In this document: in pieces, positions 1-64,000 of the stretch
How positions within the stretch are numbered: the first letter of the stretch is position 1
How the letters are laid out: every line of letters starts with the position of its first letter
DNA from: Gammaproteobacteria bacterium
GTDB lineage: Bacteria > Pseudomonadota > Gammaproteobacteria > Steroidobacterales > Steroidobacteraceae
Reading direction: 5' to 3'
NCBI GenBank assembly: GCA_003164785.1
Contig: PLUE01000039.1
Location: 62,140-126,139, forward strand
DNA length: 64,000 bases
Position numbers and translations under genes: made by a program
The notes under the pieces: model-generated
The model's database searches: none
Told to the model about the DNA's origin: nothing
The model's input: only the letters and a program-made list of their open reading frames with translations

Positions 1-780
1 CGCGCGTTGCCCCAGGCGCCACGCACTATGATCGAGCTGATTGGCCGCTTTGATGAGTTTCGTGCACAGATCCAACAGCTCGAGAGTTCGAGCGACGGTT
101 GGCTTGCCCTGGGTGATGTGAAGCTTCGCGCCCCAGTCAGTCGTCCGGGAAAGATATTGGCCATAGGATTGAACTATGCAGATCACATCGCTGAAACCGG
201 TCGCGAGGCGCCGAAGGAACAGGTGTGGTTCATGAAGGCGTCGAGTTCCACTTCCGGTCCCTACGATGCGATTCAAATTCCCAAGGCCTCGCCCGAGAGC
301 GTCGACTACGAGGTGGAACTGGTCGCCGTCATCGGCAAGGGCGGCCGCCACATCACGCGTGACGCAGCACCGAAGGCGGTGTTCGGATATTGCGTCGGCA
401 ACGATGTCAGCGTGCGTGCGTGGCAGCGTCATTCGCCGCAATGGTCAATCGCCAAGTCCTTCGATACCCATTCGCCGTTTGGTCCGTGGATTACGCTCAC
501 TGACGAGGTGGCCGATCCGCACGGTCTCGCAATTCGATGCACGGTCAACGGTGAGGAGCGTCAGGCGTCGAATACCAAGAATCTCGTGTTCGATCTTTGG
601 GCGCAGATCGAGTATCTGTCGAAGGCCATGACGCTCGAGCCCGGGGATCTGATTTTCAGCGGCACGCCGGGCGGAGTCGGCTGGGCGCGCAAGCCCCCTG
701 GATTGCTTAAGGCCGGCGACATCGTACGCTGCGAAATCGAACGTCTCGGCTATATTGAAGGTAAGTGCGAGGACGAGTAG
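1..780 (+). CDS. Fumarylacetoacetate hydrolase (FAH) family protein, 5' partial
   Basis: The reading frame is open from the window edge, so the true start lies upstream; 259 residues are visible. The N-terminal lid is followed by the FAH core: a GLNYADH segment, a DYEVELVAVIG stretch carrying the acidic metal ligands, then GYCVGNDVS and a C-terminal FSGTPGGVG loop. In this family these elements bind Mg2+ or Mn2+ and catalyse C-C bond hydrolysis, decarboxylation or keto-enol isomerisation of 2-oxo acids, usually late in aromatic or sugar-acid catabolism. Substrate cannot be read from the sequence. Likely cytoplasmic, with no membrane segment. It stands alone: the next gene begins 274 bases downstream behind its own ribosome site. 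The family call is firm, the specific reaction unknown. Confidence 0.88.
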   Translation, partial: RALPQAPRTMIELIGRFDEFRAQIQQLESSSDGWLALGDVKLRAPVSRPGKILAIGLNYADHIAETGREAPKEQVWFMKASSSTSGPYDAIQIPKASPESVDYEVELVAVIGKGGRHITRDAAPKAVFGYCVGNDVSVRAWQRHSPQWSIAKSFDTHSPFGPWITLTDEVADPHGLAIRCTVNGEERQASNTKNLVFDLWAQIEYLSKAMTLEPGDLIFSGTPGGVGWARKPPGLLKAGDIVRCEIERLGYIEGKCEDE

Positions 781-962
781 CGTCTCAAATCGGTTCATTG
801 GTTTCGCAAGGCTATCCGCCGTATCGCGTCGTGCCTTGCCTACTGCCATGCGCGCCCGCTCACCCGAGCAGAGACTTAAACGTCGCAAGGGCCATCGATC
901 ATCGCGTGAAGCGCCGCGGCCAGGTAAGTGTTCGCAATATGTAGTAAATTTAAGAATCGATT

Positions 963-976
963 ATTAGTAAACTAAT
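963..976. promoter_or_regulatory. Palindrome ATTAGT-AA-ACTAAT, possible operator upstream of yceI-like gene
   Basis: This is a perfect 6+6 inverted repeat with a 2-base centre in the AT-rich part of the gap before the YceI gene, whose start is about 80 bases downstream. The inner ten bases, TAGTAAACTA, occur again (in reverse complement) in the pepA/lptF divergent gap at 14485-14494. The position suits an operator or a promoter -10 region; no regulator is identified. Confidence 0.3.
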
Positions 977-1054
977 CAATGGAACGCGGCGGTACAGATC
1001 GCCTGCCTCACGATCCCAGTTCGTCAGCATCATCACCGTCTAGAGGAGTGGCAA

Positions 1055-1723
1055 ATGATTCGTTACCCCGCGCTGGCATGCGCGCTCATGATATGTGGAT
1101 TTACAACCGCTGCGCTTGCGGATCCCCAGGTCTATACCATCGACCCGGGTCACACCTACCCGACTTTTTTTGTCCCACATCAGGGCGTTTCGCATTGGAG
1201 CGGTAAATTCAACAAGACTTCCGGCAAGGTTTGGCTCGACCGCGAGCATTCCACCGGCAAGATCGACATCACAATCGAAACAAGCTCGATAAATTTCGGT
1301 CTTCCCATCTTGGACAGGATGATGCAAGGCGTGGATTACTTCGACACTGCTAAGTATCCAACTGCGACCTATAAGTCCGATACGATCACCTTCTCGAACG
1401 GTATGCCGGTGAGCGCTGACGGGCAGCTGACGCTGAAAGGCGTTACCAAGCCGGTAAAACTGAAGATCGACCACTTTACCTGCAAGAAGAACCCCATGGT
1501 AAATCGTGAGGTATGCGGTGGCGATGCCAGCGCCGACTTCGATCGAGCGCAATTCGGTTTGACCAAGGCGGTAGAGGGAGGCGACTCCACTGTGCGCCTC
1601 GTAATTCAAGTAGAGGCTTACTTGGGCGATTCGCTGCCGCCGATGCCGCCAATGCCGCCTGGCATGGGAGCGTCGGCGGCGGCCCCGCCAGCCGCGCCTC
1701 CCGGTGGCCTCCCCCCCGGCTAA
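1055..1723 (+). CDS. YceI family periplasmic lipid-binding protein
   Basis: 222 aa. Residues 1-22 are a Sec signal peptide (Met-Ile-Arg, hydrophobic core, cleavage after Ala-Leu-Ala). The mature protein opens with a YTIDPGHTYPTF strand and continues as a lipocalin-like barrel with the family phrases VSHWSGKFN, DRMMQGVDYFDT and LTLKGVTKPV. YceI proteins bind polyprenoid or other amphiphilic lipids in the periplasm. The C-terminus (about 190-222) is an unusual Pro/Met/Gly/Ala-rich tail beyond the barrel, possibly a disordered tether. A GAGGAG ribosome site lies 8-14 bases before the ATG. There is no cytochrome b561 neighbour, which often accompanies yceI, so it seems to be monocistronic. Confidence 0.88.
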   Translation: MIRYPALACALMICGFTTAALADPQVYTIDPGHTYPTFFVPHQGVSHWSGKFNKTSGKVWLDREHSTGKIDITIETSSINFGLPILDRMMQGVDYFDTAKYPTATYKSDTITFSNGMPVSADGQLTLKGVTKPVKLKIDHFTCKKNPMVNREVCGGDASADFDRAQFGLTKAVEGGDSTVRLVIQVEAYLGDSLPPMPPMPPGMGASAAAPPAAPPGGLPPG

Positions 1724-2087
1724 TCGCTTACGAATGCTGCACCTCGTAGCGATTGATTCGGAGCTGTGCCTTCTTGGCGCTCGGTTCGGTTTGGCCGTAC
1801 TGAGCGCCACCTCGGCGAGCCACGGGGCAATTGGCCGAAGCTTTGGCTCACGAAACCCAACCGCCTGAGAATCTAGACGCTCGTGAGAGGATTAGCATCT
1901 TCGAGTCGAAGCTCTTGAGCGGTCCGTGGGACGCCACTCAACTAAACGCCTCGGTCGAACGACATGTTGCGGTTACCGGAGAAGATGGATCTCGACCGCT
2001 TGGACGCCAAACAGACGCCTCTTTCCGACCGGATCAAAACTTAACGCTGTCCCTTCCCGTGAGGCGTAGCATCCCGCGGGCGTCTCG
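1724..2087. other. Non-coding / decayed stretch after yceI-like gene
   Basis: No convincing gene. A short plus-strand frame (1831-2160) has no recognisable family and runs antisense into the kinase remnant, so I treat it as chance. Base composition is less GC-biased than in the flanking genes, in keeping with decayed sequence. Confidence 0.5.
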
Positions 2088-2374
2088 GCATTTTCGACGG
2101 CCACTCTTAAAATATCCGGCCGCCCATGCAAGACGGCGGGAGCGCCGTTATTCCAGATGATGGCACGTCCCGTTCCTTCGGTCTCGAAGTTGGCGTCTGC
2201 GACAATCTCAGCGACGAGTTCGTTAAGATCCACATCTTCTTCGATACCGGGCATTTCTCCGGCTTCGATTCGCGATAACTTCAAAAGATCCCCGACCAGG
2301 CGGTCAATGCGTACAATTTCTTCTTCGATGCGTTCGACGGTTTGGTCCTCGTTGACGCGATGACGCGAAAAACC
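2088..2374 (-). pseudogene. Sensor histidine kinase remnant (end of DHp, start of ATPase domain)
   Basis: On the minus strand the frame is open from a stop at 2375-2377 down to 1973. It reads as the second helix of a dimerisation domain (a VERIEEEIVRIDRLVGDLLK segment followed by LSRIEAGE), then VDLNELVAEIVADA and an LHGRPDILRVAVEN segment that should be the N-box of the HATPase domain. After that Asn the similarity stops, and no G-boxes follow. Upstream, the phosphoacceptor His helix, sensor and membrane part are absent, replaced by opposite-strand sequence. This is a broken internal piece of a CpxA/EnvZ-like kinase and cannot act as one. No response regulator is nearby. Confidence 0.75.
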
Positions 2375-2697
2375 TCACTACCCATTTTCCAGGGGAAAAG
2401 GTAACCATAACGACTAGCCCGGAAAGCTTTGGTCTCCAGCTCGTCGATGTCTATCTTTGGATCGTCGGTCGAACACTGACCGCCGCTCATGTGCCCGATG
2501 AGTTCAAGTTAGTTGCGCGAATGCTGCTCAACCCTGCGCGCATTGATGGTATTTCCATCCCTACAATGATGGCTCGGTTCAATGCGTTCGAGAAAAAGCT
2601 GCCGCAGATCAGCGAAATCTCACCCGAACTGAAGTTGAAGAATGAGGAACTGGTCGAAGCGCAGCGACGCAAATTCAGGGAAATGAATTTGGAATAG
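2356..2697 (+). pseudogene. C-terminal fragment of a DUF3800-like protein
   Basis: The frame is open from the stop at 2353-2355 to TAG at 2695, about 113 codons. A GTG at 2491 would give 68 aa, but similarity-like sequence begins well before it: HFPGEKVTITT, then SFGLQLVDVYLWIVGR, which matches in style the C-terminal S-x-GLQL-D signature of DUF3800 (RNase H-fold-like) proteins, followed by a charged helical tail. The N-terminal catalytic-type part is missing and there is no good start codon or ribosome site. It abuts the kinase remnant almost exactly, so both look like rearrangement debris. The DUF3800 assignment rests on one motif and is moderate. Confidence 0.45.
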
Positions 2698-2840
2698 CAG
2701 GCAGCCGATGTTCGATTGGCTCAAGTGCCGCTGCGAATGTCCATCGTTGGCGTCTTGGCTTTACCTGCGGCACCTCTCCCGCCTTGTAAGTTAATGCACA
2801 ATAGTGGCCACCGGTCGGAGAGAATTGCCAGGTAATTCAG

Positions 2841-3524
2841 GTGTGTGTAGAAATCCGGACTGCGTATCCGGGCGGAGGGGGAGTGTACCGTCTAATCAAT
2901 GAAAATCTGCCGGAACTGTTCAATTCCATCGATCAGCACAAGATTATTGATCCGTATTGCGAATTGGTCCGGGCAGTCCGCGATATGGGAGTGCCGCTTG
3001 GAGTGCGCTTCAAACAGATCTATCGCAAGTATTGGGCGATGAACGCAGCTCGGCTCGGTGAGCCGTTCGACGACGGATACTTTGCTCGGTTGGACAAATG
3101 CCGGAAGGGTCCGAGGATCGATGTGCACGGAGCGGCAATGGAACTCATAAGCCTTTCCGCGACAAATTTGCGTCCCTCCGTGCAGTTCTCGTTTGCGACG
3201 AAGCTCGTACACATGGTGCACTCGGACAGGCCCATCTATGACCGCAACATCCGTTCATTCCTCTTTCTTCCGTCCGTCGAAACACTCAATGATCCAAAAG
3301 CGAAATTACTGCGTCTGATGGCACACCACGACGCTCTCATTGAGGAATACCGCTCCGTGCTGCAAAAAGGCCAATTAAAGGCGGCAATCGACGATCTTCG
3401 CGCCAAGTTCAAACTCGCACCGTCAGATTACTCGGACACCAAGGCGATCGATACGCTAATCTGGAGTTTTGTAACCTTCATACGCCGACACCCCTTGGGC
3501 AAGCGGGCACTATCTTATAGTTAA
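2841..3524 (+). CDS. Hypothetical protein, unrecognised
   Basis: Up to 227 aa from GTG 2841. A second GTG at 2883 follows a strong purine run (GGAGGGGGA) and may be the real start, giving 213 aa. Mostly helical and soluble, with no signal or membrane segment. A central segment reading FATKLVHMVHSDRPIYDRNI resembles the lid region of some helix-hairpin-helix glycosylase-like proteins of unknown function, in which a conserved D follows 'PIYD'; this likeness is weak. Codon usage is less GC-rich than in the housekeeping genes, and the gene sits in a decayed region, suggesting acquired DNA. I do not assign a function. Confidence 0.55.
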   Translation: MCVEIRTAYPGGGGVYRLINENLPELFNSIDQHKIIDPYCELVRAVRDMGVPLGVRFKQIYRKYWAMNAARLGEPFDDGYFARLDKCRKGPRIDVHGAAMELISLSATNLRPSVQFSFATKLVHMVHSDRPIYDRNIRSFLFLPSVETLNDPKAKLLRLMAHHDALIEEYRSVLQKGQLKAAIDDLRAKFKLAPSDYSDTKAIDTLIWSFVTFIRRHPLGKRALSYS

Positions 3525-3966
3525 CCCCTCCCGCGCGCCCAGAATCGCTGGGACATCGGTCTCTAACCTAGCAATCGGTCGCCGACGCGACGTTCCGCGG
3601 CAAGAAGCTGCGACGCTTCCCCAATGGGCGATCTACGGGTGGGGAGGCGGGTGAAGAGCATCGGTGCGATAATGATTGTTTGTCGGATGCTTTACCGGGT
3701 AGCTCCGACACAGTCTAGTGGTCCGCGCGACGGGTACGAAAGGATTACGGTCGGGTCGCAATGACGGCCGGGAAGGATCTTCAGGTGAGCCCTCGCGCCC
3801 GGCCGGCAAGACTTGTTTGGTAAGTCCACTTCCCAAAATAGCCCGCTGGGCTTGGAATCGTTGGGCTCGGGTGGACGGGGACCGAGGTTTAGCTGCAGCG
3901 CATGATGAATATTTGTTAGTCAAAACATGTACGAAAACATGTACAAGTTCGATATAGGACGCGAAA
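3525..3966. other. 442-base gene-poor gap before prfC
   Basis: No protein frame is credible: the plus frame 3718-3957 and the minus frame from 4229 are low-complexity Arg/Pro/Ser-rich readings. The only structure I see is a tandem pair of 11-base repeats at 3922-3944 just upstream of prfC. A promoter for prfC is expected here but I cannot place one firmly. Confidence 0.5.
3922..3944. repeat. Tandem repeat AAAACATGTAC x2, period 12
   Basis: Two exact copies of AAAACATGTAC separated by one G, each containing the palindrome ACATGT. It ends 22 bases before the prfC start, so it could be an operator or affect the leader of the prfC message; it could also be a chance duplication. Confidence 0.6.
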
Positions 3967-5559
3967 TTGAACGATGTAAGTGATTGGGAAATAAGGAGAA
4001 GACGCACTTTTGCTATCATCTCCCACCCCGACGCGGGCAAGACCACCCTGACCGAAAAGCTGCTGCTGTTCGGGGGCGCCATCCAAATGGCGGGCACGGT
4101 CAAGGGCCGCAAGGCGACGCGCCATGCCACCTCCGACTGGATGCGCCTGGAGCAGCAGCGCGGCATTTCCGTCACCTCGTCGGTGATGCAGTTTCCGTTC
4201 GACGATTGCATCGTGAATCTGCTCGACACGCCGGGTCACCAGGACTTTTCCGAGGATACCTACCGCACGCTGACGGCGGTGGATTCGGCCCTGATGGTCA
4301 TCGACTGCGCCAAGGGCGTGGAGGAGCGCACCATCAAGCTGATGGACGTGACCCGCCTGCGCGACACGCCCATCATCACCTTCGTCAACAAGCTCGACCG
4401 CGACGGACGGCCGCCGATCGAGCTGCTCGACGAGATCGAGAGCGTGCTGAAGATCCAGTGTTCCCCGATCACCTGGCCGATCGGCATGGGCCGGGACCTG
4501 TTGGGCGTATACCATTTGCTCGAGGACAAGATCTACGTCTACGTCCCCGTGGAGAAGGGTCGGGTCGGGACCCACGAGACCATCGACGGCATCGCGAGCG
4601 ACGAGGCCAAGGACTACCTGGGGCCGCGCTACCAGCAGTTCCTGGACGAGGTCGAATTGGTCCGCGGCGCGAGCCCGGAATTCGACAAGGCGCGGTATCT
4701 CGCGGGGAAGCAGACGCCCGTGTTCTTCGGCTCGGCGGTGAACAATTTCGGTGTGCGTGAACTCCTGAGCGCATTCGTCAAATACTCGCCGGCGCCGCTG
4801 CCGCGTCCGACGCTGCAGCGCAAAGTGGAGGCGGAGGAGCCGAAGCTCACCGGTTTCGTCTTCAAGATCCAGGCCAACATGGACCCGGGACATCGTGATC
4901 GCATCGCCTTCATGCGGCTGTGTTCCGGGCGCTACGCGCGCGGGATGCGCCTGCATCACGTGCGGCTCCACAAGGACGTGCGCATCGCCGACGCGTTGAC
5001 CTTTCTGGCCGCGGATCGCAGCGCTGCCGAGGAGGCCTTCGCGGGCGACATCATCGGGCTGCACAATCACGGCACCATCAACATCGGCGATACGTTCACC
5101 GAAGGCGAGGACCTGACGTTCACGGGAGTGCCGAACTTCGCGCCCGAGCTGTTTCGACGCGCGGTGCTGAAGGATCCGCTGCGCATGAAGGCCCTGCAGA
5201 AGGGTCTGTCCCAGCTGTGCGAGGAGGGCGCGACGCAGCTGTTCAAGCCGCTGCGCAACAACGATCTGATTCTGGGCGCCATCGGGCAGCTGCAATTCGA
5301 AGTGGTCGCCTTTCGGCTGCAGGACGAATACAACGTGCACTGCATCTTCGAGCAGATCAACGTGGCCGTCGCGCGCTGGGTCAACATCAAGGACGAGAAG
5401 CGCTTGAGCGAATTTCGTCAGAAAGCCTACGACAACCTGGCCATCGATCACGCGGGCGAGCTGGTATATCTCGCTCCGACGCGGGTCAATCTCGGCCTGA
5501 CCGAGGAGCGCTGGCCGGAGATCGATTTCATGAAGACGCGCGAGAACCTCGCGGCCTGA
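3967..5559 (+). CDS. prfC: Peptide chain release factor 3
   Basis: 530 aa, close to E. coli RF3 (529). RF3 is a translational GTPase that recycles RF1/RF2 from the ribosome after termination. G1 reads HPDAGKTT (about 19-26), G3 DTPGH, and G4 NKLD; later blocks include [26 protein letters not shown] and [13 protein letters not shown], all RF3 signatures. The start is TTG 3967: it puts 13 residues before the conserved [14 protein letters not shown] block, against 14 in E. coli, and no ATG or GTG fits. The 3' end overlaps the convergent transglutaminase gene by 32 bases. The preceding gap is AT-richer than the gene. Confidence 0.96.
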
Positions 5560-7549
5560 AGGCGCGCACCGCGCTCACGAACGCCGCCGCGGCGTCGCGG
5601 GTGGGATCGCGCGCGTAGCGCAACTGCGTGTAGCACCGGCACAGGGCGATGATCGATGGCGCGAGGTCGGGCCGTTGCGCGGCGACCCTGGCGGCGAAGG
5701 CCTCGGCGCCTTCCTGCGGCATGCGCGGCAGCCCGACGGCGGCCAATCGTCGGCACAGCCGGTCGTAGGCGCGGCTCACGGGATCGGCGGGGCGCACGTG
5801 AAGCTCCCGGCGGACACTCCAGGTGAGCCAGGACATGCCCAAAATCAGGCACACGGCCAGCGCGATCGCCAGCTTCTGCCCGTCCGGTTCCGGCACGTGC
5901 AGCAGGCCGAGCAGCTTTTCCTGGGAATTTTGATCGAACCCCAAAATGCGTTGCCGCCAGAGAAGCTGCAGTGCATCGAGGCGCAGCCGGGTGTCGGTCA
6001 GCCAGGGGGTGCGCTGCTGCCAGCGGCTGGTGAGCTCGTGCCCCGGCGAGACGATGTCGTTCAATCCATGCTCGACCCGTTCCGGCGCGATCATGGAGGT
6101 GGGATCGACGCGCAGCCAGCCCTGGCCCTCGATCCAGACCTCGTCCCAGGCGTGAGCGTCGCTCTGGCGCACTATCCAATAATCCGCAAAACGATTGTAG
6201 GTCCCGCCTTGATAGCCCGTGACGACCCGGGCCGGGATGCCGGCGGCGCGCATCAAGGTGGCGAAGGCTGAGGCGTAATGCCCGCAGAACCCACGTTTGC
6301 TGCCGAATAGAAATTCGTCGACCGGTTCCGCGCCGAGCAGCGGCGGGGTCAGCGTATAGAAGAACGGCTGCTCTCGAAACATCTGGAGCACGGCATGGAC
6401 GTAGTCCAGCGCTTCGGGGTGTGCATCGCGCATCTCATGCGCCAGCCGGACCGAGCGCGGATTGCGGCCGGCTAGCAGATGCGTGTCACGAGCGCGCATG
6501 GTGGCGCTCAAGGGGTCGGCGGCCGGTGCGTGGGCGTACGACGTCGCGGTGACGTCGAGCGGCTGCAGGATCGGGCTTGGCTGGACCAGCATGTAGTCGC
6601 TGGTGAGAAAGCCGCGCGCGGCGTTCGACTCGGAAGGCCAGTCGAGCACGAAGATCCAGTTGTGTTGATTCGGCTCGAGGCTGACGGTGTAGTGATACGC
6701 GGGGCCCCGGAACAACAGACCGGGCGCGTGGACGGGTCCGGTGCGGTGCCATGCATGGCCGTCGAAGTCATGCAGGACGGGCCCGCGCCAGTAGCGTTCC
6801 TCGAGCGGCGGCGTGGGGCCGGAGAAGCGCACACGAAACGCGACTTCATCGGACATGGCAAGGTCCGTGATGTCGCCCGGACTCATGGTGTCGCTCAATC
6901 CCGAGGTCGCACCATGTCCGTTGTCCGGCAGCTGCCACAGAGGGCCGCCAAACCGCGGAAAGAACAGCCAGAAGGCCACGGCCAGAGGTAGCGCCTGGGC
7001 CAGGATTCTGCCCGCATAGCGCACGCTGGTGCGCCGGTGGATGGAGTGCGCCGCGTTCGTCAAGCGCAGCAGCGTCGAGGTGGTGAGCCAGCACACCCCG
7101 ACCAGATAGCTTAGCAGCCAGAAGGACTCGCCCTGCAGCAGCGCGGCCAGGCTCAAAAAATAAATGATCATGGTGATCACGTAGATATCGCGCCGTTTCC
7201 GCGTCTCGAGCAGCTTCAAACCGGCGATCAAGCCGAGCAGTGCGGTGCCCGCGGACAGACCGTTGAAGGTGCGCAGCTGCAGGAACAACAGGCCGATCGC
7301 CAGCGCCGATAGCGTGAGCCGGATGGCACGGGGCGGCGCGTCGCGGCCGCGTGCCGCCAGCGCCAGGCGCAATACCGCGCAGGCGACGACCGTGGCCGTC
7401 ACCCAGACGGGGAGGGTCGTCACATGGGCCAGCAGCGTGAGCCCGAGGCAGGCGCTGATCCAGGACAGCTGTTCGAAGGTGACGCGATCGCGGGGCGCGC
7501 CGGAGCCGGGTGCACCCGAGCCGGTCGCGCGTGCCTTCAGTGCATTCAT
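5528..7549 (-). CDS. TgpA-type membrane transglutaminase (DUF3488 + transglutaminase core)
   Basis: 673 aa. Start ATG 7549 overlaps the stop of the upstream DUF58 gene in an ATGA, so longer readings of the frame are not used. The N-terminal half holds several transmembrane helices (DUF3488), then a periplasmic transglutaminase-like domain with triad Cys422 (in [10 protein letters not shown]), His466 (DAHAW) and Asp482 (RVDPT), one further helix near 560 and a cytoplasmic DUF4129-like tail. Homologues such as Pseudomonas TgpA are inner-membrane proteins with a periplasmic catalytic domain; the substrate is unknown. It is last in the moxR-DUF58-tgpA operon. Confidence 0.92.
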
Positions 7550-8514
7550 GGCGCTGACCCGCCGCCGTATGCGGCGAGCGTACGCAGGCATGCGAGCCGG
7601 TGCGCCGCGCCCAACGAGGGCGGTATTTCGGCTCCCAGGATTCGCAGGCCATAGGGATGACGTGCGACCTCGCCCTCGATGACCCAGCGACAGAGTTGCG
7701 ACAGCCGCGCCTCCGCATCGAGGCCCTCCAGCGTTGACCAGTCGAGCCATTCGGGACGCCCCGCGAGGCCCGTGTAGCTGCGCACCGCCGGCTCGCCGCC
7801 GCGCGCCAATACCTTCCACGCCATATGCTTCAACGGCACCCCGGCCTCATAGGCACGAAGCCCGGCAAAGTCCTCCTCGCCCCGTCGTTCGGACCGAGAG
7901 GCGTGGCCGGACCCGGCCGCAGCGGCCGGCACCGGGAGATTGCCGCGCGGGTCGGGCGCGACGAAGATGGTGAGCGGGCATTGCACGTAGGTCCATGCGC
8001 GAAACCAGCCGAACGGATAGCGCGTGCGCAATTCGAACCGCGGATGGCGTGCGATGCCGCGCCGGGACATGCCGAGGTCGACGCTGGCTTTCGCGTAACC
8101 CTGCGGCGCCACGCTGGTCGTCGCGGTGCCGTCCCCGCAGTGAATCTCGATGTCGCAGCGTTCGATGACGGCGTCGTTGTGCAGGGTGAAATCGAAGCGC
8201 GCGGTGCCGCCGGCGAACGCATCAGCCTCGCCGCCGACATCGACGCGGAGACCGAGCAGATTGCGATGGCAGTGATGCATGGCAACCAGCGCGAGACTGG
8301 TCATCAGGAAGCCGAACCCTAAGCCGAGGTTGCTGTTGTAATTCAGACCCGCGATCAACATGGCGACCAGCAACAACGCCAGGGCGATGCCGAACCGCGT
8401 GGGGACGATGTAGATGCGCCGCCGGTTGATGGTGAACGGCAGCCCATCCCTGCCGTGCCGGCGTGCAATCCACCGCATCCAGCGCGTGAACGCGGCCTGG
8501 CGCAAGCGATTCAC
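7546..8514 (-). CDS. DUF58 domain-containing protein
   Basis: 322 aa. Two adjacent hydrophobic helices near residues 35-80 anchor the protein. The DUF58 region follows the pair of RRGI and RYPFGWFRAWTYV strands, with a GEEDFAGLRAYEAGVPLKHMAWKVLAR block typical of the family's conserved R-x-Y-x-G-D/x-P-x-x-I/M-x-W signature. DUF58 proteins are von Willebrand A-related partners of MoxR ATPases. It lies 13 bases downstream of moxR and overlaps tgpA by 4 bases, so the three are surely one transcript. Confidence 0.9.
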   Translation of the reverse strand: MNRLRQAAFTRWMRWIARRHGRDGLPFTINRRRIYIVPTRFGIALALLLVAMLIAGLNYNSNLGLGFGFLMTSLALVAMHHCHRNLLGLRVDVGGEADAFAGGTARFDFTLHNDAVIERCDIEIHCGDGTATTSVAPQGYAKASVDLGMSRRGIARHPRFELRTRYPFGWFRAWTYVQCPLTIFVAPDPRGNLPVPAAAAGSGHASRSERRGEEDFAGLRAYEAGVPLKHMAWKVLARGGEPAVRSYTGLAGRPEWLDWSTLEGLDAEARLSQLCRWVIEGEVARHPYGLRILGAEIPPSLGAAHRLACLRTLAAYGGGSAP

Positions 8515-8527
8515 CCGGTTGACCCGT

Positions 8528-9436
8528 TCAAGGGACGGGAACGGCCTCGAGCACCCGCGCGACCGCCGTGGCGCCGCCGTCGCGTTGTCGCATCCGATGT
8601 TCGACCACGGAAGAAAAGACCTCCTGCACGTGCTCCGGTATGACGGCGGTGCGCCCGGCTATCAATGCCCACGCGCGTGCCGCACGCAGCAGACCGATGG
8701 CGGCGCGCGGTGACAGGCCCGTCAGCGCCGGCGCGTTGCGCGTGTAGGCGATCAGCGCCTGGACGTAATCGAGGAGCGCCGGCGAGACATGAACGTCGAC
8801 CACGCGGCGCTGCAAAGAGTTCAGAGCCTCCACGCTCATGACGGCCTCGAGCGAATTGACGAGTTCGCGTCGATCGACGCCGCTCAGCAGCTCCCGCTCG
8901 GCGGCAGCCGCGGGGTAGCCGAGCTGCACCCGCATCAGGAAACGATCCAACTGGGATTCGGGCAGGGGATAGGTGCCGATCTGGTCCTGGGGGTTCTGGG
9001 TTGCGATGACGAAAAATGGTTCGGGCAGCGGCATCGATTGCCCGTCGAGCGTGACCTGGTGCTCCTCCATGGCCTCCAACAAGGCGCTCTGCGCCTTGGG
9101 TGAGGCGCGGTTGATTTCATCGGCCAGCACGAGCTGCGCGAAGATGGGCCCGTGCTGGAAGCGGAACTTGCCGGTTTCGCGGTCGTAGATCGAGACGCCG
9201 AGCACGTCGGCCGGCAAGAGGTCGCTGGTGAATTGAATCCGTTGAAAGGACAGGCCGAGGGACTTGGCGAGCGCATGCGCCAGCGTGGTCTTGCCGACGC
9301 CGGGAATGTCCTCCAGCAACAGATGCCCACGCGCCAACAGGCAGGCAAGGCAGAGGCGGATCTGTGGGTCTTTCCCCAGAATGACCCGGTTCAACTGATC
9401 GAGAATGGCCTCGATCTCGTTGCTCGGCGAACTCAT
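8528..9436 (-). CDS. MoxR family AAA+ ATPase
   Basis: 302 aa. Walker A is GVGKTT (about 46-51), Walker B VLADEINRA, followed by sensor 1 in FVIATQNP and the arginine-rich PLPESQLDRF segment; the C-terminal lid carries GLSPRAAIGLLRAARAWA. MoxR ATPases act as chaperone-like remodelers for the maturation of partner complexes, often with DUF58/VWA proteins. It is the first gene of moxR-DUF58-tgpA and starts 13 bases after the convergently unrelated valS stop on the same strand, so it may also receive read-through from the pepA-valS operon. Confidence 0.93.
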   Translation of the reverse strand: MSSPSNEIEAILDQLNRVILGKDPQIRLCLACLLARGHLLLEDIPGVGKTTLAHALAKSLGLSFQRIQFTSDLLPADVLGVSIYDRETGKFRFQHGPIFAQLVLADEINRASPKAQSALLEAMEEHQVTLDGQSMPLPEPFFVIATQNPQDQIGTYPLPESQLDRFLMRVQLGYPAAAAERELLSGVDRRELVNSLEAVMSVEALNSLQRRVVDVHVSPALLDYVQALIAYTRNAPALTGLSPRAAIGLLRAARAWALIAGRTAVIPEHVQEVFSSVVEHRMRQRDGGATAVARVLEAVPVP

Positions 9437-9449
9437 GCCGGGGAAGGGC

Positions 9450-12215
9450 TCATGCGTCGCGCAGCGCGTTGACGCGCGTGACCTGCGCCGTCAGCTGTCC
9501 GATCTCCGTGCGCAGCTCGGCCAGACGCAATCGATCCTTTTCGACCACTTCGGCCGGTGCGTTTCGCGTGAACTCCACATTCGCGGCCTTGGCCTCGAGT
9601 TTGCCGAGGTCGATCTGCGCCTTCTGCATGCGTTTGGCGAGGCGCGCGAGTTCCGCCTCCGGCTCGATGAGGCCGGCCATCGGCACCAGAACTTCGAGCG
9701 TCCCCACCAACGCCACCGCCGAGATCGGGGCCGCCTGCCCGGGGGCCAACACGACCGGCGGCGCCACACCGGCCAGACGGACCAGGTACGGAAGATTGCG
9801 CTCGAGGTGCTGCACATCGGTGGCACTGGCATTCTGCAGCAGCACGTCGAGCCTGCGGCTGGGCGCGATGTCCATGCCGCTGCGGATCTGGCGCACGCCT
9901 TCGATGAAATCCATGACCCAGCGCATTTCACGTTCGGCGCCGGTATCGAGTGGGGCGCTGTCGGGAGTCGGATACGCGCTCAGCATGATGGTCGCGCCGC
10001 TCACGCCCGCGCTCACCCGTACCCGTTGCCAGATTTCCTCGCTGATGAACGGCGCCAGCGGATGCAGCGCACGCAGCAGCGCTTCGAGCGTGTGAATCAA
10101 CGTGTGGCGGGTGCCACGCTTTTCGCTTTCCGCGGCGGTGTCGGAGAACAGTACGGCCTTCGACAGTTCCAGATACCAGTCGCAGTATTCGTGCCACGTG
10201 AATTCGTACAACGCACTGGCGACGACATCCAGCCGGTACTCGGCAAAACCGGTTTCGACCCGCGCCAGCGCGGCAGACAGGCGCGAGCGTATCCAGCGGT
10301 CCGCGAGACTGAATTGCGCGTCCCCGGCGCCCGAATCATGTCCCTCCACATTCATCAGGACATAACGCGCGGCGTTCCAGAGCTTGTTGCAAAAATTCCG
10401 GTTGCCCTCGACGCGCGCCATGTCGAAGCGGAGATCGCGGCTCTGGGTGGCAAGGGAGGCGAACGTCAAGCGCAAGGCATCGGTGCCGAAGGCGGCGATG
10501 CCCTGCGGGAACTGCTTGCGCGTGGCCTTCTCGATCGCCGGTTTCATCTGCGGCTGCATGAGGCCGGTGGTGCGCTTGGCGAGCAGCGCATCGAGCGATA
10601 TTCCATCCACGATGTCGAGGGGGTCGATGACGTTGCCCTTGGACTTGGACATTTTCTGGCCGTCGTGATCGCGGATCAGGCCGTGGATGTAGACCTCGCG
10701 AAACGGCACCTCGCCGGTGAACTTCAAGCCCATCATGATCATCCGGGCGACCCAGAAAAAGATGATGTCGAAGCCCGTGACCAGCACCGAGGTGGGGTAG
10801 TAGGTCTGCAACGCGCGCGTCTCCTCCGGCCAGCCCTGGGTGGCGAAGGGCCACAGCGCCGATGAAAACCACGTATCCAGGACATCCTCGTCCTGCCGCA
10901 AGGTCACCGATGAGTCGAGGCCATGCGCGGCGCGCGCGGCGGCCTCGTCGCGCGCGACATACCAACGGCCCGAGTCGTCGTACCAGGCAGGAATCCGATG
11001 GCCCCACCACAGTTGGCGGCTGATGCACCAGTCCTTGATGTTGCGCATCCACTCGAAGTACACGCCGGACCAGTTCTCGGGGATGAAGCGAATGTGCCCG
11101 TCCTCGACCGCACGTATCGCGGGCGCGGCCAGCGGCTTGATGTCGACGAACCATTGATCGGTCAGCAGCGGCTCGAGGACGGCATTGCTGCGGTCGCCGC
11201 GGGGCACGGTGAGCTTGTGCGGTTCGATGTGGTCCACCAACCCCAGGGCCTCCAGGTCGGCGAGAATCCGGGTGCGCGCCACGCTTCGATCGAGACCTCG
11301 ATAGACCGCCGGCACGTTCTCGTTGAGCGCGGCCTCCGGCGTCAGGATGTTGATGACGGGCAGGTTGTGACGCTGACCGACCTCGTAGTCGTTGAAGTCG
11401 TGCGCCGGCGTGATCTTGACGCAGCCGCTGCCGAATGCCGGATCCACGTACGCGTCGCCGATGATCGGTATGGTGCGGTCGGTGAGCGGCAGTCGAAGCT
11501 CGCGGCCGATGAGGTGACGGTATCGCTCATCCTCGGGATGCACCGCCACCGCCGAATCGCCGAGCATGGTTTCCGGCCGTGTGGTCGCGACCACCAAGTA
11601 CCCGCTGCCGACCAAGGGATAACGCAAATGCCAGAGGCTGCCCTGTTCCTCGACCGAGACCACTTCCAGGTCCGACAGGGCGGTCTTCAACACCGGGTCC
11701 CAGTTCACCAGGCGCTTGCCGCGATAAATCAGGCCTTCCTGGTAGAGGCGAACGAACACTTCGGTCACCGCGGCCGACAGGGCCGGGTCCATGGTGAACT
11801 TGTCGCGCCGCCAGTCGACCGAGGCGCCCAGGCGACGCAGTTGATTGGCGATCAGGCCGCCGGACTTGTCCTTCCACTCCCAGATCTTCTCGACGAAAGC
11901 CTCGCGGCCGAGCTCGATGCGGCTCTGCCCGGCGGCGTTCAGCTGACGTTCGACCACCATCTGCGTGGCGATTCCTGCGTGGTCCGTGCCGGGCTGCCAG
12001 AGCGTGTCGAAGCCCCGCATCCGCCGGTGGCGAATGAGCGAATCCATGATCGTGTCTTGGAATGCATGGCCCATGTGCAAGGTGCCGGTGACGTTCGGCG
12101 GCGGAATGACGATCGAGTAGGCAGGCCCATGGCCGCTGGGAGCGAAGTAGCCGGCAGCCTCCCACTCGGCGTAGATGCGGGATTCGATATCCGCGGGAGA
12201 GAAAGATTTATCCAT
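9450..12215 (-). CDS. valS: Valine--tRNA ligase
   Basis: 921 aa, a class I aminoacyl-tRNA synthetase charging tRNA-Val. The HIGH motif is HMGH (47-50) within [13 protein letters not shown], the KMSKS loop is at 521-525, and the editing domain (with a [10 protein letters not shown] segment) lies between. The C-terminal 65 residues form the ValRS coiled-coil arm. The start ATG 12215 overlaps the 3' end of a small ORF by 8 bases, and that ORF follows holC by 10 bases, so pepA-holC-orf-valS are co-transcribed, the usual gammaproteobacterial arrangement. Confidence 0.97.
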
Positions 12216-12486
12216 GGGAGGAGGAGTTCACTGCCGTGTGTTCACGCAACACACGATCGACGATTTCGGGAAGCTGTGCGCGCAGCTGGTCCAGTACGCG
12301 CTCGAAGAGGATCGCTTCGATGTCCTTGGTTGCCTGATGCAGGAGGGAGTCGGCGAGCTTGAGCGATTCCGTCACGACGCCGGCATGTACGGACTTCGCA
12401 TCGAACAAGGCAAAAGCGCGGCCGTCCTGTTCGACGGCGTCCGTGAGGATGGGGATGTCGCGTGGATCGTGGGAGTCGGTGTTCAT
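12208..12486 (-). CDS. Small conserved-position protein between holC and valS
   Basis: 92 aa from ATG 12486; a longer frame to 12603 exists but lies inside holC. The N-terminal half has an IPILTDAVE phrase, the C-terminal half is amphipathic helix with Leu/Ile heptads ([29 protein letters not shown] in part). It resembles the DUF2486-like small proteins found at this spot in some proteobacteria, but I am not certain of the family. Overlap with valS by 8 bases and a 10-base gap from holC argue for a real, co-translated gene. No membrane segment. Function unknown. Confidence 0.7.
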
Positions 12487-12496
12487 GGCATGAATC

Positions 12497-12943
12497 TCAA
12501 GCGTCGGCCGCTTCGTCCATTTGATGCGTTTCGAGCAGTAACTTGAGGTCACGATACGCCTTGAAGCGCGCGCGGCCGAGGCGCCGCCGCTCATCGTCCG
12601 CATCGAGGATCTCTGCGATTCGTGAAAAGCGCTCCAATCCGCCGGGCATGCGGCGGCTGAGATTCACGAGCAGATCGGCCTTGGCGACGCTGTCCAGATC
12701 CGGCGTCAGTTGCACGGGAGCGGTGTCGTCGGATGCCACGCCGGTGACGGTGTGGGGCACGAACGAGCGCTCGTTGAAGGTCCACAGAAGCTCATCCATG
12801 AGCTTTGCATCGGCGGCGGTGTCGCTCCAGACGACCACGCGCAGGTCGAGCAGGTAGGCCTTTTCGGTCAGCCGGCAGGCGAAAGTCCAACGTTGGGCCG
12901 CCGTCGAACTTTTAAGGACATAAAAGTCGACCCGGTCGGTCAT
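12497..12943 (-). CDS. holC: DNA polymerase III subunit chi
   Basis: 148 aa. Begins TDRVDFYVLKSS and continues with RWTFACRLTEKAYL and LLWTFNERSFVPH, the characteristic chi sequence. Chi binds psi of the clamp loader and the C-terminus of SSB at the replication fork. Start ATG 12943 overlaps the pepA stop as ATGA, typical of translational coupling; the longer reading frame to 13192 is antisense-free but lies within pepA and is rejected. A C-terminal segment (about 120-148) is longer and more charged than in E. coli chi. Confidence 0.94.
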   Translation of the reverse strand: MTDRVDFYVLKSSTAAQRWTFACRLTEKAYLLDLRVVVWSDTAADAKLMDELLWTFNERSFVPHTVTGVASDDTAPVQLTPDLDSVAKADLLVNLSRRMPGGLERFSRIAEILDADDERRRLGRARFKAYRDLKLLLETHQMDEAADA

Positions 12944-14436
12944 TTTGCCGCGGCGCGATTGAGCAGAAAATCCACGAGCAAAGGCACCGGCCGGCCGGTG
13001 CTGCCCTTCTGGGAGCCGCTGAGCCACGCGGTACCGGCCACATCCAAGTGAGCCCATTTCAGGTCCTTGGCGAACTTCCAGAGGAAGGAAGCGGCCGAGC
13101 AGGCACCGCCTTCGCGGCCGCCGACATTCGCGATATCCGCGAAGTTGCTTTTCAGTTGATCGACGTATTCTTCGCCGATGGGCATCCGCCACGCGCGATC
13201 GTCGGCCCGGGTCCCCGCGGAGGCCAATTCATCGGCGAGCGCCTCGTCGTTGCTCATCAGGCCGCTGAAATGAGCTCCGAGCGCGACGATGCAGGCACCG
13301 GTGAGGGTGGCCACGTCGACCACGGCGGCGGGTTTGAAGCGGCGGCTGTAGGTGATGGCATCGCACAGCACCAATCGTCCCTCGGCGTCGGTATTGAGGA
13401 TCTCTACGGTCTGACCCGACATCGTCGTCACGATGTCGGCCGGCTTCACGGCGCCCCCGCTCGGCATGTTTTCGCAGGAGGCAATCACGACCACAACGTT
13501 GATCGGCAGTTTCAGCTCGGCCACCGCGCGCAGTGCGCCCAACACGGCGGCGCCGCCGCCCATGTCGTACTTCATCTCGTCCATGGCCGGAGGATCCTTG
13601 AGCGAGATGCCGCCCGAATCGAACGTGATCCCCTTGCCCACCAGACAGATGGGGGGCGCGCTCTTTTTGGCGCCACGGTATTCGCAGACGATCAACCGCG
13701 GCGGTTGATCGGAGCCCTGGGTCACCGCGAGAAACGCTCCCATTTTCAGCGCCTTGATGCCGGTCGCATCGAACACTTTCGCCTTGATGCTGGGCCACTC
13801 CTTGGCCAGTTGCAGGGCACGGTTGCCGAGATACGTCGGTGTGCAAATGTTGGGCGGCAGGTTGCCCAGATCGCGGGCGAGGGACATGCCGTTGCCGATG
13901 GCCTCGCCGATGGCCAGACCTTCCGCAGCCGCCTTGGATGCGCGGGCATTATCGACGGCCACGTTGACCTTGCCGAGTTTCGGCGGCTTCTGCTTCGTGC
14001 CGGTTTTCAAGTCCGGGACCTTGTAGGCGTGGCTGGTGAACACTTCGGCCACGATCCGGGCGCGATGTGCGTCATCCAGATCGGGGATTTCCTCCAAGGT
14101 CAGGTAGACGGTGGCATTGGCCGCACCCGTCTTGTTCAGAGCCTGAGCTGCGCTTTGCAGTGCTTTGCGATATTGCTTGCGGCCGAACGTGGCGCGCGGC
14201 CCCAACCCCAGCAACAGGACACGGGCGGATGCCGCTCCGGCCGGCAGCGGTAGCAACAGTGCGTCGCCCACTTTCGCGGCGAAGTCGCCGCTGGCGTGCA
14301 ATTTCGCAATCAGGCCACCGATCTGCCCGTCGATCAGTTGCGCGGCGACACCCAGATCGCCTTGCTCGTAGACGCCGACGACAGCACATTCTGCTGCATC
14401 GCGCGCCTTGGCATCGACAATGGCCTTGAATTCCAT
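12940..14436 (-). CDS. pepA: Cytosol aminopeptidase (leucyl aminopeptidase, M17)
   Basis: 498 aa. The family signature NTDAEGR is at 348-354, preceded by the metal-binding GKGITFDSGGISLK and MKYDMGGGAAV blocks. A two-metal exopeptidase forming hexamers; in E. coli PepA also binds DNA (cer/Xer, carAB), which cannot be judged here. First gene of the pepA-holC-orf-valS operon. Its start faces lptF across an 88-base divergent gap. Confidence 0.96.
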   Translation of the reverse strand: MEFKAIVDAKARDAAECAVVGVYEQGDLGVAAQLIDGQIGGLIAKLHASGDFAAKVGDALLLPLPAGAASARVLLLGLGPRATFGRKQYRKALQSAAQALNKTGAANATVYLTLEEIPDLDDAHRARIVAEVFTSHAYKVPDLKTGTKQKPPKLGKVNVAVDNARASKAAAEGLAIGEAIGNGMSLARDLGNLPPNICTPTYLGNRALQLAKEWPSIKAKVFDATGIKALKMGAFLAVTQGSDQPPRLIVCEYRGAKKSAPPICLVGKGITFDSGGISLKDPPAMDEMKYDMGGGAAVLGALRAVAELKLPINVVVVIASCENMPSGGAVKPADIVTTMSGQTVEILNTDAEGRLVLCDAITYSRRFKPAAVVDVATLTGACIVALGAHFSGLMSNDEALADELASAGTRADDRAWRMPIGEEYVDQLKSNFADIANVGGREGGACSAASFLWKFAKDLKWAHLDVAGTAWLSGSQKGSTGRPVPLLVDFLLNRAAAK

Positions 14437-14524
14437 ATCAAACCCCGTAGTGAATCCGTGAGCCGGAAAGCTCGTGTAGCCAAATAGTTTACTAGATTAT
14501 TGCGAAGGCTCTAAGCTCGACGCC
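14437..14524. promoter_or_regulatory. Divergent pepA / lptF promoter region
   Basis: 88 bases between two outward-facing genes; both operons must start here. The centre (14482-14502) is AT-rich in an otherwise GC-rich setting and contains TAGTTTACTA (14485-14494), whose reverse complement TAGTAAACTA lies inside the palindrome at 963-976. Individual -35 and -10 elements cannot be assigned with confidence. Confidence 0.5.
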
Positions 14525-15589
14525 ATGAAATGGACCGTTCAACGCTATGTGCTTCGCGAAGTCATCCAGACCTGGCTCGCCGTGACCGGTGTTTTGGTGG
14601 CCATCCTGGTTTCGAACCAATTGTCCAGGGTTCTGGGCCAGGCAGCGGAGAATCGCTACGATCGAGGCGTGGTGATCGATCTCATCGCCCTCGGCGCGGT
14701 CATGAATCTGTCGGTCATCGTGCCGGTGGGGCTGCTGCTCGCGGTCGTACTGACCTTGGGCCGCATGTACCACGACAGCGAAATGGCGGCCCTCCAGGCC
14801 TGCGGATTCGCGCCGGCACGCCTGCTGCCGCCGCTTTTCTGTTTCGCCGCCGTGATCGCGGTGGGCCTGGGCTGGTTGTCGTTTTTCCAGGTGCCGCGTG
14901 CCGACCAATCCGTGCAGCTGATCCGGCAGTCGGCCATCAAGGAGGCCCAATTCGGGCAGTTGGACGCGGGCCGTTTCCGGTCCTTCAGCGGCGGCGACGC
15001 CGTGTTCTACGCGGAAAGCGTCGATCATGACGGCGTCCTGCACAACGTCTTCGTGAGGCGCGAAAGCGGTGGACGGATCGAACTCGCGCTGGCGGATACG
15101 GCGACGTATTCGAAAGCCTCGGCGAACGGCACGCATTTCGTCACGTTGTTCAACGGTCATCGCTATGAAGGGGTGCCGGGCCAGAGCGATTTCCGGGTCA
15201 TCGAATTTCGCGAGCATGGGATTCCGATTTCGACCCCCGTGGATGCGGTGGGCCCGACCGATCCGGACACGAAACCCACGCGCGAACTGTGGGGGACGCA
15301 CACGGCATCGGACGAAGCGCAGCTGCAATCCCGGACATCGAGCCCGTTGATGGCCCTGGTGCTGACATTGGTGGCCGTGCCGTTGAGCCGGCTGCGCCCG
15401 CGACAGGGACGGTACGCGCGAGTCGGCTTCGCCATCGTGGTGTATTTCGTGTACTCGAATCTCCTGTCGGCCGCCAAGGTATGGGTGGAAAAGGGCGATT
15501 TACCGCCGATCGTCGGCGTGTGGTGGGTGCATCTGGGCGTGCTCGCGCTGGGTCTGTACCTGGTTTACCGCGAAGCGAACAAGGCATGA
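14525..15589 (+). CDS. lptF: LPS export ABC transporter permease LptF
   Basis: 354 aa. Three N-terminal and three C-terminal transmembrane helices flank a periplasmic beta-jellyroll (about 130-250), as in LptF. Recognisable strings include VLREVIQTWLAVTGVLVA, the conserved ALQACGFAP coupling-helix region and VVPLSRL/RPRQGRY near the C-terminal membrane half. LptF with LptG forms the inner-membrane core of the LptB2FGC extractor of lipopolysaccharide. The stop overlaps the lptG start in ATGA. Confidence 0.95.
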   Translation: MKWTVQRYVLREVIQTWLAVTGVLVAILVSNQLSRVLGQAAENRYDRGVVIDLIALGAVMNLSVIVPVGLLLAVVLTLGRMYHDSEMAALQACGFAPARLLPPLFCFAAVIAVGLGWLSFFQVPRADQSVQLIRQSAIKEAQFGQLDAGRFRSFSGGDAVFYAESVDHDGVLHNVFVRRESGGRIELALADTATYSKASANGTHFVTLFNGHRYEGVPGQSDFRVIEFREHGIPISTPVDAVGPTDPDTKPTRELWGTHTASDEAQLQSRTSSPLMALVLTLVAVPLSRLRPRQGRYARVGFAIVVYFVYSNLLSAAKVWVEKGDLPPIVGVWWVHLGVLALGLYLVYREANKA

Positions 15590-16653
15590 TGACCACGCTC
15601 GACCGCTACCTTTATCGCACGGTGCTGATCTACTCCGGAATGGCGCTGGGCGTGCTGATGACCTTGGGCGCTCTGTTTCTCTTCATCAGCCAGCAAAGCG
15701 ACATCGGTGTCGGCAATTACAACACCGGCGATGCGTTCATGTTCACGTTCCTCAATCTGCCGCAGCAGGCCTTCGATCTGTTGCCGATCGGGGCGCTGAT
15801 CGGCGCATTGATGGGGCTGGGGCATCTCGCCTCGGGAAGCGAACTGGTCGTGACGCGCGCGTCCGGGGTATCCGTCTGGCGCATCGCTTGGCCGGTCGGG
15901 CTCGCCGGGCTTACGCTGGCGATCAGCATGTACGGGATCGGCGAATACGTCGCGCCACCCATGGCCCAGTTCGCCAAGCGCGAGAAGACGACCAGCAAGC
16001 TGGCCGACATCAGCTTCGCCGGTTCGAGCAGCGCGTGGGTGAAGGACGGTAACTTGATACTCCGCGTCGCGACCGGCGAGGTCGACCAGGCGTTCGGCGG
16101 CGTCTCGCTGTTCGAACTGGATGGCAACCGGTTGCGTTCGGTCAAGCGCGCGGAGCGCATCTCCGTGGCCGACCCGGGCCATTGGCGCCTGCACAATGTG
16201 GCGACCACTCGTTTCAGCGACAACAAGATCGAGAGCGAAGTGGTGCCGGAGGTCTCGATGACCTCGTCCGTGAACCCTGATTTTCTAGGGCTTGCGGCGA
16301 CGGACCCGGAATTGCTGACGCTGCGCGGTCTATGGTCGTACATCGAGCACCAGCGCCGGAACAACCTGGGCACCGCCTCATTCGAGATCGGCTTCTGGTC
16401 ACGCATCGCGCGTCTGTTTGCCGTCATCGTGGTGACGCTTCTGGCGTTGCCGTTCGTGTTCGGTCCCTTGCGCACCACCGGCGCCGGCACCCGGACGGTC
16501 ATCGGGGTATTGCTCGGAGTCGTGTTCTTTCTCATCACCCGCACGGTCGAGAACGGCGGTCAGCTGTTCGGACTGAATCCGGTGTTGGTCGGGTGGCTGC
16601 CCACGGGAGTCATCGGTCTGTGCACGCTCGTGGCCATTTCACGAACGCGATAG
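15586..16653 (+). CDS. lptG: LPS export ABC transporter permease LptG
   Basis: 355 aa from ATG 15586 (a second ATG follows at once). Same 3+3 helix plan as LptF with a periplasmic domain; DRYLYRTVLIYSGMALGVLM and ELVVTRASGVSVWRI are LptG-like. Works with LptF, LptB and LptC to move lipopolysaccharide out of the inner membrane. Translationally coupled to lptF. The last 15 bases overlap the 3' end of the convergent RDD gene. Confidence 0.95.
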   Translation: MMTTLDRYLYRTVLIYSGMALGVLMTLGALFLFISQQSDIGVGNYNTGDAFMFTFLNLPQQAFDLLPIGALIGALMGLGHLASGSELVVTRASGVSVWRIAWPVGLAGLTLAISMYGIGEYVAPPMAQFAKREKTTSKLADISFAGSSSAWVKDGNLILRVATGEVDQAFGGVSLFELDGNRLRSVKRAERISVADPGHWRLHNVATTRFSDNKIESEVVPEVSMTSSVNPDFLGLAATDPELLTLRGLWSYIEHQRRNNLGTASFEIGFWSRIARLFAVIVVTLLALPFVFGPLRTTGAGTRTVIGVLLGVVFFLITRTVENGGQLFGLNPVLVGWLPTGVIGLCTLVAISRTR

Positions 16654-17073
16654 CAGGACCACCCGGGTCTTGGACAGGCGGTCGTGGATGGCCAGATGCT
16701 CCGGATCGATGTACAGCCATAGGACACCGAGTGCCGCGGGCGCCCAGGCGAGAAATCCATAGACGAAACGCATGCCGGCGGTGGCGACATCCAAGGGCTT
16801 GCCCGTGTCGGTGACGGCGCGCAATCGCCATGCCCGCATGCCGAGCGTTTGGCCGCTGCGCACCCAGTTGAGAACGTAGTACGCGGCAATGACGCCCACG
16901 AGTCCCGCCCGGTAGAGGTACACCCAGCCGCCCGAGTTCTCGGGGAGCATCGCGTGACGCGTAAAAATCATGACGATGCCGGTGTAGATCATGAGCAGCG
17001 CCACCAACAGAAACCCGTCATAGATCAGCGACGCGAAGCGCCGACCGAAGCCGGCGCTGGTGCCGCTGATCAC
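16639..17073 (-). CDS. RDD family membrane protein
   Basis: 144 aa from GTG 17073, which overlaps the upstream DUF4340 stop as GTGA; longer in-frame readings run back through DUF4340 and are rejected. Begins GFGRRFASLIYDGFLL (the Arg-Asp pattern that names the RDD domain), then three hydrophobic helices and a GQTLGMRAWRLRAV segment, both standard for the family. RDD proteins are small multi-pass membrane proteins, some linked to ion exchange or to partner transporters. Last gene of the Gld-type ABC operon. Confidence 0.88.
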   Translation of the reverse strand: MISGTSAGFGRRFASLIYDGFLLVALLMIYTGIVMIFTRHAMLPENSGGWVYLYRAGLVGVIAAYYVLNWVRSGQTLGMRAWRLRAVTDTGKPLDVATAGMRFVYGFLAWAPAALGVLWLYIDPEHLAIHDRLSKTRVVLLSRS

Positions 17074-18143
17074 GATGAGGGCGCGGCCGGCGTAGGCGCG
17101 GCCGGCGTAGGCCCTTGGGGCGCCGCGCGCTTCGTGGGATGCGAGCCTGGGGCACCCGGCGGAGTCGCCGCCCCCTCCTTCGGGACGAGCATCTGCTCCA
17201 ATGGCTTGAAAATGGCATCGTAGCGATAGCTCGCGATTTCGAACGCCCGCCCTTGGGCTTTGCCGGTCAGAGCGGCATCCTTGCTGGCCTTGACCGACAG
17301 CCAATGTTTGGCGGCGATCACGGTGCCGGTCAGCGTCAAGACATTGCCGTCCGTCAACGTCACCGTGGCTTGTGACGCCTGGCTGAAATCGACATCGGCG
17401 GCTGGCGACACATCCTCCGCGTCGAGTCCGGCGAGCGTGCTCGAACCCGGCGCGAGAGCGGCCGCCTCGAGCGGTTTGCGCCCGGGCGGCGCGCCCTCGA
17501 GGCTGAACGTCGAGTCGGCGGCGTTCGATCGACGGATCGTGTAGCCGGGGCCGGAGGCGGGCTTGACTTCGATGCTCTGGATCGATGCCGCGGGCACGTC
17601 GATCAAGCGCGTGTCGATCCAGAAGCGCGGATCGGTCTCGGCGGCGATCGCCGGCTCGACGCTGTAGCTCGTCTTCTCGCCGGTGCGCCGCACGAAATTG
17701 CCTTCGCCGACGGGCTTGCCCACGATCAGGCCGAGCTTGTCGGCCGATGCGATGACGGTGATTTCGGCGCCGGTCGCCCCGGGCTTGATCGGATCCTCGA
17801 CACCGATTTCTGCGTAGCGCGCCGGATCGGCGGTCTTCTCCTCGATGATCTTCGCATCACGCAAGGCGGCCAGGAGCTTTCGCAGCTTGCTCATGTCCGC
17901 CGGATAATCCCCGCGCTCCATCACCGTCCAATGGGTACCGTCCTTGTGGACGGTCACGAGGGGCGTCGGGCCGCCCTTGCGGACGCTCACCGCGGTCACC
18001 GAATTCATGCCCGTGGCGAGGAAGGGGAACAGCTCGACGCCGGGCGAGTCCTGGGTCGGATTGCGATGGGCGCTAAAATACAAGCCCAGGGCGATGACCA
18101 CCAGCGCCGCTACGCCTAAGGCGAGAAAGCGTTGACGGTTCAT
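17070..18143 (-). CDS. DUF4340 domain-containing protein
   Basis: 357 aa. One N-terminal membrane anchor (residues 5-24), then a repetitive beta-rich extracytoplasmic region (GGPTPLVTVHKDGTHWTV, GDYPADMSKLRKLLAAL, FWIDTRLIDVPAASIQSIEV), as in DUF4340 proteins that accompany Gld-type ABC exporters. The C-terminus is Pro/Ala-rich and includes a 15-base duplicated unit (see repeat). Overlaps the upstream GldG-like gene by 4 bases and the downstream RDD gene by 4. Probably a periplasmic component of the same system; function unproven. Confidence 0.88.
   Translation of the reverse strand: MNRQRFLALGVAALVVIALGLYFSAHRNPTQDSPGVELFPFLATGMNSVTAVSVRKGGPTPLVTVHKDGTHWTVMERGDYPADMSKLRKLLAALRDAKIIEEKTADPARYAEIGVEDPIKPGATGAEITVIASADKLGLIVGKPVGEGNFVRRTGEKTSYSVEPAIAAETDPRFWIDTRLIDVPAASIQSIEVKPASGPGYTIRRSNAADSTFSLEGAPPGRKPLEAAALAPGSSTLAGLDAEDVSPAADVDFSQASQATVTLTDGNVLTLTGTVIAAKHWLSVKASKDAALTGKAQGRAFEIASYRYDAIFKPLEQMLVPKEGAATPPGAPGSHPTKRAAPQGPTPAAPTPAAPSS
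17081..17110 (+). repeat. Two exact copies of GCGCGGCCGGCGTAG inside DUF4340 gene
   Basis: Perfect 15-base tandem duplication, in phase with the codons, giving a repeated Pro-Thr-Pro-Ala-Ala unit at the C-terminus of the DUF4340 protein. A near-identical 15-base repeat occurs in the GH3 gene at 50281-50326. Confidence 0.85.
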
Positions 18144-20074
18144 GTTGCCGGTGCCTCGTCCGGACCGGGCCGCGTGGCGCGCGAGCCGCGCGACTTGCGG
18201 CGCCGGCGGACGGCCAGCACGAACCCGCCGCTCAAGGCGACCAGCAACGGCGCCACGGCAATATTGAGAACCTTGAGCCGGTTCTCAAGGCGATCGATGT
18301 CGACATTGAGGCCGCGCTGCGTTTCACGCAGTTCCTTCCGCGCGCGGGCCTTCTCGGCGGTGAAGCGCTTGACCTCGTCTTCCTGCTCGGGACTGAGCAT
18401 GAGCGATGCCTGATCGTTGCGCCTGCCTTGCAGTTCGGTCAACTTGGCCTCGGTCTGTTGCAGCTCGGACTCCAGTTCGAGCGCCTTGCTGCGCAGGCGG
18501 TCGTCCGCCTGGCGCCGCAGAGCGTCGACGCGCTCGAATGGTCGCGAAAAGCTGGCGCGGCCGCGGATGCTGATGAGTGCGCTGCTGCCGCCAAGGTTGT
18601 CGAGCACGTTCGCGACGAGGTCGCCATTGTTGGCGAAGGCTTGGGCCACCTTTTGGCCCAGAAGCTCGCGCGTCTGGACCCACATGTAGTCCATGAGCAG
18701 GTCGGTATCCGCAATGACCACGATGTTGACGGGCGATGCGGACTTCGCCAAGTGCGCGGTTGGCGGTCCGGACGCCGGCTTCTGTTCCGCGGGAAGGCCC
18801 TGTGGAAAGGCGGACTCGACCATGCCGCCGATGCGTGCCGCGAGGGCGTAGTGCATACCCGTGGGTTTGAATCCGTCGCGCAGCGTCGCCGGATCGGTCA
18901 ACGCATTGAACCGTTCCGCCGGCAGCGGGCCTGCATTCGTCGAACTCAAGAGCAGCGGCTCGAACGTGGTCTTCGCGCCGGCCTTCGCCGCGAGCGCACC
19001 GGCGGTCGCCAGGTTGATGGTGTCGAGCGAACTGGTGACGACGTCCTTCTGATCCATGTTGGCGTGATGCAGCCCGAGAATGCCGATGTGACGGACCGGC
19101 GGCGACTGCATGGTGGTGCGGACATCGAGGCCGAGGTCGAGGTCGCCGATGACCTTCCCGGGGTCGTAACTCACACCCCAGGCGGACAACAGGGGCTCGA
19201 GATCCGAGGAGTGATCGGCCATGGCGCCGGCCATCGGGTTCTGCGGATCCTGACCGCTCGTGTCGGCTCCGGCATTGGGATCCACGAACAGCAGCACCTT
19301 GCCGCCGCGCATGACGAATTGGTCGATGGCGTACAGCGTCTTGGTGGGCAGATGCTTGGGATGCACGATCATCAGCACATCGACATCCTTGTCGATGCGC
19401 TCGGCGTCGCCCGTCACGGGGCGGACCGTGAAGAGCTGCTGTATCTGCGCGAGTATCGGCCAGGGATCGCTCATCTGTCCGGTCGACGGATCGAACTGAC
19501 CCTGCATCGGGAGCGAACTCATCAGGCCGATCACCGGCTTCTTGGGCGTGCCCAGTTCGTGGATCATCTTGGCCACGTCATATTCGAGAAATTCTTCGCG
19601 GTCCGGCTGAAAGCTGGCGATGGCCGAACGTCCGTCCGTCGAATTCGTGCCGGCCAGCCCGAAATACAGCGCATCGGCGGCGCCGTTCTGCAGGGACTGC
19701 AGGCCGAACTCGGCGGCGCGGTCTTCATCCTCGGAAAACGCCTGTGGATCGATCACGCGCAAATGCACCTTACCGCCGGAGCGGGCGGCAATCTCCTCCA
19801 GGAACTCGCGCACGCGGGTGGCGTACGGCATGATGAGCGGCGCCTGTTTCGCCGCCGCCTCACGCGAAAAATAGAAATACAGGTTAACGGGCTCCTTTAA
19901 TTCCTCGAGCACCTGGTGCGTGCCGGAGGTCAGCGTGTAGAGCTTGTTTTGCGTGAGGTCCAAGCGCAGGCCGCGCAACCCGGCGTTCGACAGCATGACG
20001 ACACCCAGGAAAAGCACCGCGAGTGCGATCAGCCCACCCACACCATATCCGGTTCTCTGCCAACGATTACTCAC
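18140..20074 (-). CDS. GldG-like extracytoplasmic ABC transporter component
   Basis: 644 aa. An N-terminal membrane helix (10-33) precedes a GLRLDLTQNKLYTLT segment and a large extracytoplasmic part with the GldG/IFT52-like domain (VDVLMIVHPKHLP, GGKVLLFVDPNA). Residues around 530-600 form a coiled coil with many Gln/Glu/Arg, and a second membrane helix lies at about 610-630 before a basic tail. This one-in, one-out plan is standard for the auxiliary protein of Gld-type ABC exporters. Start is GTG 20074, directly after the stop of the permease gene; its 3' end overlaps DUF4340 as ATGA. Confidence 0.88.
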   Translation of the reverse strand: MSNRWQRTGYGVGGLIALAVLFLGVVMLSNAGLRGLRLDLTQNKLYTLTSGTHQVLEELKEPVNLYFYFSREAAAKQAPLIMPYATRVREFLEEIAARSGGKVHLRVIDPQAFSEDEDRAAEFGLQSLQNGAADALYFGLAGTNSTDGRSAIASFQPDREEFLEYDVAKMIHELGTPKKPVIGLMSSLPMQGQFDPSTGQMSDPWPILAQIQQLFTVRPVTGDAERIDKDVDVLMIVHPKHLPTKTLYAIDQFVMRGGKVLLFVDPNAGADTSGQDPQNPMAGAMADHSSDLEPLLSAWGVSYDPGKVIGDLDLGLDVRTTMQSPPVRHIGILGLHHANMDQKDVVTSSLDTINLATAGALAAKAGAKTTFEPLLLSSTNAGPLPAERFNALTDPATLRDGFKPTGMHYALAARIGGMVESAFPQGLPAEQKPASGPPTAHLAKSASPVNIVVIADTDLLMDYMWVQTRELLGQKVAQAFANNGDLVANVLDNLGGSSALISIRGRASFSRPFERVDALRRQADDRLRSKALELESELQQTEAKLTELQGRRNDQASLMLSPEQEDEVKRFTAEKARARKELRETQRGLNVDIDRLENRLKVLNIAVAPLLVALSGGFVLAVRRRRKSRGSRATRPGPDEAPAT

Positions 20075-20809
20075 CTATTCCGCCTTCTTCATGTCGAGCA
20101 CCAGGGCGGTCGCCGTCAGCCAGAAGCCGATCAGCGCCGCGAAATACACCAGATCCCGCAAATCGATCACGCCTTTGGAAATGGCTTCGAAATGCGTGAA
20201 AAAACTCAAGGAAGCGATCGCGTCGACCACGACCTGCGGCACGACGCCGCGAACGAAATCCAGCACCAAGGGGAACCCCGCGAGCAGAAAGATGAATCCG
20301 ACCAGCGCGGCGGTGATGAAGGCGATCACCTGATTGCGCGTGGCCGCCGACAGGCACATGCCGATCGACAGGAATCCACCCGCCATGAGGAAGCTGCCGA
20401 CATAGGCGGCGACGATGGCGCCGTTGTCCGGCCGCCCCAGGTAATTGATGGTGATCCATACTGGAAACGTCATGAGCAATGCGATGCCGGCGAAGCACCA
20501 CGCCGCCAGAAATTTACCGACCACGGCCTGCCACAGGGTGATCGGCAGGGTCATGAGCAGTTCGATGCTGCCGCTGTTCCGTTCCTCCGCCCACAGGCGC
20601 ATGGAGATTGCGGGAATGAGGACCAGATACAGCCAGGGATGCCAGCGAAAAAACGGCTGCAGATCCGCCTGGCCGCGTTCGAACAGACCGCCGACCTGGA
20701 AGGTGAACACGGACGCCAGCACGAGGAAAATCACGATGAACACATAGGCCAACGGCGTCGCGAAGTAACTGCGCAACTCGCGTCGGAAGACCACCAGTAC
20801 CTTCGTCAA
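20075..20809 (-). CDS. GldF-like ABC transporter permease
   Basis: 244 aa with six hydrophobic helices. FRRELRSYFATPLAYVFIVIFL at the N-terminus and RLWAEERNSGSIELLMTLPIT in the middle are the classic ABC-2/GldF features (coupling helix E-x-R-x-x-G-S-I-E). In Bacteroidetes GldF is needed for gliding; in Proteobacteria the same module lacks gliding genes and its substrate is unknown. Its start overlaps the ATPase gene by 4 bases. Confidence 0.9.
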   Translation of the reverse strand: MTKVLVVFRRELRSYFATPLAYVFIVIFLVLASVFTFQVGGLFERGQADLQPFFRWHPWLYLVLIPAISMRLWAEERNSGSIELLMTLPITLWQAVVGKFLAAWCFAGIALLMTFPVWITINYLGRPDNGAIVAAYVGSFLMAGGFLSIGMCLSAATRNQVIAFITAALVGFIFLLAGFPLVLDFVRGVVPQVVVDAIASLSFFTHFEAISKGVIDLRDLVYFAALIGFWLTATALVLDMKKAE

Positions 20810-21768
20810 GTCAATGCTCCTTGATGCGTAACGGGATGCGGCTGGGTGAGCGAACGGAACACCTCATCGAGGCGGCCCGATTCGAGGTGCAACTCGGGCA
20901 CGTCCCAACCGTTCTTGGCGATCACCGCACTCACCGCGGGCAGCGCGCGGGCTCCGGGGCGCGGCACGGCGGTGAGCCGCAGGTCGCGCGGATTCGTCTC
21001 CACCGCGAGGATTTCGGGAAGATCGGCCAGCTCGCGGGCCGCGGAGGCCAGCTGTTCGGGCTTTTCGAACCGCAGGCTGACGGCGTGATAATAACGCGAG
21101 CGAGCTTCGAGGGCGGTCGGCGTTTCATCGGCCACGATGCCTCCGTTCGCGATGATGATGGCGCGCGTGCAAACCTCGTGGACTTCCTCCAAAATATGCG
21201 TGGACACGATGACGAGCTTGTCCTTGCTCAGCTCATTGATGAGGCGGCGCACCTCGTGCTTTTGGTTCGGATCGAGGCCATCGGTGGGTTCATCCAAGAT
21301 CAGCACTTGCGGATCGTGAATGAGCGCCTGGGCCAGACCGACGCGCCGCCGGAAACCCTTCGACAGCGTTTCGATCACCTGGTCGATGACGGGAGCGAGC
21401 GCAAGCCGGTCGATCACCACGTCGCGACGTCGGCGCCGCAGGGCGCCCGTCAGGCCGCGGATATCGGCGACGAAGTCGAGGAATTCCGCGACCGTCATCT
21501 CGCCGTAGCTCGGGGCGCCTTCCGGAAGGTAGCCCATGCACGACTTGGCCGCCACCGGTGCCCGTTCGATGTCGTGGCCGCATACCGTCACCCGGCCCGT
21601 GGAGGGCGCGATGAAGCCGGCGATCATGCGCATGGTCGTGGATTTGCCGGCGCCATTGGCGCCGAGGAAGCCCAGGACCTCGCCCGGTTGCACGGAGAAG
21701 GAAAGGTCGTTGACGGCCAGTTTATCGCCGTAACGCTTGGACAGATTTTTCGTCGTAATCATGGGCAC
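20806..21768 (-). CDS. GldA-like ABC transporter ATP-binding protein
   Basis: 320 aa. Walker A GANGAGKST (about 34-42), Q-loop in YLPEGAPSYGEMTV, a signature variant LSKGFRRRVGLAQALIHDPQ, Walker B VLILDEPTDGLDP and H-loop in IVSTHI. The C-terminal 90 residues match the accessory part of GldA/ABC-2 ATPases. First gene of the operon gldA-gldF-gldG-DUF4340-RDD; all junctions overlap or abut. Preceded by a candidate extended -10 promoter at 21802-21810. Confidence 0.93.
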   Translation of the reverse strand: MPMITTKNLSKRYGDKLAVNDLSFSVQPGEVLGFLGANGAGKSTTMRMIAGFIAPSTGRVTVCGHDIERAPVAAKSCMGYLPEGAPSYGEMTVAEFLDFVADIRGLTGALRRRRRDVVIDRLALAPVIDQVIETLSKGFRRRVGLAQALIHDPQVLILDEPTDGLDPNQKHEVRRLINELSKDKLVIVSTHILEEVHEVCTRAIIIANGGIVADETPTALEARSRYYHAVSLRFEKPEQLASAARELADLPEILAVETNPRDLRLTAVPRPGARALPAVSAVIAKNGWDVPELHLESGRLDEVFRSLTQPHPVTHQGALT

Positions 21769-21801
21769 CTTTGAGCAAGGGTCGACACGGAGGTTCCCTA
21801 A

Positions 21802-21810
21802 ATTTTATCA
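21802..21810 (-). promoter_or_regulatory. Candidate extended -10 promoter of the Gld-type operon
   Basis: On the minus strand the site reads TGATAAAAT, an extended -10 (TGn-TAAAAT) about 34 bases upstream of the ATPase start and inside a short 73-base gap. No good -35 is seen, which an extended -10 does not require. Confidence 0.4.
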
Positions 21811-21841
21811 GCTGGGGCGGAATACGCGCTCGCGCATTGCT

Positions 21842-22492
21842 TTAGCCGCGTCCGGCCTTCTTTTCGATGACCGCTTTGTTGTCTATCAGTATACGTCGTA
21901 CGTCGATCAATGACGGACGGTCCGCCATGGCGGAAATGAGCTCCGCCAGTTCGTACCATTTGCGGCCCCATTGCACCAGGCGTGCCGCATCGGCGATCAC
22001 TTGCTCATGCACCGGGTTGGTTGCGGCATGACGCTCGGCGCGCGCGACCTCCGCGGTGCCCGACGGTGGCGGTTCGCGCGGATTCACCACGAATCTGGGC
22101 ATCTCCCGCGTGCCGGTGGCGGCATTGGCCGGGACGCCGGGCGCGCCGTTCGGGGACGGGCCGAGCATTCGCTCGGTCTCGGGGTTCGCCAACGGAATGA
22201 AGCGTTCGATATGCTCGGCGCCCACCAGATTGGCGAGGAACGCCATCAACTCGAGCGACTCGGTGAACTTGGCATCCCCCATCGCGATCCGCTCGCGCAC
22301 CTGGGCTTGCAGGGCGAGCGCCTTCTGCCTGGCCAGGTCGATGATCCAGCGATTGGGGCGTTGATGCTGGGGCCATGGCTGAATCTGCGAGTAACTGGCG
22401 TCGTCCAGCGCGGAATACTTGAGATGCAACTCAAGACTCTCGAGCCACTTATCCAGTAATTCCAGCAGGTGCTGATCAGCAGGTGATGCCAT
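21842..22492 (-). CDS. Conserved-looking hypothetical protein
   Basis: 216 aa, soluble and mainly helical, acidic N-terminal half (LLELLDKWLESLELHLKYSAL), a Pro/Gly/Ala-rich linker around 112-150 that is probably disordered, then a second helical part with WGRKWYELAELISAMADRPSLIDVRRILIDN. No catalytic motif, signal or membrane helix is visible and I do not recognise the family. It faces the asnB operon across an 87-base divergent gap and is followed by the Gld-type operon on the same strand after 73 bases. Codon use is like its neighbours, so it is probably a native gene. Confidence 0.7.
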   Translation of the reverse strand: MASPADQHLLELLDKWLESLELHLKYSALDDASYSQIQPWPQHQRPNRWIIDLARQKALALQAQVRERIAMGDAKFTESLELMAFLANLVGAEHIERFIPLANPETERMLGPSPNGAPGVPANAATGTREMPRFVVNPREPPPSGTAEVARAERHAATNPVHEQVIADAARLVQWGRKWYELAELISAMADRPSLIDVRRILIDNKAVIEKKAGRG

Positions 22493-22579
22493 GGGTAAAC
22501 TCCAAGGTGCACCCTAAACGAAGAGTCGCCCGGTGGCTAGCGGTACATGCACCCCATCGGTCGCGCTAGACTGCCGGCC

Positions 22580-24316
22580 ATGTGTGGAATAGCAGGTATC
22601 ATCGGGCCGCTGGCGAGCGGCGAAACGGCCCGACTCATGGCGCAGCGTCTTGCGCATCGGGGACCCGATGGCGAGGGCCTATGGACCGCCCCCGGCGTCG
22701 CCCTCGCGCACCGTCGCCTGGCGATCCAGGACCTATCCGACTACGGCCGCCAGCCCATGGTGCACAATTCGCTGGTGCTCACCTATAACGGCGAGATCTA
22801 CAACCACGAGCGGCTGAGAGGGGGGCTCAGTGGCCCGTGGCGCTCCAGCGGCGATACCGAAACTCTCTTACGCCTGTTGGCCGAACGGGGCCTCGGCGGC
22901 ATCGAGCCGATTGCCGGCATGTTCGCCTTCGGGCTCTGGGACGCCGCCGCCCGACATCTGCTGTTGGTCCGCGATCGTCTCGGCATCAAGCCGCTCTATT
23001 ATCGTCTGCTGCCCGACGGCATCGCCTTCGCCTCGGAGCTCAAGGCATTGCTGGTGCTGGGGAAGCCTCCGATCGAGCGCAGCGCGTTGCGGGACTTCCT
23101 CTTCCATGGCTACGTGCCGGCGCCCAAGACCATCTATCAGGGAATCTCGAAGCTGCCCGCCGGGCATGCCCTGACGTGGGAGGGAGGGAAGGTCAGCATC
23201 GAACGATACTGGCAGCCATCGACCGCGATCGTCAGCCGAAGCGCGGACGAAACCTTGCAGCAACTCGATGACCTGCTGCGCGATGTGGTGCCGGCGCACA
23301 CGTTGTCAGACGTGCCGGTCGGCGTGTTCCTGAGCGGCGGGATGGATTCTGCCCTGATCACGTATTATCTCGACGGGCCACGCACCTACAGCCTGGGGTT
23401 CGACTCGCGCGACCGTTCCGAGCTCGAGGCCGCACGCATCGCCGCGCAGCATTTCGACACACGGCACACGTCGATGACCGCGCATGCGGCGGACTTCGGC
23501 ACGGCACTCGAGGCCATGGTGCCGATGTTCGACGAGCCGTTCGGCGACAGCGCCGCATGGTCCAATTACCTGATCGCGCAATTCGCACGTCGTGAGGTGA
23601 CGGTGGCACTGAGCGGCGAGGGGGGCGATGAGATTTTCTGCGGCTATCCTCGCTATTGGTCCAACATCGGTTCGCGTTCCAATCCATTGAATCGAGCGCT
23701 GGCGGGCATGTTGCCGCCTCTGTCGCGATTCGCATCGTCGATGCAGCGCCACTCCGCCGTGGGTCTGCCGGCCTTCGCCGTCGCGCTCGGGGGCCTGGCG
23801 GGCGTACAGGTCGACGCCTTGCTGACGGATGACTGGCTGGAGCCAGGCTATGATTATCTGTGGTTCTACCGCCAGTTCTGGCGACCGGAATTGCAGCCGC
23901 TGGTGCAGTTGCGCTGGCTCGACTTGAACACCGACCTCGCCGAGGGGCTGCTCACCAAGGTCGATCGCACCAGCATGGCAAACTCTCTCGAGGTGCGTCC
24001 GCCGCTGCTGGATCATCGCTTGGTGGAATACATGCTGAGCGTCGCACCATCGCTGTTGGTCGACCGCCAGAGGCGGCGCGGCAAATTGCTGGTGCGCCGC
24101 CTGATGGAGCCGCGGCTGCCGCCGGGGCATTTGAACCGCCCGAAGTCCGGCTTCGGACTCCCGGTGCACCGCTGGCTCAAGCAGCATCCGGCGGTGTTGC
24201 AGGCGGCGGTCGCAAGACTCATGGAGCGGGGAGTTCTGCGACGGCCGGTGAGCGCCGAATTTCGCCGCGCATGGTACTTGCTGGTTCTCGACCGGTGGTT
24301 CACCGCCTTTGAATGA
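22580..24316 (+). CDS. asnB: Asparagine synthase-like glutamine amidotransferase
   Basis: 578 aa. Start ATG 22580 places the glutaminase nucleophile as Cys2 (M-C-G-I-A-G), so the longer frame from 22547 is rejected. The class II glutaminase domain (LAHRGPDG, LTYNGEIYNH) is followed by the synthetase domain with the PPi-loop SGGMDS at 252-257. Such enzymes form an acyl-adenylate and amidate it with glutamine nitrogen. Being first in an operon of glycosyltransferases and sugar-nucleotide enzymes, it may amidate a uronic acid or other carboxylate in a surface glycan rather than make free asparagine; asnB-like genes are common in such clusters. Confidence 0.88.
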   Translation: MCGIAGIIGPLASGETARLMAQRLAHRGPDGEGLWTAPGVALAHRRLAIQDLSDYGRQPMVHNSLVLTYNGEIYNHERLRGGLSGPWRSSGDTETLLRLLAERGLGGIEPIAGMFAFGLWDAAARHLLLVRDRLGIKPLYYRLLPDGIAFASELKALLVLGKPPIERSALRDFLFHGYVPAPKTIYQGISKLPAGHALTWEGGKVSIERYWQPSTAIVSRSADETLQQLDDLLRDVVPAHTLSDVPVGVFLSGGMDSALITYYLDGPRTYSLGFDSRDRSELEAARIAAQHFDTRHTSMTAHAADFGTALEAMVPMFDEPFGDSAAWSNYLIAQFARREVTVALSGEGGDEIFCGYPRYWSNIGSRSNPLNRALAGMLPPLSRFASSMQRHSAVGLPAFAVALGGLAGVQVDALLTDDWLEPGYDYLWFYRQFWRPELQPLVQLRWLDLNTDLAEGLLTKVDRTSMANSLEVRPPLLDHRLVEYMLSVAPSLLVDRQRRRGKLLVRRLMEPRLPPGHLNRPKSGFGLPVHRWLKQHPAVLQAAVARLMERGVLRRPVSAEFRRAWYLLVLDRWFTAFE

Positions 24317-25403
24317 CACGGCGCCGCGGCTTCTGTTCATACCCGTATCGGGCGCCTTCGGCATGGGCGAGTACGCGCGCTCGCTGGCCATCGCCAAAGG
24401 GGTGGAATGGCGTTGGCCCGGCGCCGCCATTCATTTCGTCCTGAGCCGCGAGGCGCCCTATGCGGTGCAGACGCCGTATGCCACGACGTTGCTCGACTCG
24501 TCGCCGACATTTCATTCGTCGGCGGTCGCAGACCTCATCGAGCGTTGGTCGCCCGATGTGGTGATTTTCGACAATGCGGGTCGCACTGCGCAGCTGCGCG
24601 CGGCGGCGCGCGCGGGCGCCCGGGTGGTCTACATCAGCGCGCGCCGCCGCCAACGACGCAAGGCTTTTCGTCTGCGTTGGATGCGCCTCATCGACGAGCA
24701 CTGGATCGCGTATCCGAAGTTCATCGCCGGCGATCTGGGTTTCCTCGAACGGCTGAAGCTCGAGGTCATGCGTCGACCGGCGATTCGTTATCTGGATGTG
24801 ATCCTGGATGCGCGGCGCGGGCTCGCGGGCGATTCGATCCTGCAGAGACTCGGACTGGCCGGCGAAGACTTCGTGCTCGTGGTGCCCGGCGGAGGAACGG
24901 GGCACCCGGGCGCCCGCGATGCGGTCGACGAGTTCCTGGCTGCGGCGCGCGCGCTCGCGGCGGGCGAAGCCGGTCGAGCGGTGGCGACGATATTCGTCGG
25001 TCGCGCCGGGAGCGCGGCGCGAGGTGGGCCGGCGGCACCCGCGGCGGGGTCGTTGCAGATGGTGGGGTTGCTGCCGCAGGCGGCGCTTGCGGAATTGATG
25101 CGCAGTGCAAGACTCGTGATCGCGAACGGTGGTTCGACGCTGCTGCAGTCGATCGCGTGCGGCAAGCCGTGCATCGCCGTGCCGATCGCCGCTGATCAAC
25201 GCGCCCGCATTCGTCATTGCGTGAGCGCCGGCGTCGCGGTGGCCGCACCGCTCGATTCGGCTGCGATGACGAAGATCGCGGGCGCTCTGTTGGCGGACGA
25301 ATCGCAGATGGAGGCGCTCGGCGGGCGCGCCATCGCACTCGGGCTGGGGGACGGCATCGAGGTCGCCCTGCACGCGCTGACGTCATTGATCCGCAGGACC
25401 TAG
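24309..25403 (+). CDS. MurG-like (GT28-type) glycosyltransferase
   Basis: 364 aa from TTG 24309, overlapping asnB by 8 bases. The N-terminal Rossmann half opens RLLFIPVSGAFGMGEYARS; the C-terminal half contains PGGGTG, then LQMVGLLPQAALAELMRSARLVIANGGSTLLQSIACGKPCIAVP, i.e. the nucleotide-sugar-binding G-G-x-T/S-x-x-E-like patch of the GT-B MurG/UGT fold. Donor and acceptor are not predictable. ATG 24364 would remove the first beta strand, so TTG is preferred. Second gene of the glycan operon. Confidence 0.75.
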   Translation: MNDTAPRLLFIPVSGAFGMGEYARSLAIAKGVEWRWPGAAIHFVLSREAPYAVQTPYATTLLDSSPTFHSSAVADLIERWSPDVVIFDNAGRTAQLRAAARAGARVVYISARRRQRRKAFRLRWMRLIDEHWIAYPKFIAGDLGFLERLKLEVMRRPAIRYLDVILDARRGLAGDSILQRLGLAGEDFVLVVPGGGTGHPGARDAVDEFLAAARALAAGEAGRAVATIFVGRAGSAARGGPAAPAAGSLQMVGLLPQAALAELMRSARLVIANGGSTLLQSIACGKPCIAVPIAADQRARIRHCVSAGVAVAAPLDSAAMTKIAGALLADESQMEALGGRAIALGLGDGIEVALHALTSLIRRT

Positions 25404-25412
25404 GGACCTGCC

Positions 25413-26426
25413 ATGCCGACCGCATTACTCTTGGGCTACGATCTGGAGCAACCGTCGTTCAGACACCGCATGCGAAGCATCGTGGAACCATTGCGCGCGG
25501 CCGGATGGCAGGTGCGCCTCGAGCGATTCCCGAGCGGCCGGTATGGGCTTCGCACCTGGGAGCGACGCGAGTTGCTGCAATGGGCGGACGTCACCGTGCT
25601 GCACCAGATCAAACTGAGCGGGTTCGAAGCCCGGTTGCTGGCGGCATTCGCCCGGCGCAGAATATTCGACGTGGATGACGCAATTTACGTGCGCAAGCCA
25701 CGCCGTCTCGGCGAACCGGCGGACGACTCCATGTGGCGGCGTCGCAAATTCGCGGCGACGTGCCGCTGGGTGGACGTGGTGGCGGCGGGAAATGACGTCC
25801 TGGCCGGGGTGGCGCGCTCCGCGGCGCGGGATGTCGTGATCCTGCCCACATCGATCGATACATCGTGCTACCAGGTCACCCATGCGTCGGCCGAGGACGC
25901 GCCCACGATCGCATGGATAGGCAGCCCCGAAAATCTCGTCTACCTGGAGATGATCCGGCCCGCCCTGGCGCGGCTGGCGGCGCGGCATCCGCGGCTGAAG
26001 GTGCGCGTGATCTGCTCGGCATTTCCGGATTGGTCCGGCATCAACGTCGAGCGTGTGGCCTGGAGTTCAGCGACCGAGGCGCAGTCGCTGGCGGCGGCGC
26101 ACATCGGCGTGATGCCGCTGACCGATGATGAATGGGCGCGCGGAAAATGTGCCTTCAAGCTTCTGCAATACATGGCCGCGGCGCTGCCCTGTGTCGCGTC
26201 GCCCGTCGGCGCGAACACCGAGGCGGTCATCGACGGCGTCAACGGCCTGCACGCGAGGAACAACGATGAATGGGAGCACGCGTTGGAGCGCTTGATCGTC
26301 TCACCGGAACTGCGGGCGCGTTTCGGCGCGGCAGGGCTGGCTCACGTCGAGCGGCGCTACGCCATGCGCAACTATCAAGCCGACTATGTGGCGCTGTTCA
26401 CGCGGCTCGCGGAACCACGGCCATGA
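25413..26426 (+). CDS. Glycosyltransferase family 4 protein
   Basis: 337 aa, GT-B fold. The C-terminal donor domain reads PTIAWIGSPENLVYLEMI, then LAAAHIGVMPLTDDEWARGKCAFKLLQYMAAALPCVASPVGANTEAV, matching the E-x7-E-like region of GT4 enzymes in which K, Q and the small-residue run contact the nucleotide sugar. The N-terminal acceptor domain is short. It starts 9 bases after the previous gene and its stop overlaps the next start as ATGA. Likely adds one sugar to the glycan built by this operon. Confidence 0.85.
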   Translation: MPTALLLGYDLEQPSFRHRMRSIVEPLRAAGWQVRLERFPSGRYGLRTWERRELLQWADVTVLHQIKLSGFEARLLAAFARRRIFDVDDAIYVRKPRRLGEPADDSMWRRRKFAATCRWVDVVAAGNDVLAGVARSAARDVVILPTSIDTSCYQVTHASAEDAPTIAWIGSPENLVYLEMIRPALARLAARHPRLKVRVICSAFPDWSGINVERVAWSSATEAQSLAAAHIGVMPLTDDEWARGKCAFKLLQYMAAALPCVASPVGANTEAVIDGVNGLHARNNDEWEHALERLIVSPELRARFGAAGLAHVERRYAMRNYQADYVALFTRLAEPRP

Positions 26427-27313
26427 GCACCGCACCGCCCATGCGCATCTTTCAGATCTTGAATCACTATACGTCACCGCGCGATTTGGATCCGGGCTTC
26501 GAGGTGCTGGACAACTCATCGAACGAGCGGCCGGATTGGTACGAGTATTGGCCGATCAGAAGTTTCTTTTCAACCGGGACACTGGATGAGACCGCTTTTT
26601 ATGGATTCCTGTCACCGAAATTCCGTCACAAGACGAGCTTGAGCGCGGCGATGGTGCGCGACTTCATTGCGGCAGCCGACCCCGCGACCGAGATCGTGCT
26701 GTTCAGCCCGAGCATTCACAACGCCGCGTACTATCTCAACGTGTTCGAGCATGGCGAGGCGGAACATCCGGGGCTCGCCGCGGTGACGGCGCGGTTCCTC
26801 GGGCGCATCGACAGGACGCTGGATCTGGACAACTTCATTTCGGATTCCAGAAATACGGTGCATTCGAATTATTTCATCGCCAAACCGCGATTCTGGCGCG
26901 CGTGGCTGGCCTTGTTCGAGACGCTGTTCCGCATCGCGGAGACCGTGGATGATCCGTTGGGCCGGGAATTGCGCGCGCCCACCAACTATCGCGGCCGCCA
27001 GGATGTGCAGATGAAGATATTCCTGATGGAGCGCCTCGCCACCTGGCTCCTCGTGTCGAATCCGAGTTTCGTCACGCGTGCGCACGATCCGTTCGCGGCT
27101 CGCGCGCGATTCTACAAGCTGCCGGTGGCCATCGTCTGCGATGCGTTGAAGATCGCCTACGCGACCCAGGGGCGGGGTCAATACAAAAGTGTGTTTTTGA
27201 TGGTGCGAAATCTGCGAAAATTATTGAATCTGCAGATACGCATCGGCGACGGCCTGGGTTGGCGCCGCGTCCGACCGTATCTGCGCGAGTTGAAATCGTA
27301 CTGGCGCGATTAG
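26423..27313 (+). CDS. Unrecognised protein in glycan operon
   Basis: 296 aa from ATG 26423, chosen for the ATGA overlap with the GT4 gene. The protein is soluble with conserved-looking aromatic-rich blocks: RIFQILNHYT, RPDWYEYWPIRSFF, a FYGFLSPKFRHKT segment, IVLFSPSIHNAAYYLNVFEHGE and a DLDNFISDSRNTVHSNYFIAKPRFW block. The general layout (short N-terminal beta strands, then a D-x-D-like acidic patch and a ring-rich second half) would suit a glycosyltransferase-type enzyme, but no standard motif is present. Its tight placement among glycosyltransferase and sugar-nucleotide genes makes a role in making or attaching this glycan likely. Function not assigned. Confidence 0.7.
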   Translation: MSTAPPMRIFQILNHYTSPRDLDPGFEVLDNSSNERPDWYEYWPIRSFFSTGTLDETAFYGFLSPKFRHKTSLSAAMVRDFIAAADPATEIVLFSPSIHNAAYYLNVFEHGEAEHPGLAAVTARFLGRIDRTLDLDNFISDSRNTVHSNYFIAKPRFWRAWLALFETLFRIAETVDDPLGRELRAPTNYRGRQDVQMKIFLMERLATWLLVSNPSFVTRAHDPFAARARFYKLPVAIVCDALKIAYATQGRGQYKSVFLMVRNLRKLLNLQIRIGDGLGWRRVRPYLRELKSYWRD

Positions 27314-27335
27314 GCGCCGAACCACAGGACCGATC

Positions 27336-28394
27336 TTGCAACATATTCGACGCGATGCCGATTTCTGGCGCGGCCGCAAGGTTCTGCTGACCGGACACAC
27401 GGGATTCAAAGGTTCCTGGATGACGCTGTGGCTGCGGAGCATGGGAGCCGAGGTCACCGGCTACGCGCTCGCGCCCATCGGGGCGTTCAATCTGTGGGAC
27501 ATCGTCGGCGCGGGTACGCGCTCCATCATCGGCGACATCCGCGACCCGCGACGGGTGGGCGAGGTGGTGGACGATGTACGTCCGCAGATGGTGATCCACA
27601 TGGCTGCACAGGCGCTGGTCCGGGAGTCGTATCGCGACCCGCTCGGCACCTACGGCAGCAATGTCATGGGCACCGGCAGCGTGCTGCAAGCGTGCCGAAA
27701 GGCTCCCGACCTGCAGTGCGTCGTGGTGGTGACCAGCGACAAGGTCTACGAGAATCACGATGCGGGACGGGCGTTCGTCGAGACCGACCGTCTGGGCGGC
27801 CACGATCCGTACAGCAACAGCAAGGCGTGCACGGAACTGCTGGTCGAGAGCTTCCGCGACAGCTATTTCAAGGATGGGCCGCCGATTGCGACCGTCCGGG
27901 CCGGCAACGTCATCGGCGGCGGCGATTGGTCGGCCGATAGGCTCATACCGGATTGCGTCCGGGCGCTCGAGACGCGGGTTCCGGTGACACTGCGGTATCC
28001 TGACGCCATTCGGCCATGGCAGCATGTCCTCGAGCCGTTGTCCGGCTATCTGGCGTTGGCCAGAGCCCTGGTGCTGACTCCCGACGCGGCGCCGCGGGCC
28101 GTCAACTTCGGTCCCGACCCGGCGTCCTTCTGCACCGTGCGGGAGGTGGTCGAGACGTTCAGCAGCCGGTTCCAGGGAAAGCCCGGCTGGCAGCCCGACG
28201 GGGGGAGTCATCCGGCGGAGGCTCAGGCGCTCACGTTGTCGTCGGCGCTCGCCGAGAAGACACTGGGTTGGCGCCCGGTATTGGAACTCGAGGAATCGCT
28301 GTCCTGGACCGCGGATTGGTATCGTGCATTTGCAGCAGGGGAGAACATGTTGGCATTCAGCGAAGCGCAATTGGCGCAGTACCTAAACCGATGA
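27336..28394 (+). CDS. rfbG: CDP-glucose 4,6-dehydratase
   Basis: 352 aa from TTG 27336; it opens DADFWRGRKVLLTGHTGFKG with the family's special Rossmann loop TGHTGFKG (19-26) and has the YxxxK pair at Tyr159 and Lys163 (DPYSNSK). The string HMAAQALVRESYRDP and the late IRPWQHVLEPLSGYL are typical of RfbG. It converts CDP-glucose to CDP-4-keto-6-deoxyglucose, the branch point to 3,6-dideoxy and branched sugars. Its stop overlaps rfbF as ATGA. The reversed order G-F, rather than F-G, is unusual but harmless. Confidence 0.94.
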   Translation: MQHIRRDADFWRGRKVLLTGHTGFKGSWMTLWLRSMGAEVTGYALAPIGAFNLWDIVGAGTRSIIGDIRDPRRVGEVVDDVRPQMVIHMAAQALVRESYRDPLGTYGSNVMGTGSVLQACRKAPDLQCVVVVTSDKVYENHDAGRAFVETDRLGGHDPYSNSKACTELLVESFRDSYFKDGPPIATVRAGNVIGGGDWSADRLIPDCVRALETRVPVTLRYPDAIRPWQHVLEPLSGYLALARALVLTPDAAPRAVNFGPDPASFCTVREVVETFSSRFQGKPGWQPDGGSHPAEAQALTLSSALAEKTLGWRPVLELEESLSWTADWYRAFAAGENMLAFSEAQLAQYLNR

Positions 28395-29167
28395 AATGCG
28401 TCATCCTGGCCGGCGGCAAGGGCACGCGCATCGCCGAGGAATCGGCCACCCGTCCGAAACCCATGGTGGAGATCGGATCGCGCCCGATGCTCTGGCACAT
28501 CATGAAACTGTACGCGACGTTCGGCGTGACGGAATTCATCGTCTGCCTCGGCTACAAGGGTTACATGGTGAAGGAGTACTTTGCCAATTACTTCCTGCAC
28601 CAGGCCGATGTGACCTTCGACATGGTCGGCAATCGAGCCGAGTATCACGACTGCCGCAGCGAGCCCTGGAAGGTCACGCTGGTGGACACCGGCGAGGAAT
28701 CGATGACCGGCGGTCGTCTGATGCAGATCGGCAAGTACTTGAATGCGAACGAATCGTTTTGCATGACGTACGGTGACGGCTTGTCGAACATTGACATCGG
28801 CGCCGAGATCGCCTTTCATCGTGAGCGGGGCTGCAAAGCCACCGTGGCCTGCGTGCGGCCACCCGCGCGTTTCGGGCGCATCGTCATCGAAGGCCACCTG
28901 GCGACGTCATTCGAGGAGAAGCCCCAGGCCGAGAGCGGCCTCATCAACGGCGGCTTCTTCGTGCTCGAACCGAGCGTCCTCGAATTGATCGACGGTCATG
29001 ACACGGTGTGGGAGAAGGAGCCGATGGAGGCGTTGGCCAGCAGCGGACAGTTGGCAGCGTGGGTGCATCGCGGCTTCTGGCAGCCCATGGACACGCTGCG
29101 GGACAAACAGCACCTCAACTCCCTGTGGGAGAGCGGTGCGGCGCCCTGGAAGCTGTGGGAGTCTTGA
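28391..29167 (+). CDS. rfbF: Glucose-1-phosphate cytidylyltransferase
   Basis: 258 aa from ATG 28391 (frames further upstream lie inside rfbG). Nucleotidyltransferase signature CVILAGGKGTRIAEES with KPMVEIGSRPMLWHIMK, and the RfbF-specific FEEKPQ and NGGFFV blocks. Makes CDP-glucose from CTP and glucose-1-phosphate, feeding rfbG. The next gene begins 7 bases downstream. Confidence 0.95.
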   Translation: MKCVILAGGKGTRIAEESATRPKPMVEIGSRPMLWHIMKLYATFGVTEFIVCLGYKGYMVKEYFANYFLHQADVTFDMVGNRAEYHDCRSEPWKVTLVDTGEESMTGGRLMQIGKYLNANESFCMTYGDGLSNIDIGAEIAFHRERGCKATVACVRPPARFGRIVIEGHLATSFEEKPQAESGLINGGFFVLEPSVLELIDGHDTVWEKEPMEALASSGQLAAWVHRGFWQPMDTLRDKQHLNSLWESGAAPWKLWES

Positions 29168-29174
29168 GCGCGCG

Positions 29175-30416
29175 ATGGTAGGTCTGGTCACCAGTTGTCG
29201 CGCCTGCGGCGGCCGTCTCGCCGTGACGATGGCCGACCTCGGGCTGCAGCCGCCGTCGAACGCGTTTCTCACGTCGCTGTCGCAGGCGGCCGATGAAAAG
29301 CGCTATCCGCTGCGCGCCAAGGTTTGCGAGGCCTGCAAATTGGTGCAGGTCGACTACGACGTGGCACCCGAGGAACTGTTCGGCGACTACGTGTATTTCT
29401 CATCGTACTCGGACGAATGGCTGGCGCACGCGCGAGCCTATTGCGAGATGGCCGGGCGACGCTTTTCGCTGGGCGCCGACAGCTTGGTCATCGAACTGGC
29501 GAGCAACGATGGTTATCTGCTCAAGAACTTCATGACCATGGGCATTCCGGTGTTGGGGATCGATCCGTCGAACACGGTCGCCGCGGCGGCCGAGAGAATC
29601 GGGGTGCCGACATTGGTCGAGTTCTTCGGCGAGGGCCTGGCGAGAGGCCTGGCCGCGCAAGGCCGGCAGGCCGACCTCATCATCGGCAACAACGTGCTCG
29701 CCCACGTGCCGCTGCTGAACGATTTCGTGGCCGGCATCACCACGCTGCTGAAGCCCGAGGGCACGGTCACGATCGAGTTTCCGCACCTTCTGACATTGAT
29801 CGAGCACGTCGCGTTCGACACCATCTATCACGAGCACTATTCGTATATTTCGCTGTTCGCGATCGAGCAGGTGTTCGGCCGTCACAATCTGCGCATCCAT
29901 GACGTCGAGAAGCTGGGGACGCATGGCGGCTCGCTGCGCGTCTACGCCTCGCGGGCCGATCGCGCGGGGCTGCAAGACTCGCCGGCATTGCGCACGATCC
30001 GCGAGGAGGAAACCGCGGCCGGTTTGTCGGACCTCGACACCTACCGCCGCTTTGCGACGCGCGTGGAGGATTGCCGGCGGTCGGTCCAGGCTTTCCTGGC
30101 CAAGGCGAAGGCTGAGGGAAAATGCGTGGCCGCCTATGGTGCGGCGGCCAAGGGCAATACCTTGCTCAATTTCTGCGGTGTGACGCAGGACGATGTCACG
30201 GTGGTGGCCGACCGCAATCCGCACAAGCAATCCAAGTGGCTGCCGGGGACGCACATCCCCGTCGTGTCGCCCGAGGAGATGATGCGGGCGAGGCCGGATT
30301 ACGTCCTGATCCTGCCATGGAACCTGGAGCACGAGATCCGGCGCCAGCTCGCGGACGTGCTCACCTGGGGCGGCCGTTTCGTGACGCCGGTGCCGTTGGT
30401 GCGCGTCGACCCGTGA
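29175..30416 (+). CDS. Sugar C-methyltransferase, TylC3/NovU/TcaB9 type
   Basis: 413 aa from ATG 29175. Three parts are visible: an N-terminal zinc-binding domain with Cys8, Cys11, Cys51 and Cys54; a SAM-binding Rossmann domain (VIELASNDGYLL) with the YHEHYSY catalytic segment; and a C-terminal domain (YGAAAKGNTLLNFCG). In the studied relative TcaB9 the histidine of the YHEH segment abstracts the C3 proton of a 4-keto sugar nucleotide before methyl transfer. Here the most likely substrate is the CDP-4-keto-6-deoxyhexose made by rfbF and rfbG. The stop overlaps the epimerase start as GTGA. Confidence 0.88.
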   Translation: MVGLVTSCRACGGRLAVTMADLGLQPPSNAFLTSLSQAADEKRYPLRAKVCEACKLVQVDYDVAPEELFGDYVYFSSYSDEWLAHARAYCEMAGRRFSLGADSLVIELASNDGYLLKNFMTMGIPVLGIDPSNTVAAAAERIGVPTLVEFFGEGLARGLAAQGRQADLIIGNNVLAHVPLLNDFVAGITTLLKPEGTVTIEFPHLLTLIEHVAFDTIYHEHYSYISLFAIEQVFGRHNLRIHDVEKLGTHGGSLRVYASRADRAGLQDSPALRTIREEETAAGLSDLDTYRRFATRVEDCRRSVQAFLAKAKAEGKCVAAYGAAAKGNTLLNFCGVTQDDVTVVADRNPHKQSKWLPGTHIPVVSPEEMMRARPDYVLILPWNLEHEIRRQLADVLTWGGRFVTPVPLVRVDP

Positions 30417-30955
30417 TTTTCAACGAGACCGCGCTCGCCGGTGCCTTCATCCTCGACCTGGAGCGAATCGAGGACGAGCGCGGATTTTTTGCGCGCTCGT
30501 TCTGCGCGGCGGAGTTGGCCACGCGCGGATTGAATGCGGCGGTCAGTCAATGCAGCGTTTCGTTCAATTCAAGGCGCGGGACCTTGCGCGGGCTGCATTA
30601 CCAAGCCGCGCCCCATGGCGAGGACAAGGTGGTCCGTTGCACGGCCGGTGCGATCTTCGACGTCATCGTCGATATCCGCGCCGAATCGGCGACGTACCTG
30701 CGGTGGTTCGGACTCGAATTGACCGCGGGCAATCGTCGCGCGCTGTACATTCCGCAAGGCTTTGCGCATGGCTTCATCACGTTGACGGACGACACCGAAG
30801 TCCTCTACATGATCTCGGTGCCCTATGCCGCGGGGTTCGGCCGTGGGTTGCGGTGGAACGATCCGGCCATCGGCATTCGCTGGCCGGGCGAGCCTAAGGT
30901 GCTGTCGGAACGCGACGCCGGCTATCCGTTGCTCGACATCCCGGGCGGCTCTTGA
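30413..30955 (+). CDS. dTDP-4-dehydrorhamnose 3,5-epimerase-like protein (RmlC fold)
   Basis: 180 aa from GTG 30413, selected for the GTGA overlap with the methyltransferase. Cupin-type family with DERGFFARSF, TLRGLHYQ (catalytic His in the RmlC family) and YIPQGFAHGF, then LRWNDPAIGIRWP near the C-terminus. Known relatives epimerise C3 and/or C5 of 4-keto-6-deoxy sugar nucleotides, and several act on branched sugars after the TylC3 step. With a C3-methylated product, action at C5 alone would be expected; this is inference. Confidence 0.88.
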   Translation: MIFNETALAGAFILDLERIEDERGFFARSFCAAELATRGLNAAVSQCSVSFNSRRGTLRGLHYQAAPHGEDKVVRCTAGAIFDVIVDIRAESATYLRWFGLELTAGNRRALYIPQGFAHGFITLTDDTEVLYMISVPYAAGFGRGLRWNDPAIGIRWPGEPKVLSERDAGYPLLDIPGGS

Positions 30956-31917
30956 TGACCGGCAAGCGGGTCCTGGTGACCGGCGCGGGGGGCTTCATCG
31001 GCCGATGGAGCGTGCCGCCCTTGTTGGCGGAAGGGTACGAGGTCCACGCGGTGACGCGCGCCGCGGGACTCGACGTGCCCGCCCAGCTGCGCGGGGCCGA
31101 GTTGCATGCGACGGACCTGCTCGACGCCGCGGCGACGGAGCGATTGTTGAATCGAGTGCGCCCGACCCATCTGCTGCATTTCGCCTGGATCGCGACACCC
31201 GGGATCTACTGGACGAGTGACGAGAACAGGCGCTGGCTGGCGTCCAGCACGCAGTTGTTGCGGCATTTTCAGGCCCAGGGCGGCGTGCGCGCGGTGATGG
31301 CCGGCACCTGCGCCGAGTACGACTGGTCGCAGGCCGAGGTATGCATCGAAGGAGTCAGCGCACTCGCTGACGAGGCCGGCGCGACGATCACCCCCTATGC
31401 GCAATCCAAACTCGCACTGTACCGGGAACTGCAAGGCATCGGGCGTGGCGGGGATCTGTCGACGGCGTGGGGCCGGATTTTCTTTCAGTACGGACCCGAT
31501 GAACATCCGGATCGATTGGTCGCGTCGGTGATCATCAATCTGCTCCAGGGCCGCGAGGCCGCGTGCTCCCATGGCAGACAGGTGCGCAGCTTTCTGCACG
31601 TGGCCGACGTGGGCGCCGCATTTGCCGCCCTGTTGCGCAGCGGCGTCGACGGGCCGGTCAACGTGGGCTCGGGCGACAGAACCCGCATTGCCGACGTGCT
31701 CGGCCGGATCGGAGCGCAGATCGGGCGGCCGGAACTCGTGCGGCTCGGCGCCCGGCCGGCATCGCCATCCGAGCCGGCTCTGCTGGTGCCGGACGTCTCG
31801 CGTTTGCGGGACGAGGTCGGTTTTCTGCCGCGCTTCGATCTGGACGACGGTCTTGCGGATACCATCGGGTGGTGGCGCGGGAAACTCCAACGCGACGGAT
31901 CGGCGGCGAGACGTTGA
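30955..31917 (+). CDS. NAD(P)-dependent sugar-nucleotide 4-ketoreductase (SDR)
   Basis: 320 aa. ATG 30955 overlaps the epimerase stop by one base (TGATG); TTG 30952 is possible but less likely. Extended short-chain dehydrogenase with VLVTGAGGFIGRWSV at the N-terminus and the catalytic YxxxK in PYAQSKLALY, plus AGTCAEYDW, as in CDP-abequose synthase (RfbJ)-type reductases. It would reduce the C4 keto group at the end of the pathway. Overlaps the DUF2231 gene by one base (TGATG). Confidence 0.85.
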   Translation: MTGKRVLVTGAGGFIGRWSVPPLLAEGYEVHAVTRAAGLDVPAQLRGAELHATDLLDAAATERLLNRVRPTHLLHFAWIATPGIYWTSDENRRWLASSTQLLRHFQAQGGVRAVMAGTCAEYDWSQAEVCIEGVSALADEAGATITPYAQSKLALYRELQGIGRGGDLSTAWGRIFFQYGPDEHPDRLVASVIINLLQGREAACSHGRQVRSFLHVADVGAAFAALLRSGVDGPVNVGSGDRTRIADVLGRIGAQIGRPELVRLGARPASPSEPALLVPDVSRLRDEVGFLPRFDLDDGLADTIGWWRGKLQRDGSAARR

Positions 31918-32378
31918 TGCACATCCTCCCTAGCTGGCATCCGCTCGTGGTGCATTTTCCCCTGGCGCTGATCATCACGGCGGCGTTCGCCTTGAGCCTG
32001 GCCCGTGTGTTGCGCGCACAGCGCCTCGCGGCCTCGCTGGCGGTCCTGGGCACGTGGAATCTATGTCTGGGTGCCGTCGCGGTTTACTTCGCGTTGGGCA
32101 CCGGTCTGGCGGCCGTCATCGATCTGCATGTCGACGTGGCGGCGCGCCAGGCCATCGCGTCGCACGTCAAGTCTGCGGTCGTCATGACCATGCTGGTCAC
32201 CTTGGTGGCGGTTTGGCGCGGCGCGGGGACCGACGCCAACTCGCGACCGAGTTGGCTATTCGTCCTGGTGTTATGGGCCGCCACGATCGCGTTGGCGGTC
32301 ACGGGCTATCGCGGCGGTCAGAACGTATTCCGGTACGGAATCGGCGTGGCGATGACCGCTGAAATGCCGACCGGCTAA
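31917..32378 (+). CDS. DUF2231 family small membrane protein
   Basis: 153 aa, four hydrophobic helices. Opens with the family's HPLVVHFPLALI motif and ends with GYRGGQNVFRYGIGV, both characteristic DUF2231 (haem-related or redox-associated membrane proteins in some contexts). It is last in the glycan operon and coupled by a TGATG overlap, yet nothing in its sequence links it to sugars; it may simply be co-transcribed. The following 220 bases show no gene. Confidence 0.85.
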   Translation: MHILPSWHPLVVHFPLALIITAAFALSLARVLRAQRLAASLAVLGTWNLCLGAVAVYFALGTGLAAVIDLHVDVAARQAIASHVKSAVVMTMLVTLVAVWRGAGTDANSRPSWLFVLVLWAATIALAVTGYRGGQNVFRYGIGVAMTAEMPTG

Positions 32379-32602
32379 TCTCCAGCAACGCTCCAGAAAC
32401 CGCAGGAAGGATCCCTTGGGGAAAACTCGTCTTACGCGCGCCGGCGCCGGCGCGCTTTCCGCCACATTCGCCATCTGTGTCCTGCCTCACAGTCAGGTCG
32501 GCGGGTAATCTGCTCTAATCGGTTGCCGGAGCCCACTTCGCGTGGTATGGCCCTTGGTTCCTGAGCTGCCTCAATGGATGAGACGCGCCAGCCGCGAAGC
32601 CT

Positions 32603-35110
32603 ATGACGAAAAAGCCACCACTCATCCGTACCATCCAGATGTCATTCGGCCTGTTGGTGGTCGTGCTGCTCGCCGTCCGGATCTTCACCTACCGCAGCGT
32701 CGAGGCCGCCGAGGACAGCGCGCGTTGGGTGATGCACTCGAGCGAGGTGCTCGAACATCTGGCCGACCTGCGCGCCGCCGTCGGCAAATTTCAAAGTGGC
32801 TATCGCGGTTTCGTCTGGAGCGGCAACGGCGCCTTCCTGGATCTGTCGGCCGATGGCCTGGCGGCGGTCGATGTGGAACTGGGCCACTTGCAGGTGCTCA
32901 CCCTGGACAACCCCCTTGAGCAGAAGCGTTTGGCCGACATAGTGGCGTTGAAACAGGTGATGATCGAGCGCGGCGAAACCAGCGTGCGGCTGCGCCGGGC
33001 GCTCGGCGCCAATGCGCCCGTCACCGTCGATTCGGTGCAGGATGACCCCGTTCTGCAGAGGTTTCGCGCCGTCACGGTGGACATGCAGGACGAGGAGCAT
33101 CGGCTGCTGCGCGAGCGCAATGCCGACATGGCGATGCACAACCATCGAAGCAGAATCGCGTTGATTCTCGGCAGCGCGCTGGCGCTGTTGATCGTCGTCG
33201 CATCCGTTTGGCGGGTCATGCGCGACTCCGCCGAGCGGGAGAAGGCCGAGGAGAGTCTCCGTGCGCTCAACCGCCTCTATGCCATGGTCGGCGGCATCAA
33301 CGCCTTGACGGTGCGCGTGCACGATCGCGACGCGCTGTTCAAGAGTTCCTGTCAAATCGCGGTGGAGCACGGCGAATTCGAGATGGCGTGGATTGGCGTC
33401 ATCGATCGCGTCGCGAAGAAGATCGTCCCCCTGGCCTGGGCCGGCGCCGAAGAGCAGCGCATGGATGTCATCCGCAGCTTCTTCGCGTCGAACGGAGGCG
33501 ACCTGGATTCTGATTCGATGGCGGCGCGCGCGATCCGGGAGAAGACCGCGATCGTGTCGAAGAATGTCGAAAACGACGTGAGCCTGGCGTTGGGCAAGCT
33601 GCACGCCGACTCGGGCCTCAGATCCATGGCGACGCTGCCGCTCATCGTCGCCGACGTCGCCATCGGCGTGTTCGTCTTGTATACCAAGAAACGCGAATTC
33701 TTCAATGCGGCGGGACTTCAGCTGCTGGCGGACCTCGCCGGCAACGTCGCCTTCTCGATCGATCACATGGAGCGGCAGGAGCGGCTCGATCGCTTCGCCT
33801 ACTACGACGCCGTGACCGGGCTCGCCAACCGCATCCTGTTTCTGGATCGGGTCACGCAGCAGATGCTCGGCGCCACCAGCAGCGGCTACAAACTTGCGGT
33901 GTTCTTGATCGATCTGGAGCGGTTCAAGAACTTCAACGACACGCTGGGCCGGCCGGCCGGGGATGCGTTGTTGATGCAGGTGGCCGATTGGATGGTCAAG
34001 AATGTCGGCAGCGTCAACGGACTCGCGCGGGTCGGTGCGGACCACTTCGCCGTGGTGATGTCGGACGTCGTGTACGAAACCGATGTGGTCCGCAATCTGG
34101 AGAAGGCCCTGGCGGCCTTCGTGCGGCACCCGTTTCGCCTGAACGGCGAGGTGTACCGGATTGCCGCCAAGGTGGGCGTGGCGCTTTTTCCGGACGACGG
34201 CGCCGATGCCGACACCTTGTTCAAGAATGCGGAAGCGGCGCTCAAAAAGGCCAAGGCGGGCGGTGACCGGTACCTGTTTTACGCCAAGAAAATGAGCGAC
34301 ACCGCGGCGGGCAGTCTCGGCATCGAGACGCGGCTGCGACTGGCGCTCGAGAATGAAGAATTCGTGCTGCACTACCAACCCAAGGTGAACCTGGCGACCG
34401 GCAGACTGACCGGTGCCGAGGCGCTGATCCGCTGGAATGATCCGAAGACCGGCCTGGTGCCGCCGGTGCAGTTCATCACGATACTGGAGGAGACGCGATT
34501 GATCCACGAGGTCGGCCGCTGGGCCATGCGCAAGGCGGTCGCGGACCATCAGCGCTGGCGCAACCAGGGGCTTGCGGCGGTGAGAATCGCGGTGAACGTG
34601 TCGCCGCTGCAGCTGCGCAGCCGGAGTTTCGTTGCCGAGGTGGCCAACGCGATCGGTGGCGCCGCGGACGCGGCCGCGGGGCTCGAGCTGGAGATCACGG
34701 AGAGCCTCATCATGGAGGACGTCAATCACAGCATCACCAGCCTGCTCGCGATCCGGGCATTGGGCGTGACCACGGTGATCGATGACTTCGGCACCGGCTT
34801 CTCATCGCTCAGTTATCTGTCGAGGCTGCCGGTGGACACGCTGAAGATCGACCGCTCGTTCGTGATCGACATGGTGGCCGGAACGGGCGGTCTCACGTTG
34901 GTCTCGGTCATCATCAATTTGGCGCATGCGCTCAAGCTGAATGTCGTGGCGGAAGGGGTCGAGACCGAGGAGCAGCTGCGGCAATTGCGGCTGTTGCGAT
35001 GCGACGAGATGCAGGGCTACCTCTACGGCAAGCCCGTGCCGGTCGACATCTTCGAAACCAAGTACCTGGCGCATTCCACCCGGCGCGTACAGCGCAGATC
35101 CGTCAGTTGA
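32603..35110 (+). CDS. Membrane sensor with GAF, degenerate GGDEF and EAL domains
   Basis: 835 aa. A transmembrane helix (about 14-34) and another (about 187-208) enclose a helical extracytoplasmic sensor resembling CHASE3. Then come a GAF domain (about 235-390), a GGDEF domain (about 400-560) whose active site is GADHF (478-482), and an EAL domain with E606-A-L, DDFGTGFSS and AEGVETEEQ intact. GADHF should abolish diguanylate cyclase activity, so the protein is probably a c-di-GMP phosphodiesterase, with the GGDEF domain possibly binding GTP as an activator. Monocistronic; ATG 32603. Confidence 0.93.
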   Translation: MTKKPPLIRTIQMSFGLLVVVLLAVRIFTYRSVEAAEDSARWVMHSSEVLEHLADLRAAVGKFQSGYRGFVWSGNGAFLDLSADGLAAVDVELGHLQVLTLDNPLEQKRLADIVALKQVMIERGETSVRLRRALGANAPVTVDSVQDDPVLQRFRAVTVDMQDEEHRLLRERNADMAMHNHRSRIALILGSALALLIVVASVWRVMRDSAEREKAEESLRALNRLYAMVGGINALTVRVHDRDALFKSSCQIAVEHGEFEMAWIGVIDRVAKKIVPLAWAGAEEQRMDVIRSFFASNGGDLDSDSMAARAIREKTAIVSKNVENDVSLALGKLHADSGLRSMATLPLIVADVAIGVFVLYTKKREFFNAAGLQLLADLAGNVAFSIDHMERQERLDRFAYYDAVTGLANRILFLDRVTQQMLGATSSGYKLAVFLIDLERFKNFNDTLGRPAGDALLMQVADWMVKNVGSVNGLARVGADHFAVVMSDVVYETDVVRNLEKALAAFVRHPFRLNGEVYRIAAKVGVALFPDDGADADTLFKNAEAALKKAKAGGDRYLFYAKKMSDTAAGSLGIETRLRLALENEEFVLHYQPKVNLATGRLTGAEALIRWNDPKTGLVPPVQFITILEETRLIHEVGRWAMRKAVADHQRWRNQGLAAVRIAVNVSPLQLRSRSFVAEVANAIGGAADAAAGLELEITESLIMEDVNHSITSLLAIRALGVTTVIDDFGTGFSSLSYLSRLPVDTLKIDRSFVIDMVAGTGGLTLVSVIINLAHALKLNVVAEGVETEEQLRQLRLLRCDEMQGYLYGKPVPVDIFETKYLAHSTRRVQRRSVS

Positions 35111-35254
35111 GGCGCGGTGCGCGACGCGGAAAGGTGCAATTTCGGTGCGTGAACCACGAATCGGGCAAAGCTCCCGCCCGAAAGCCCGTGCGCCTGCGCA
35201 GTCCGCCCGGGACGTTTCCCGGTTGCCCGGAGAGGCCTAACTCATTGATTTAAA

Positions 35255-35330
35255 TGGTGCTCCCTACGAGATTCGAACTCGTGTACTCGCCGTGAGAGGG
35301 CGATGTCCTGGGCCACTAGACGAAGGGAGC
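35255..35330 (-). tRNA. tRNA-Glu (anticodon CTC)
   Basis: On the minus strand the sequence runs GCTCCCT ... AGGGAGC with the discriminator A and an encoded CCA; 7-base acceptor pairing is perfect. The D-arm reads TCGTCTAGTGGCCCAGGACA, the anticodon loop CTCTCAC, giving CTC, and the T-loop GTTCGAATC is standard. Length 76 with CCA. The E. coli glutamate tRNA uses TTC, so this is the minor isoacceptor suited to a GC-rich genome. It lies opposite the start region of pcnB. Confidence 0.97.
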
Positions 35331-35370
35331 ATTGTCGGATCTTTGGGCGCCTGAACCCAAGAGGGCTGGT

Positions 35371-35398
35371 AGTATACGGACCAATTTTTTGGACTCAA
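35371..35398 (-). promoter_or_regulatory. Sigma-70 promoter for tRNA-Glu
   Basis: Minus strand: -35 TTGAGT (35398-35393), 16-base spacer, -10 TATACT (35376-35371). Transcription would begin about 34-36 bases before the mature tRNA 5' end. It overlaps the 5' side of the divergent pcnB leader. Confidence 0.6.
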
Positions 35399-35413
35399 GC
35401 GGAACCCCATTTT

Positions 35414-36835
35414 TTGAACCAACCTCCGACCCAATTCCCGCATTTAACGATCCCTCGTTCCGAGCATCCGATTTCGCGTGCGCAGATATCGCCAAACGCC
35501 CTGAAGGTGCTGTACCGGCTGAAAGAAGCTGGTTTTCAAGCGTTTTTGGTGGGCGGCGCGGTGCGCGACCTGATGCTGGGAATCAGGCCGAAGGACTTCG
35601 ACGTCGCCACCAATGCGTTGCCCGACGAGGTGCGACACATATTTCGCAACTGCCGGCTCATCGGCCGCCGGTTTCGACTCGCGCACGTCCATTTCGGTCA
35701 GGAAATCATCGAAGTGGCCACTTTTCGCGCGGCGGCAGCCCCGGAGCGGGAGGACGCGGAAGATGCCGAGGAGGGCGAGGGCGTCGAGCCCGGCGATCCA
35801 GTGGACCTGCCGGCCGCGGCACCCTTCGAATCCGAGCATCGGGCGTTCGACAACACCGGACGCATCCTGCGGGACAATATCTACGGCTCCATCGAAGAGG
35901 ATGTTTGGCGTCGCGATTTCGCGGCGAACGGCCTCTACTACAACATCGAGGATTTCTCGATCTGGGATTTCGTCGACGGGGTGAGCGACGTCCGGGCGCG
36001 GCGCTTGAAGCTGATCGGCGACCCGGAAACCCGGTACCGGGAGGATCCGGTGCGCATGCTGCGGGCCGTACGGTTCGCCGCCAAGCTGGATTTCACGTTC
36101 GAAGAGAACACCGAGCGTCCGATTCGCCAGCTGGCCTATCTGCTGGATGGAGTCCCACCGGCACGTCTGTTCGATGAGTGCCTGAAACTGTTCCTGTCCG
36201 GGTCGGGCGCCAAGTCGTTCCGGCTCCTGCGGCATTTCGGTCTGTTCGAGCATTTGTTCCCGATGTCGGCGGCCGCCTTCAGGCTGGCGCCGTACGCGTA
36301 CGCCGAGGAAATGCTCGAGGCGGGCCTCAAGAATACCGACGAGCGAATTGCGGCGGACAAGCCCGTCACACCCACCTTCCTATTCGCCATCCTGCTGTGG
36401 GGGGCGGTATTGCGGGAGATGAACGAACAGGATGCGGGACCGGCCCCGGATCTTGCGCAGCTGATGCAGGCCTGCGACACGGTTCTGCGAGCGCAGCAAT
36501 CTCGCGTCGCCATTCCGCGGCGCTTTGCGGTGCCGATGCGCGAGCTTCTGATGCTGCAGCCTCGCTTCAACCGGCGCAGCGGCGTCAAGTCGCTGAGTCT
36601 GTTGCAGCATCCGCGGTTCCGCGCGGCCTATGATTTTCTGCTGCTGCGAGCGGAAGTCGGAGTCGCCGATCCTGAACTCGCGAAGTGGTGGACCGACGTG
36701 CAGCTCCTGCCGCAGGAGGAGCGCGTGGCATTGGTCCAGGCACGTCCGCCCGACGCACCGATGCACGAAGGCACGGCCCCCGTGCCGGCAAAGCGGCGCC
36801 GTCGGCGACGGCGCGGCGGAGCGGCGCGCGGTTAA
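35414..36835 (+). CDS. pcnB: Poly(A) polymerase I
   Basis: 473 aa from TTG 35414. Upstream in-frame starts fall inside or antisense to tRNA-Glu, and the N-terminus from TTG leads directly into IPRSEHPISRAQISPNALKVLYRL, close to E. coli PcnB. The class II nucleotidyltransferase motif LVGGAVRDL and catalytic DFDV pair are intact; LRDNIYGSIEEDVWRRDF follows. Adds 3' A tails that mark RNA for decay. Two features are unusual: an acidic insertion at about 108-128 (many Glu/Asp) and an Arg-rich C-terminus. Probably in one operon with folK (4-base gap). Confidence 0.95.
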   Translation: MNQPPTQFPHLTIPRSEHPISRAQISPNALKVLYRLKEAGFQAFLVGGAVRDLMLGIRPKDFDVATNALPDEVRHIFRNCRLIGRRFRLAHVHFGQEIIEVATFRAAAAPEREDAEDAEEGEGVEPGDPVDLPAAAPFESEHRAFDNTGRILRDNIYGSIEEDVWRRDFAANGLYYNIEDFSIWDFVDGVSDVRARRLKLIGDPETRYREDPVRMLRAVRFAAKLDFTFEENTERPIRQLAYLLDGVPPARLFDECLKLFLSGSGAKSFRLLRHFGLFEHLFPMSAAAFRLAPYAYAEEMLEAGLKNTDERIAADKPVTPTFLFAILLWGAVLREMNEQDAGPAPDLAQLMQACDTVLRAQQSRVAIPRRFAVPMRELLMLQPRFNRRSGVKSLSLLQHPRFRAAYDFLLLRAEVGVADPELAKWWTDVQLLPQEERVALVQARPPDAPMHEGTAPVPAKRRRRRRRGGAARG

Positions 36836-36839
36836 CCCG

Positions 36840-37352
36840 GTGCGAGCGCTGTGGCGCCCGGCCTATGTCGGCGTGGGCGGCAATCTCGAGCAGCCCCGCG
36901 AACGGGTGGTCGAGGCCATTGGCCGTGTTTCCCGGTTGCCCGACACACGTGTCGAGCTGCGCTCGCGGCTCTACCTCACGCATCCGATGGGGCCCCAGGA
37001 TCAGCCGGATTTCGTGAATGCCGTCGTCGGGCTGCTGACGCGCATGGGCCCGCGGGAGCTGCTCGAGGCGCTGCTCGGCATCGAGCGCAGCATGGGCCGC
37101 GATCGCCAGGAGCGGTGGGGCCCGCGCATCATCGATCTGGATCTGATTTGGATGGTCGGTGAGGTGATCGACGAGCCGGGGCTGACGCTGCCGCATCCCG
37201 GCGTGTCTGAGCGCAACTTCGTCCTGTATCCTCTTTGCGATATAGCCCCGCAGCTGATGATCCCGGGACACGGCAAGGTCGTGGACCTCAGGGCGCGCGT
37301 GCACGGGGATGGGATTTCGGTTCTGGAGACATTCGAAGAGTCCGCATGGTGA
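36840..37352 (+). CDS. folK: 2-amino-4-hydroxy-6-hydroxymethyldihydropteridine pyrophosphokinase
   Basis: 170 aa from GTG 36840. Opens YVGVGGNLEQPRERVVEAI; the catalytic block reads DQPDFVNAVV then MGRDRQERWGPRIIDLDLIW with the paired aspartates, and PHPGVSERNFVLYPL closes it. Makes the diphosphorylated pterin for folate synthesis. Follows pcnB by 4 bases and overlaps the kinase gene by 7. Confidence 0.95.
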   Translation: MRALWRPAYVGVGGNLEQPRERVVEAIGRVSRLPDTRVELRSRLYLTHPMGPQDQPDFVNAVVGLLTRMGPRELLEALLGIERSMGRDRQERWGPRIIDLDLIWMVGEVIDEPGLTLPHPGVSERNFVLYPLCDIAPQLMIPGHGKVVDLRARVHGDGISVLETFEESAW

Positions 37353-38011
37353 GCGCAATTCCGCACAAATTCATCGTCATCGAGGGCCCCATCGGAGTGG
37401 GCAAGACCAGCCTCGCGCGGCGTCTCGCACAATCCTTGAGTGGTCAGCTCGTCTTGGAGCAGGCGGACGAGAATCCGTTCCTGGAGCGTTTCTACAAGAA
37501 TCCCCGCGCGGCGGCATTTCAAACCCAGTTGTTCTTCTTGTTCCAGCGTGCCCGGCAATTGGAGGATGTGCGCCAGGAAGATCTGTTCGGACCGGTTCGG
37601 GTCGCGGATTACCTGTTGGAAAAGGATCGTCTGTTCGCGCGCGTCACGCTCGATGATGCGGAATACGGACTGTACGAACGCGTCTATGAGCGCGTCGTCG
37701 TCGACGCGCCGAAGCCCGATCTGGTCGTCTACCTGCAGGCGCCGGTCGATGTGCTGGTGGATCGCATCGCCAAACGCGGCATCCGCTACGAACAGCACAT
37801 GGAGCGCGGTTATCTGGAGAGGCTGACCCAGGCGTATGCAAGGTTTTTCCACGGCTACGATGCGGCGCCGTTGCTCATCGTCAACTCGGCCGCCATCGAT
37901 CCGGTGAACAACGACAGGGACTACGACCTGTTGTACTCCGAGATCGTCAAGACGCGACGTGGCCGGCATTTCTTCAATCCGACGGGTAGTAGTCTTTTGC
38001 CGGCCACCTAA
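37346..38011 (+). CDS. Deoxynucleoside kinase (dAK/dGK family)
   Basis: 221 aa from ATG 37346. P-loop GPIGVGKTS at about 14-22, then LVLEQADENPFLERFYKNPRAAAFQTQLFFLFQR, the substrate-binding block of bacterial deoxyadenosine/deoxyguanosine kinases, and the DRIAKRGIRYEQ lid with catalytic Arg. Phosphorylates salvaged deoxynucleosides. The pcnB-folK-dNK order recurs in gammaproteobacteria where panBC often follow; here queG follows on the opposite strand. Confidence 0.9.
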   Translation: MVSAIPHKFIVIEGPIGVGKTSLARRLAQSLSGQLVLEQADENPFLERFYKNPRAAAFQTQLFFLFQRARQLEDVRQEDLFGPVRVADYLLEKDRLFARVTLDDAEYGLYERVYERVVVDAPKPDLVVYLQAPVDVLVDRIAKRGIRYEQHMERGYLERLTQAYARFFHGYDAAPLLIVNSAAIDPVNNDRDYDLLYSEIVKTRRGRHFFNPTGSSLLPAT

Positions 38012-38017
38012 CGCAAT

Positions 38018-39115
38018 TCACGACGATGCAGCGGCCGCGCGATGCCGGTGTTCGGCCAGTGCCCATGCGACATGCTCGCGCACCAGCTCTGAGGATGCGC
38101 CTGCCCGCGCCTGCAGCGCCGCCACGATCTGCGGTGACGTCGGCGCGTTGCCGAGCGCCACCGCCACGTTGCGCAGCCATCGCTCGTAGCCGATGCGGCT
38201 GATCGCGCTGCCCCGGGTTTTGTCGGCGAACTCGGCTTCACTCCACGCGAAAACGGTCACGAGTTGGCTGCGATCGAGGCCATGACGCACGGCGAAGTCC
38301 TGCTCGAGGGTCGGGCGGGCGAATTTGTTCCACGGACAGACCAGCTGACAGTCGTCGCAGCCGTAGATCCGATTGCCGATGGCGCGCCGGAACTCGACGG
38401 GGATGGAGTCTTTCAATTCGATGGTCAGATAGGAGATGCAGCGCCGCGCGTCCAGCCGGTACGGTGCGACGATGGCGCCGGTGGGGCAGGCGGGAATGCA
38501 GGCGCTGCAGGTCCCGCAATGTGCGGTGCTCGCCTCGTCCGGTGGCAGCGGGATATCCAGGTAGATCTCGCCGAGAAAGAAATAAGATCCCGCCTTCGCG
38601 TCGATCAGATTCGTATGTTTGCCGATCCAGCCCAGGCCGGCGTTGCGCGCGAGCGCCTTCTCGAGCACGGGGGCGCTGTCGGCGAACGCCCGATAGCCGA
38701 AGGCCCCAACGGCGCCGGCGATCCGGTCGCAGAGCGTCTGCAGGCGGTTGCGCATGAGCTTGTGGTAATCGCGGCCGAGCGCGTAGCGGGAGACATAGGC
38801 CAGGTTGCCGTCCTCGAGGACGCTGGTCGCGTCGGCCGCGGCGTGCGGCCAATAGTCCATCCTCACGCTGATGCAACTGACGGTACCCGGCAGGAGTTCG
38901 GCCGGCCGTGACCGCTTGGTGCCGTGGCGGGCCATGTACTCCATGTCGCCGTTGAAGCCGGCGACCAGCCAGTCACGAAAATGCGCTTCGTCGCCCGCCA
39001 GGTCGATGTTCGCCACCCCGATGCGAGCGAACCCCAGTTCAGCGGCCCAGACGCGGATGTCGTCGACCCGGATGGTTCGCAGCGACGCGGCCGCGCGGGC
39101 GTCGTCCTCAAACAT
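38018..39115 (-). CDS. queG: Epoxyqueuosine reductase
   Basis: 365 aa from ATG 39115; the longer frame to 39271 is rejected because it crosses the tsaE start. Cobalamin-dependent tRNA-modifying enzyme, last step of queuosine synthesis. Two 4Fe-4S clusters are encoded by CGTCSACIPACPTGAI and CDDCQLVCPWNK; the LGWIGKHTNLI and SYFFLGEIYL blocks contact cobalamin. The C-terminal HEAT-like part is present. It converges on the dNK gene (6-base gap) and diverges from tsaE. Confidence 0.95.
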   Translation of the reverse strand: MFEDDARAAASLRTIRVDDIRVWAAELGFARIGVANIDLAGDEAHFRDWLVAGFNGDMEYMARHGTKRSRPAELLPGTVSCISVRMDYWPHAAADATSVLEDGNLAYVSRYALGRDYHKLMRNRLQTLCDRIAGAVGAFGYRAFADSAPVLEKALARNAGLGWIGKHTNLIDAKAGSYFFLGEIYLDIPLPPDEASTAHCGTCSACIPACPTGAIVAPYRLDARRCISYLTIELKDSIPVEFRRAIGNRIYGCDDCQLVCPWNKFARPTLEQDFAVRHGLDRSQLVTVFAWSEAEFADKTRGSAISRIGYERWLRNVAVALGNAPTSPQIVAALQARAGASSELVREHVAWALAEHRHRAAAASS

Positions 39116-39123
39116 GGCGCCGG

Positions 39124-39129
39124 TATACT
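39124..39129 (+). promoter_or_regulatory. Candidate -10 (TATACT) for tsaE
   Basis: TATACT, one mismatch from consensus, in the 55-base queG/tsaE gap and 42 bases before the tsaE ATG. No clear -35, so weak evidence. Confidence 0.3.
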
Positions 39130-39170
39130 CGCGGGTAACGCCGTCCATCGGTGCGCAGGGTGACGGCTTC

Positions 39171-39701
39171 ATGTCCGACTCGCAAATTGATCTCCTACTG
39201 GCCGATTCGAGCGCAACCGAGGCGCTGGGCGTTGCGCTTGCGCGGGCTTTTCGGGGCGCGAACACGGGCAATGCCGGCGAAGGCAGCGCCGTATTCTATC
39301 TCCACGGTGACCTGGGAGCGGGAAAGACCACCTGCGTGCGCAGCTTGCTGCGCGAGTTGGGCGTGGAGGGGCCCATCCGCAGTCCCACCTACACCCTGGT
39401 CGAGGTCTATCCGCTGCCCGACATCACCTGTGTGCATGTGGACCTCTACCGCGTTCAGGGACCCCTCGAAGTCGAGGAACTCGGGCTGCGCGATTATTTT
39501 GCGGGGAAGTGCCTGTTGCTGGTGGAGTGGCCCGAACGCGGGGGCGCGGCGCTGCCGCGCGCTGACGTCGACATGACACTGACCTATGCCGACGATTCCC
39601 GGCAGTGTCGGTTGAGCGGGGAGTCGACGGCAGGCAAAAATTGGCTGTCCGACCTAGTGCATGACAGCAGCTTCACCTCCTATGTCTCTAATTTAACTTG
39701 A
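39171..39701 (+). CDS. tsaE: tRNA threonylcarbamoyladenosine biosynthesis ATPase TsaE
   Basis: 176 aa from ATG 39171. P-loop GDLGAGKTT, then RSPTYTLVEVY and VHVDLYR, and LLVEWPERG, all hallmark TsaE blocks. ATPase of the TsaBDE complex making t6A37 on ANN-decoding tRNAs. First of the tsaE-amidase-mutL-miaA-hfq-hflX-hflKC-purA row. The last 30 residues beyond LSG are less conserved. Confidence 0.95.
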   Translation: MSDSQIDLLLADSSATEALGVALARAFRGANTGNAGEGSAVFYLHGDLGAGKTTCVRSLLRELGVEGPIRSPTYTLVEVYPLPDITCVHVDLYRVQGPLEVEELGLRDYFAGKCLLLVEWPERGGAALPRADVDMTLTYADDSRQCRLSGESTAGKNWLSDLVHDSSFTSYVSNLT

Positions 39702-39735
39702 ATTTAGGTTAGGTCAGGCGTTAACTTGTTGGCCA

Positions 39736-41043
39736 ATGACCACTCGAGCGTATTTCCTGTGCCTGTTGGCGTTGCTCGCCGTCGCCGCGAACGTGCCGGT
39801 GCGGGCGGCTCGAGCCCACAAGGCGACCAACGGTGTGGCCGTCCGCACGTCCGGGGTCGACATCCGCGCCGTCCGGCTGTGGGCGGGTCCGGATAACACG
39901 CGGGTGGTGCTCGATTTGTCGGGCAGCGCGCAGCACAGCCTCACCATCCTCAAGAATCCGGACCGTGTCGTTCTCGATGTCGCGGGCGCCGAGCTGTCGA
40001 GCGGTGCGCGGGCGATTCCTGTGGCGGGTGTCGTCCGGCAGGTTCGCATGGCCAGGCGGCCGAGCGGCGAGATGCGCTTCGTGTTCGATTTGGCGCATCC
40101 GGTTCGTGCGAAGAGCTTTTTGACCCGTCCCAACGAGCACTACGGCTATCGCTTGGTCATCGACCTGGGCGGCGGCGGCGAGGGTGCCGGGGTGGGGAAC
40201 GCGATCGTCGCGGAAACGCCGGTGAGGGTCGAGCACGCACGGCCGGAGGCGCGCGATCTCATCATCGCCATCGATGCGGGGCATGGCGGAGAAGATCCGG
40301 GCGCGATCGGCAAGAACGGCACGCGCGAAAAGGACGTGGTGCTGGCGATCGCCCGATCCTTGGCGCAACAGGTCAACGCGGAGCCCGGGATGCGGGCGAT
40401 GCTGACCCGCGACGGCGATTATTTCGTGCCGTTGCGCGATCGCATGCGCCGCGCCCGGGCGCAGCAGGCCGACTTGTTCGTGTCGATCCATGCCGATTCG
40501 ATTTCCGATCGCACGGTCGATGGTTCGTCGGTTTACATCCTCTCGCAGCGTGGTGCCACCAACGAGGCGTCGCGCTGGTTGGCGGAGCGTGAGAATGCGT
40601 CCGATTTGATCGGGGGCGTCTCGCTGGACGACAAGGGCGACGTGCTGGCGTCGGTGCTCCTGGATCTGTCGCAGTCGGCCGCGCTGACCGCCAGTCAAGC
40701 CGCCGCCGAGCAGGTGCTGCATCATTTGAACCAGGTGGGCGAGATCCGCAAGCCGCTGGTGCAGCAGGCGGGCTTCATGGTTCTGAAATCGCCGGACATC
40801 CCCTCCATGCTGGTGGAGACCGCCTACATCTCGAATCCCCAGGAAGAGCAGCGTCTGCGTGGCGCCGCCCACCAGGCCAAGCTGGCCAGCGCCATCCACC
40901 AAGGCGTGCGTGCGTACTTCTATTCCGATCCGCCGGCCGGTACGCGTATCGCCCAGATGGCGGAACCCGCCCGGCCGGTCTCCCCGCCGCCGGTCGTGGC
41001 GCGGCCGGCGTTGGCGAACTCGGCGGGCGACGCGGGCGAATAA
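39736..41043 (+). CDS. amiC: N-acetylmuramoyl-L-alanine amidase (AmiC/AmiB type)
   Basis: 435 aa. Residues 1-25 form a signal peptide (CLLALLAVAANVPVRA). An AMIN domain (about 35-150) for envelope targeting precedes an Amidase_3 zinc domain with DAGHGGEDPGAIG, the second zinc His in SIHADSI and a late ETAYISNPQEE containing the catalytic Glu. Cleaves stem peptides from septal peptidoglycan. An inhibitory helix-like insertion is probably within 270-330. No LysM domain is visible, so amiC-like rather than AmiB. Confidence 0.93.
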   Translation: MTTRAYFLCLLALLAVAANVPVRAARAHKATNGVAVRTSGVDIRAVRLWAGPDNTRVVLDLSGSAQHSLTILKNPDRVVLDVAGAELSSGARAIPVAGVVRQVRMARRPSGEMRFVFDLAHPVRAKSFLTRPNEHYGYRLVIDLGGGGEGAGVGNAIVAETPVRVEHARPEARDLIIAIDAGHGGEDPGAIGKNGTREKDVVLAIARSLAQQVNAEPGMRAMLTRDGDYFVPLRDRMRRARAQQADLFVSIHADSISDRTVDGSSVYILSQRGATNEASRWLAERENASDLIGGVSLDDKGDVLASVLLDLSQSAALTASQAAAEQVLHHLNQVGEIRKPLVQQAGFMVLKSPDIPSMLVETAYISNPQEEQRLRGAAHQAKLASAIHQGVRAYFYSDPPAGTRIAQMAEPARPVSPPPVVARPALANSAGDAGE

Positions 41044-41070
41044 CGGCACCGGCGGCCGCGCTGTGCGAAA

Positions 41071-42918
41071 ATGCGGACACGCGAAGCAGAGGTGCCGGTG
41101 TCCATTCAAGTCTTACCCGATGAGCTCATCAATCAGATCGCTGCCGGCGAGGTCATCGAACGTCCGGCCTCCGTGGTCAAGGAGCTGGTCGAGAACTCCC
41201 TGGACGCCGGTGCGCGGCGCATCGATGTCGAACTGGAGCGGGGCGGCTGCGGCCTGATCCGGATCCGTGACGATGGCGTGGGCATTCAGCCCCACGAGAT
41301 CGGCACCGCGCTCGCGCGGCACGCCACCAGCAAAATCGCCTCCCTCGATGATCTCGAGAACATTGCGACGCTGGGATTTCGCGGGGAAGCACTGCCGAGC
41401 ATCGCCTCGGTGTCGCGGCTGTCCTTGACGTCGCGATCGGCCGGGGCCGCGCATGCGTGGGCCGTGGACGCACGCGATGGCGCGCTGACTGCACCGACAC
41501 CCGCCTCGCACCCGCCCGGCACCAGCGTCGAAGTGCGGGATCTGTTTTTCAACGTGCCCGCCCGGCGCAAATTCATGCGCACCGAGGCCACCGAATTTCA
41601 GCATGTGGTGCGGATGCTGGAGCGCCTGGCCTTGTCGCGCTTCGACGTCGGCTTCACGCTGGCGCACAACGGCAAGGATGTGTGGACCCTGCCCGCCGCC
41701 CATTCGGCTGCAGAGCGGTTGGCGCGAGTGGCGAAGGTGTGCGGCGACGACTTTGCCGCCCACGTGATCGAATTGCATCACGAGACGCAAAGCCTGCGTC
41801 TGACGGGATGGCTGGCGCTGCCCACTTTCTCGCGCAGTCAGTCCGACCTGCAGTTCGCGTTTCTGAACGGTCGGTTCGTGCGCGACAAGCTGGTGGCGGG
41901 CGCGACGCGCCTGGCCTACCAGGACGTCCTCTTCAATGGCCGGTTTGCCGCCTACTTGTTGTATCTCGAGCTCGACCCCGCGATGGTCGACGTCAATGCG
42001 CACCCCCAGAAGCTGGAAGTACGGTTTCGCGACTCCCGTCAGATCCATGATTTTCTGTTTCGCACCGTGGAGCGCGCCCTGGCCGGAACCCGTCCGACAT
42101 CCGAGTCCCCGGGCAGTGCGCCCACCAACTGGCTCACGGGCAGCGCGACGTTCACACACCTCGCCGCGCCCACCCAGGCGCGCTTCGTGCTGCCCGAGGC
42201 GAGGCCGCACCCGGGCGCCGACGCCTATCGTGGCTTTCTGGAATCGGCACCCGCCGCGGGCGCCATGGTGGCCGACGACCCGATCACCGCGTTGGAGGAT
42301 GCGACGGGAGCCCTTGCGCCGGGCGCCGCGACGGACGCCGCTCCCTTGGGCTATGCGATCGCGCAGCTGCACGGCGTCTACATCCTCGCGCAGACGGCGG
42401 ATGGCATGGTGCTGGTGGATATGCACGCCGCCCATGAGCGGGTGATGTACGAGGGCATGAAGAAATTATTGACGGGCGAGACGGCGCAGCAGCAGCTGCT
42501 GGTGCCCGAGGTCCTGCACGTGTCCGCCGCTCAGGCGGAGGCCGCCGAGTCCCACGCCGACGAATTTGCGGCCCTGGGCTTCGTGGTCTCGAGACTCTCC
42601 CCGGACCAGCTGGCGCTGCGCGCGGTGCCGAGCCTGCTGGCCTCCCGCGATCCCGGCAGCGTGGTGCGGGACGTGCTTTCCGATCTCGTCGAAACGGGTC
42701 ACTCGCGCCATGTGGAGGAATCCATCAATCATTTGCTGGGCACCATGGCCTGCCACGCCGCCGTGCGCGCCCGACGCAGCTTGAGCCTGCCGGAGATGAA
42801 CGCCTTGCTGCGGGAGATGGAGCGCACCGAGCGGGCCGATCAGTGCAACCACGGACGCCCCACGTGGGTGCGGCTGTCGCTCGGTGACCTCGATCGATTG
42901 TTCATGCGCGGACGGTAG
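41071..42918 (+). CDS. mutL: DNA mismatch repair protein MutL
   Basis: 615 aa. The GHKL ATPase motifs are clear: ELVENSLDAGA, RDDGVGI, and GFRGEALPSIASVSRL. LEVRFRDSRQIHDF ends the N-terminal half; a variable linker (about 340-410) is followed by the dimerisation domain (GYAIAQLHGVYILAQ). The C-terminal domain includes CHAAVRARRSL, but the linker has no DQHAxxE endonuclease motif of the usual form; MDMHAAHERVMYE is close to DxHAAxER. Start ATG 41071 or GTG 41098 (seven and nine codons before IQVLP). One base overlaps miaA. Confidence 0.95.
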   Translation: MRTREAEVPVSIQVLPDELINQIAAGEVIERPASVVKELVENSLDAGARRIDVELERGGCGLIRIRDDGVGIQPHEIGTALARHATSKIASLDDLENIATLGFRGEALPSIASVSRLSLTSRSAGAAHAWAVDARDGALTAPTPASHPPGTSVEVRDLFFNVPARRKFMRTEATEFQHVVRMLERLALSRFDVGFTLAHNGKDVWTLPAAHSAAERLARVAKVCGDDFAAHVIELHHETQSLRLTGWLALPTFSRSQSDLQFAFLNGRFVRDKLVAGATRLAYQDVLFNGRFAAYLLYLELDPAMVDVNAHPQKLEVRFRDSRQIHDFLFRTVERALAGTRPTSESPGSAPTNWLTGSATFTHLAAPTQARFVLPEARPHPGADAYRGFLESAPAAGAMVADDPITALEDATGALAPGAATDAAPLGYAIAQLHGVYILAQTADGMVLVDMHAAHERVMYEGMKKLLTGETAQQQLLVPEVLHVSAAQAEAAESHADEFAALGFVVSRLSPDQLALRAVPSLLASRDPGSVVRDVLSDLVETGHSRHVEESINHLLGTMACHAAVRARRSLSLPEMNALLREMERTERADQCNHGRPTWVRLSLGDLDRLFMRGR

Positions 42919-43892
42919 TGGGGTCCCCGCCGCGCGCGACCGGTGACGGCGTCTGCGCAGACCGCCGCGCCGTGCTGTTGATGGGGCCGACCGGCGCGGG
43001 GAAATCGGCATTGGCCGTGGACCTGGCGCGGCGATTTCCGCTGGAGATCGTGAGTGTCGACTCGGCGCTGGTGTATCGCGGCATGGACATCGGCACCGCG
43101 AAGCCGGATGTGGACACGCGGCGGGCCGTTCCTCACCACTTGATCGATATTCGAGATCCGGTCGAGAGCTACTCGGCCGGCGAATTCGTGCTGGACGCCG
43201 CCGCGGTGATGGAGGACATCTGGAGCCGCGGGCGCCAGCCGTTGTTCGTCGGGGGCACCATGCTCTATTTCCATGCGCTATCGAACGGCATTGCGGAATT
43301 GCCCGAGGGTAATTTGGCGGTTCGAGCTGAAATCGATGCGCGCGCCACTGCGCTAGGCTGGGAACAAGTGCATCGTGAACTGGCAGAGGTGGACCCCGAG
43401 GCGGCGGTGCGCATCCACTGCAACGACTCGCAGCGCATTCAGCGCGCCCTCGAAGTCTTCCGGGTGACGGGTGAGCCCATCTCGCGGTTGCAGAAGTTGC
43501 GTCATTCGGTCCTGGCGGGTGTCGATGTGGTCGAGATCGCCGTTGCGCCGCGGGAGCGCAGCGTCCTACACGCCCGCATCGAAGGCCGCTTCGCCGCGAT
43601 GCTGCGGGCAGGGTTCGTCGATGAAGTCAGGTTGCTGCGCGAAAGAAAAGACCTGGATGCGGAACATCCCTCGATGCGCGCGGTCGGATATCGTCAAGTA
43701 TGGCGATATCTGGCAGGGCATTGCGCGTTGAACGAGGCGGTTGATCAAGCAATTGTGGCGACCCGGCAGCTGGCGAAACGCCAGTTTACGTGGTTGCGGG
43801 CGAGGGAGTACGCCCGATGGGTTGATTCTTCGCAGAATGACGCAATATCGGGGTTAATAATCGCACTTTCGGAGCAGGGAATTTTCGAGTAA
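42918..43892 (+). CDS. miaA: tRNA dimethylallyltransferase
   Basis: 324 aa from GTG 42918, which shares one base with the mutL stop. P-loop GPTGAGKSA, then DSALVYRGMDIGTAKP (an A replaces the usual Q of DSxQVYR), RVIHCNDSQRIQRALEVF and KRQFTWLRA. Isopentenylates A37 of UNN-reading tRNAs. The first 20 residues are probably a short N-terminal extension of low similarity. Confidence 0.95.
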   Translation: MGSPPRATGDGVCADRRAVLLMGPTGAGKSALAVDLARRFPLEIVSVDSALVYRGMDIGTAKPDVDTRRAVPHHLIDIRDPVESYSAGEFVLDAAAVMEDIWSRGRQPLFVGGTMLYFHALSNGIAELPEGNLAVRAEIDARATALGWEQVHRELAEVDPEAAVRIHCNDSQRIQRALEVFRVTGEPISRLQKLRHSVLAGVDVVEIAVAPRERSVLHARIEGRFAAMLRAGFVDEVRLLRERKDLDAEHPSMRAVGYRQVWRYLAGHCALNEAVDQAIVATRQLAKRQFTWLRAREYARWVDSSQNDAISGLIIALSEQGIFE

Positions 43893-43922
43893 TGACAGGT
43901 TTGACCCCCCCCAGTCTCGCTG

Positions 43923-43931
43923 TGCTAGCAT
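43923..43931 (+). promoter_or_regulatory. Candidate extended -10 promoter of hfq
   Basis: TGCTAGCAT, an extended -10, 75 bases before the hfq ATG. A TTGACC hexamer lies at 43901-43906, 19 bases away, a little far for a -35. It would give hfq its own promoter within the row. Confidence 0.4.
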
Positions 43932-44006
43932 TCAAATGGTATGTGCCTTGTGCCACACGGAAGTGACACGGCGATGCAAACGACACTAAAAATAAGGAGC
44001 TCTCCC

Positions 44007-44264
44007 ATGGCCCGTGGCCAGTCCCTGCAGGACCCATTTCTCAATGCCCTGCGCAAAGAACGTGTGCCCGTTTCAATTTATCTTGTAAACGGCATCAAAT
44101 TACAAGGACAGATCGATTCCTTCGATCAGTTCGTCGTCTTGCTCCGAAACAGCGTGAGTCAGATGGTCTACAAACATGCGATTTCCACCGTCGTTCCGGC
44201 GCGAAATGTCCGTCTCCCCACCGGCGAAGATGGCGAAGTGACGGAACCGGCAATCGTCGAATGA
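44007..44264 (+). CDS. hfq: RNA chaperone Hfq
   Basis: 85 aa from ATG 44007, with AAGGAG 7 bases upstream. Sm1 ([29 protein letters not shown]) and Sm2 (YKHAIST) motifs are complete, with the Lys/Gln/His residues of the proximal and distal RNA faces in place. Hexameric ring for sRNA-mRNA pairing. The C-terminal tail is very short (about 12 residues) compared with E. coli (about 30). Followed by hflX after 18 bases. Confidence 0.97.
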
Positions 44265-44282
44265 CCGGGCGGTTCTCTGCAG

Positions 44283-45602
44283 TTGTTTGAACGCCCGCGG
44301 GGTGGCGAACGCGCCATTCTGGTGGGCGTTGGAATCGGACACCCTGTCGATCCCTACGATACGGCTGAGTTCAAGGCCTTGGCGGCATCTGCCGGCGCCG
44401 TGGGCGTGGGACTCGTCCTGGCGTCCAGGCCGCGGCCGGATCCCAAATACTTCGTGGGGTCCGGCAAGGCCGAGGAGATCCGTGCGTGCGCGGAGGAGAA
44501 CGAGGCCGACGTGGTGCTCATCGACCAGACGCTGAGCCCCAGCCAGGAGCGCAACCTGGAAAAACTCACGAACCGGCGGGTGTTGGATCGCAACGGCCTG
44601 ATTTTGGACATTTTTGCGCAGCGCGCGCGCAGCTTCGAAGGCAAGCTGCAGGTCGAACTGGCCCAGTTGTCGCATCTGGCAAGCCGGCTGACGCGGGGTT
44701 GGACGCATTTGGAACGTCAAAAGGGCGGCATCGGCCTGCGTGGACCCGGCGAGACACAATTGGAGACCGACCGTCGTCTCGTCGCCAAGCGCATCAAGAC
44801 GCTCAAAGCGCGTCTCGAGAAGCTGGCCCGCCAGCGCGATACCAGCCGGCACGTGCGGCGCGAAGTGCCGGTCCCCACCGTTGCCTTGGTGGGTTATACC
44901 AACGCGGGTAAATCGACCCTTTTCAACGCGCTGACCGGTGCGCAGACCTATGTCGCGGACCAGTTGTTTGCGACCCTGGATCCGACCGTCAGGCAGGTCA
45001 AGCTGGCAGGCGTCGGCGAGGTCGTGTTGGCCGATACGGTGGGATTCGTCCGTGCGCTGCCCCATGAATTGGTCGCGGCGTTCCGCTCGACGCTGCAGGA
45101 AGCGCGTGAAGCGGATCTGCTCCTGCATGTCGTCGATGCGAGCGATCCTTTGCGCGTCGAGCGCACCCTGCAGGTCCGCGAAGTCTTGAAGAGCATCGGC
45201 GCGGGAGACATCCCCGAGCTGTTGATCTTCAACAAGGTCGATCTGGTCGAGCAGGAGCAGGGAGCTGCCACTCCACGCATCGTCATGGGCGCCGACGGCA
45301 TCGCGTCGCAGGCCTGGGTGTCGGCGGTCACGGGCGCGGGCCTCGACGAGTTGCGGCATGCCATCGCGCATGCCGTGCGTCCCAATCAAGTGCGCCGCAC
45401 GCTGCATCTGGAACTCACCGCCGGTGCGGTGCGCTCCGATTTGTACAAGCGTAACGCGATCCGGGCGGAGCGCCAGCGCGACGACGGCAGCTGGGAAGTC
45501 GATGTGGAACTCGATTTGACCGAGGTTGGCAAATTGTTGGGCGGACGCGGCGTCAACTTAGTGGATAATGGCGAAATAAGCCGCGAACAACGCGTGGCAT
45601 AG
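44283..45602 (+). CDS. hflX: GTPase HflX
   Basis: 439 aa from TTG 44283 (M-F-E-R-P as in E. coli MFDRY). The HflX N-terminal domain has HPKYFVG-like PDPKYFVGSGKAEEI, and the linker RGWTHLERQKGGIGLRGPGETQLETDRR. The G domain carries GYTNAGKST, DTVGFVRALPHELV and NKVDLV. Splits ribosomes stalled under stress. In the hfq-hflX-hflKC row. Confidence 0.96.
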   Translation: MFERPRGGERAILVGVGIGHPVDPYDTAEFKALAASAGAVGVGLVLASRPRPDPKYFVGSGKAEEIRACAEENEADVVLIDQTLSPSQERNLEKLTNRRVLDRNGLILDIFAQRARSFEGKLQVELAQLSHLASRLTRGWTHLERQKGGIGLRGPGETQLETDRRLVAKRIKTLKARLEKLARQRDTSRHVRREVPVPTVALVGYTNAGKSTLFNALTGAQTYVADQLFATLDPTVRQVKLAGVGEVVLADTVGFVRALPHELVAAFRSTLQEAREADLLLHVVDASDPLRVERTLQVREVLKSIGAGDIPELLIFNKVDLVEQEQGAATPRIVMGADGIASQAWVSAVTGAGLDELRHAIAHAVRPNQVRRTLHLELTAGAVRSDLYKRNAIRAERQRDDGSWEVDVELDLTEVGKLLGGRGVNLVDNGEISREQRVA

Positions 45603-45629
45603 CTAACTTGTGAGTGCCGGGCCATCGGC

Positions 45630-45638
45630 TGCTAGAAT
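45630..45638 (+). promoter_or_regulatory. Candidate extended -10 promoter of hflK
   Basis: TGCTAGAAT in the 90-base hflX-hflK gap, 55 bases before hflK, again with a T-rich hexamer (TTGTGA) 19 bases upstream. Similar layout to the hfq candidate. Confidence 0.4.
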
Positions 45639-45692
45639 GCGCGGCTGCTCACGAGCAAAAGAATCAGTCCGCAACCCATATTAGGCATACGC

Positions 45693-46829
45693 ATGGCTTG
45701 GAACGAATCTGGTGGCGAGAAACGCAACCCGTGGAACCGTCCGCAACAGTCCCAGAACGATCTGGACGATGTGTTGCGCAATTTTCAGCGTCGCCTGGCG
45801 GCCCTGTTCGGCCGTGGCGGCGGCGGCGGAGTCGGGGGCAGCCAGGGTTCGCAGAACTTCGGCAAGGGCTTAAGCAGCGCGCTGGTGGTGCTGGGGCTCG
45901 TCTGGATCGCGAGCGGCGTCTATCGTGTCGATGCGCAGGAGCGCGCCGTCATCCTGCGTTTCGGCAAGTACGAGCAAACGACGGGTCCGGGATACAACTG
46001 GCACCTCCCATGGCCCATCGAGCGCAAGATCATCGTCAATGTCTCCCGTCAGTATAGTGTGACCGACGATGCGAGCATGCTGACCTCCGACACGAATCTG
46101 GTCGAGGTCAAGTCGGCGGTGCAGTACACCCAGCCCGATCCGCTCAAGCTGCTCTTCAAGGTACGCGACGTCGAGGAGACCTTGAGCCAGGTCAGCGAGA
46201 GCGCGATGCGCGAGGCGGTGGGCCAGGCATCACTCGACAAGGCCCTGGCATTCGACCCATCCATCACCGACCGCGCGCGCGTGTTGCTGCAGCGGACCCT
46301 CGATTCCTACGACATGGGCATCCACATCCTGAGCGTGAATCTCACCGACGTGAACGTTCCCGAGGCGGTGCAGGACGCGCAGCGCGATGCCATCAAGGCG
46401 GACAAGGATCGGCAGCGCTATCAGCAGGAAGCGGAGCTTTATCGGAATGATGTGATTCCGCGCGCCCGCGGCGAAGCCGCCAAGGAAATCCAGGACGCCG
46501 AGGCGTATCAATTGCAGGTGCTGGCAGTGGCCCAGGGCGAAACATCGCGCTTCGACCAGGTGCTGGAACAGTACGATCATTCCCCGGCGGTGACGCGCGA
46601 GCGCATGTACCTCGACACGATGGGGAACGTCTACAAGAATTCCCGCAAGGTCATCGTCGACACCAAGAACGGCAACAGCATGATGTATCTGCCGCTCGAC
46701 AAGTTGATCGGGCCCGGTCCGCAGTCCATCAGCATGCCGAACGACACGATGACCGTGGCGCCGGCGCGGGTGCCGGAAGTCCAGGTTCAGCCACTCGAGG
46801 ATCCGGCGCGCGCGCGCGGAGTGCGATGA
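45693..46829 (+). CDS. hflK: FtsH protease modulator HflK
   Basis: 378 aa. Long Gly/Arg-rich N-terminus, one membrane helix (about 66-81), then an SPFH domain (VDAQERAVILRFGKYEQTTGPGYNWHLPWP) and a coiled-coil (QRYQQEAELYRND). Forms with HflC the periplasmic cage around FtsH. Overlaps hflC by 4 bases. Confidence 0.96.
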   Translation: MAWNESGGEKRNPWNRPQQSQNDLDDVLRNFQRRLAALFGRGGGGGVGGSQGSQNFGKGLSSALVVLGLVWIASGVYRVDAQERAVILRFGKYEQTTGPGYNWHLPWPIERKIIVNVSRQYSVTDDASMLTSDTNLVEVKSAVQYTQPDPLKLLFKVRDVEETLSQVSESAMREAVGQASLDKALAFDPSITDRARVLLQRTLDSYDMGIHILSVNLTDVNVPEAVQDAQRDAIKADKDRQRYQQEAELYRNDVIPRARGEAAKEIQDAEAYQLQVLAVAQGETSRFDQVLEQYDHSPAVTRERMYLDTMGNVYKNSRKVIVDTKNGNSMMYLPLDKLIGPGPQSISMPNDTMTVAPARVPEVQVQPLEDPARARGVR

Positions 46830-47701
46830 TGCAAAACAAAGTTCTCTATATTTTATTGGGGCTGGTCGCGGCGATCCTGTTGATCCGGGCGAGCGTCTTC
46901 ACGGTGACCGAGGGCAAACTCGCCATCAAGTCGGTGGGCGGCGAGATCGTCGATTCGGATTTTGCGCCGGGGTTGCATTTTCGCATCCCGCTGGTCCATG
47001 AGGTCGCCTTGTTCGACAAGCGCATCATCACGCAACTGTATCCGGCGGAGCGGTTTCTCACCCGCGAACAGGAGCAGCTCAACGTCGATTTCTACGTCAA
47101 GTGGCGCATCAACAATCTGCGCCGCTTTTACGAGGCCACCGGCGGCACCGAAGAGGTGGCGAACGCCCGGCTGGGCGAGACCATCAAGGACAGCATCAAG
47201 AGCGTCGTCACGCAGCGTTCGTTGCAGCAGGTCATCACGGCGGACCGGACCGAGTTCACCGACGCCATGATGAAGAATGCGCGGCCGGCGGCCGAGCAGC
47301 TGGGCGTGCAGCTCGTCGATGTCCGCATCACGAAAATCGACCTGCCGCAGCAGGTCCGCGACTCGGTGTTCGACCGCATGCGGGCGAGCTTCAAGGCCCA
47401 GGCGGCGAAGCTGCGGGCCGAAGGCGTGGAGACTTCGGAGCGTACGCGCGCCGAGGCGAACAAGCAGCAGACCGAAATTCTGGCCGACGCGGCGCGGCAG
47501 GCGGCACAGATCCGCGGCCAGGGCGATGCGTCGGCCAGCGAGGTCTACGCCAAGTCGTATTCGAAGAATCCGGAGTTCTACAGCTTCTACCGCAGCATGC
47601 AGTCCTACCGCGAATCGATCGGCACCCAGGGCGACATGTTGGTCATCGCGCCGGACAGTGCCTACTTCAAGTATTTCAAACAACCGCAGGTGCAGCGCTA
47701 G
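46826..47701 (+). CDS. hflC: FtsH protease modulator HflC
   Basis: 291 aa. N-terminal membrane helix, SPFH domain (SVGGEIVDSDFAPGLHFRIPLV, LYPAERFLTREQEQLNVD) and a long coiled coil with RTRAEANKQQTEILADAARQA in part. Partner of HflK. Ends 15 bases before the small DUF2065 gene. Confidence 0.96.
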   Translation: MMQNKVLYILLGLVAAILLIRASVFTVTEGKLAIKSVGGEIVDSDFAPGLHFRIPLVHEVALFDKRIITQLYPAERFLTREQEQLNVDFYVKWRINNLRRFYEATGGTEEVANARLGETIKDSIKSVVTQRSLQQVITADRTEFTDAMMKNARPAAEQLGVQLVDVRITKIDLPQQVRDSVFDRMRASFKAQAAKLRAEGVETSERTRAEANKQQTEILADAARQAAQIRGQGDASASEVYAKSYSKNPEFYSFYRSMQSYRESIGTQGDMLVIAPDSAYFKYFKQPQVQR

Positions 47702-47716
47702 CCGCTCGAGAGATGT

Positions 47717-49214
<1,498 letters not shown>

Positions 49215-49296
49215 AGCCCGGCTCGGGCGCGCCGCCGTCGGCGGACGCCCGGTCGGCGCGCGAACCCTGTATCGCACCGCAGCGGCTCTGACCGCG

Positions 49297-51489
49297 ATGC
49301 TCTGCCTCATGGGTGCCGCCCAGGGGGACCGTCCCTGGTTGGACGTGCACCGCACGCCCGACGAGCGGGCCGCACTCGCCGTCAAGGCCATGACGCTCGA
49401 CGAGAAAATCGCGCTGTTGCACGGACCCATGGCGATGCCCTGGATCACCCCCGACGGCCGACAGATTCAGGTGCCCGCCGCTGCGATCCTCTCGGCCGGC
49501 TTCGTTCCGGGGTTGGCGAGGCTCGGCATACCCGCCCTCTATGAAACGGACGCGAGTCTCGGCGTTGCCAATCCGAACGGAATTCGTCCGGGCGATGTGG
49601 CGACGGCGCTGCCCTCGAGTCTGGTCCTGGCATCGACGTTCGATCCGACCCTCGCCTACCGGGCCGGCGCGATGGTCGGCGCCGAGGCGCATGCCAAGGG
49701 CTTCAATGTGCTGTTGGCCGGCGGAGTCAACCTGGCGCGCGATCCGCGCAACGGCCGCAACTTCGAATATCTGGGTGAGGATCCCCTGCTGGCGGGCATG
49801 TTGGACGGCGAAGCCATTCGCGGCACCCAGGATCAACACGTGATCTCGACGGTCAAGCATTTCGCGTTGAACGCCAACGAGACCAATCGTCAGTATCTGG
49901 ACGCCCGCATCGACCGCAGGGCGCTGCGCGAATCCGACTTGCTGGCGTTCGAGATGGCGATCGAGCGCGGCAAGCCTGGCGCCGTGATGTGCGCCTACAA
50001 CGAGGTGAATGCTGATTACGCCTGCGGCAATCATTGGTTGTTGATCGACGTGCTCAAGGGTGATTGGCGCTATCCGGGCTGGGTGATGTCGGATTGGGGC
50101 GCCGTGCACGGGGCCCTGGACGCGGTGAACGGTCTGGATCAAGAGTCCGGTGAGCAGCTCGACAAGGCGGTGTTCTTCGATGCGCCATTGAAGGCCGCGG
50201 TGCTGGAGGGTCGCATTCCCGCGGCGCGTGTGGACGACATGGTGCGCCGGATCCTGCGGTCCATGTTCGCGGTCGGCATCGACGCGGCCGGCATAGGCGC
50301 GGCCGGCCCAGGCGCGGCCGGCCCAGGCGAACATCCAGCGGTGAAAGTGGACATCGATTACGCGGCGCATCGGGCGCTCGCGCTCGACATCGCGCGCAAA
50401 GGCATCGTGCTGCTCAAGAACGACGCCGACCTGCTGCCGCTCGCCCGCAGCTATAAAAAGATCGCGGTGATCGGCGGTTACGCCAACTCGGGCGTGTTGT
50501 CGGGCGGCGGTTCCGCACAGGTCATCCCCACCGACGGACCGTTCGCGCGCATTCCCACGGGTGGGCTGAAACCGAATTGGATGGACCAGGTGTTCGATCC
50601 TTCCCCACCGTTGGACGCCGTTCAGCGGGCGTCGCCGAACAGCATCGTGGCTTACGACGCGGGTGCGTTGCCGGCGCGCGCCGCGGCTCTGGCCGCCAAC
50701 GCCGACATCGCCATCGTGTTCGTCATCCGCCATGAGATGGAAGGCAGCGACGTCCCGAATCTCGATTTGCCGGAGGGACAGGATGCGCTCATCGACGCGG
50801 TGGCGGCGGCCAACCCGCATACCGTGGTCGTCCTCGAGACCGGTAATCCGGTGTCCATGCCCTGGCTCGGCCGGGTGCCGGTGGTCGTCGCCGCCTGGTA
50901 TCCCGGGCAGGCCGGCGGCCAGGCGATCAGCGACATCCTGTTCGGTGACGTCAACCCGTCAGGCCGGTTGCCCATCAGCTTCCCGCGAGACAGCGCGGAC
51001 CTGGTCAGACCGGCCCTGCCCAATCTGGGCGCCGAGCCGCGCACACCGGTGCATGTCGATTATTCGGAGGGTGCGGATGTCGGGTATCGGTGGTACGCCG
51101 CCCGCGGATCGACACCGCTGTTTGCCTTCGGGTTCGGCATGTCCTATACACGCTTCGACTACCGCGACGTGAAAGTGAGCGGCGGCAAGACCTTGACGGC
51201 GACGTTCGAGGTCCGGAACACCGGCGCCGTCAAGGGTGCCGATGTGCCGCAGGTGTATTTGACCGCGGCCGCCGGCGAGCGCGTGCTGCGGCTGATCGGC
51301 TTTCAACGGGTCGAACTAAATCCGGGCGAGAGTCGTATCATCACGGTGACAGCGGATCCGCGCCTGCTGGGTTACTTCGACGAAGAGCGGAGACAGTGGC
51401 GGGTCAAACCCGGGATCTATCAACTTCGAGTTGGGCGATCCGCGGCCGATTTGGCTCTAGGTGGGGAGGCAGGCTTGCATGGCATTTGA
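49297..51489 (+). CDS. Glycoside hydrolase family 3 beta-glucosidase-like protein
   Basis: 730 aa from ATG 49297. N-terminal GH3 barrel with KHFALNANETNRQ and the nucleophile region GWVMSDWGA (Asp of SDW), then a GH3_C domain (IVLLKNDADLLPL, GSAQVIPTDGPF) and a fibronectin III-like end (GADVPQVYLTA). The real start is uncertain: residues just upstream in frame (RTLYRTAAALTA) continue a signal peptide, yet no ATG/GTG/TTG lies between the purA stop and 49297. A 15-base triple repeat sits at 50281-50326. It overlaps the permease gene by 11 bases. Confidence 0.87.
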   Translation: MLCLMGAAQGDRPWLDVHRTPDERAALAVKAMTLDEKIALLHGPMAMPWITPDGRQIQVPAAAILSAGFVPGLARLGIPALYETDASLGVANPNGIRPGDVATALPSSLVLASTFDPTLAYRAGAMVGAEAHAKGFNVLLAGGVNLARDPRNGRNFEYLGEDPLLAGMLDGEAIRGTQDQHVISTVKHFALNANETNRQYLDARIDRRALRESDLLAFEMAIERGKPGAVMCAYNEVNADYACGNHWLLIDVLKGDWRYPGWVMSDWGAVHGALDAVNGLDQESGEQLDKAVFFDAPLKAAVLEGRIPAARVDDMVRRILRSMFAVGIDAAGIGAAGPGAAGPGEHPAVKVDIDYAAHRALALDIARKGIVLLKNDADLLPLARSYKKIAVIGGYANSGVLSGGGSAQVIPTDGPFARIPTGGLKPNWMDQVFDPSPPLDAVQRASPNSIVAYDAGALPARAAALAANADIAIVFVIRHEMEGSDVPNLDLPEGQDALIDAVAAANPHTVVVLETGNPVSMPWLGRVPVVVAAWYPGQAGGQAISDILFGDVNPSGRLPISFPRDSADLVRPALPNLGAEPRTPVHVDYSEGADVGYRWYAARGSTPLFAFGFGMSYTRFDYRDVKVSGGKTLTATFEVRNTGAVKGADVPQVYLTAAAGERVLRLIGFQRVELNPGESRIITVTADPRLLGYFDEERRQWRVKPGIYQLRVGRSAADLALGGEAGLHGI
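50281..50326 (+). repeat. Three 15-base units (GGCGCGGCCGGCCCA type) in GH3 gene
   Basis: Two exact copies of GGCGCGGCCGGCCCA after a degenerate first copy (ACGCGGCCGGCATAG-like), in phase, encoding repeated Ala-Gly-Pro/Ile-Gly-Ala. It lies in a surface linker between the GH3 barrel and the C-terminal domain and shares the GCGCGGCCGGC core with the repeat at 17081-17110. Confidence 0.8.
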
Positions 51490-52792
51490 CACGATCGGCG
51501 CACCGGCGAGCGCATTGGAGCACCCGGCGTCCGATACGAGCGCGGCATATTCGAAGGACTTGACGGCGTTCGTTTTCGCCTTGTTTTTCGCCTTCGGCGG
51601 CATCACCAGCCTGAATGATGTGCTCATTCCGAAGCTGAAGGCGTTGTTCACGCTGTCGTATGGCGACGTGATGCTGGTGCAATCCGCGTTCTTCGCCGCG
51701 TACTTCATCGTGTCGATACCGGCCGCCGCCCTGGTGCGCCGGATCGGTTACATGCGCTCGGCGTCGGTGGGCCTGCTCACCATGACGGCCGGGTGTCTGT
51801 TGTTCGTGCCTGCCTCGGCGCACGGGATCTTCGGCCTGTTCCTGGTGGCGCTGTTCGTGCTCGCCGCCGGCATCACCACCGTGCAAGTGGTGGCGAATCC
51901 CTTGATTTCGATGCTGGGGCGGGCCGCCACCGCGAGCAGCCGGTTGACCTTCGCGCAAGCCTTCAACTCGCTCGGCACCACGATATTTCCCTATGTGGGA
52001 TCGATCTTGATCCTGGGGTCGTTGGCCACGGTCGATCCCAGCACGCTCAGCGGTGCCGCGCTCGATCAGTTTCGCGGCGTCGAAACCCGCGTGATCGCGC
52101 ACACCTATATCGGTTTGGCGATCGCGCTGGCGGCCCTCGCCGCCGTGGTCTGGGTGCGGCGCAAAGGATTGGCCGAGACGCCGGCGGCGCCGACCCCCGT
52201 TCTGCGCGCCTTCAACTTGTTGACACGACCGCGCTTTGCGTTCGGGACGGCGTGCATATTTCTGTATGTCGGTGGGGAAGTCGCGATTGGATCGATGATC
52301 GTGAGCTATTTGATGCAAGGCTCGGTGTTCGGGGTGGTGGCTGAAGAGGCCGGCAAACACGTGCCGTATTATTGGGGTGGTGCGATGGTGGGGCGCTTCA
52401 TCGGCGCCTATGTTCTGCGCCTGTTCGCTCCCGGCAAGGTCCTGGCCTGCGTCGCCGCGGCCGTCATCACGCTGATACTGATCTCGGCCAATTCGACGGG
52501 CAGCATCGCCGGTTGGGCGTTGCTGTCCATCGGCCTGTTCAATTCCATCATGTTTCCGACGATTTTCTCGCTGGCCAGCGAGGGACTGGGCAAGCGCGCC
52601 GCGGAAGGTTCCGGGGTCATCTGCATGGCGATCGTCGGCGGCGCCATCGTGCCGCTCGTCTGGGGCCGCGCCGCGGATTTTTGGGGCCTGCGTGCGGCGC
52701 TGGCCGTGCCTGCCGCCTGCTATTGCGGTATTCTTTTGTTCGGCTGGTTCGCGCGCCGCCCACTGCTCGACGGCGGCGCCTCAGCCACTTAG
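51479..52792 (+). CDS. MFS sugar permease, FucP/GluP-like
   Basis: 437 aa, 12 hydrophobic helices. From ATG 51479, behind a GGGGAGG ribosome site; GTG 51461 is possible but would remove that site. FGGITSLNDVLIPKLK, then QSAFFAAYFIVSIPAAALVRRIGYMRS and VQVVANPLISMLG are typical of FucP/GluP proton-sugar symporters (fucose, glucose or galactose). With the GH3 enzyme, whose 3' end it overlaps, it probably takes up the sugar released from glycosides. Confidence 0.9.
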   Translation: MAFDTIGAPASALEHPASDTSAAYSKDLTAFVFALFFAFGGITSLNDVLIPKLKALFTLSYGDVMLVQSAFFAAYFIVSIPAAALVRRIGYMRSASVGLLTMTAGCLLFVPASAHGIFGLFLVALFVLAAGITTVQVVANPLISMLGRAATASSRLTFAQAFNSLGTTIFPYVGSILILGSLATVDPSTLSGAALDQFRGVETRVIAHTYIGLAIALAALAAVVWVRRKGLAETPAAPTPVLRAFNLLTRPRFAFGTACIFLYVGGEVAIGSMIVSYLMQGSVFGVVAEEAGKHVPYYWGGAMVGRFIGAYVLRLFAPGKVLACVAAAVITLILISANSTGSIAGWALLSIGLFNSIMFPTIFSLASEGLGKRAAEGSGVICMAIVGGAIVPLVWGRAADFWGLRAALAVPAACYCGILLFGWFARRPLLDGGASAT

Positions 52793-52806
52793 AGTCAGGA
52801 GCGCTC

Positions 52807-54354
52807 ATGGCCGATATTTCCTTGCGAGGTAGCACACGTGCGGCGTTGCCCGGCGCGCGGGAAGTGGCACCGGCCGACCCGACGGAGCGCTTCGAGGTCA
52901 GCGTCATCGTGCGGCGGCGTGCCGCCGAGGCCATGCATTCACGGGCTGCGGCGCTGGCATCCGGCGATCGATCCCAGCGCTGGCTGAGCCGCGAAGAGTT
53001 CGCGCAGTTGCACGGCGCCGCGGAGGCTGATTTTGCGGCGGTGCGCGCCTTTGCCGGCGAGAACGGCCTGGTGGTCGTGCAGGAACACGCGGCCAGGCGC
53101 ACGTTGATTTTGTCCGGCACGGTGGCTCAATTCAGCGCCGCGTTTTCCGTCCAATTGCATCACGTGGAACACGCGGGCGGGACTTATCGCGGACGCACCG
53201 GGGATATTCGACTGCCGGCTGAATTGGCTGCCGTGGTGGAGGCGGTGCTGGGCTTGGACAATCGTCCCCAGGCGAAGCCCCATTTTCGCCTGCGGCCGCC
53301 CGCGAGCGCCGTGGCGGCCGTGTCCTATTCCCCGACTCAGGTCGCCGCGCTGTACGGCTTTCCGGCTGGCGCAGGCGCGGGCGAGTGCGTGGCGCTCATC
53401 GAACTCGGTGGCGGATTTCGTCCGGCCGACCTGACCACGTATTTTACGGGCTTGAAGGTTGGCTCGCCCAAGGTGATCGCGGTCTCCGTCGACCACGCGA
53501 CGAATACGCCCACGGGCGATGGTAATGGTCCGGACGGCGAAGTGATGCTCGACATCGAGGTGGTGGGCTCGATCGCGCCGCAGGCCTCCGTCGCCGTCTA
53601 CTTCGCGCCCAATACCGATGCGGGATTTCTCGATGCCATCACCACGGCCATCCACGACACGATCAACAAGCCGTCGGTGATTTCGATCAGTTGGGGTGGG
53701 CCTGAGTCGTCGTGGACCTCCCAGGCCATGACGGCGATGGACAGCGCCTTCCAGGCGGCCGCGACCTTGGGGCTCACGGTGTGCGTCGCCTCCGGCGACA
53801 GCGGCTCGAGCGACGGAGTGACGGGCGGCGCCGACCACGTCGATTTCCCGGCGTCGAGTTCGTTCGCGCTCGCGTGCGGCGGCACCAGCCTGCAAGCTGG
53901 AGCGACGGCCATCACCAGCGAAACCGTGTGGAACGACGGCAGCAGCGGCGGGGCCAGCGGCGGCGGCGTCAGCACCTTCTTCACACTGCCGAGCTGGCAG
54001 CAGGGACTGAGCGTTCGCGGGACAACGGGGCAGTTCGCCCTGGCCATGCGCGGCGTGCCGGACGTGGCCGGTGATGCCGATCCCGAGACCGGCTACGACG
54101 TGCGGGTCGATGGCGCGGACACCGTCATCGGCGGCACCAGCGCGGTGGCTCCGCTCTGGGCGGCGCTGATCGCGCGCATCAATGGCATCACCGGCAAGCC
54201 GGCCGGGTTCATCAACGCACTGCTGTACCAGAACGCCGGCGCGCTTCGCGATATCACCGCCGGCGGTAACGGGGATTTCGAAGCCGCCCCCGGCTGGGAT
54301 GCCTGCACCGGGCTCGGCAGTCCGAACGGCCCGCCGTTGGAGCGACTCCTCTAG
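52807..54354 (+). CDS. S53 family serine-carboxyl peptidase (kumamolisin-like)
   Basis: 515 aa. An N-terminal Pro-kumamolisin activation domain (about 20-160) precedes the catalytic domain. Catalytic residues are Glu245 and Asp249 (in GEVMLDIE), Asp331 (ASGDSG, oxyanion) and Ser445 (GGTSAVAP); the intervals of 4, 82 and 114 residues equal those of kumamolisin (Glu78, Asp82, Asp164, Ser278). The calcium site (DITAGGNGDFEAAPGW) is at the C-terminus. There is no signal peptide, unusual for a protease expected outside the cell. Starts 14 bases after the permease. Confidence 0.9.
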   Translation: MADISLRGSTRAALPGAREVAPADPTERFEVSVIVRRRAAEAMHSRAAALASGDRSQRWLSREEFAQLHGAAEADFAAVRAFAGENGLVVVQEHAARRTLILSGTVAQFSAAFSVQLHHVEHAGGTYRGRTGDIRLPAELAAVVEAVLGLDNRPQAKPHFRLRPPASAVAAVSYSPTQVAALYGFPAGAGAGECVALIELGGGFRPADLTTYFTGLKVGSPKVIAVSVDHATNTPTGDGNGPDGEVMLDIEVVGSIAPQASVAVYFAPNTDAGFLDAITTAIHDTINKPSVISISWGGPESSWTSQAMTAMDSAFQAAATLGLTVCVASGDSGSSDGVTGGADHVDFPASSSFALACGGTSLQAGATAITSETVWNDGSSGGASGGGVSTFFTLPSWQQGLSVRGTTGQFALAMRGVPDVAGDADPETGYDVRVDGADTVIGGTSAVAPLWAALIARINGITGKPAGFINALLYQNAGALRDITAGGNGDFEAAPGWDACTGLGSPNGPPLERLL

Positions 54355-54366
54355 GCTGATATGGGC

Positions 54367-54531
54367 TTAGTGGACGTGAAAGGTGCCGGGGCCGCCGAAC
54401 AGTCCCAACAAACCGGTGATGATGAGGTAAAGCGCCACGATGTAGTTCAGCAGGCGCGGCATGACCAAGATCAGTATCCCCGCGAGCAGGGCGACCAGCG
54501 GTGCAATACTGAGATTCATGTTCAACGACAT
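54367..54531 (-). CDS. DUF3096-type microprotein
   Basis: 54 aa, start ATG 54531 with an AGGAG site 9 bases upstream. Two hydrophobic helices: residues about 8-24 (SIAPLVALLAGILILVM) and 31-46, joined by PRLLNY, with a GGPGTFHVH tail. The pattern IAPLVALLAGILIL-PRLLNYIVA-YLI-GL-GL matches DUF3096 small membrane proteins. Too short for most gene finders. It follows the 32-aa gene by 9 bases on the same strand, in the transporter operon. Confidence 0.75.
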   Translation of the reverse strand: MSLNMNLSIAPLVALLAGILILVMPRLLNYIVALYLIITGLLGLFGGPGTFHVH

Positions 54532-54540
54532 AGCAAGCTC

Positions 54541-54639
54541 CTACGAGAATAATTTGAGGACGTTTTCCAGGGTTTTCGTGACGCCCCAGGCCAGTGGGGC
54601 GGCGACGACCAGCCAGAGCACGATGAGTCGAGCGGTCAT
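54541..54639 (-). CDS. MFS transporter small-subunit-like microprotein
   Basis: 32 aa, start ATG 54639. One hydrophobic helix (about 5-19: LIVLWLVVAAPLAWG) then a short amphipathic tail (VTKTLENVLKLFS). The stretch PLAWGV-TL is what I recall from small subunits annotated next to oxalate/formate-type MFS transporters. It starts 10 bases after the transporter stop and is followed by the 54-aa gene, so all three should be co-translated. Function as an accessory peptide is inferred from position. Confidence 0.6.
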   Translation of the reverse strand: MTARLIVLWLVVAAPLAWGVTKTLENVLKLFS

Positions 54640-54649
54640 GGGGTGCACC

Positions 54650-56011
54650 TCACTTCTTGCGGGCGGGCGACACGTAATGGTGGCGTTCGTTCACGGAGCG
54701 CATGGCGAGATTGCACAGGAAGCCCAACACCAGGAGCCCGCACATGATGTACATCGTGAAGGAATAGGCCTGCGCCTTGGCCACGCCATGGTCGATCTGG
54801 GACTGACGTATATAGTTGACGAGCACGGGCCCCAGAACGCCCGCCACCGCCCACGCGGTCAGCAAGCGGCCGTGAATCGCGCCCACGTTCATGGTGCCGA
54901 ACATGTCGCGCAGATACGCCGGGATGGTCGCGAATCCGCCGCCGTACATGGAAATGATCACCGCGAACGCGGCGACGAACAGGCCGATGGAACCCAGGTG
55001 CCCCAGTGAGGGCACGGTCGAGTAAAGCGCCACGCCGAGGACAAAGAAAATCGTGTAGGTCGTTCGCCGTCCCAGATAATCGGAGGCGGCGGCCCAGACG
55101 AATCGTCCGCCCATGTTGAACAAACTCAACAGGCCGACGAAGCCGGCGGCGGCGGCCGGTGTGACGCGGCCCGGGAAGATCTCCTGGATCATCGGCGAGG
55201 CCTGCCCGAGCACGCCGATGCCGGCGGTGACGTTCATGCACAGGACGCCCCAGAGCAGCCAGAATTGCGGCGTGCGCCACGCCACTTCGACCAGGACGTC
55301 CGCCTTGGTCACCATCGAGCGCGGTGCCGCCGATCCGGTCCATCCTGCGGGCTTCCAGTCGGCCGCGGGGATGCGCACGGTGATGACTCCAATCATCATG
55401 AACATGAAGTAGATGACGCCCATGGTGACGAAGGTCTCGAGCACGCCGTTGGATGTCGCCGTCTTGAAATGGTCCATGAGCAGCAAAGACAGCGGCGCAG
55501 CGACCAGTGCGCCGCCACCGAAGCCCATGATGGCCATGCCGGTCGCCATACCGGGGCGATCCGGAAACCATTTGATCAATGTGGATACCGGCGAGATATA
55601 GCCGATGCCGAGACCGCAGCCGCCCAGCACGCCGTAACCCAGATACAACAGCGCGATTTGGTGATAGTGCAGGCCGGCCGCCGCGACCATGAACCCGCCA
55701 CCGAAACAGAGCGCCGCCGTGAACATGGAGCGGCGCGGGCCGACACGTTCCACCCAGCGTCCGAACAACGCGGCCGACAGGCCAAGGAGGGCGATCGCGA
55801 TCGAAAATGTCCAGCCCACTTCCGTCAGTTTCCAGTCCTGGGGGGCCGAGTGCGTGATGCCGATCATCCTGGTCAACGGCAGATTGAAGGTCGAAAAGGC
55901 GTACGCTTGTCCGATCGACAAGTGCACCGCGAGGGCGGCTGGTGGGACGATGAAGCGGTTGAACCCAGCCGGGGCCACCGTGTTTTCACGGTCGAAGAAC
56001 GATGCGGTCAT
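54650..56011 (-). CDS. OFA family (oxalate/formate antiporter-like) MFS transporter
   Basis: 453 aa from ATG 56011; 12 hydrophobic helices. N-terminal LSIGQAYAFSTFNLPLTRMIG and the helix-2 loop GRWVERVGPRRSM, then GLGIGYISPVSTLIKWFPDRPGMATGMAIMGFGGGA, are the OFA signature (the GY-x-P-x-x-x-x-x-KWFP-D-R/K-G segment). The family exchanges oxalate/formate or imports monocarboxylates; substrate is not determined. First gene of an operon with the two microproteins. Divergent from the diguanylate cyclase gene. Confidence 0.9.
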   Translation of the reverse strand: MTASFFDRENTVAPAGFNRFIVPPAALAVHLSIGQAYAFSTFNLPLTRMIGITHSAPQDWKLTEVGWTFSIAIALLGLSAALFGRWVERVGPRRSMFTAALCFGGGFMVAAAGLHYHQIALLYLGYGVLGGCGLGIGYISPVSTLIKWFPDRPGMATGMAIMGFGGGALVAAPLSLLLMDHFKTATSNGVLETFVTMGVIYFMFMMIGVITVRIPAADWKPAGWTGSAAPRSMVTKADVLVEVAWRTPQFWLLWGVLCMNVTAGIGVLGQASPMIQEIFPGRVTPAAAAGFVGLLSLFNMGGRFVWAAASDYLGRRTTYTIFFVLGVALYSTVPSLGHLGSIGLFVAAFAVIISMYGGGFATIPAYLRDMFGTMNVGAIHGRLLTAWAVAGVLGPVLVNYIRQSQIDHGVAKAQAYSFTMYIMCGLLVLGFLCNLAMRSVNERHHYVSPARKK

Positions 56012-56343
56012 GAGTAAGCGGCAGCCTTGTAGGCTCAAATGTTATTGCAGCCAATATGCGCCACCGCGCTGCAACTTGCCAGAGTCACCGATCCTTCATC
56101 GACTCGCGTCATCGACTCACGTCGGGCATTCGTGCGCCGCCGCACGGACCCGCGGTCGGAACTCCTATAAAGTCCGCGCACAATCAACAAGCTTGCTGCG
56201 AGTCCCACGTCGGGCTCGACGATCACGGATGACAGGCGTGGGTGGACGTCTTCCATTTGTCATAACTTAAATTGCTGGGATTCTACAATCGTGACCTCCT
56301 CAGTCGATCGCCGGCTCGCAAGGCCGTAGTGTTGTCGTTACTC
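56012..56343. other. Divergent gap between OFA transporter and diguanylate cyclase
   Basis: 332 bases with no gene. It has a tandem pair of 13-base near-identical repeats (TCATCGACTCGCG / TCATCGACTCACG) at 56096-56121 and a TATAAAG box near 56166; promoters for both flanking genes must lie here. Confidence 0.5.
56096..56121. repeat. Tandem TCATCGACTC(G/A)CG x2
   Basis: Two adjacent 13-base units differing at one base, in the divergent gap about 85-110 bases upstream of the transporter start. May be a binding site for a regulator or chance. Confidence 0.5.
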
Positions 56344-58275
56344 ATGACCCTATTCAGGCATTCGGGCCGCATCAGCTGGGTGCTCCTCGCGTGGTTCGTC
56401 ATGCCGCCCGCGGCGTCGGCGATGTGCATCCCCAGCCCGGACCCGGCCATTCGGTCGATCCAGAGCCAGGTACCGAAGGACGCCGCCAAGGCGTTGACCC
56501 TGATTCGCGCCAAACTGGACGCCCAAAGCCACGAAACGGGGGCCGGGTCGATCGCATTCCTGGCGGGATTGTATGCGGTGCAGGCGGAGGCGTACGAGAT
56601 CCTGGAATTGTCGGCCGCGACGCGTACCGCGGCCACCGAGGGGCTGAAACTCGCGACCGAGGTGCACGATCCGGTCCATCTGCAATTGTTGTCGGCGTAT
56701 GCCGAAAGTGCGTTCGGGGGCGCGGCGATCGCGGCCGCCATCACCACGATCGAAGCCGCGCGTCTCGCGCAGGCGCCGGGTTCCGCGGCCGGAACCTGCC
56801 TGCTCATCACCCGCGGGCTGTTGGAAAATCGCGAGGATCGGGCGGATCTGGCCATCGTCACGCTGACGCAGGCCTACCGTGCCACGCTGTCCTCGACGCA
56901 GGCCGAGGCGCGCATGTTCGCCGCGTCGGTGCTCTCGATCGTGATGCGCAGCATGGGCGACTATCCGCAGGCGCTGGCGCTCAACAAGCAACAAATCGAT
57001 TGGGACGTGGCCCACCACGCGTATCTCAGTCTGTCGGTGTCGCATTTCATGCGCGGACAGATCCTCAAGCTGATGGGCAGTTATCCGGACGCCGTCGTCG
57101 AGTATTTCGAGGCCCGCAAGCTGAGCGTGCAGTTGGGCGACGAGCAGGGCGTCGCCTACGCCGATCAGGGGATCTGCGGCGCGCACGTCGAACTCGATGA
57201 GTTCGAGGCCGCGCAGCAGGAATGCGCCGGCGCCATGCAGATCTTCTCGGCCACTCATGCCGAAGCCGCGGTGAAAGAGGTCCGTGCGCTGCTGGCGCGG
57301 ATCGACCTGCGCCAGGGTCGGCCCGGGGCCGCGCTCGTCACCTTGAACGGTGTCCTGGATCAGGATGGCGCAGACCTGCCGCCGCTGCACGTTCCTGAGT
57401 TGTTCGAATTGCGCGCGCGCGCGAACGCGGCGATGCACAAATATCGGAACGCCTACAACGATTTGCACGAATATATCGAGCGGCACGCGGCGGCCAATGC
57501 CGCCGAGCGCTATCGGCAGGATGGTGCCCTACGGGCCCGGTTCGAGACGGATCGGGAGATCGAACGCAATGCCTCGCTCCAGCGCGAGCTGGCGCTGTCC
57601 CGTGAGCAGTCGCAGCGGCAGGCGCAACAGCTGCGACTGAACGCGATCGTGGTGGTGGTCGGCGTCGGCGTCATCGCGCTGCTGATTTACTTTCTGGTGG
57701 CGAATTTCCGTTATCGTCAGCAGCTGCAAAAACTGGCGAGCCAGGATGGCTTGACGGGATTGCCGAATCGTCGGCGCACCGCCGAACTCGCGCTGGCTGC
57801 GATGCAGAACGCCCGCGCCGCGCGACTTCCGCTGGCCGTCGCCATCATCGACATGGATCATTTCAAGGTCATCAACGATCGCTGCGGCCATGCTGCCGGC
57901 GATCATGTACTCAGGGAATTCGCACGGGCGGGCGGCGCGGCGCTGCACGACACCGATATCCTGGGGCGCTGGGGCGGCGAGGAGTTTCTGCTGGTGATGC
58001 CCGGCGCGACGCTCGAGGTCGCCATCGCGAACCTCGAACGCCTGCGGACCCTGGTGTTCGGGATCAAGTTGCCGGCGTCCGGCGCGGGGCTGCGCGTCTC
58101 GGTGAGCGCGGGCGTGGCGCCCTTGGAATCGAACGTCAAATCGCTGGATGACCTGATCGCCCGTGCCGATAGTGCCCTCTACACGGCCAAGAATGACGGG
58201 CGGGACCTCGTGCGGGTCGCGGACCCGGCCTACGTGACCGGCGCACACGCGATACGGCGGGTGCAACGGCAGTAG
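56344..58275 (+). CDS. Diguanylate cyclase with TPR-like sensor
   Basis: 643 aa from ATG 56344, which places a signal peptide (residues 1-26, cleavage after ASA) at the front; a TTG at 56272 is the alternative. A periplasmic helical-repeat (TPR-like) sensor of about 400 residues follows, then a coiled coil (ERNASLQRELALSREQ), one membrane helix (about 438-458) and a GGDEF domain with active GGEEF (544-548). The inhibitory I-site would be RxxD at 535-538 but reads H-D-T-D, so product feedback may be lost. Makes c-di-GMP. Confidence 0.92.
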   Translation: MTLFRHSGRISWVLLAWFVMPPAASAMCIPSPDPAIRSIQSQVPKDAAKALTLIRAKLDAQSHETGAGSIAFLAGLYAVQAEAYEILELSAATRTAATEGLKLATEVHDPVHLQLLSAYAESAFGGAAIAAAITTIEAARLAQAPGSAAGTCLLITRGLLENREDRADLAIVTLTQAYRATLSSTQAEARMFAASVLSIVMRSMGDYPQALALNKQQIDWDVAHHAYLSLSVSHFMRGQILKLMGSYPDAVVEYFEARKLSVQLGDEQGVAYADQGICGAHVELDEFEAAQQECAGAMQIFSATHAEAAVKEVRALLARIDLRQGRPGAALVTLNGVLDQDGADLPPLHVPELFELRARANAAMHKYRNAYNDLHEYIERHAAANAAERYRQDGALRARFETDREIERNASLQRELALSREQSQRQAQQLRLNAIVVVVGVGVIALLIYFLVANFRYRQQLQKLASQDGLTGLPNRRRTAELALAAMQNARAARLPLAVAIIDMDHFKVINDRCGHAAGDHVLREFARAGGAALHDTDILGRWGGEEFLLVMPGATLEVAIANLERLRTLVFGIKLPASGAGLRVSVSAGVAPLESNVKSLDDLIARADSALYTAKNDGRDLVRVADPAYVTGAHAIRRVQRQ

Positions 58276-58346
58276 GGTCCGGCGACAGGTGTCCATGGTT
58301 CTCAAGGGGCACCCGTAAGTGATTGAAAACAATAGAATCTTATGTA

Positions 58347-58431
58347 TGGTGCCCAGGAGAGGACTCGAACCTCCACGAATTGCTCCACTGGTACCTGAAA
58401 CCAGCGCGTCTACCAGTTCCGCCACCTGGGC
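58347..58431 (-). tRNA. tRNA-Leu (anticodon CAG)
   Basis: Class II tRNA, 85 bases including encoded CCA. Acceptor GCCCAGG pairs with CCTGGGC, anticodon loop TTCAGGT gives CAG, the variable arm is a long hairpin (TGGAGCAATTCGTGG in part) and the T-loop GTTCGAGTC is standard. CTG is the dominant leucine codon in GC-rich genomes, fitting the window. It sits at the end of the GGDEF gene on the opposite strand. Confidence 0.97.
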
Positions 58432-58462
58432 AAGAGATGGGTCGCCGAGTGCGAGGCGCAGG

Positions 58463-58491
58463 AATTTACGCACCCGACCTCGCGTTGTCAA
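58463..58491 (-). promoter_or_regulatory. Strong sigma-70 promoter for tRNA-Leu
   Basis: Minus strand: consensus -35 TTGACA (58491-58486), exact 17-base spacer, -10 TAAATT (58468-58463), then a GC-rich discriminator (CCTGCGCC), as in stringently controlled stable-RNA promoters. Transcription would start about 25 bases before the tRNA. Confidence 0.8.
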
Positions 58492-59058
58492 TGAGTTCCC
58501 GTCGGACGCGGCGTTGCCGTCCACGATCGTCAGCACCGTCTGGGCGTGGCCGGTGCACGTGGGTGCACCTGACCGTCGATGAGTCCTGGCGTGATCGGGC
58601 GTCCCTTCCTGTGTTGTAACCGCAACGTCGGTTCCAGAGCCCTGCAACGCAGCGGCGGCATCGCATCGTCGTCGCCTCCGTGAATTTTGAAAATATTTTT
58701 ACGTGGTTTGGATAATCGGCTGCCTATGTGTCGAGCGCACCATCTTCGATCGCAAGGTTCGTCGCCGTCGTCGGGCGGTGAGATTTTATTCAAGGAATTA
58801 GCGTTGTTTGCCGCGTGAAACCCCGGCACTAAATTGGCGCAAAAAAATCATGGGAAACGGGAAAACGCACCATCGCCGTGCAAGCCCGCGTGTGGATGGT
58901 CCGATTTCGTTTTTCGGAACCAACGGGTCGTGAAACACTGCTTTACCGACGCCTCCGCGGGTGGTGACATCCGCGCAACACTGCTGGACAGTACGGCGAA
59001 GTTAAGCTAATTAACCAGGGCGATTCTGCTCGATAAAACATCAAGTGAGGGATGCTCA
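58492..59058. other. 567-base gap upstream of TonB receptor
   Basis: No credible gene; minus frames here are Arg-rich chance readings. The part at 58680-58860 is notably AT-rich and could hold regulatory sites. A candidate promoter lies at 59011-59039. Confidence 0.5.
59011..59039 (+). promoter_or_regulatory. Candidate promoter of TonB receptor
   Basis: TTAACC, 17 bases, then TAAAAC, 20 bases before the start codon. Both hexamers are imperfect; a GTGAGGG ribosome site follows. If real, the leader is very short. Confidence 0.35.
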
Positions 59059-61527
59059 ATGAAGATGCGTGTACGCCCGACTGGGATTGCGTCTGCGAAT
59101 TCGCGACGTCGAGTCTGTCAAATCGGAACCGTGTCGACGCTGAGCGCCGCGGTGCTGTCGGCGCTCTACGGGACGGCCTACGCCGCAGATGACAATGCGC
59201 TGCAGGAGGTCGTCGTGACGGCCACGCGGCGTGCGGTGTCCGCACAGGATCTGCCCATCAGCATCACCGCCGTCAGCGGCGCGGCGTTGGACGAGGCGGG
59301 CATCAGCGACCTGAGCAGCCTCGCGCATTCGATGGCGGGCGTGAACGTGACCGACAAGGGGCCCTTCGGGGGCGTCAACGGCGCGACGCTCATCATCCGC
59401 GGCCTGAACAGTGAAGCGACCGGTGGTCAGGTGGCGCTCGCAACGCCCATCGTCCCGCCGGTGGCGACGTATGTCGACGACACGGCGCTGTTCGTGAACC
59501 TCCGGTTGCAGGATCTGGACCATGTGGAGATCCTGCGCGGTCCGCAGGGCACGCTGTATGGCTCCGGATCTCTCGGCGGCACCATCCGTTTCGTGCAGAA
59601 CGCTCCCGATCCGACGGCCTTCGATGCGAAAATCGAAGCGGGCATGAGCAAGACCGATCACACCCACGCCACGAATCAGGACATCAGCGGCATGCTGAAC
59701 CTGCCGCTGTCCGACACCTTGGCCGTGAGATTGAACGCGAGCTGGACCGACGAGGCGGGTTTCATCAACCAGCCCAATCTGTACGTCCTCGACTCCTCCG
59801 GCGCACCGGTCGCGTCCCAGCCGGGAAACCTGCTGAGCCCGCCGGAAACCTATTCGAAGGATGGGACGAATTCGTACGGGTATCGGACCGCGCGCATTTC
59901 GACGCTATGGAAGCCGAGCGACGAATTCAAGGCGCAGCTCTCCTATCACTACCAGGTGTCCACCGCGAACGGGTTTCCGTATGCGGCGCCCGAGTACGGC
60001 GTGCAAAACCTGTCGTCCGCCGACCACACGCAGGCGACGACGCACGACAAGGTCGATCTGTTCGCCCTCACGCTGGAAGGCGATCTTGGCTTTGCGACGC
60101 TGACGTCGAACACCTCGTATGCGCATCACGTGAATCAGTCCAGCAGCGATCTGACCAACCTATATTCCTATTTCCCGTTCTATCCCGCCTATTACGGCGC
60201 GAATCCGCGTGTCCTCGTCACGGGCCACGACGAGCTCGACGACAAGCCCTGGGCGCAGGAGCTGCGTCTCGCATCGAAGTCCGGGGGCACCTTCGACTGG
60301 GTGGGCGGGCTGTTCTTCAAGAACCAGACCACCATCATCAACGAGCATGAGTTCTATCCCGGGTATTCGGACTACTTCAATGCCTGCGTTCCCGCCTATG
60401 GGGTCGGCGACGGCGTGTCCGCGTCGCAATGCGGTTTGGGAGAGGCCTACACGCCGGGACCCACGCAATATGTCGATGGAATTCCTCTCATCAAGGATCA
60501 GGCGTACATCGGTGACTTCGAAACGCACTTCAAGGACATGGCCGCATTCGGCGAGCTGACGGCGCACGTGACGTCCAATTGGAGCGTCACCGGCGGCACG
60601 CGGGTGTTCAAACAGACCTTGAGCCAGTCGCAGCAGACGGGTCTGCTGTTCGATGCGTTGATCCCGCCGCCGGCACCCATCGCCAACGCGAGCCTGAGCG
60701 ATTCGTGGCGCAAGGCTTTGTGGAAGTTCAACACCGCCTACCAGCTGGATCCGACCAACCTGGTGTACGCCACCTGGTCGCAGGGTTTCCGACGCGGCAG
60801 CGTCAACGCCTTGCCGCCGAGCGAGCTGGGCGGCTCCTATGTGACCGATCCGCGACTCTACAAGGTGGAACCCGACAAGGCCGACAACTACGAGATCGGC
60901 GCCAAGGGAACCCTCGCCAACCGGTTTCGTTATTCGGCCGCCATCTACGACATCCAGTGGCACAACGTCCAGGAGGGTGCACAGCTGACACCGTTGGTGT
61001 TGCCGGCGGGCATCAACGTGGGCAACGCGTACAGCCGCGGCTTCGAGACCGAACTGTATTGGAAGATCACCGATCATCTGTCGGCCACGGTGGAATACAC
61101 CTACGATCTGACCAAGCTCACGTCGTATTCGGCCGTCGCGTTGCTGGGCCTGTCCGTGCCGCCACCGCCGCCCGGCGGCCCGCTTCCCGGGACGCCGAAG
61201 AACAGCGCCGCGGTGGGTCTCGAGTACGGGCACCTTGCCTTCGCGGGCGGCGAGATGCTGTTCGCGATCAACGCGCACTATCAAAGCGTGGTCATTCCCG
61301 CGCTGTCGGCGACCATTCCCACGGTGGCGGGCTACACCATGGAGGACGCGCGCGCCAGCTACACGCTGTCGCATTGGATGGGCACGCTGTATGTCGACAA
61401 TTTGAGCAACCGCGTGGGCATCAACTCGTATTCCGATCCGGCCAACTACGGCAGCAATTACGAGGCCATCGTCTCCAGGCCGCGCACCATCGGATTCACG
61501 GTGGGCTATTCGTTCAAGGGCTGGTGA
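59059..61527 (+). CDS. TonB-dependent outer-membrane receptor
   Basis: 822 aa. Long signal peptide (about 1-42, ending AYA), a TonB box at LQEVVVTATRR, then the plug (LPISITAVSGAALDEAGI, ATLIIRGLNSEATGG, VEILRGPQGTLYGSGSLGGTIRFVQNAPD) and a 22-strand-type barrel ending in GFTVGYSFKGW with the usual aromatic C-terminus. It belongs to the large group found in Nevskiales/Sphingomonads that often import hydrophobic or aromatic compounds. Substrate unknown; the following oxygenase genes suggest an aromatic one. Terminated by a strong hairpin. Confidence 0.93.
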   Translation: MKMRVRPTGIASANSRRRVCQIGTVSTLSAAVLSALYGTAYAADDNALQEVVVTATRRAVSAQDLPISITAVSGAALDEAGISDLSSLAHSMAGVNVTDKGPFGGVNGATLIIRGLNSEATGGQVALATPIVPPVATYVDDTALFVNLRLQDLDHVEILRGPQGTLYGSGSLGGTIRFVQNAPDPTAFDAKIEAGMSKTDHTHATNQDISGMLNLPLSDTLAVRLNASWTDEAGFINQPNLYVLDSSGAPVASQPGNLLSPPETYSKDGTNSYGYRTARISTLWKPSDEFKAQLSYHYQVSTANGFPYAAPEYGVQNLSSADHTQATTHDKVDLFALTLEGDLGFATLTSNTSYAHHVNQSSSDLTNLYSYFPFYPAYYGANPRVLVTGHDELDDKPWAQELRLASKSGGTFDWVGGLFFKNQTTIINEHEFYPGYSDYFNACVPAYGVGDGVSASQCGLGEAYTPGPTQYVDGIPLIKDQAYIGDFETHFKDMAAFGELTAHVTSNWSVTGGTRVFKQTLSQSQQTGLLFDALIPPPAPIANASLSDSWRKALWKFNTAYQLDPTNLVYATWSQGFRRGSVNALPPSELGGSYVTDPRLYKVEPDKADNYEIGAKGTLANRFRYSAAIYDIQWHNVQEGAQLTPLVLPAGINVGNAYSRGFETELYWKITDHLSATVEYTYDLTKLTSYSAVALLGLSVPPPPPGGPLPGTPKNSAAVGLEYGHLAFAGGEMLFAINAHYQSVVIPALSATIPTVAGYTMEDARASYTLSHWMGTLYVDNLSNRVGINSYSDPANYGSNYEAIVSRPRTIGFTVGYSFKGW

Positions 61528-61534
61528 TGGGCGC

Positions 61535-61573
61535 GGGTGCTTCCGTTTTTCGGAAGCACCCGGCAGTTTTTCT
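61535..61573 (+). terminator. Rho-independent terminator of TonB receptor gene
   Basis: Perfect 11-base stem GGGTGCTTCCG / CGGAAGCACCC with a TTTTT loop, then a T-run in GGCAGTTTTTCTG. It lies 8 bases after the stop and should separate the receptor from the oxygenase gene. Confidence 0.85.
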
Positions 61574-61662
61574 GTAGTTTATATGAAGCTGTGGATGCGC
61601 CATCATGAGCCTCTCGCGGCTGCCGGGCGGCCGCCGCGATCCCTTATGAAGCGGAGTACGTG

Positions 61663-63201
61663 ATGATCCGGACCGGCAACCAATACTTGGATTCGATTCG
61701 CGATGGCCGCGAGGTGTACATCAACGGCGAACGGGTCGGCGACGTCACCAAGCACCCGATGTTGAAGCCGTTGATCGACATTCGGGCGCGCATCTACGAC
61801 ATGCAACACGAAGCGGCCACGCGCGAGGCGCTGTCGTACGAGGAAGCGGGCGAATGGAACGCCGTCGCGAACAAACTGCCCCGCACGCAACAGGATTGGC
61901 TGGACAAGCGCCGCGCGACCGACACCGTGCTCGATGAAATCGGCGGGGTGGTCACCCGGGTGGGTGACGAGACGGTGGGCGAGATGTGGTCGTTGTTCGA
62001 CGGGCAGGATGTTCTGAACGAGGTGGACCCGCAGTTCTCCGTGAACATCCGCCGACACATCGACAAGGTGCTCAAGGAAGATCCGTTCCACGTCTCGGCC
62101 AACACCGACCCGAAAGGCGATCGCTCGAAGCCGCCCCAGGAACAGGACCCGGACATGCTGTTGCACGTGGTCAAGGAGACCGACGCCGGCATCATCGTCC
62201 GCGGTGCAAAGTACGAGACCGCCGCGCCTTATTCGAATCAGGCATTCACCAAGCCGACGATCGCCAACTGGGGCAATTCGGCGATGTCGGATTACGCCGT
62301 CGGCTTCGTCTGCGATCTCGGCTCGCCGAACCTGAAGTTCATTTGCCGCACCGGATTCGCCGGGCGCGCGCCGGCCGCCGACTATCCCCTGTCGAACAAG
62401 TTCGACGAGGTGGACGCCTTGGTGATCTTCGACAACGTGCTCATTCCCTGGGAGAACGTGCTCTTCTACCGGCACACCAAGGCCGCGATGTTCATCCGCG
62501 CGACGTTACACCGGTATTCGGCCTTCGCCTTCGTCCAGCGAAACCTGAAAATGGCCGACATGATGATCGGGGCGGCGTTGTTCAACGCGCGGCAAACCGG
62601 GCTCGACAAACAGCAGGCCGTCCAGGAGAAGCTTTCCCAGCTGGCGGTCTATCGAGAGGGCATCAACGCGCACCTGACCGCGGCGATCGTCATGGCGGAG
62701 AGAAGTCCGGCCGGATTGCTGATGCCCAATCAGTCGCTGCTGTACACCGGCCGCGTGCTGGCCTGTTCCCAGCTTCATGAAATGATGCACATCGCGCGCG
62801 AACTATGCGGTGGCCAGATCTGCGTGACCCCCGACCGGGCGGCATTCGAATCCCCCGCGACCAAGCCATGGCTCGACAAGTTCTACACGGTCAATGAGAA
62901 CTGGATCGCGGATGACCGGCGCAAGTTGCTGGCATTCGCACGCGATCTGCTCAATTCCGATTACGCGGGCCATCGTCTGACGTTTCAGCTGTTTGCGCAG
63001 GCTCCCCCGTACGCGCATCTCGCGGCCGTGTATCGAAATTTCGACTGGGACACGCCGCTGGCCTTCGTGAGAAAGGCGGCGGGTCTGTCCGAGCGCGTCA
63101 TGGGCGAAAGCAAACCGAAGCATGCTGCCGTGGCTCCTGCGGGTCCTGCGGCTCCCGCCGCTCCGGCTGGCGGCGCCGGCGCCGCCGAAGCGGCCGCCTG
63201 A
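61663..63201 (+). CDS. HpaB-family flavin-dependent monooxygenase (oxygenase component)
   Basis: 512 aa from ATG 61663 (GTG 61660 is an alternative). Two-component 4-hydroxyphenylacetate 3-monooxygenase/chlorophenol monooxygenase family: TGNQYLDSIRDGREVYINGERV opening, FDNVLIPWENVLFYR (the family's conserved DNVLIPWE segment) and QLHEMMHIARELCGGQI near the C-terminal helix bundle. Uses reduced flavin supplied by a partner reductase to hydroxylate a phenol or similar ring. An Ala/Pro/Gly-rich tail (about 480-512) is unusual. The reductase gene follows after 4 bases. Confidence 0.9.
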   Translation: MIRTGNQYLDSIRDGREVYINGERVGDVTKHPMLKPLIDIRARIYDMQHEAATREALSYEEAGEWNAVANKLPRTQQDWLDKRRATDTVLDEIGGVVTRVGDETVGEMWSLFDGQDVLNEVDPQFSVNIRRHIDKVLKEDPFHVSANTDPKGDRSKPPQEQDPDMLLHVVKETDAGIIVRGAKYETAAPYSNQAFTKPTIANWGNSAMSDYAVGFVCDLGSPNLKFICRTGFAGRAPAADYPLSNKFDEVDALVIFDNVLIPWENVLFYRHTKAAMFIRATLHRYSAFAFVQRNLKMADMMIGAALFNARQTGLDKQQAVQEKLSQLAVYREGINAHLTAAIVMAERSPAGLLMPNQSLLYTGRVLACSQLHEMMHIARELCGGQICVTPDRAAFESPATKPWLDKFYTVNENWIADDRRKLLAFARDLLNSDYAGHRLTFQLFAQAPPYAHLAAVYRNFDWDTPLAFVRKAAGLSERVMGESKPKHAAVAPAGPAAPAAPAGGAGAAEAAA

Positions 63202-63205
63202 GTTC

Positions 63206-64000
63206 ATGGGCGATTCGGCAACCGCGGTGACGGCATCGAACGCGGGAGTCCTGCGGCAGCAATTCTTGCTCGGCATGAGCCATGCCGCATGCACGGTCAA
63301 CGTCGTGACGACCGACGGTGTCGCGGGGCGCCACGGCGTCACGGTCTCGGCGATGGTGTCGGTCTCTGCGGACACCCCGAACCCGACATTGCTCGTCTGC
63401 ATTCACCATCTAAGTCCGGTGGCGGACGCGCTGCTGCAGAACGGCGTATTTTGCGTCAACGTGCTGCGCGAGGATCAGGCGCGCATCTCCGACACCTTCG
63501 CGGGGCGCAGCGGCGCGCGCGGGGCCGACAAGTTCGATTGCGCCGACTGGACCACCCAGGTCACCGGCGCACCCCGGGTGCTCGATGCGCTGGTGGCATT
63601 CGATTGCCGCGTGACGGGGAGCGACCGGATCGGGTCGCACTTCGTGGTCTTCGGTTCGGTCGAGGATATCTTCGTGTCGGGAGCCGGCGCGCCGTTGATC
63701 TACGCCAACCGGGCCTACGGCGTGCCGCTGCACTTCCATCCGAGGCCGATTCCGGTCCCCGGCGCCGAGCAGAGCCTGGCTCTCGGCTGCTTTCAGACCT
63801 TCGCTCCCTATCTCGTGCCGGCGTTGGTCTCGCGTCTCACCAAGCTGCATCCGGATATCGCCCTGACGCTGATCGAGGCCGACCAGAGCCATCTGCTCGC
63901 CGGTCTGCGGCGCAACGAGATCGAACTCGCGCTCCTGTACGACTTCGATCTCGGCGCCGACATCGAGGTCGACAATCTCGCCGATCTCGTCCCCTATGTT
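63206..64000 (+). CDS. Flavin reductase fused to LysR substrate-binding domain, 3' partial
   Basis: 265 residues visible from ATG 63206 to the window edge, frame open throughout. Residues about 15-170 are an HpaC/FMN split-barrel flavin reductase (MSHAACTVNVVTTDG, VTVSAMVSVSAD, TLLVCIHHLSPV, FCVNVLREDQ, IGSHFVVFGSV, LIYANRAYG). From about 190 the sequence becomes a LysR-type effector-binding domain (LGCFQTFAPYLVPALVSRL, LRRNEIELALLYDFDL). There is no helix-turn-helix, so it should not bind DNA. It presumably feeds reduced FMN or FAD to the adjacent oxygenase, with the sensor domain gating this. The C-terminus is outside the window. Confidence 0.88.
   Translation, partial: MGDSATAVTASNAGVLRQQFLLGMSHAACTVNVVTTDGVAGRHGVTVSAMVSVSADTPNPTLLVCIHHLSPVADALLQNGVFCVNVLREDQARISDTFAGRSGARGADKFDCADWTTQVTGAPRVLDALVAFDCRVTGSDRIGSHFVVFGSVEDIFVSGAGAPLIYANRAYGVPLHFHPRPIPVPGAEQSLALGCFQTFAPYLVPALVSRLTKLHPDIALTLIEADQSHLLAGLRRNEIELALLYDFDLGADIEVDNLADLVPYV

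Follow-up and report, generated by a model that had tools for sequence, protein, structure and literature searches.

An SfMCT/OxlT-like MFS carrier gene near-obligately linked to that of a 32-residue single-helix protein, with a DUF3096 neighbour in one genus

Organization of the locus and evidence for the small frames

The window, i.e. the whole stretch of 64,000 nucleotides that was analysed, carries three consecutive genes on its minus strand. The first encodes an MFS transporter of 453 residues belonging to the SfMCT/OxlT-like monocarboxylate clade (54650..56011, stop included, with its ATG at 56011; NCBIfam NF049980, Pfam MFS_1); the second encodes a single-helix protein of 32 residues, catalogued as a small subunit (MFS_OXA_tail_dom, hereafter the tail; 54541..54639, stop included; NCBIfam NF047966); and the third a DUF3096 protein of 54 residues, a lineage-specific neighbour (54367..54531, stop included; Pfam PF11295). 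The stop codon of the transporter is followed after 10 nt by the 32-residue frame and, after a further 9 nt, by the 54-residue frame, the start of which (54531) is preceded by gtAGGAGcttgctATG, with an AGGAG motif read from the sequence at 54538..54542 on the minus strand. These coordinates and gaps, as well as the good AGGAG site ahead of the second small frame, agree with what the earlier note had described. A scan of the locus for promoters and terminators returned no terminator-like site and two promoter-like sites, neither of them persuasive.

Both small proteins match established families. The 32-residue protein scores 43.3 bits against NF047966, 'MFS transporter small subunit' (cut-off 24; model positions 1-30 of 31), and we found no difference between it and that family. 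The 54-residue protein scores 63.8 bits against PF11295 (cut-off 23.3; positions 1-36 of 37) and has, as read from its sequence, two hydrophobic stretches, consistent with its earlier description as a DUF3096-type protein. The description of the two as overlooked microproteins holds in part: the frames are real, but both families were already in the catalogues, the first as an NCBI model and the second in Pfam. The source genome (75 contigs, 6.45% contamination) has one match to each small family, both at this locus.

Comparison of ten three-gene loci of the genus, the window included, reveals that the tail is 32 residues long in all ten and that the DUF3096 protein varies between 51 and 54 residues. 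Third codon positions hold most of the differences: in the tail the values for positions 1, 2 and 3 are 0.228, 0.127 and 0.528, and in a 40-codon core of DUF3096 they are 0.231, 0.032 and 0.441. Of the 45 locus pairs, 24 were usable for the tail, with a median dN/dS of 0.12, and 44 for DUF3096, with a median of 0.11; the DUF3096 gene is thus under purifying selection.

Carrier family and putative substrate

The carrier barely passes the NCBIfam model for the SfMCT L-lactate transporter (NF049980; 322.6 bits, cut-off 320), whereas its score against the OFA model for oxalate/formate antiport (TIGR00890) is 178.6 bits for a cut-off of 374.85; the name 'OFA transporter', used in the earlier note, is in this respect a loose label. 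Among eight relatives scanned with NF049980, three pass (L152, L107 and L119) and five fail (L183, L097, L117, L170 and L155). By sequence, the relatives of the transporter in the PDB are SfMCT (6g9x) and OxlT (8hpj).

Substrate-site residues were matched by counting along alignments to SfMCT and OxlT, and their conservation was assessed over the 92 rows of the transporter tree described below. The substrate site of SfMCT comprises Y119, N276, R280, Y331 and F335, as set out in an excerpt of PMC6573034; these correspond to Y138, N299, R303, Y356 and F360 of the window's carrier and are present in 92/92 rows. The basic pair R272 and K355 of OxlT is conserved in the OFA family and essential to oxalate transport (PMC10070484); its first member is kept as R303, while the position of K355 is occupied by W387 in all 92 rows. 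The retention of the five SfMCT site residues, together with the replacement of the OxlT lysine by tryptophan, makes a small monocarboxylate more likely than oxalate as the substrate. The two acidic proton-site residues of SfMCT are only half kept, which speaks against a full SfMCT likeness: D257 corresponds to E277 in the window (Glu in 84 and Asp in 8 of 92 rows) and D378 to Q403 (Asp in 7 of 92 rows).

Formate is probably a substrate in many of the relatives, a guess from the genes that lie beside their carriers. With a loose test, formate dehydrogenase (FDH)-type genes were found within 1500 nt of the carrier at 16 of 80 loci and at none of 29 control loci, the controls being centred on DUF3096. 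At ten of these loci one match was compared with the family models; the best model was Fdh-alpha for L111, L154 and L156 (partial pieces, below the full-length cut-off), FdhD for L138 and FDH gamma for L134 (both above cut-off), FdhF/YdeP-like proteins for L164 and L170, and NuoF-like proteins for L133, L165 and L172. On a stricter reading 10 of the 80 loci remain, i.e. L111, L154, L156, L138 and L134, along with L137, L153, L165, L167 and L174, which were kept on the basis of FDH subunit matches of at least 55% identity. FDH genes also lie beside the carrier in two of four annotated plasmid stretches inspected; none was seen beside the window's transporter. The presence of FDH in the genus was considered as evidence on the substrate and set aside as uninformative, FDH-alpha matches occurring in 23/23 genomes, with or without the transporter.

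Linkage of the tail to the carrier

Within a sample of 23 genomes of the genus, the source genome included, the transporter (called at E <= 1e-60) occurs in 15 genomes at 16 loci, one genome (G015) having both of the types found: 11 loci are of the window's type (type A) and five of a more distant type. All 16 loci have the tail. It is a separate frame of 32-33 residues after the transporter at all 11 window-type loci, two of which (in G009 and G020) are broken over two contigs, and it is fused to the carrier at the five distant-type loci, which have no adjacent DUF3096 gene; the fused tail of G005 scores 22.6 bits, below the family cut-off of 24. At 8 of the 11 window-type loci, one of them as judged from its listed start, the start of the tail overlaps the stop of the transporter by 4 nt. 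A profile search found no tail match in the eight genus genomes that have no transporter.

The linkage also holds when approached from the tail: of the tail loci of the first search set, the window among them, 24/24 have a transporter adjoining or fused, as do 14/14 new tail loci from a sample of the class, one locus in each set scoring below the family cut-off. As judged from the family name and these loci, the family is thus one whose members adjoin, or are fused to, an OFA/SfMCT-type MFS carrier, and it occurs in both separate and fused form; L044 is one locus where the tail is fused. Among named genomes, where at least 585 relatives were confirmed and the best 80 analysed, the tail is present at 78 loci, separate at 69 (including L147, where the frame is ambiguous, and L166, where the transporter start is unassigned) and fused at nine. 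By database record these 80 span Pseudomonadota, Planctomycetota, Bacteroidota, Acidobacteriota, Gemmatimonadota and Verrucomicrobiota, many being binned genomes. The tail is absent from the flanking DNA examined at L151 and L175, and is therefore not strictly essential.

Two loci have a further tail match some 2 kb beyond the split pair. It lies within a long open frame, of 583 residues in L110 and 606 in L112, and is possibly part of a tandem second transporter with a fused tail.

The DUF3096 neighbour

The DUF3096 gene follows the tail, 9-82 nt on, at 10 of the 11 window-type loci of the genus. The exception, G009 (a genome 81% complete), keeps transporter and tail and has no DUF3096 gene. 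Across the 23 genus genomes, DUF3096 is present in 10 of the 11 that have a type-A transporter and in two of the 12 that lack one (Fisher p 0.0006, uncorrected for shared descent and for the linkage itself).

Further afield the association was not seen. Among the 80 best named relatives (from at least 585), DUF3096 adjoins the carrier-tail pair only in L105, which is from the same genus and groups within the genus clade on the transporter tree. In the class sample of 321 genomes, the source genome included, the tail occurs in 17 genomes (above cut-off in 16) and DUF3096 in 40; six have both families, and the two are adjacent in the window's own genome (G000) only. Conversely, 38 of 38 DUF3096 loci away from the trio (nine from the first search, three of these in the same genus, and 29 from the class sample) have no such transporter within flanks of up to 1.5 kb; for 13 further DUF3096 places in the class sample, contig and position alone were compared with those of tail matches. 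Clustering of the frames around the 38 loci, with representatives read, gave no candidate partner, the clusters being mainly frames that overlap or lie antisense to DUF3096 itself. As far as sampled, it is in this genus only that a PF11295 protein is placed behind the transporter pair. A DUF3096 gene of Rhodopseudomonas palustris is lowered by ppGpp, according to an extract of PMC13343836.

It may nevertheless be that the three proteins form one complex, in which DUF3096 would serve, in this genus, as a third subunit or as a modulator of transport. The position of its gene 9-82 nt after the tail at 10 of 11 type-A loci, the purifying selection on DUF3096 (dN/dS 0.11) and its co-occurrence with the carrier in the genus are all in keeping with such an arrangement, but G009 retains the pair without it, it is missing from 79 of the 80 best relatives (at least 585 being confirmed), and neither the 38 loci elsewhere nor the six class genomes, apart from G000, place it beside a carrier. 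We consider a three-chain complex unlikely. A role for DUF3096 as a general subunit was rejected on linkage, given its absence beside the carriers of most relatives sampled. The earlier note had proposed that loss of the small frames in relatives that keep the transporter would count against its reading and that the same trio should be sought beside other carriers; for DUF3096 such loss is what was found, at G009 and in 79 of the best 80 relatives, and the search for the trio, and with it any linkage of all three genes beyond close relatives, turned up none outside the genus, either in these 80 (from at least 585) or in the 321-genome sample.

Fusion history and structure of the tail

A tree was made from the carrier columns of 92 transporters, comprising 79 of the 80 named relatives, 12 genus loci and the window, with L166, the partial genus loci L096, L100, L103 and L104, and L094 (a duplicate of L105) left out. 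On this quick tree, for which support is by SH-aLRT only, the split and fused states of 90 of the 92 rows (two tail-less rows excluded) need two changes, both forced by starred branches, a count that carries no direction.

AlphaFold2 models of two natural fusions confidently predict the tail as one extra helix beyond the 12-helix core. In L152 (mean pLDDT 89.3, pTM 0.88) the tail helix spans residues 462-491, with blocks at pLDDT 88-94 after a linker below 50; in L183 (mean pLDDT 90.4, pTM 0.89) it spans residues 519-551, with blocks at 95, 95 and 86 after a linker near 68. VIA-align comparisons of the L152 model reveal the same fold as both SfMCT (PDB 6g9x, 6hcl, 6zgr; Z 42.8, rmsd 2.4 Å over 362 residues) and OxlT, the oxalate:formate antiporter (PDB 8hpj, 8hpk; Z 44.3, rmsd 2.3 Å over 384 residues). 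The aligned ranges to these and the other structures shown end by residue 442, before the tail helix, which is no demonstration of a new fold. Searches of solved structures with the two small proteins gave no sequence match at E <= 1.

Discussion

MFS carriers are usually regarded as self-sufficient single chains. Our preferred reading, to which we assign a probability of roughly 0.8, is that the carrier and the 32-residue tail are two chains of one machine, with the DUF3096 protein as an operon neighbour that this machine would not require. The three genes would be carried on one transcript, and translation of carrier and tail may be coupled, as the start-stop overlaps at 8 of 11 loci suggest. 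A 12-helix MFS monocarboxylate carrier would thus be joined 1:1 by a near-obligate 13th membrane helix from a separate chain, a helix which in some lineages is fused onto the C terminus of the carrier itself. The tail helix would most likely pack against the carrier's outer surface and act in its folding, stability or placement rather than in carriage of the substrate, in the manner of the basigin/embigin partners of animal monocarboxylate transporters. DUF3096, in turn, would be a small membrane protein acquired by the operon in this genus, co-expressed and dispensable. The earlier note had taken both small proteins for accessory subunits. For the tail such a role is well supported by its near-obligate linkage and the natural fusions, together with the overlapping starts, but the corresponding case for DUF3096, adjacent in this genus only, is weak.

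A different possibility is conditional regulation: the 32-residue helix would not be a constitutive subunit but would act on the carrier as AcrZ does on AcrB or MgtU on MgtB. Bacteria do have small proteins with a modulating or protective action on transporters, as an excerpt of PMC10710835 describes, and the two relatives without a tail (L151 and L175) would be accommodated; however, the natural fusions fix the tail at one per carrier and the start-stop overlaps suggest coupled synthesis, and we regard conditional regulation as distinctly unlikely. That the two small frames are open merely by chance merits almost no credence, for although short frames are common nearby (111 of at least 25 residues overlap 50000-60000), family matches above cut-off, the codon-position pattern, the kept lengths and the fusions all contradict it.

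Among known systems, the tail-less deposited chains of SfMCT and OxlT, together with the L-lactate uptake mediated by SfMCT, speak against the two-chain reading of carrier and tail. SfMCT has five substrate-site residues in common with the window's carrier, but differs in having a shorter deposited chain without a tail, and in both acidic positions (D257 and D378). OxlT likewise shares R272 with the carrier but not its essential K355, and its deposited chain is again shorter and without a tail. Uptake of L-lactate by bacteria that express SfMCT is described in an excerpt of PMC6573034. Human MCT1 with basigin or embigin is a same-fold monocarboxylate carrier with a separate membrane partner, a comparison of how the systems may work, with no kinship claimed between the partners; the bacterial tail differs in having some 30-50 residues and in being sometimes fused. 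The relevant section of PMC6573034 describes basigin and embigin as serving trafficking, seemingly unneeded for transport itself. AcrZ, MgtU and MgtS are likewise small membrane partners of a transporter, but their carriers are of other families and the portion of PMC10710835 available to us mentions no natural fusion. A bolder form of our reading would be that a large, multi-phylum clade of MFS monocarboxylate carriers departs from the textbook single chain of 12 helices and depends on a separate microprotein for a 13th, as a bacterial counterpart of basigin/embigin that has been fused or split more than once, with DUF3096 as a third chain in one genus. We hold this wider proposal to be doubtful.

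The carrier-tail pair itself is real and, across the loci sampled, near-obligate, and its family already has a name; the trio was seen in one genus only. The literature searched contained no study of the tail family. Where such a carrier is expressed from its large gene alone, a part of it may be missing. Since the helix is near-obligate as a separate chain in a clade that spans several phyla and also has natural fusions, the clade offers a simple test of accessory-helix function.

Annotation and surroundings of the locus

The earlier claim that standard gene calling misses the small frames is only partly true. In three of four annotated plasmid records inspected (50 were found) the tail is listed as a gene, as 'oxalate:formate antiporter' (42 residues) in two and as a hypothetical protein (45 residues) in one; the fourth has the frame but it is missing from the distributed, incomplete gene table. 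Gene calling can thus find the tail but names it badly.

Adjoining the transporter and divergent from it is a GGDEF-domain gene (56272-58275, plus strand), beyond which a tRNA-Leu gene (anticodon cag; 58347-58431, minus strand) underlies several listed open frames, which are hence unlikely to be genes. On the other side, a convergent gene with a pro-kumamolisin activation domain, of the sedolisin protease type, is listed at 52372-54354 on the plus strand; the 5' part of its frame overlaps an MFS carrier frame, so that its true start is probably further in. At 48931-52792, also on the plus strand, another MFS carrier gene comes immediately after one for a glycosyl hydrolase of family 3, and the two perhaps serve sugar cleavage and uptake as a pair.
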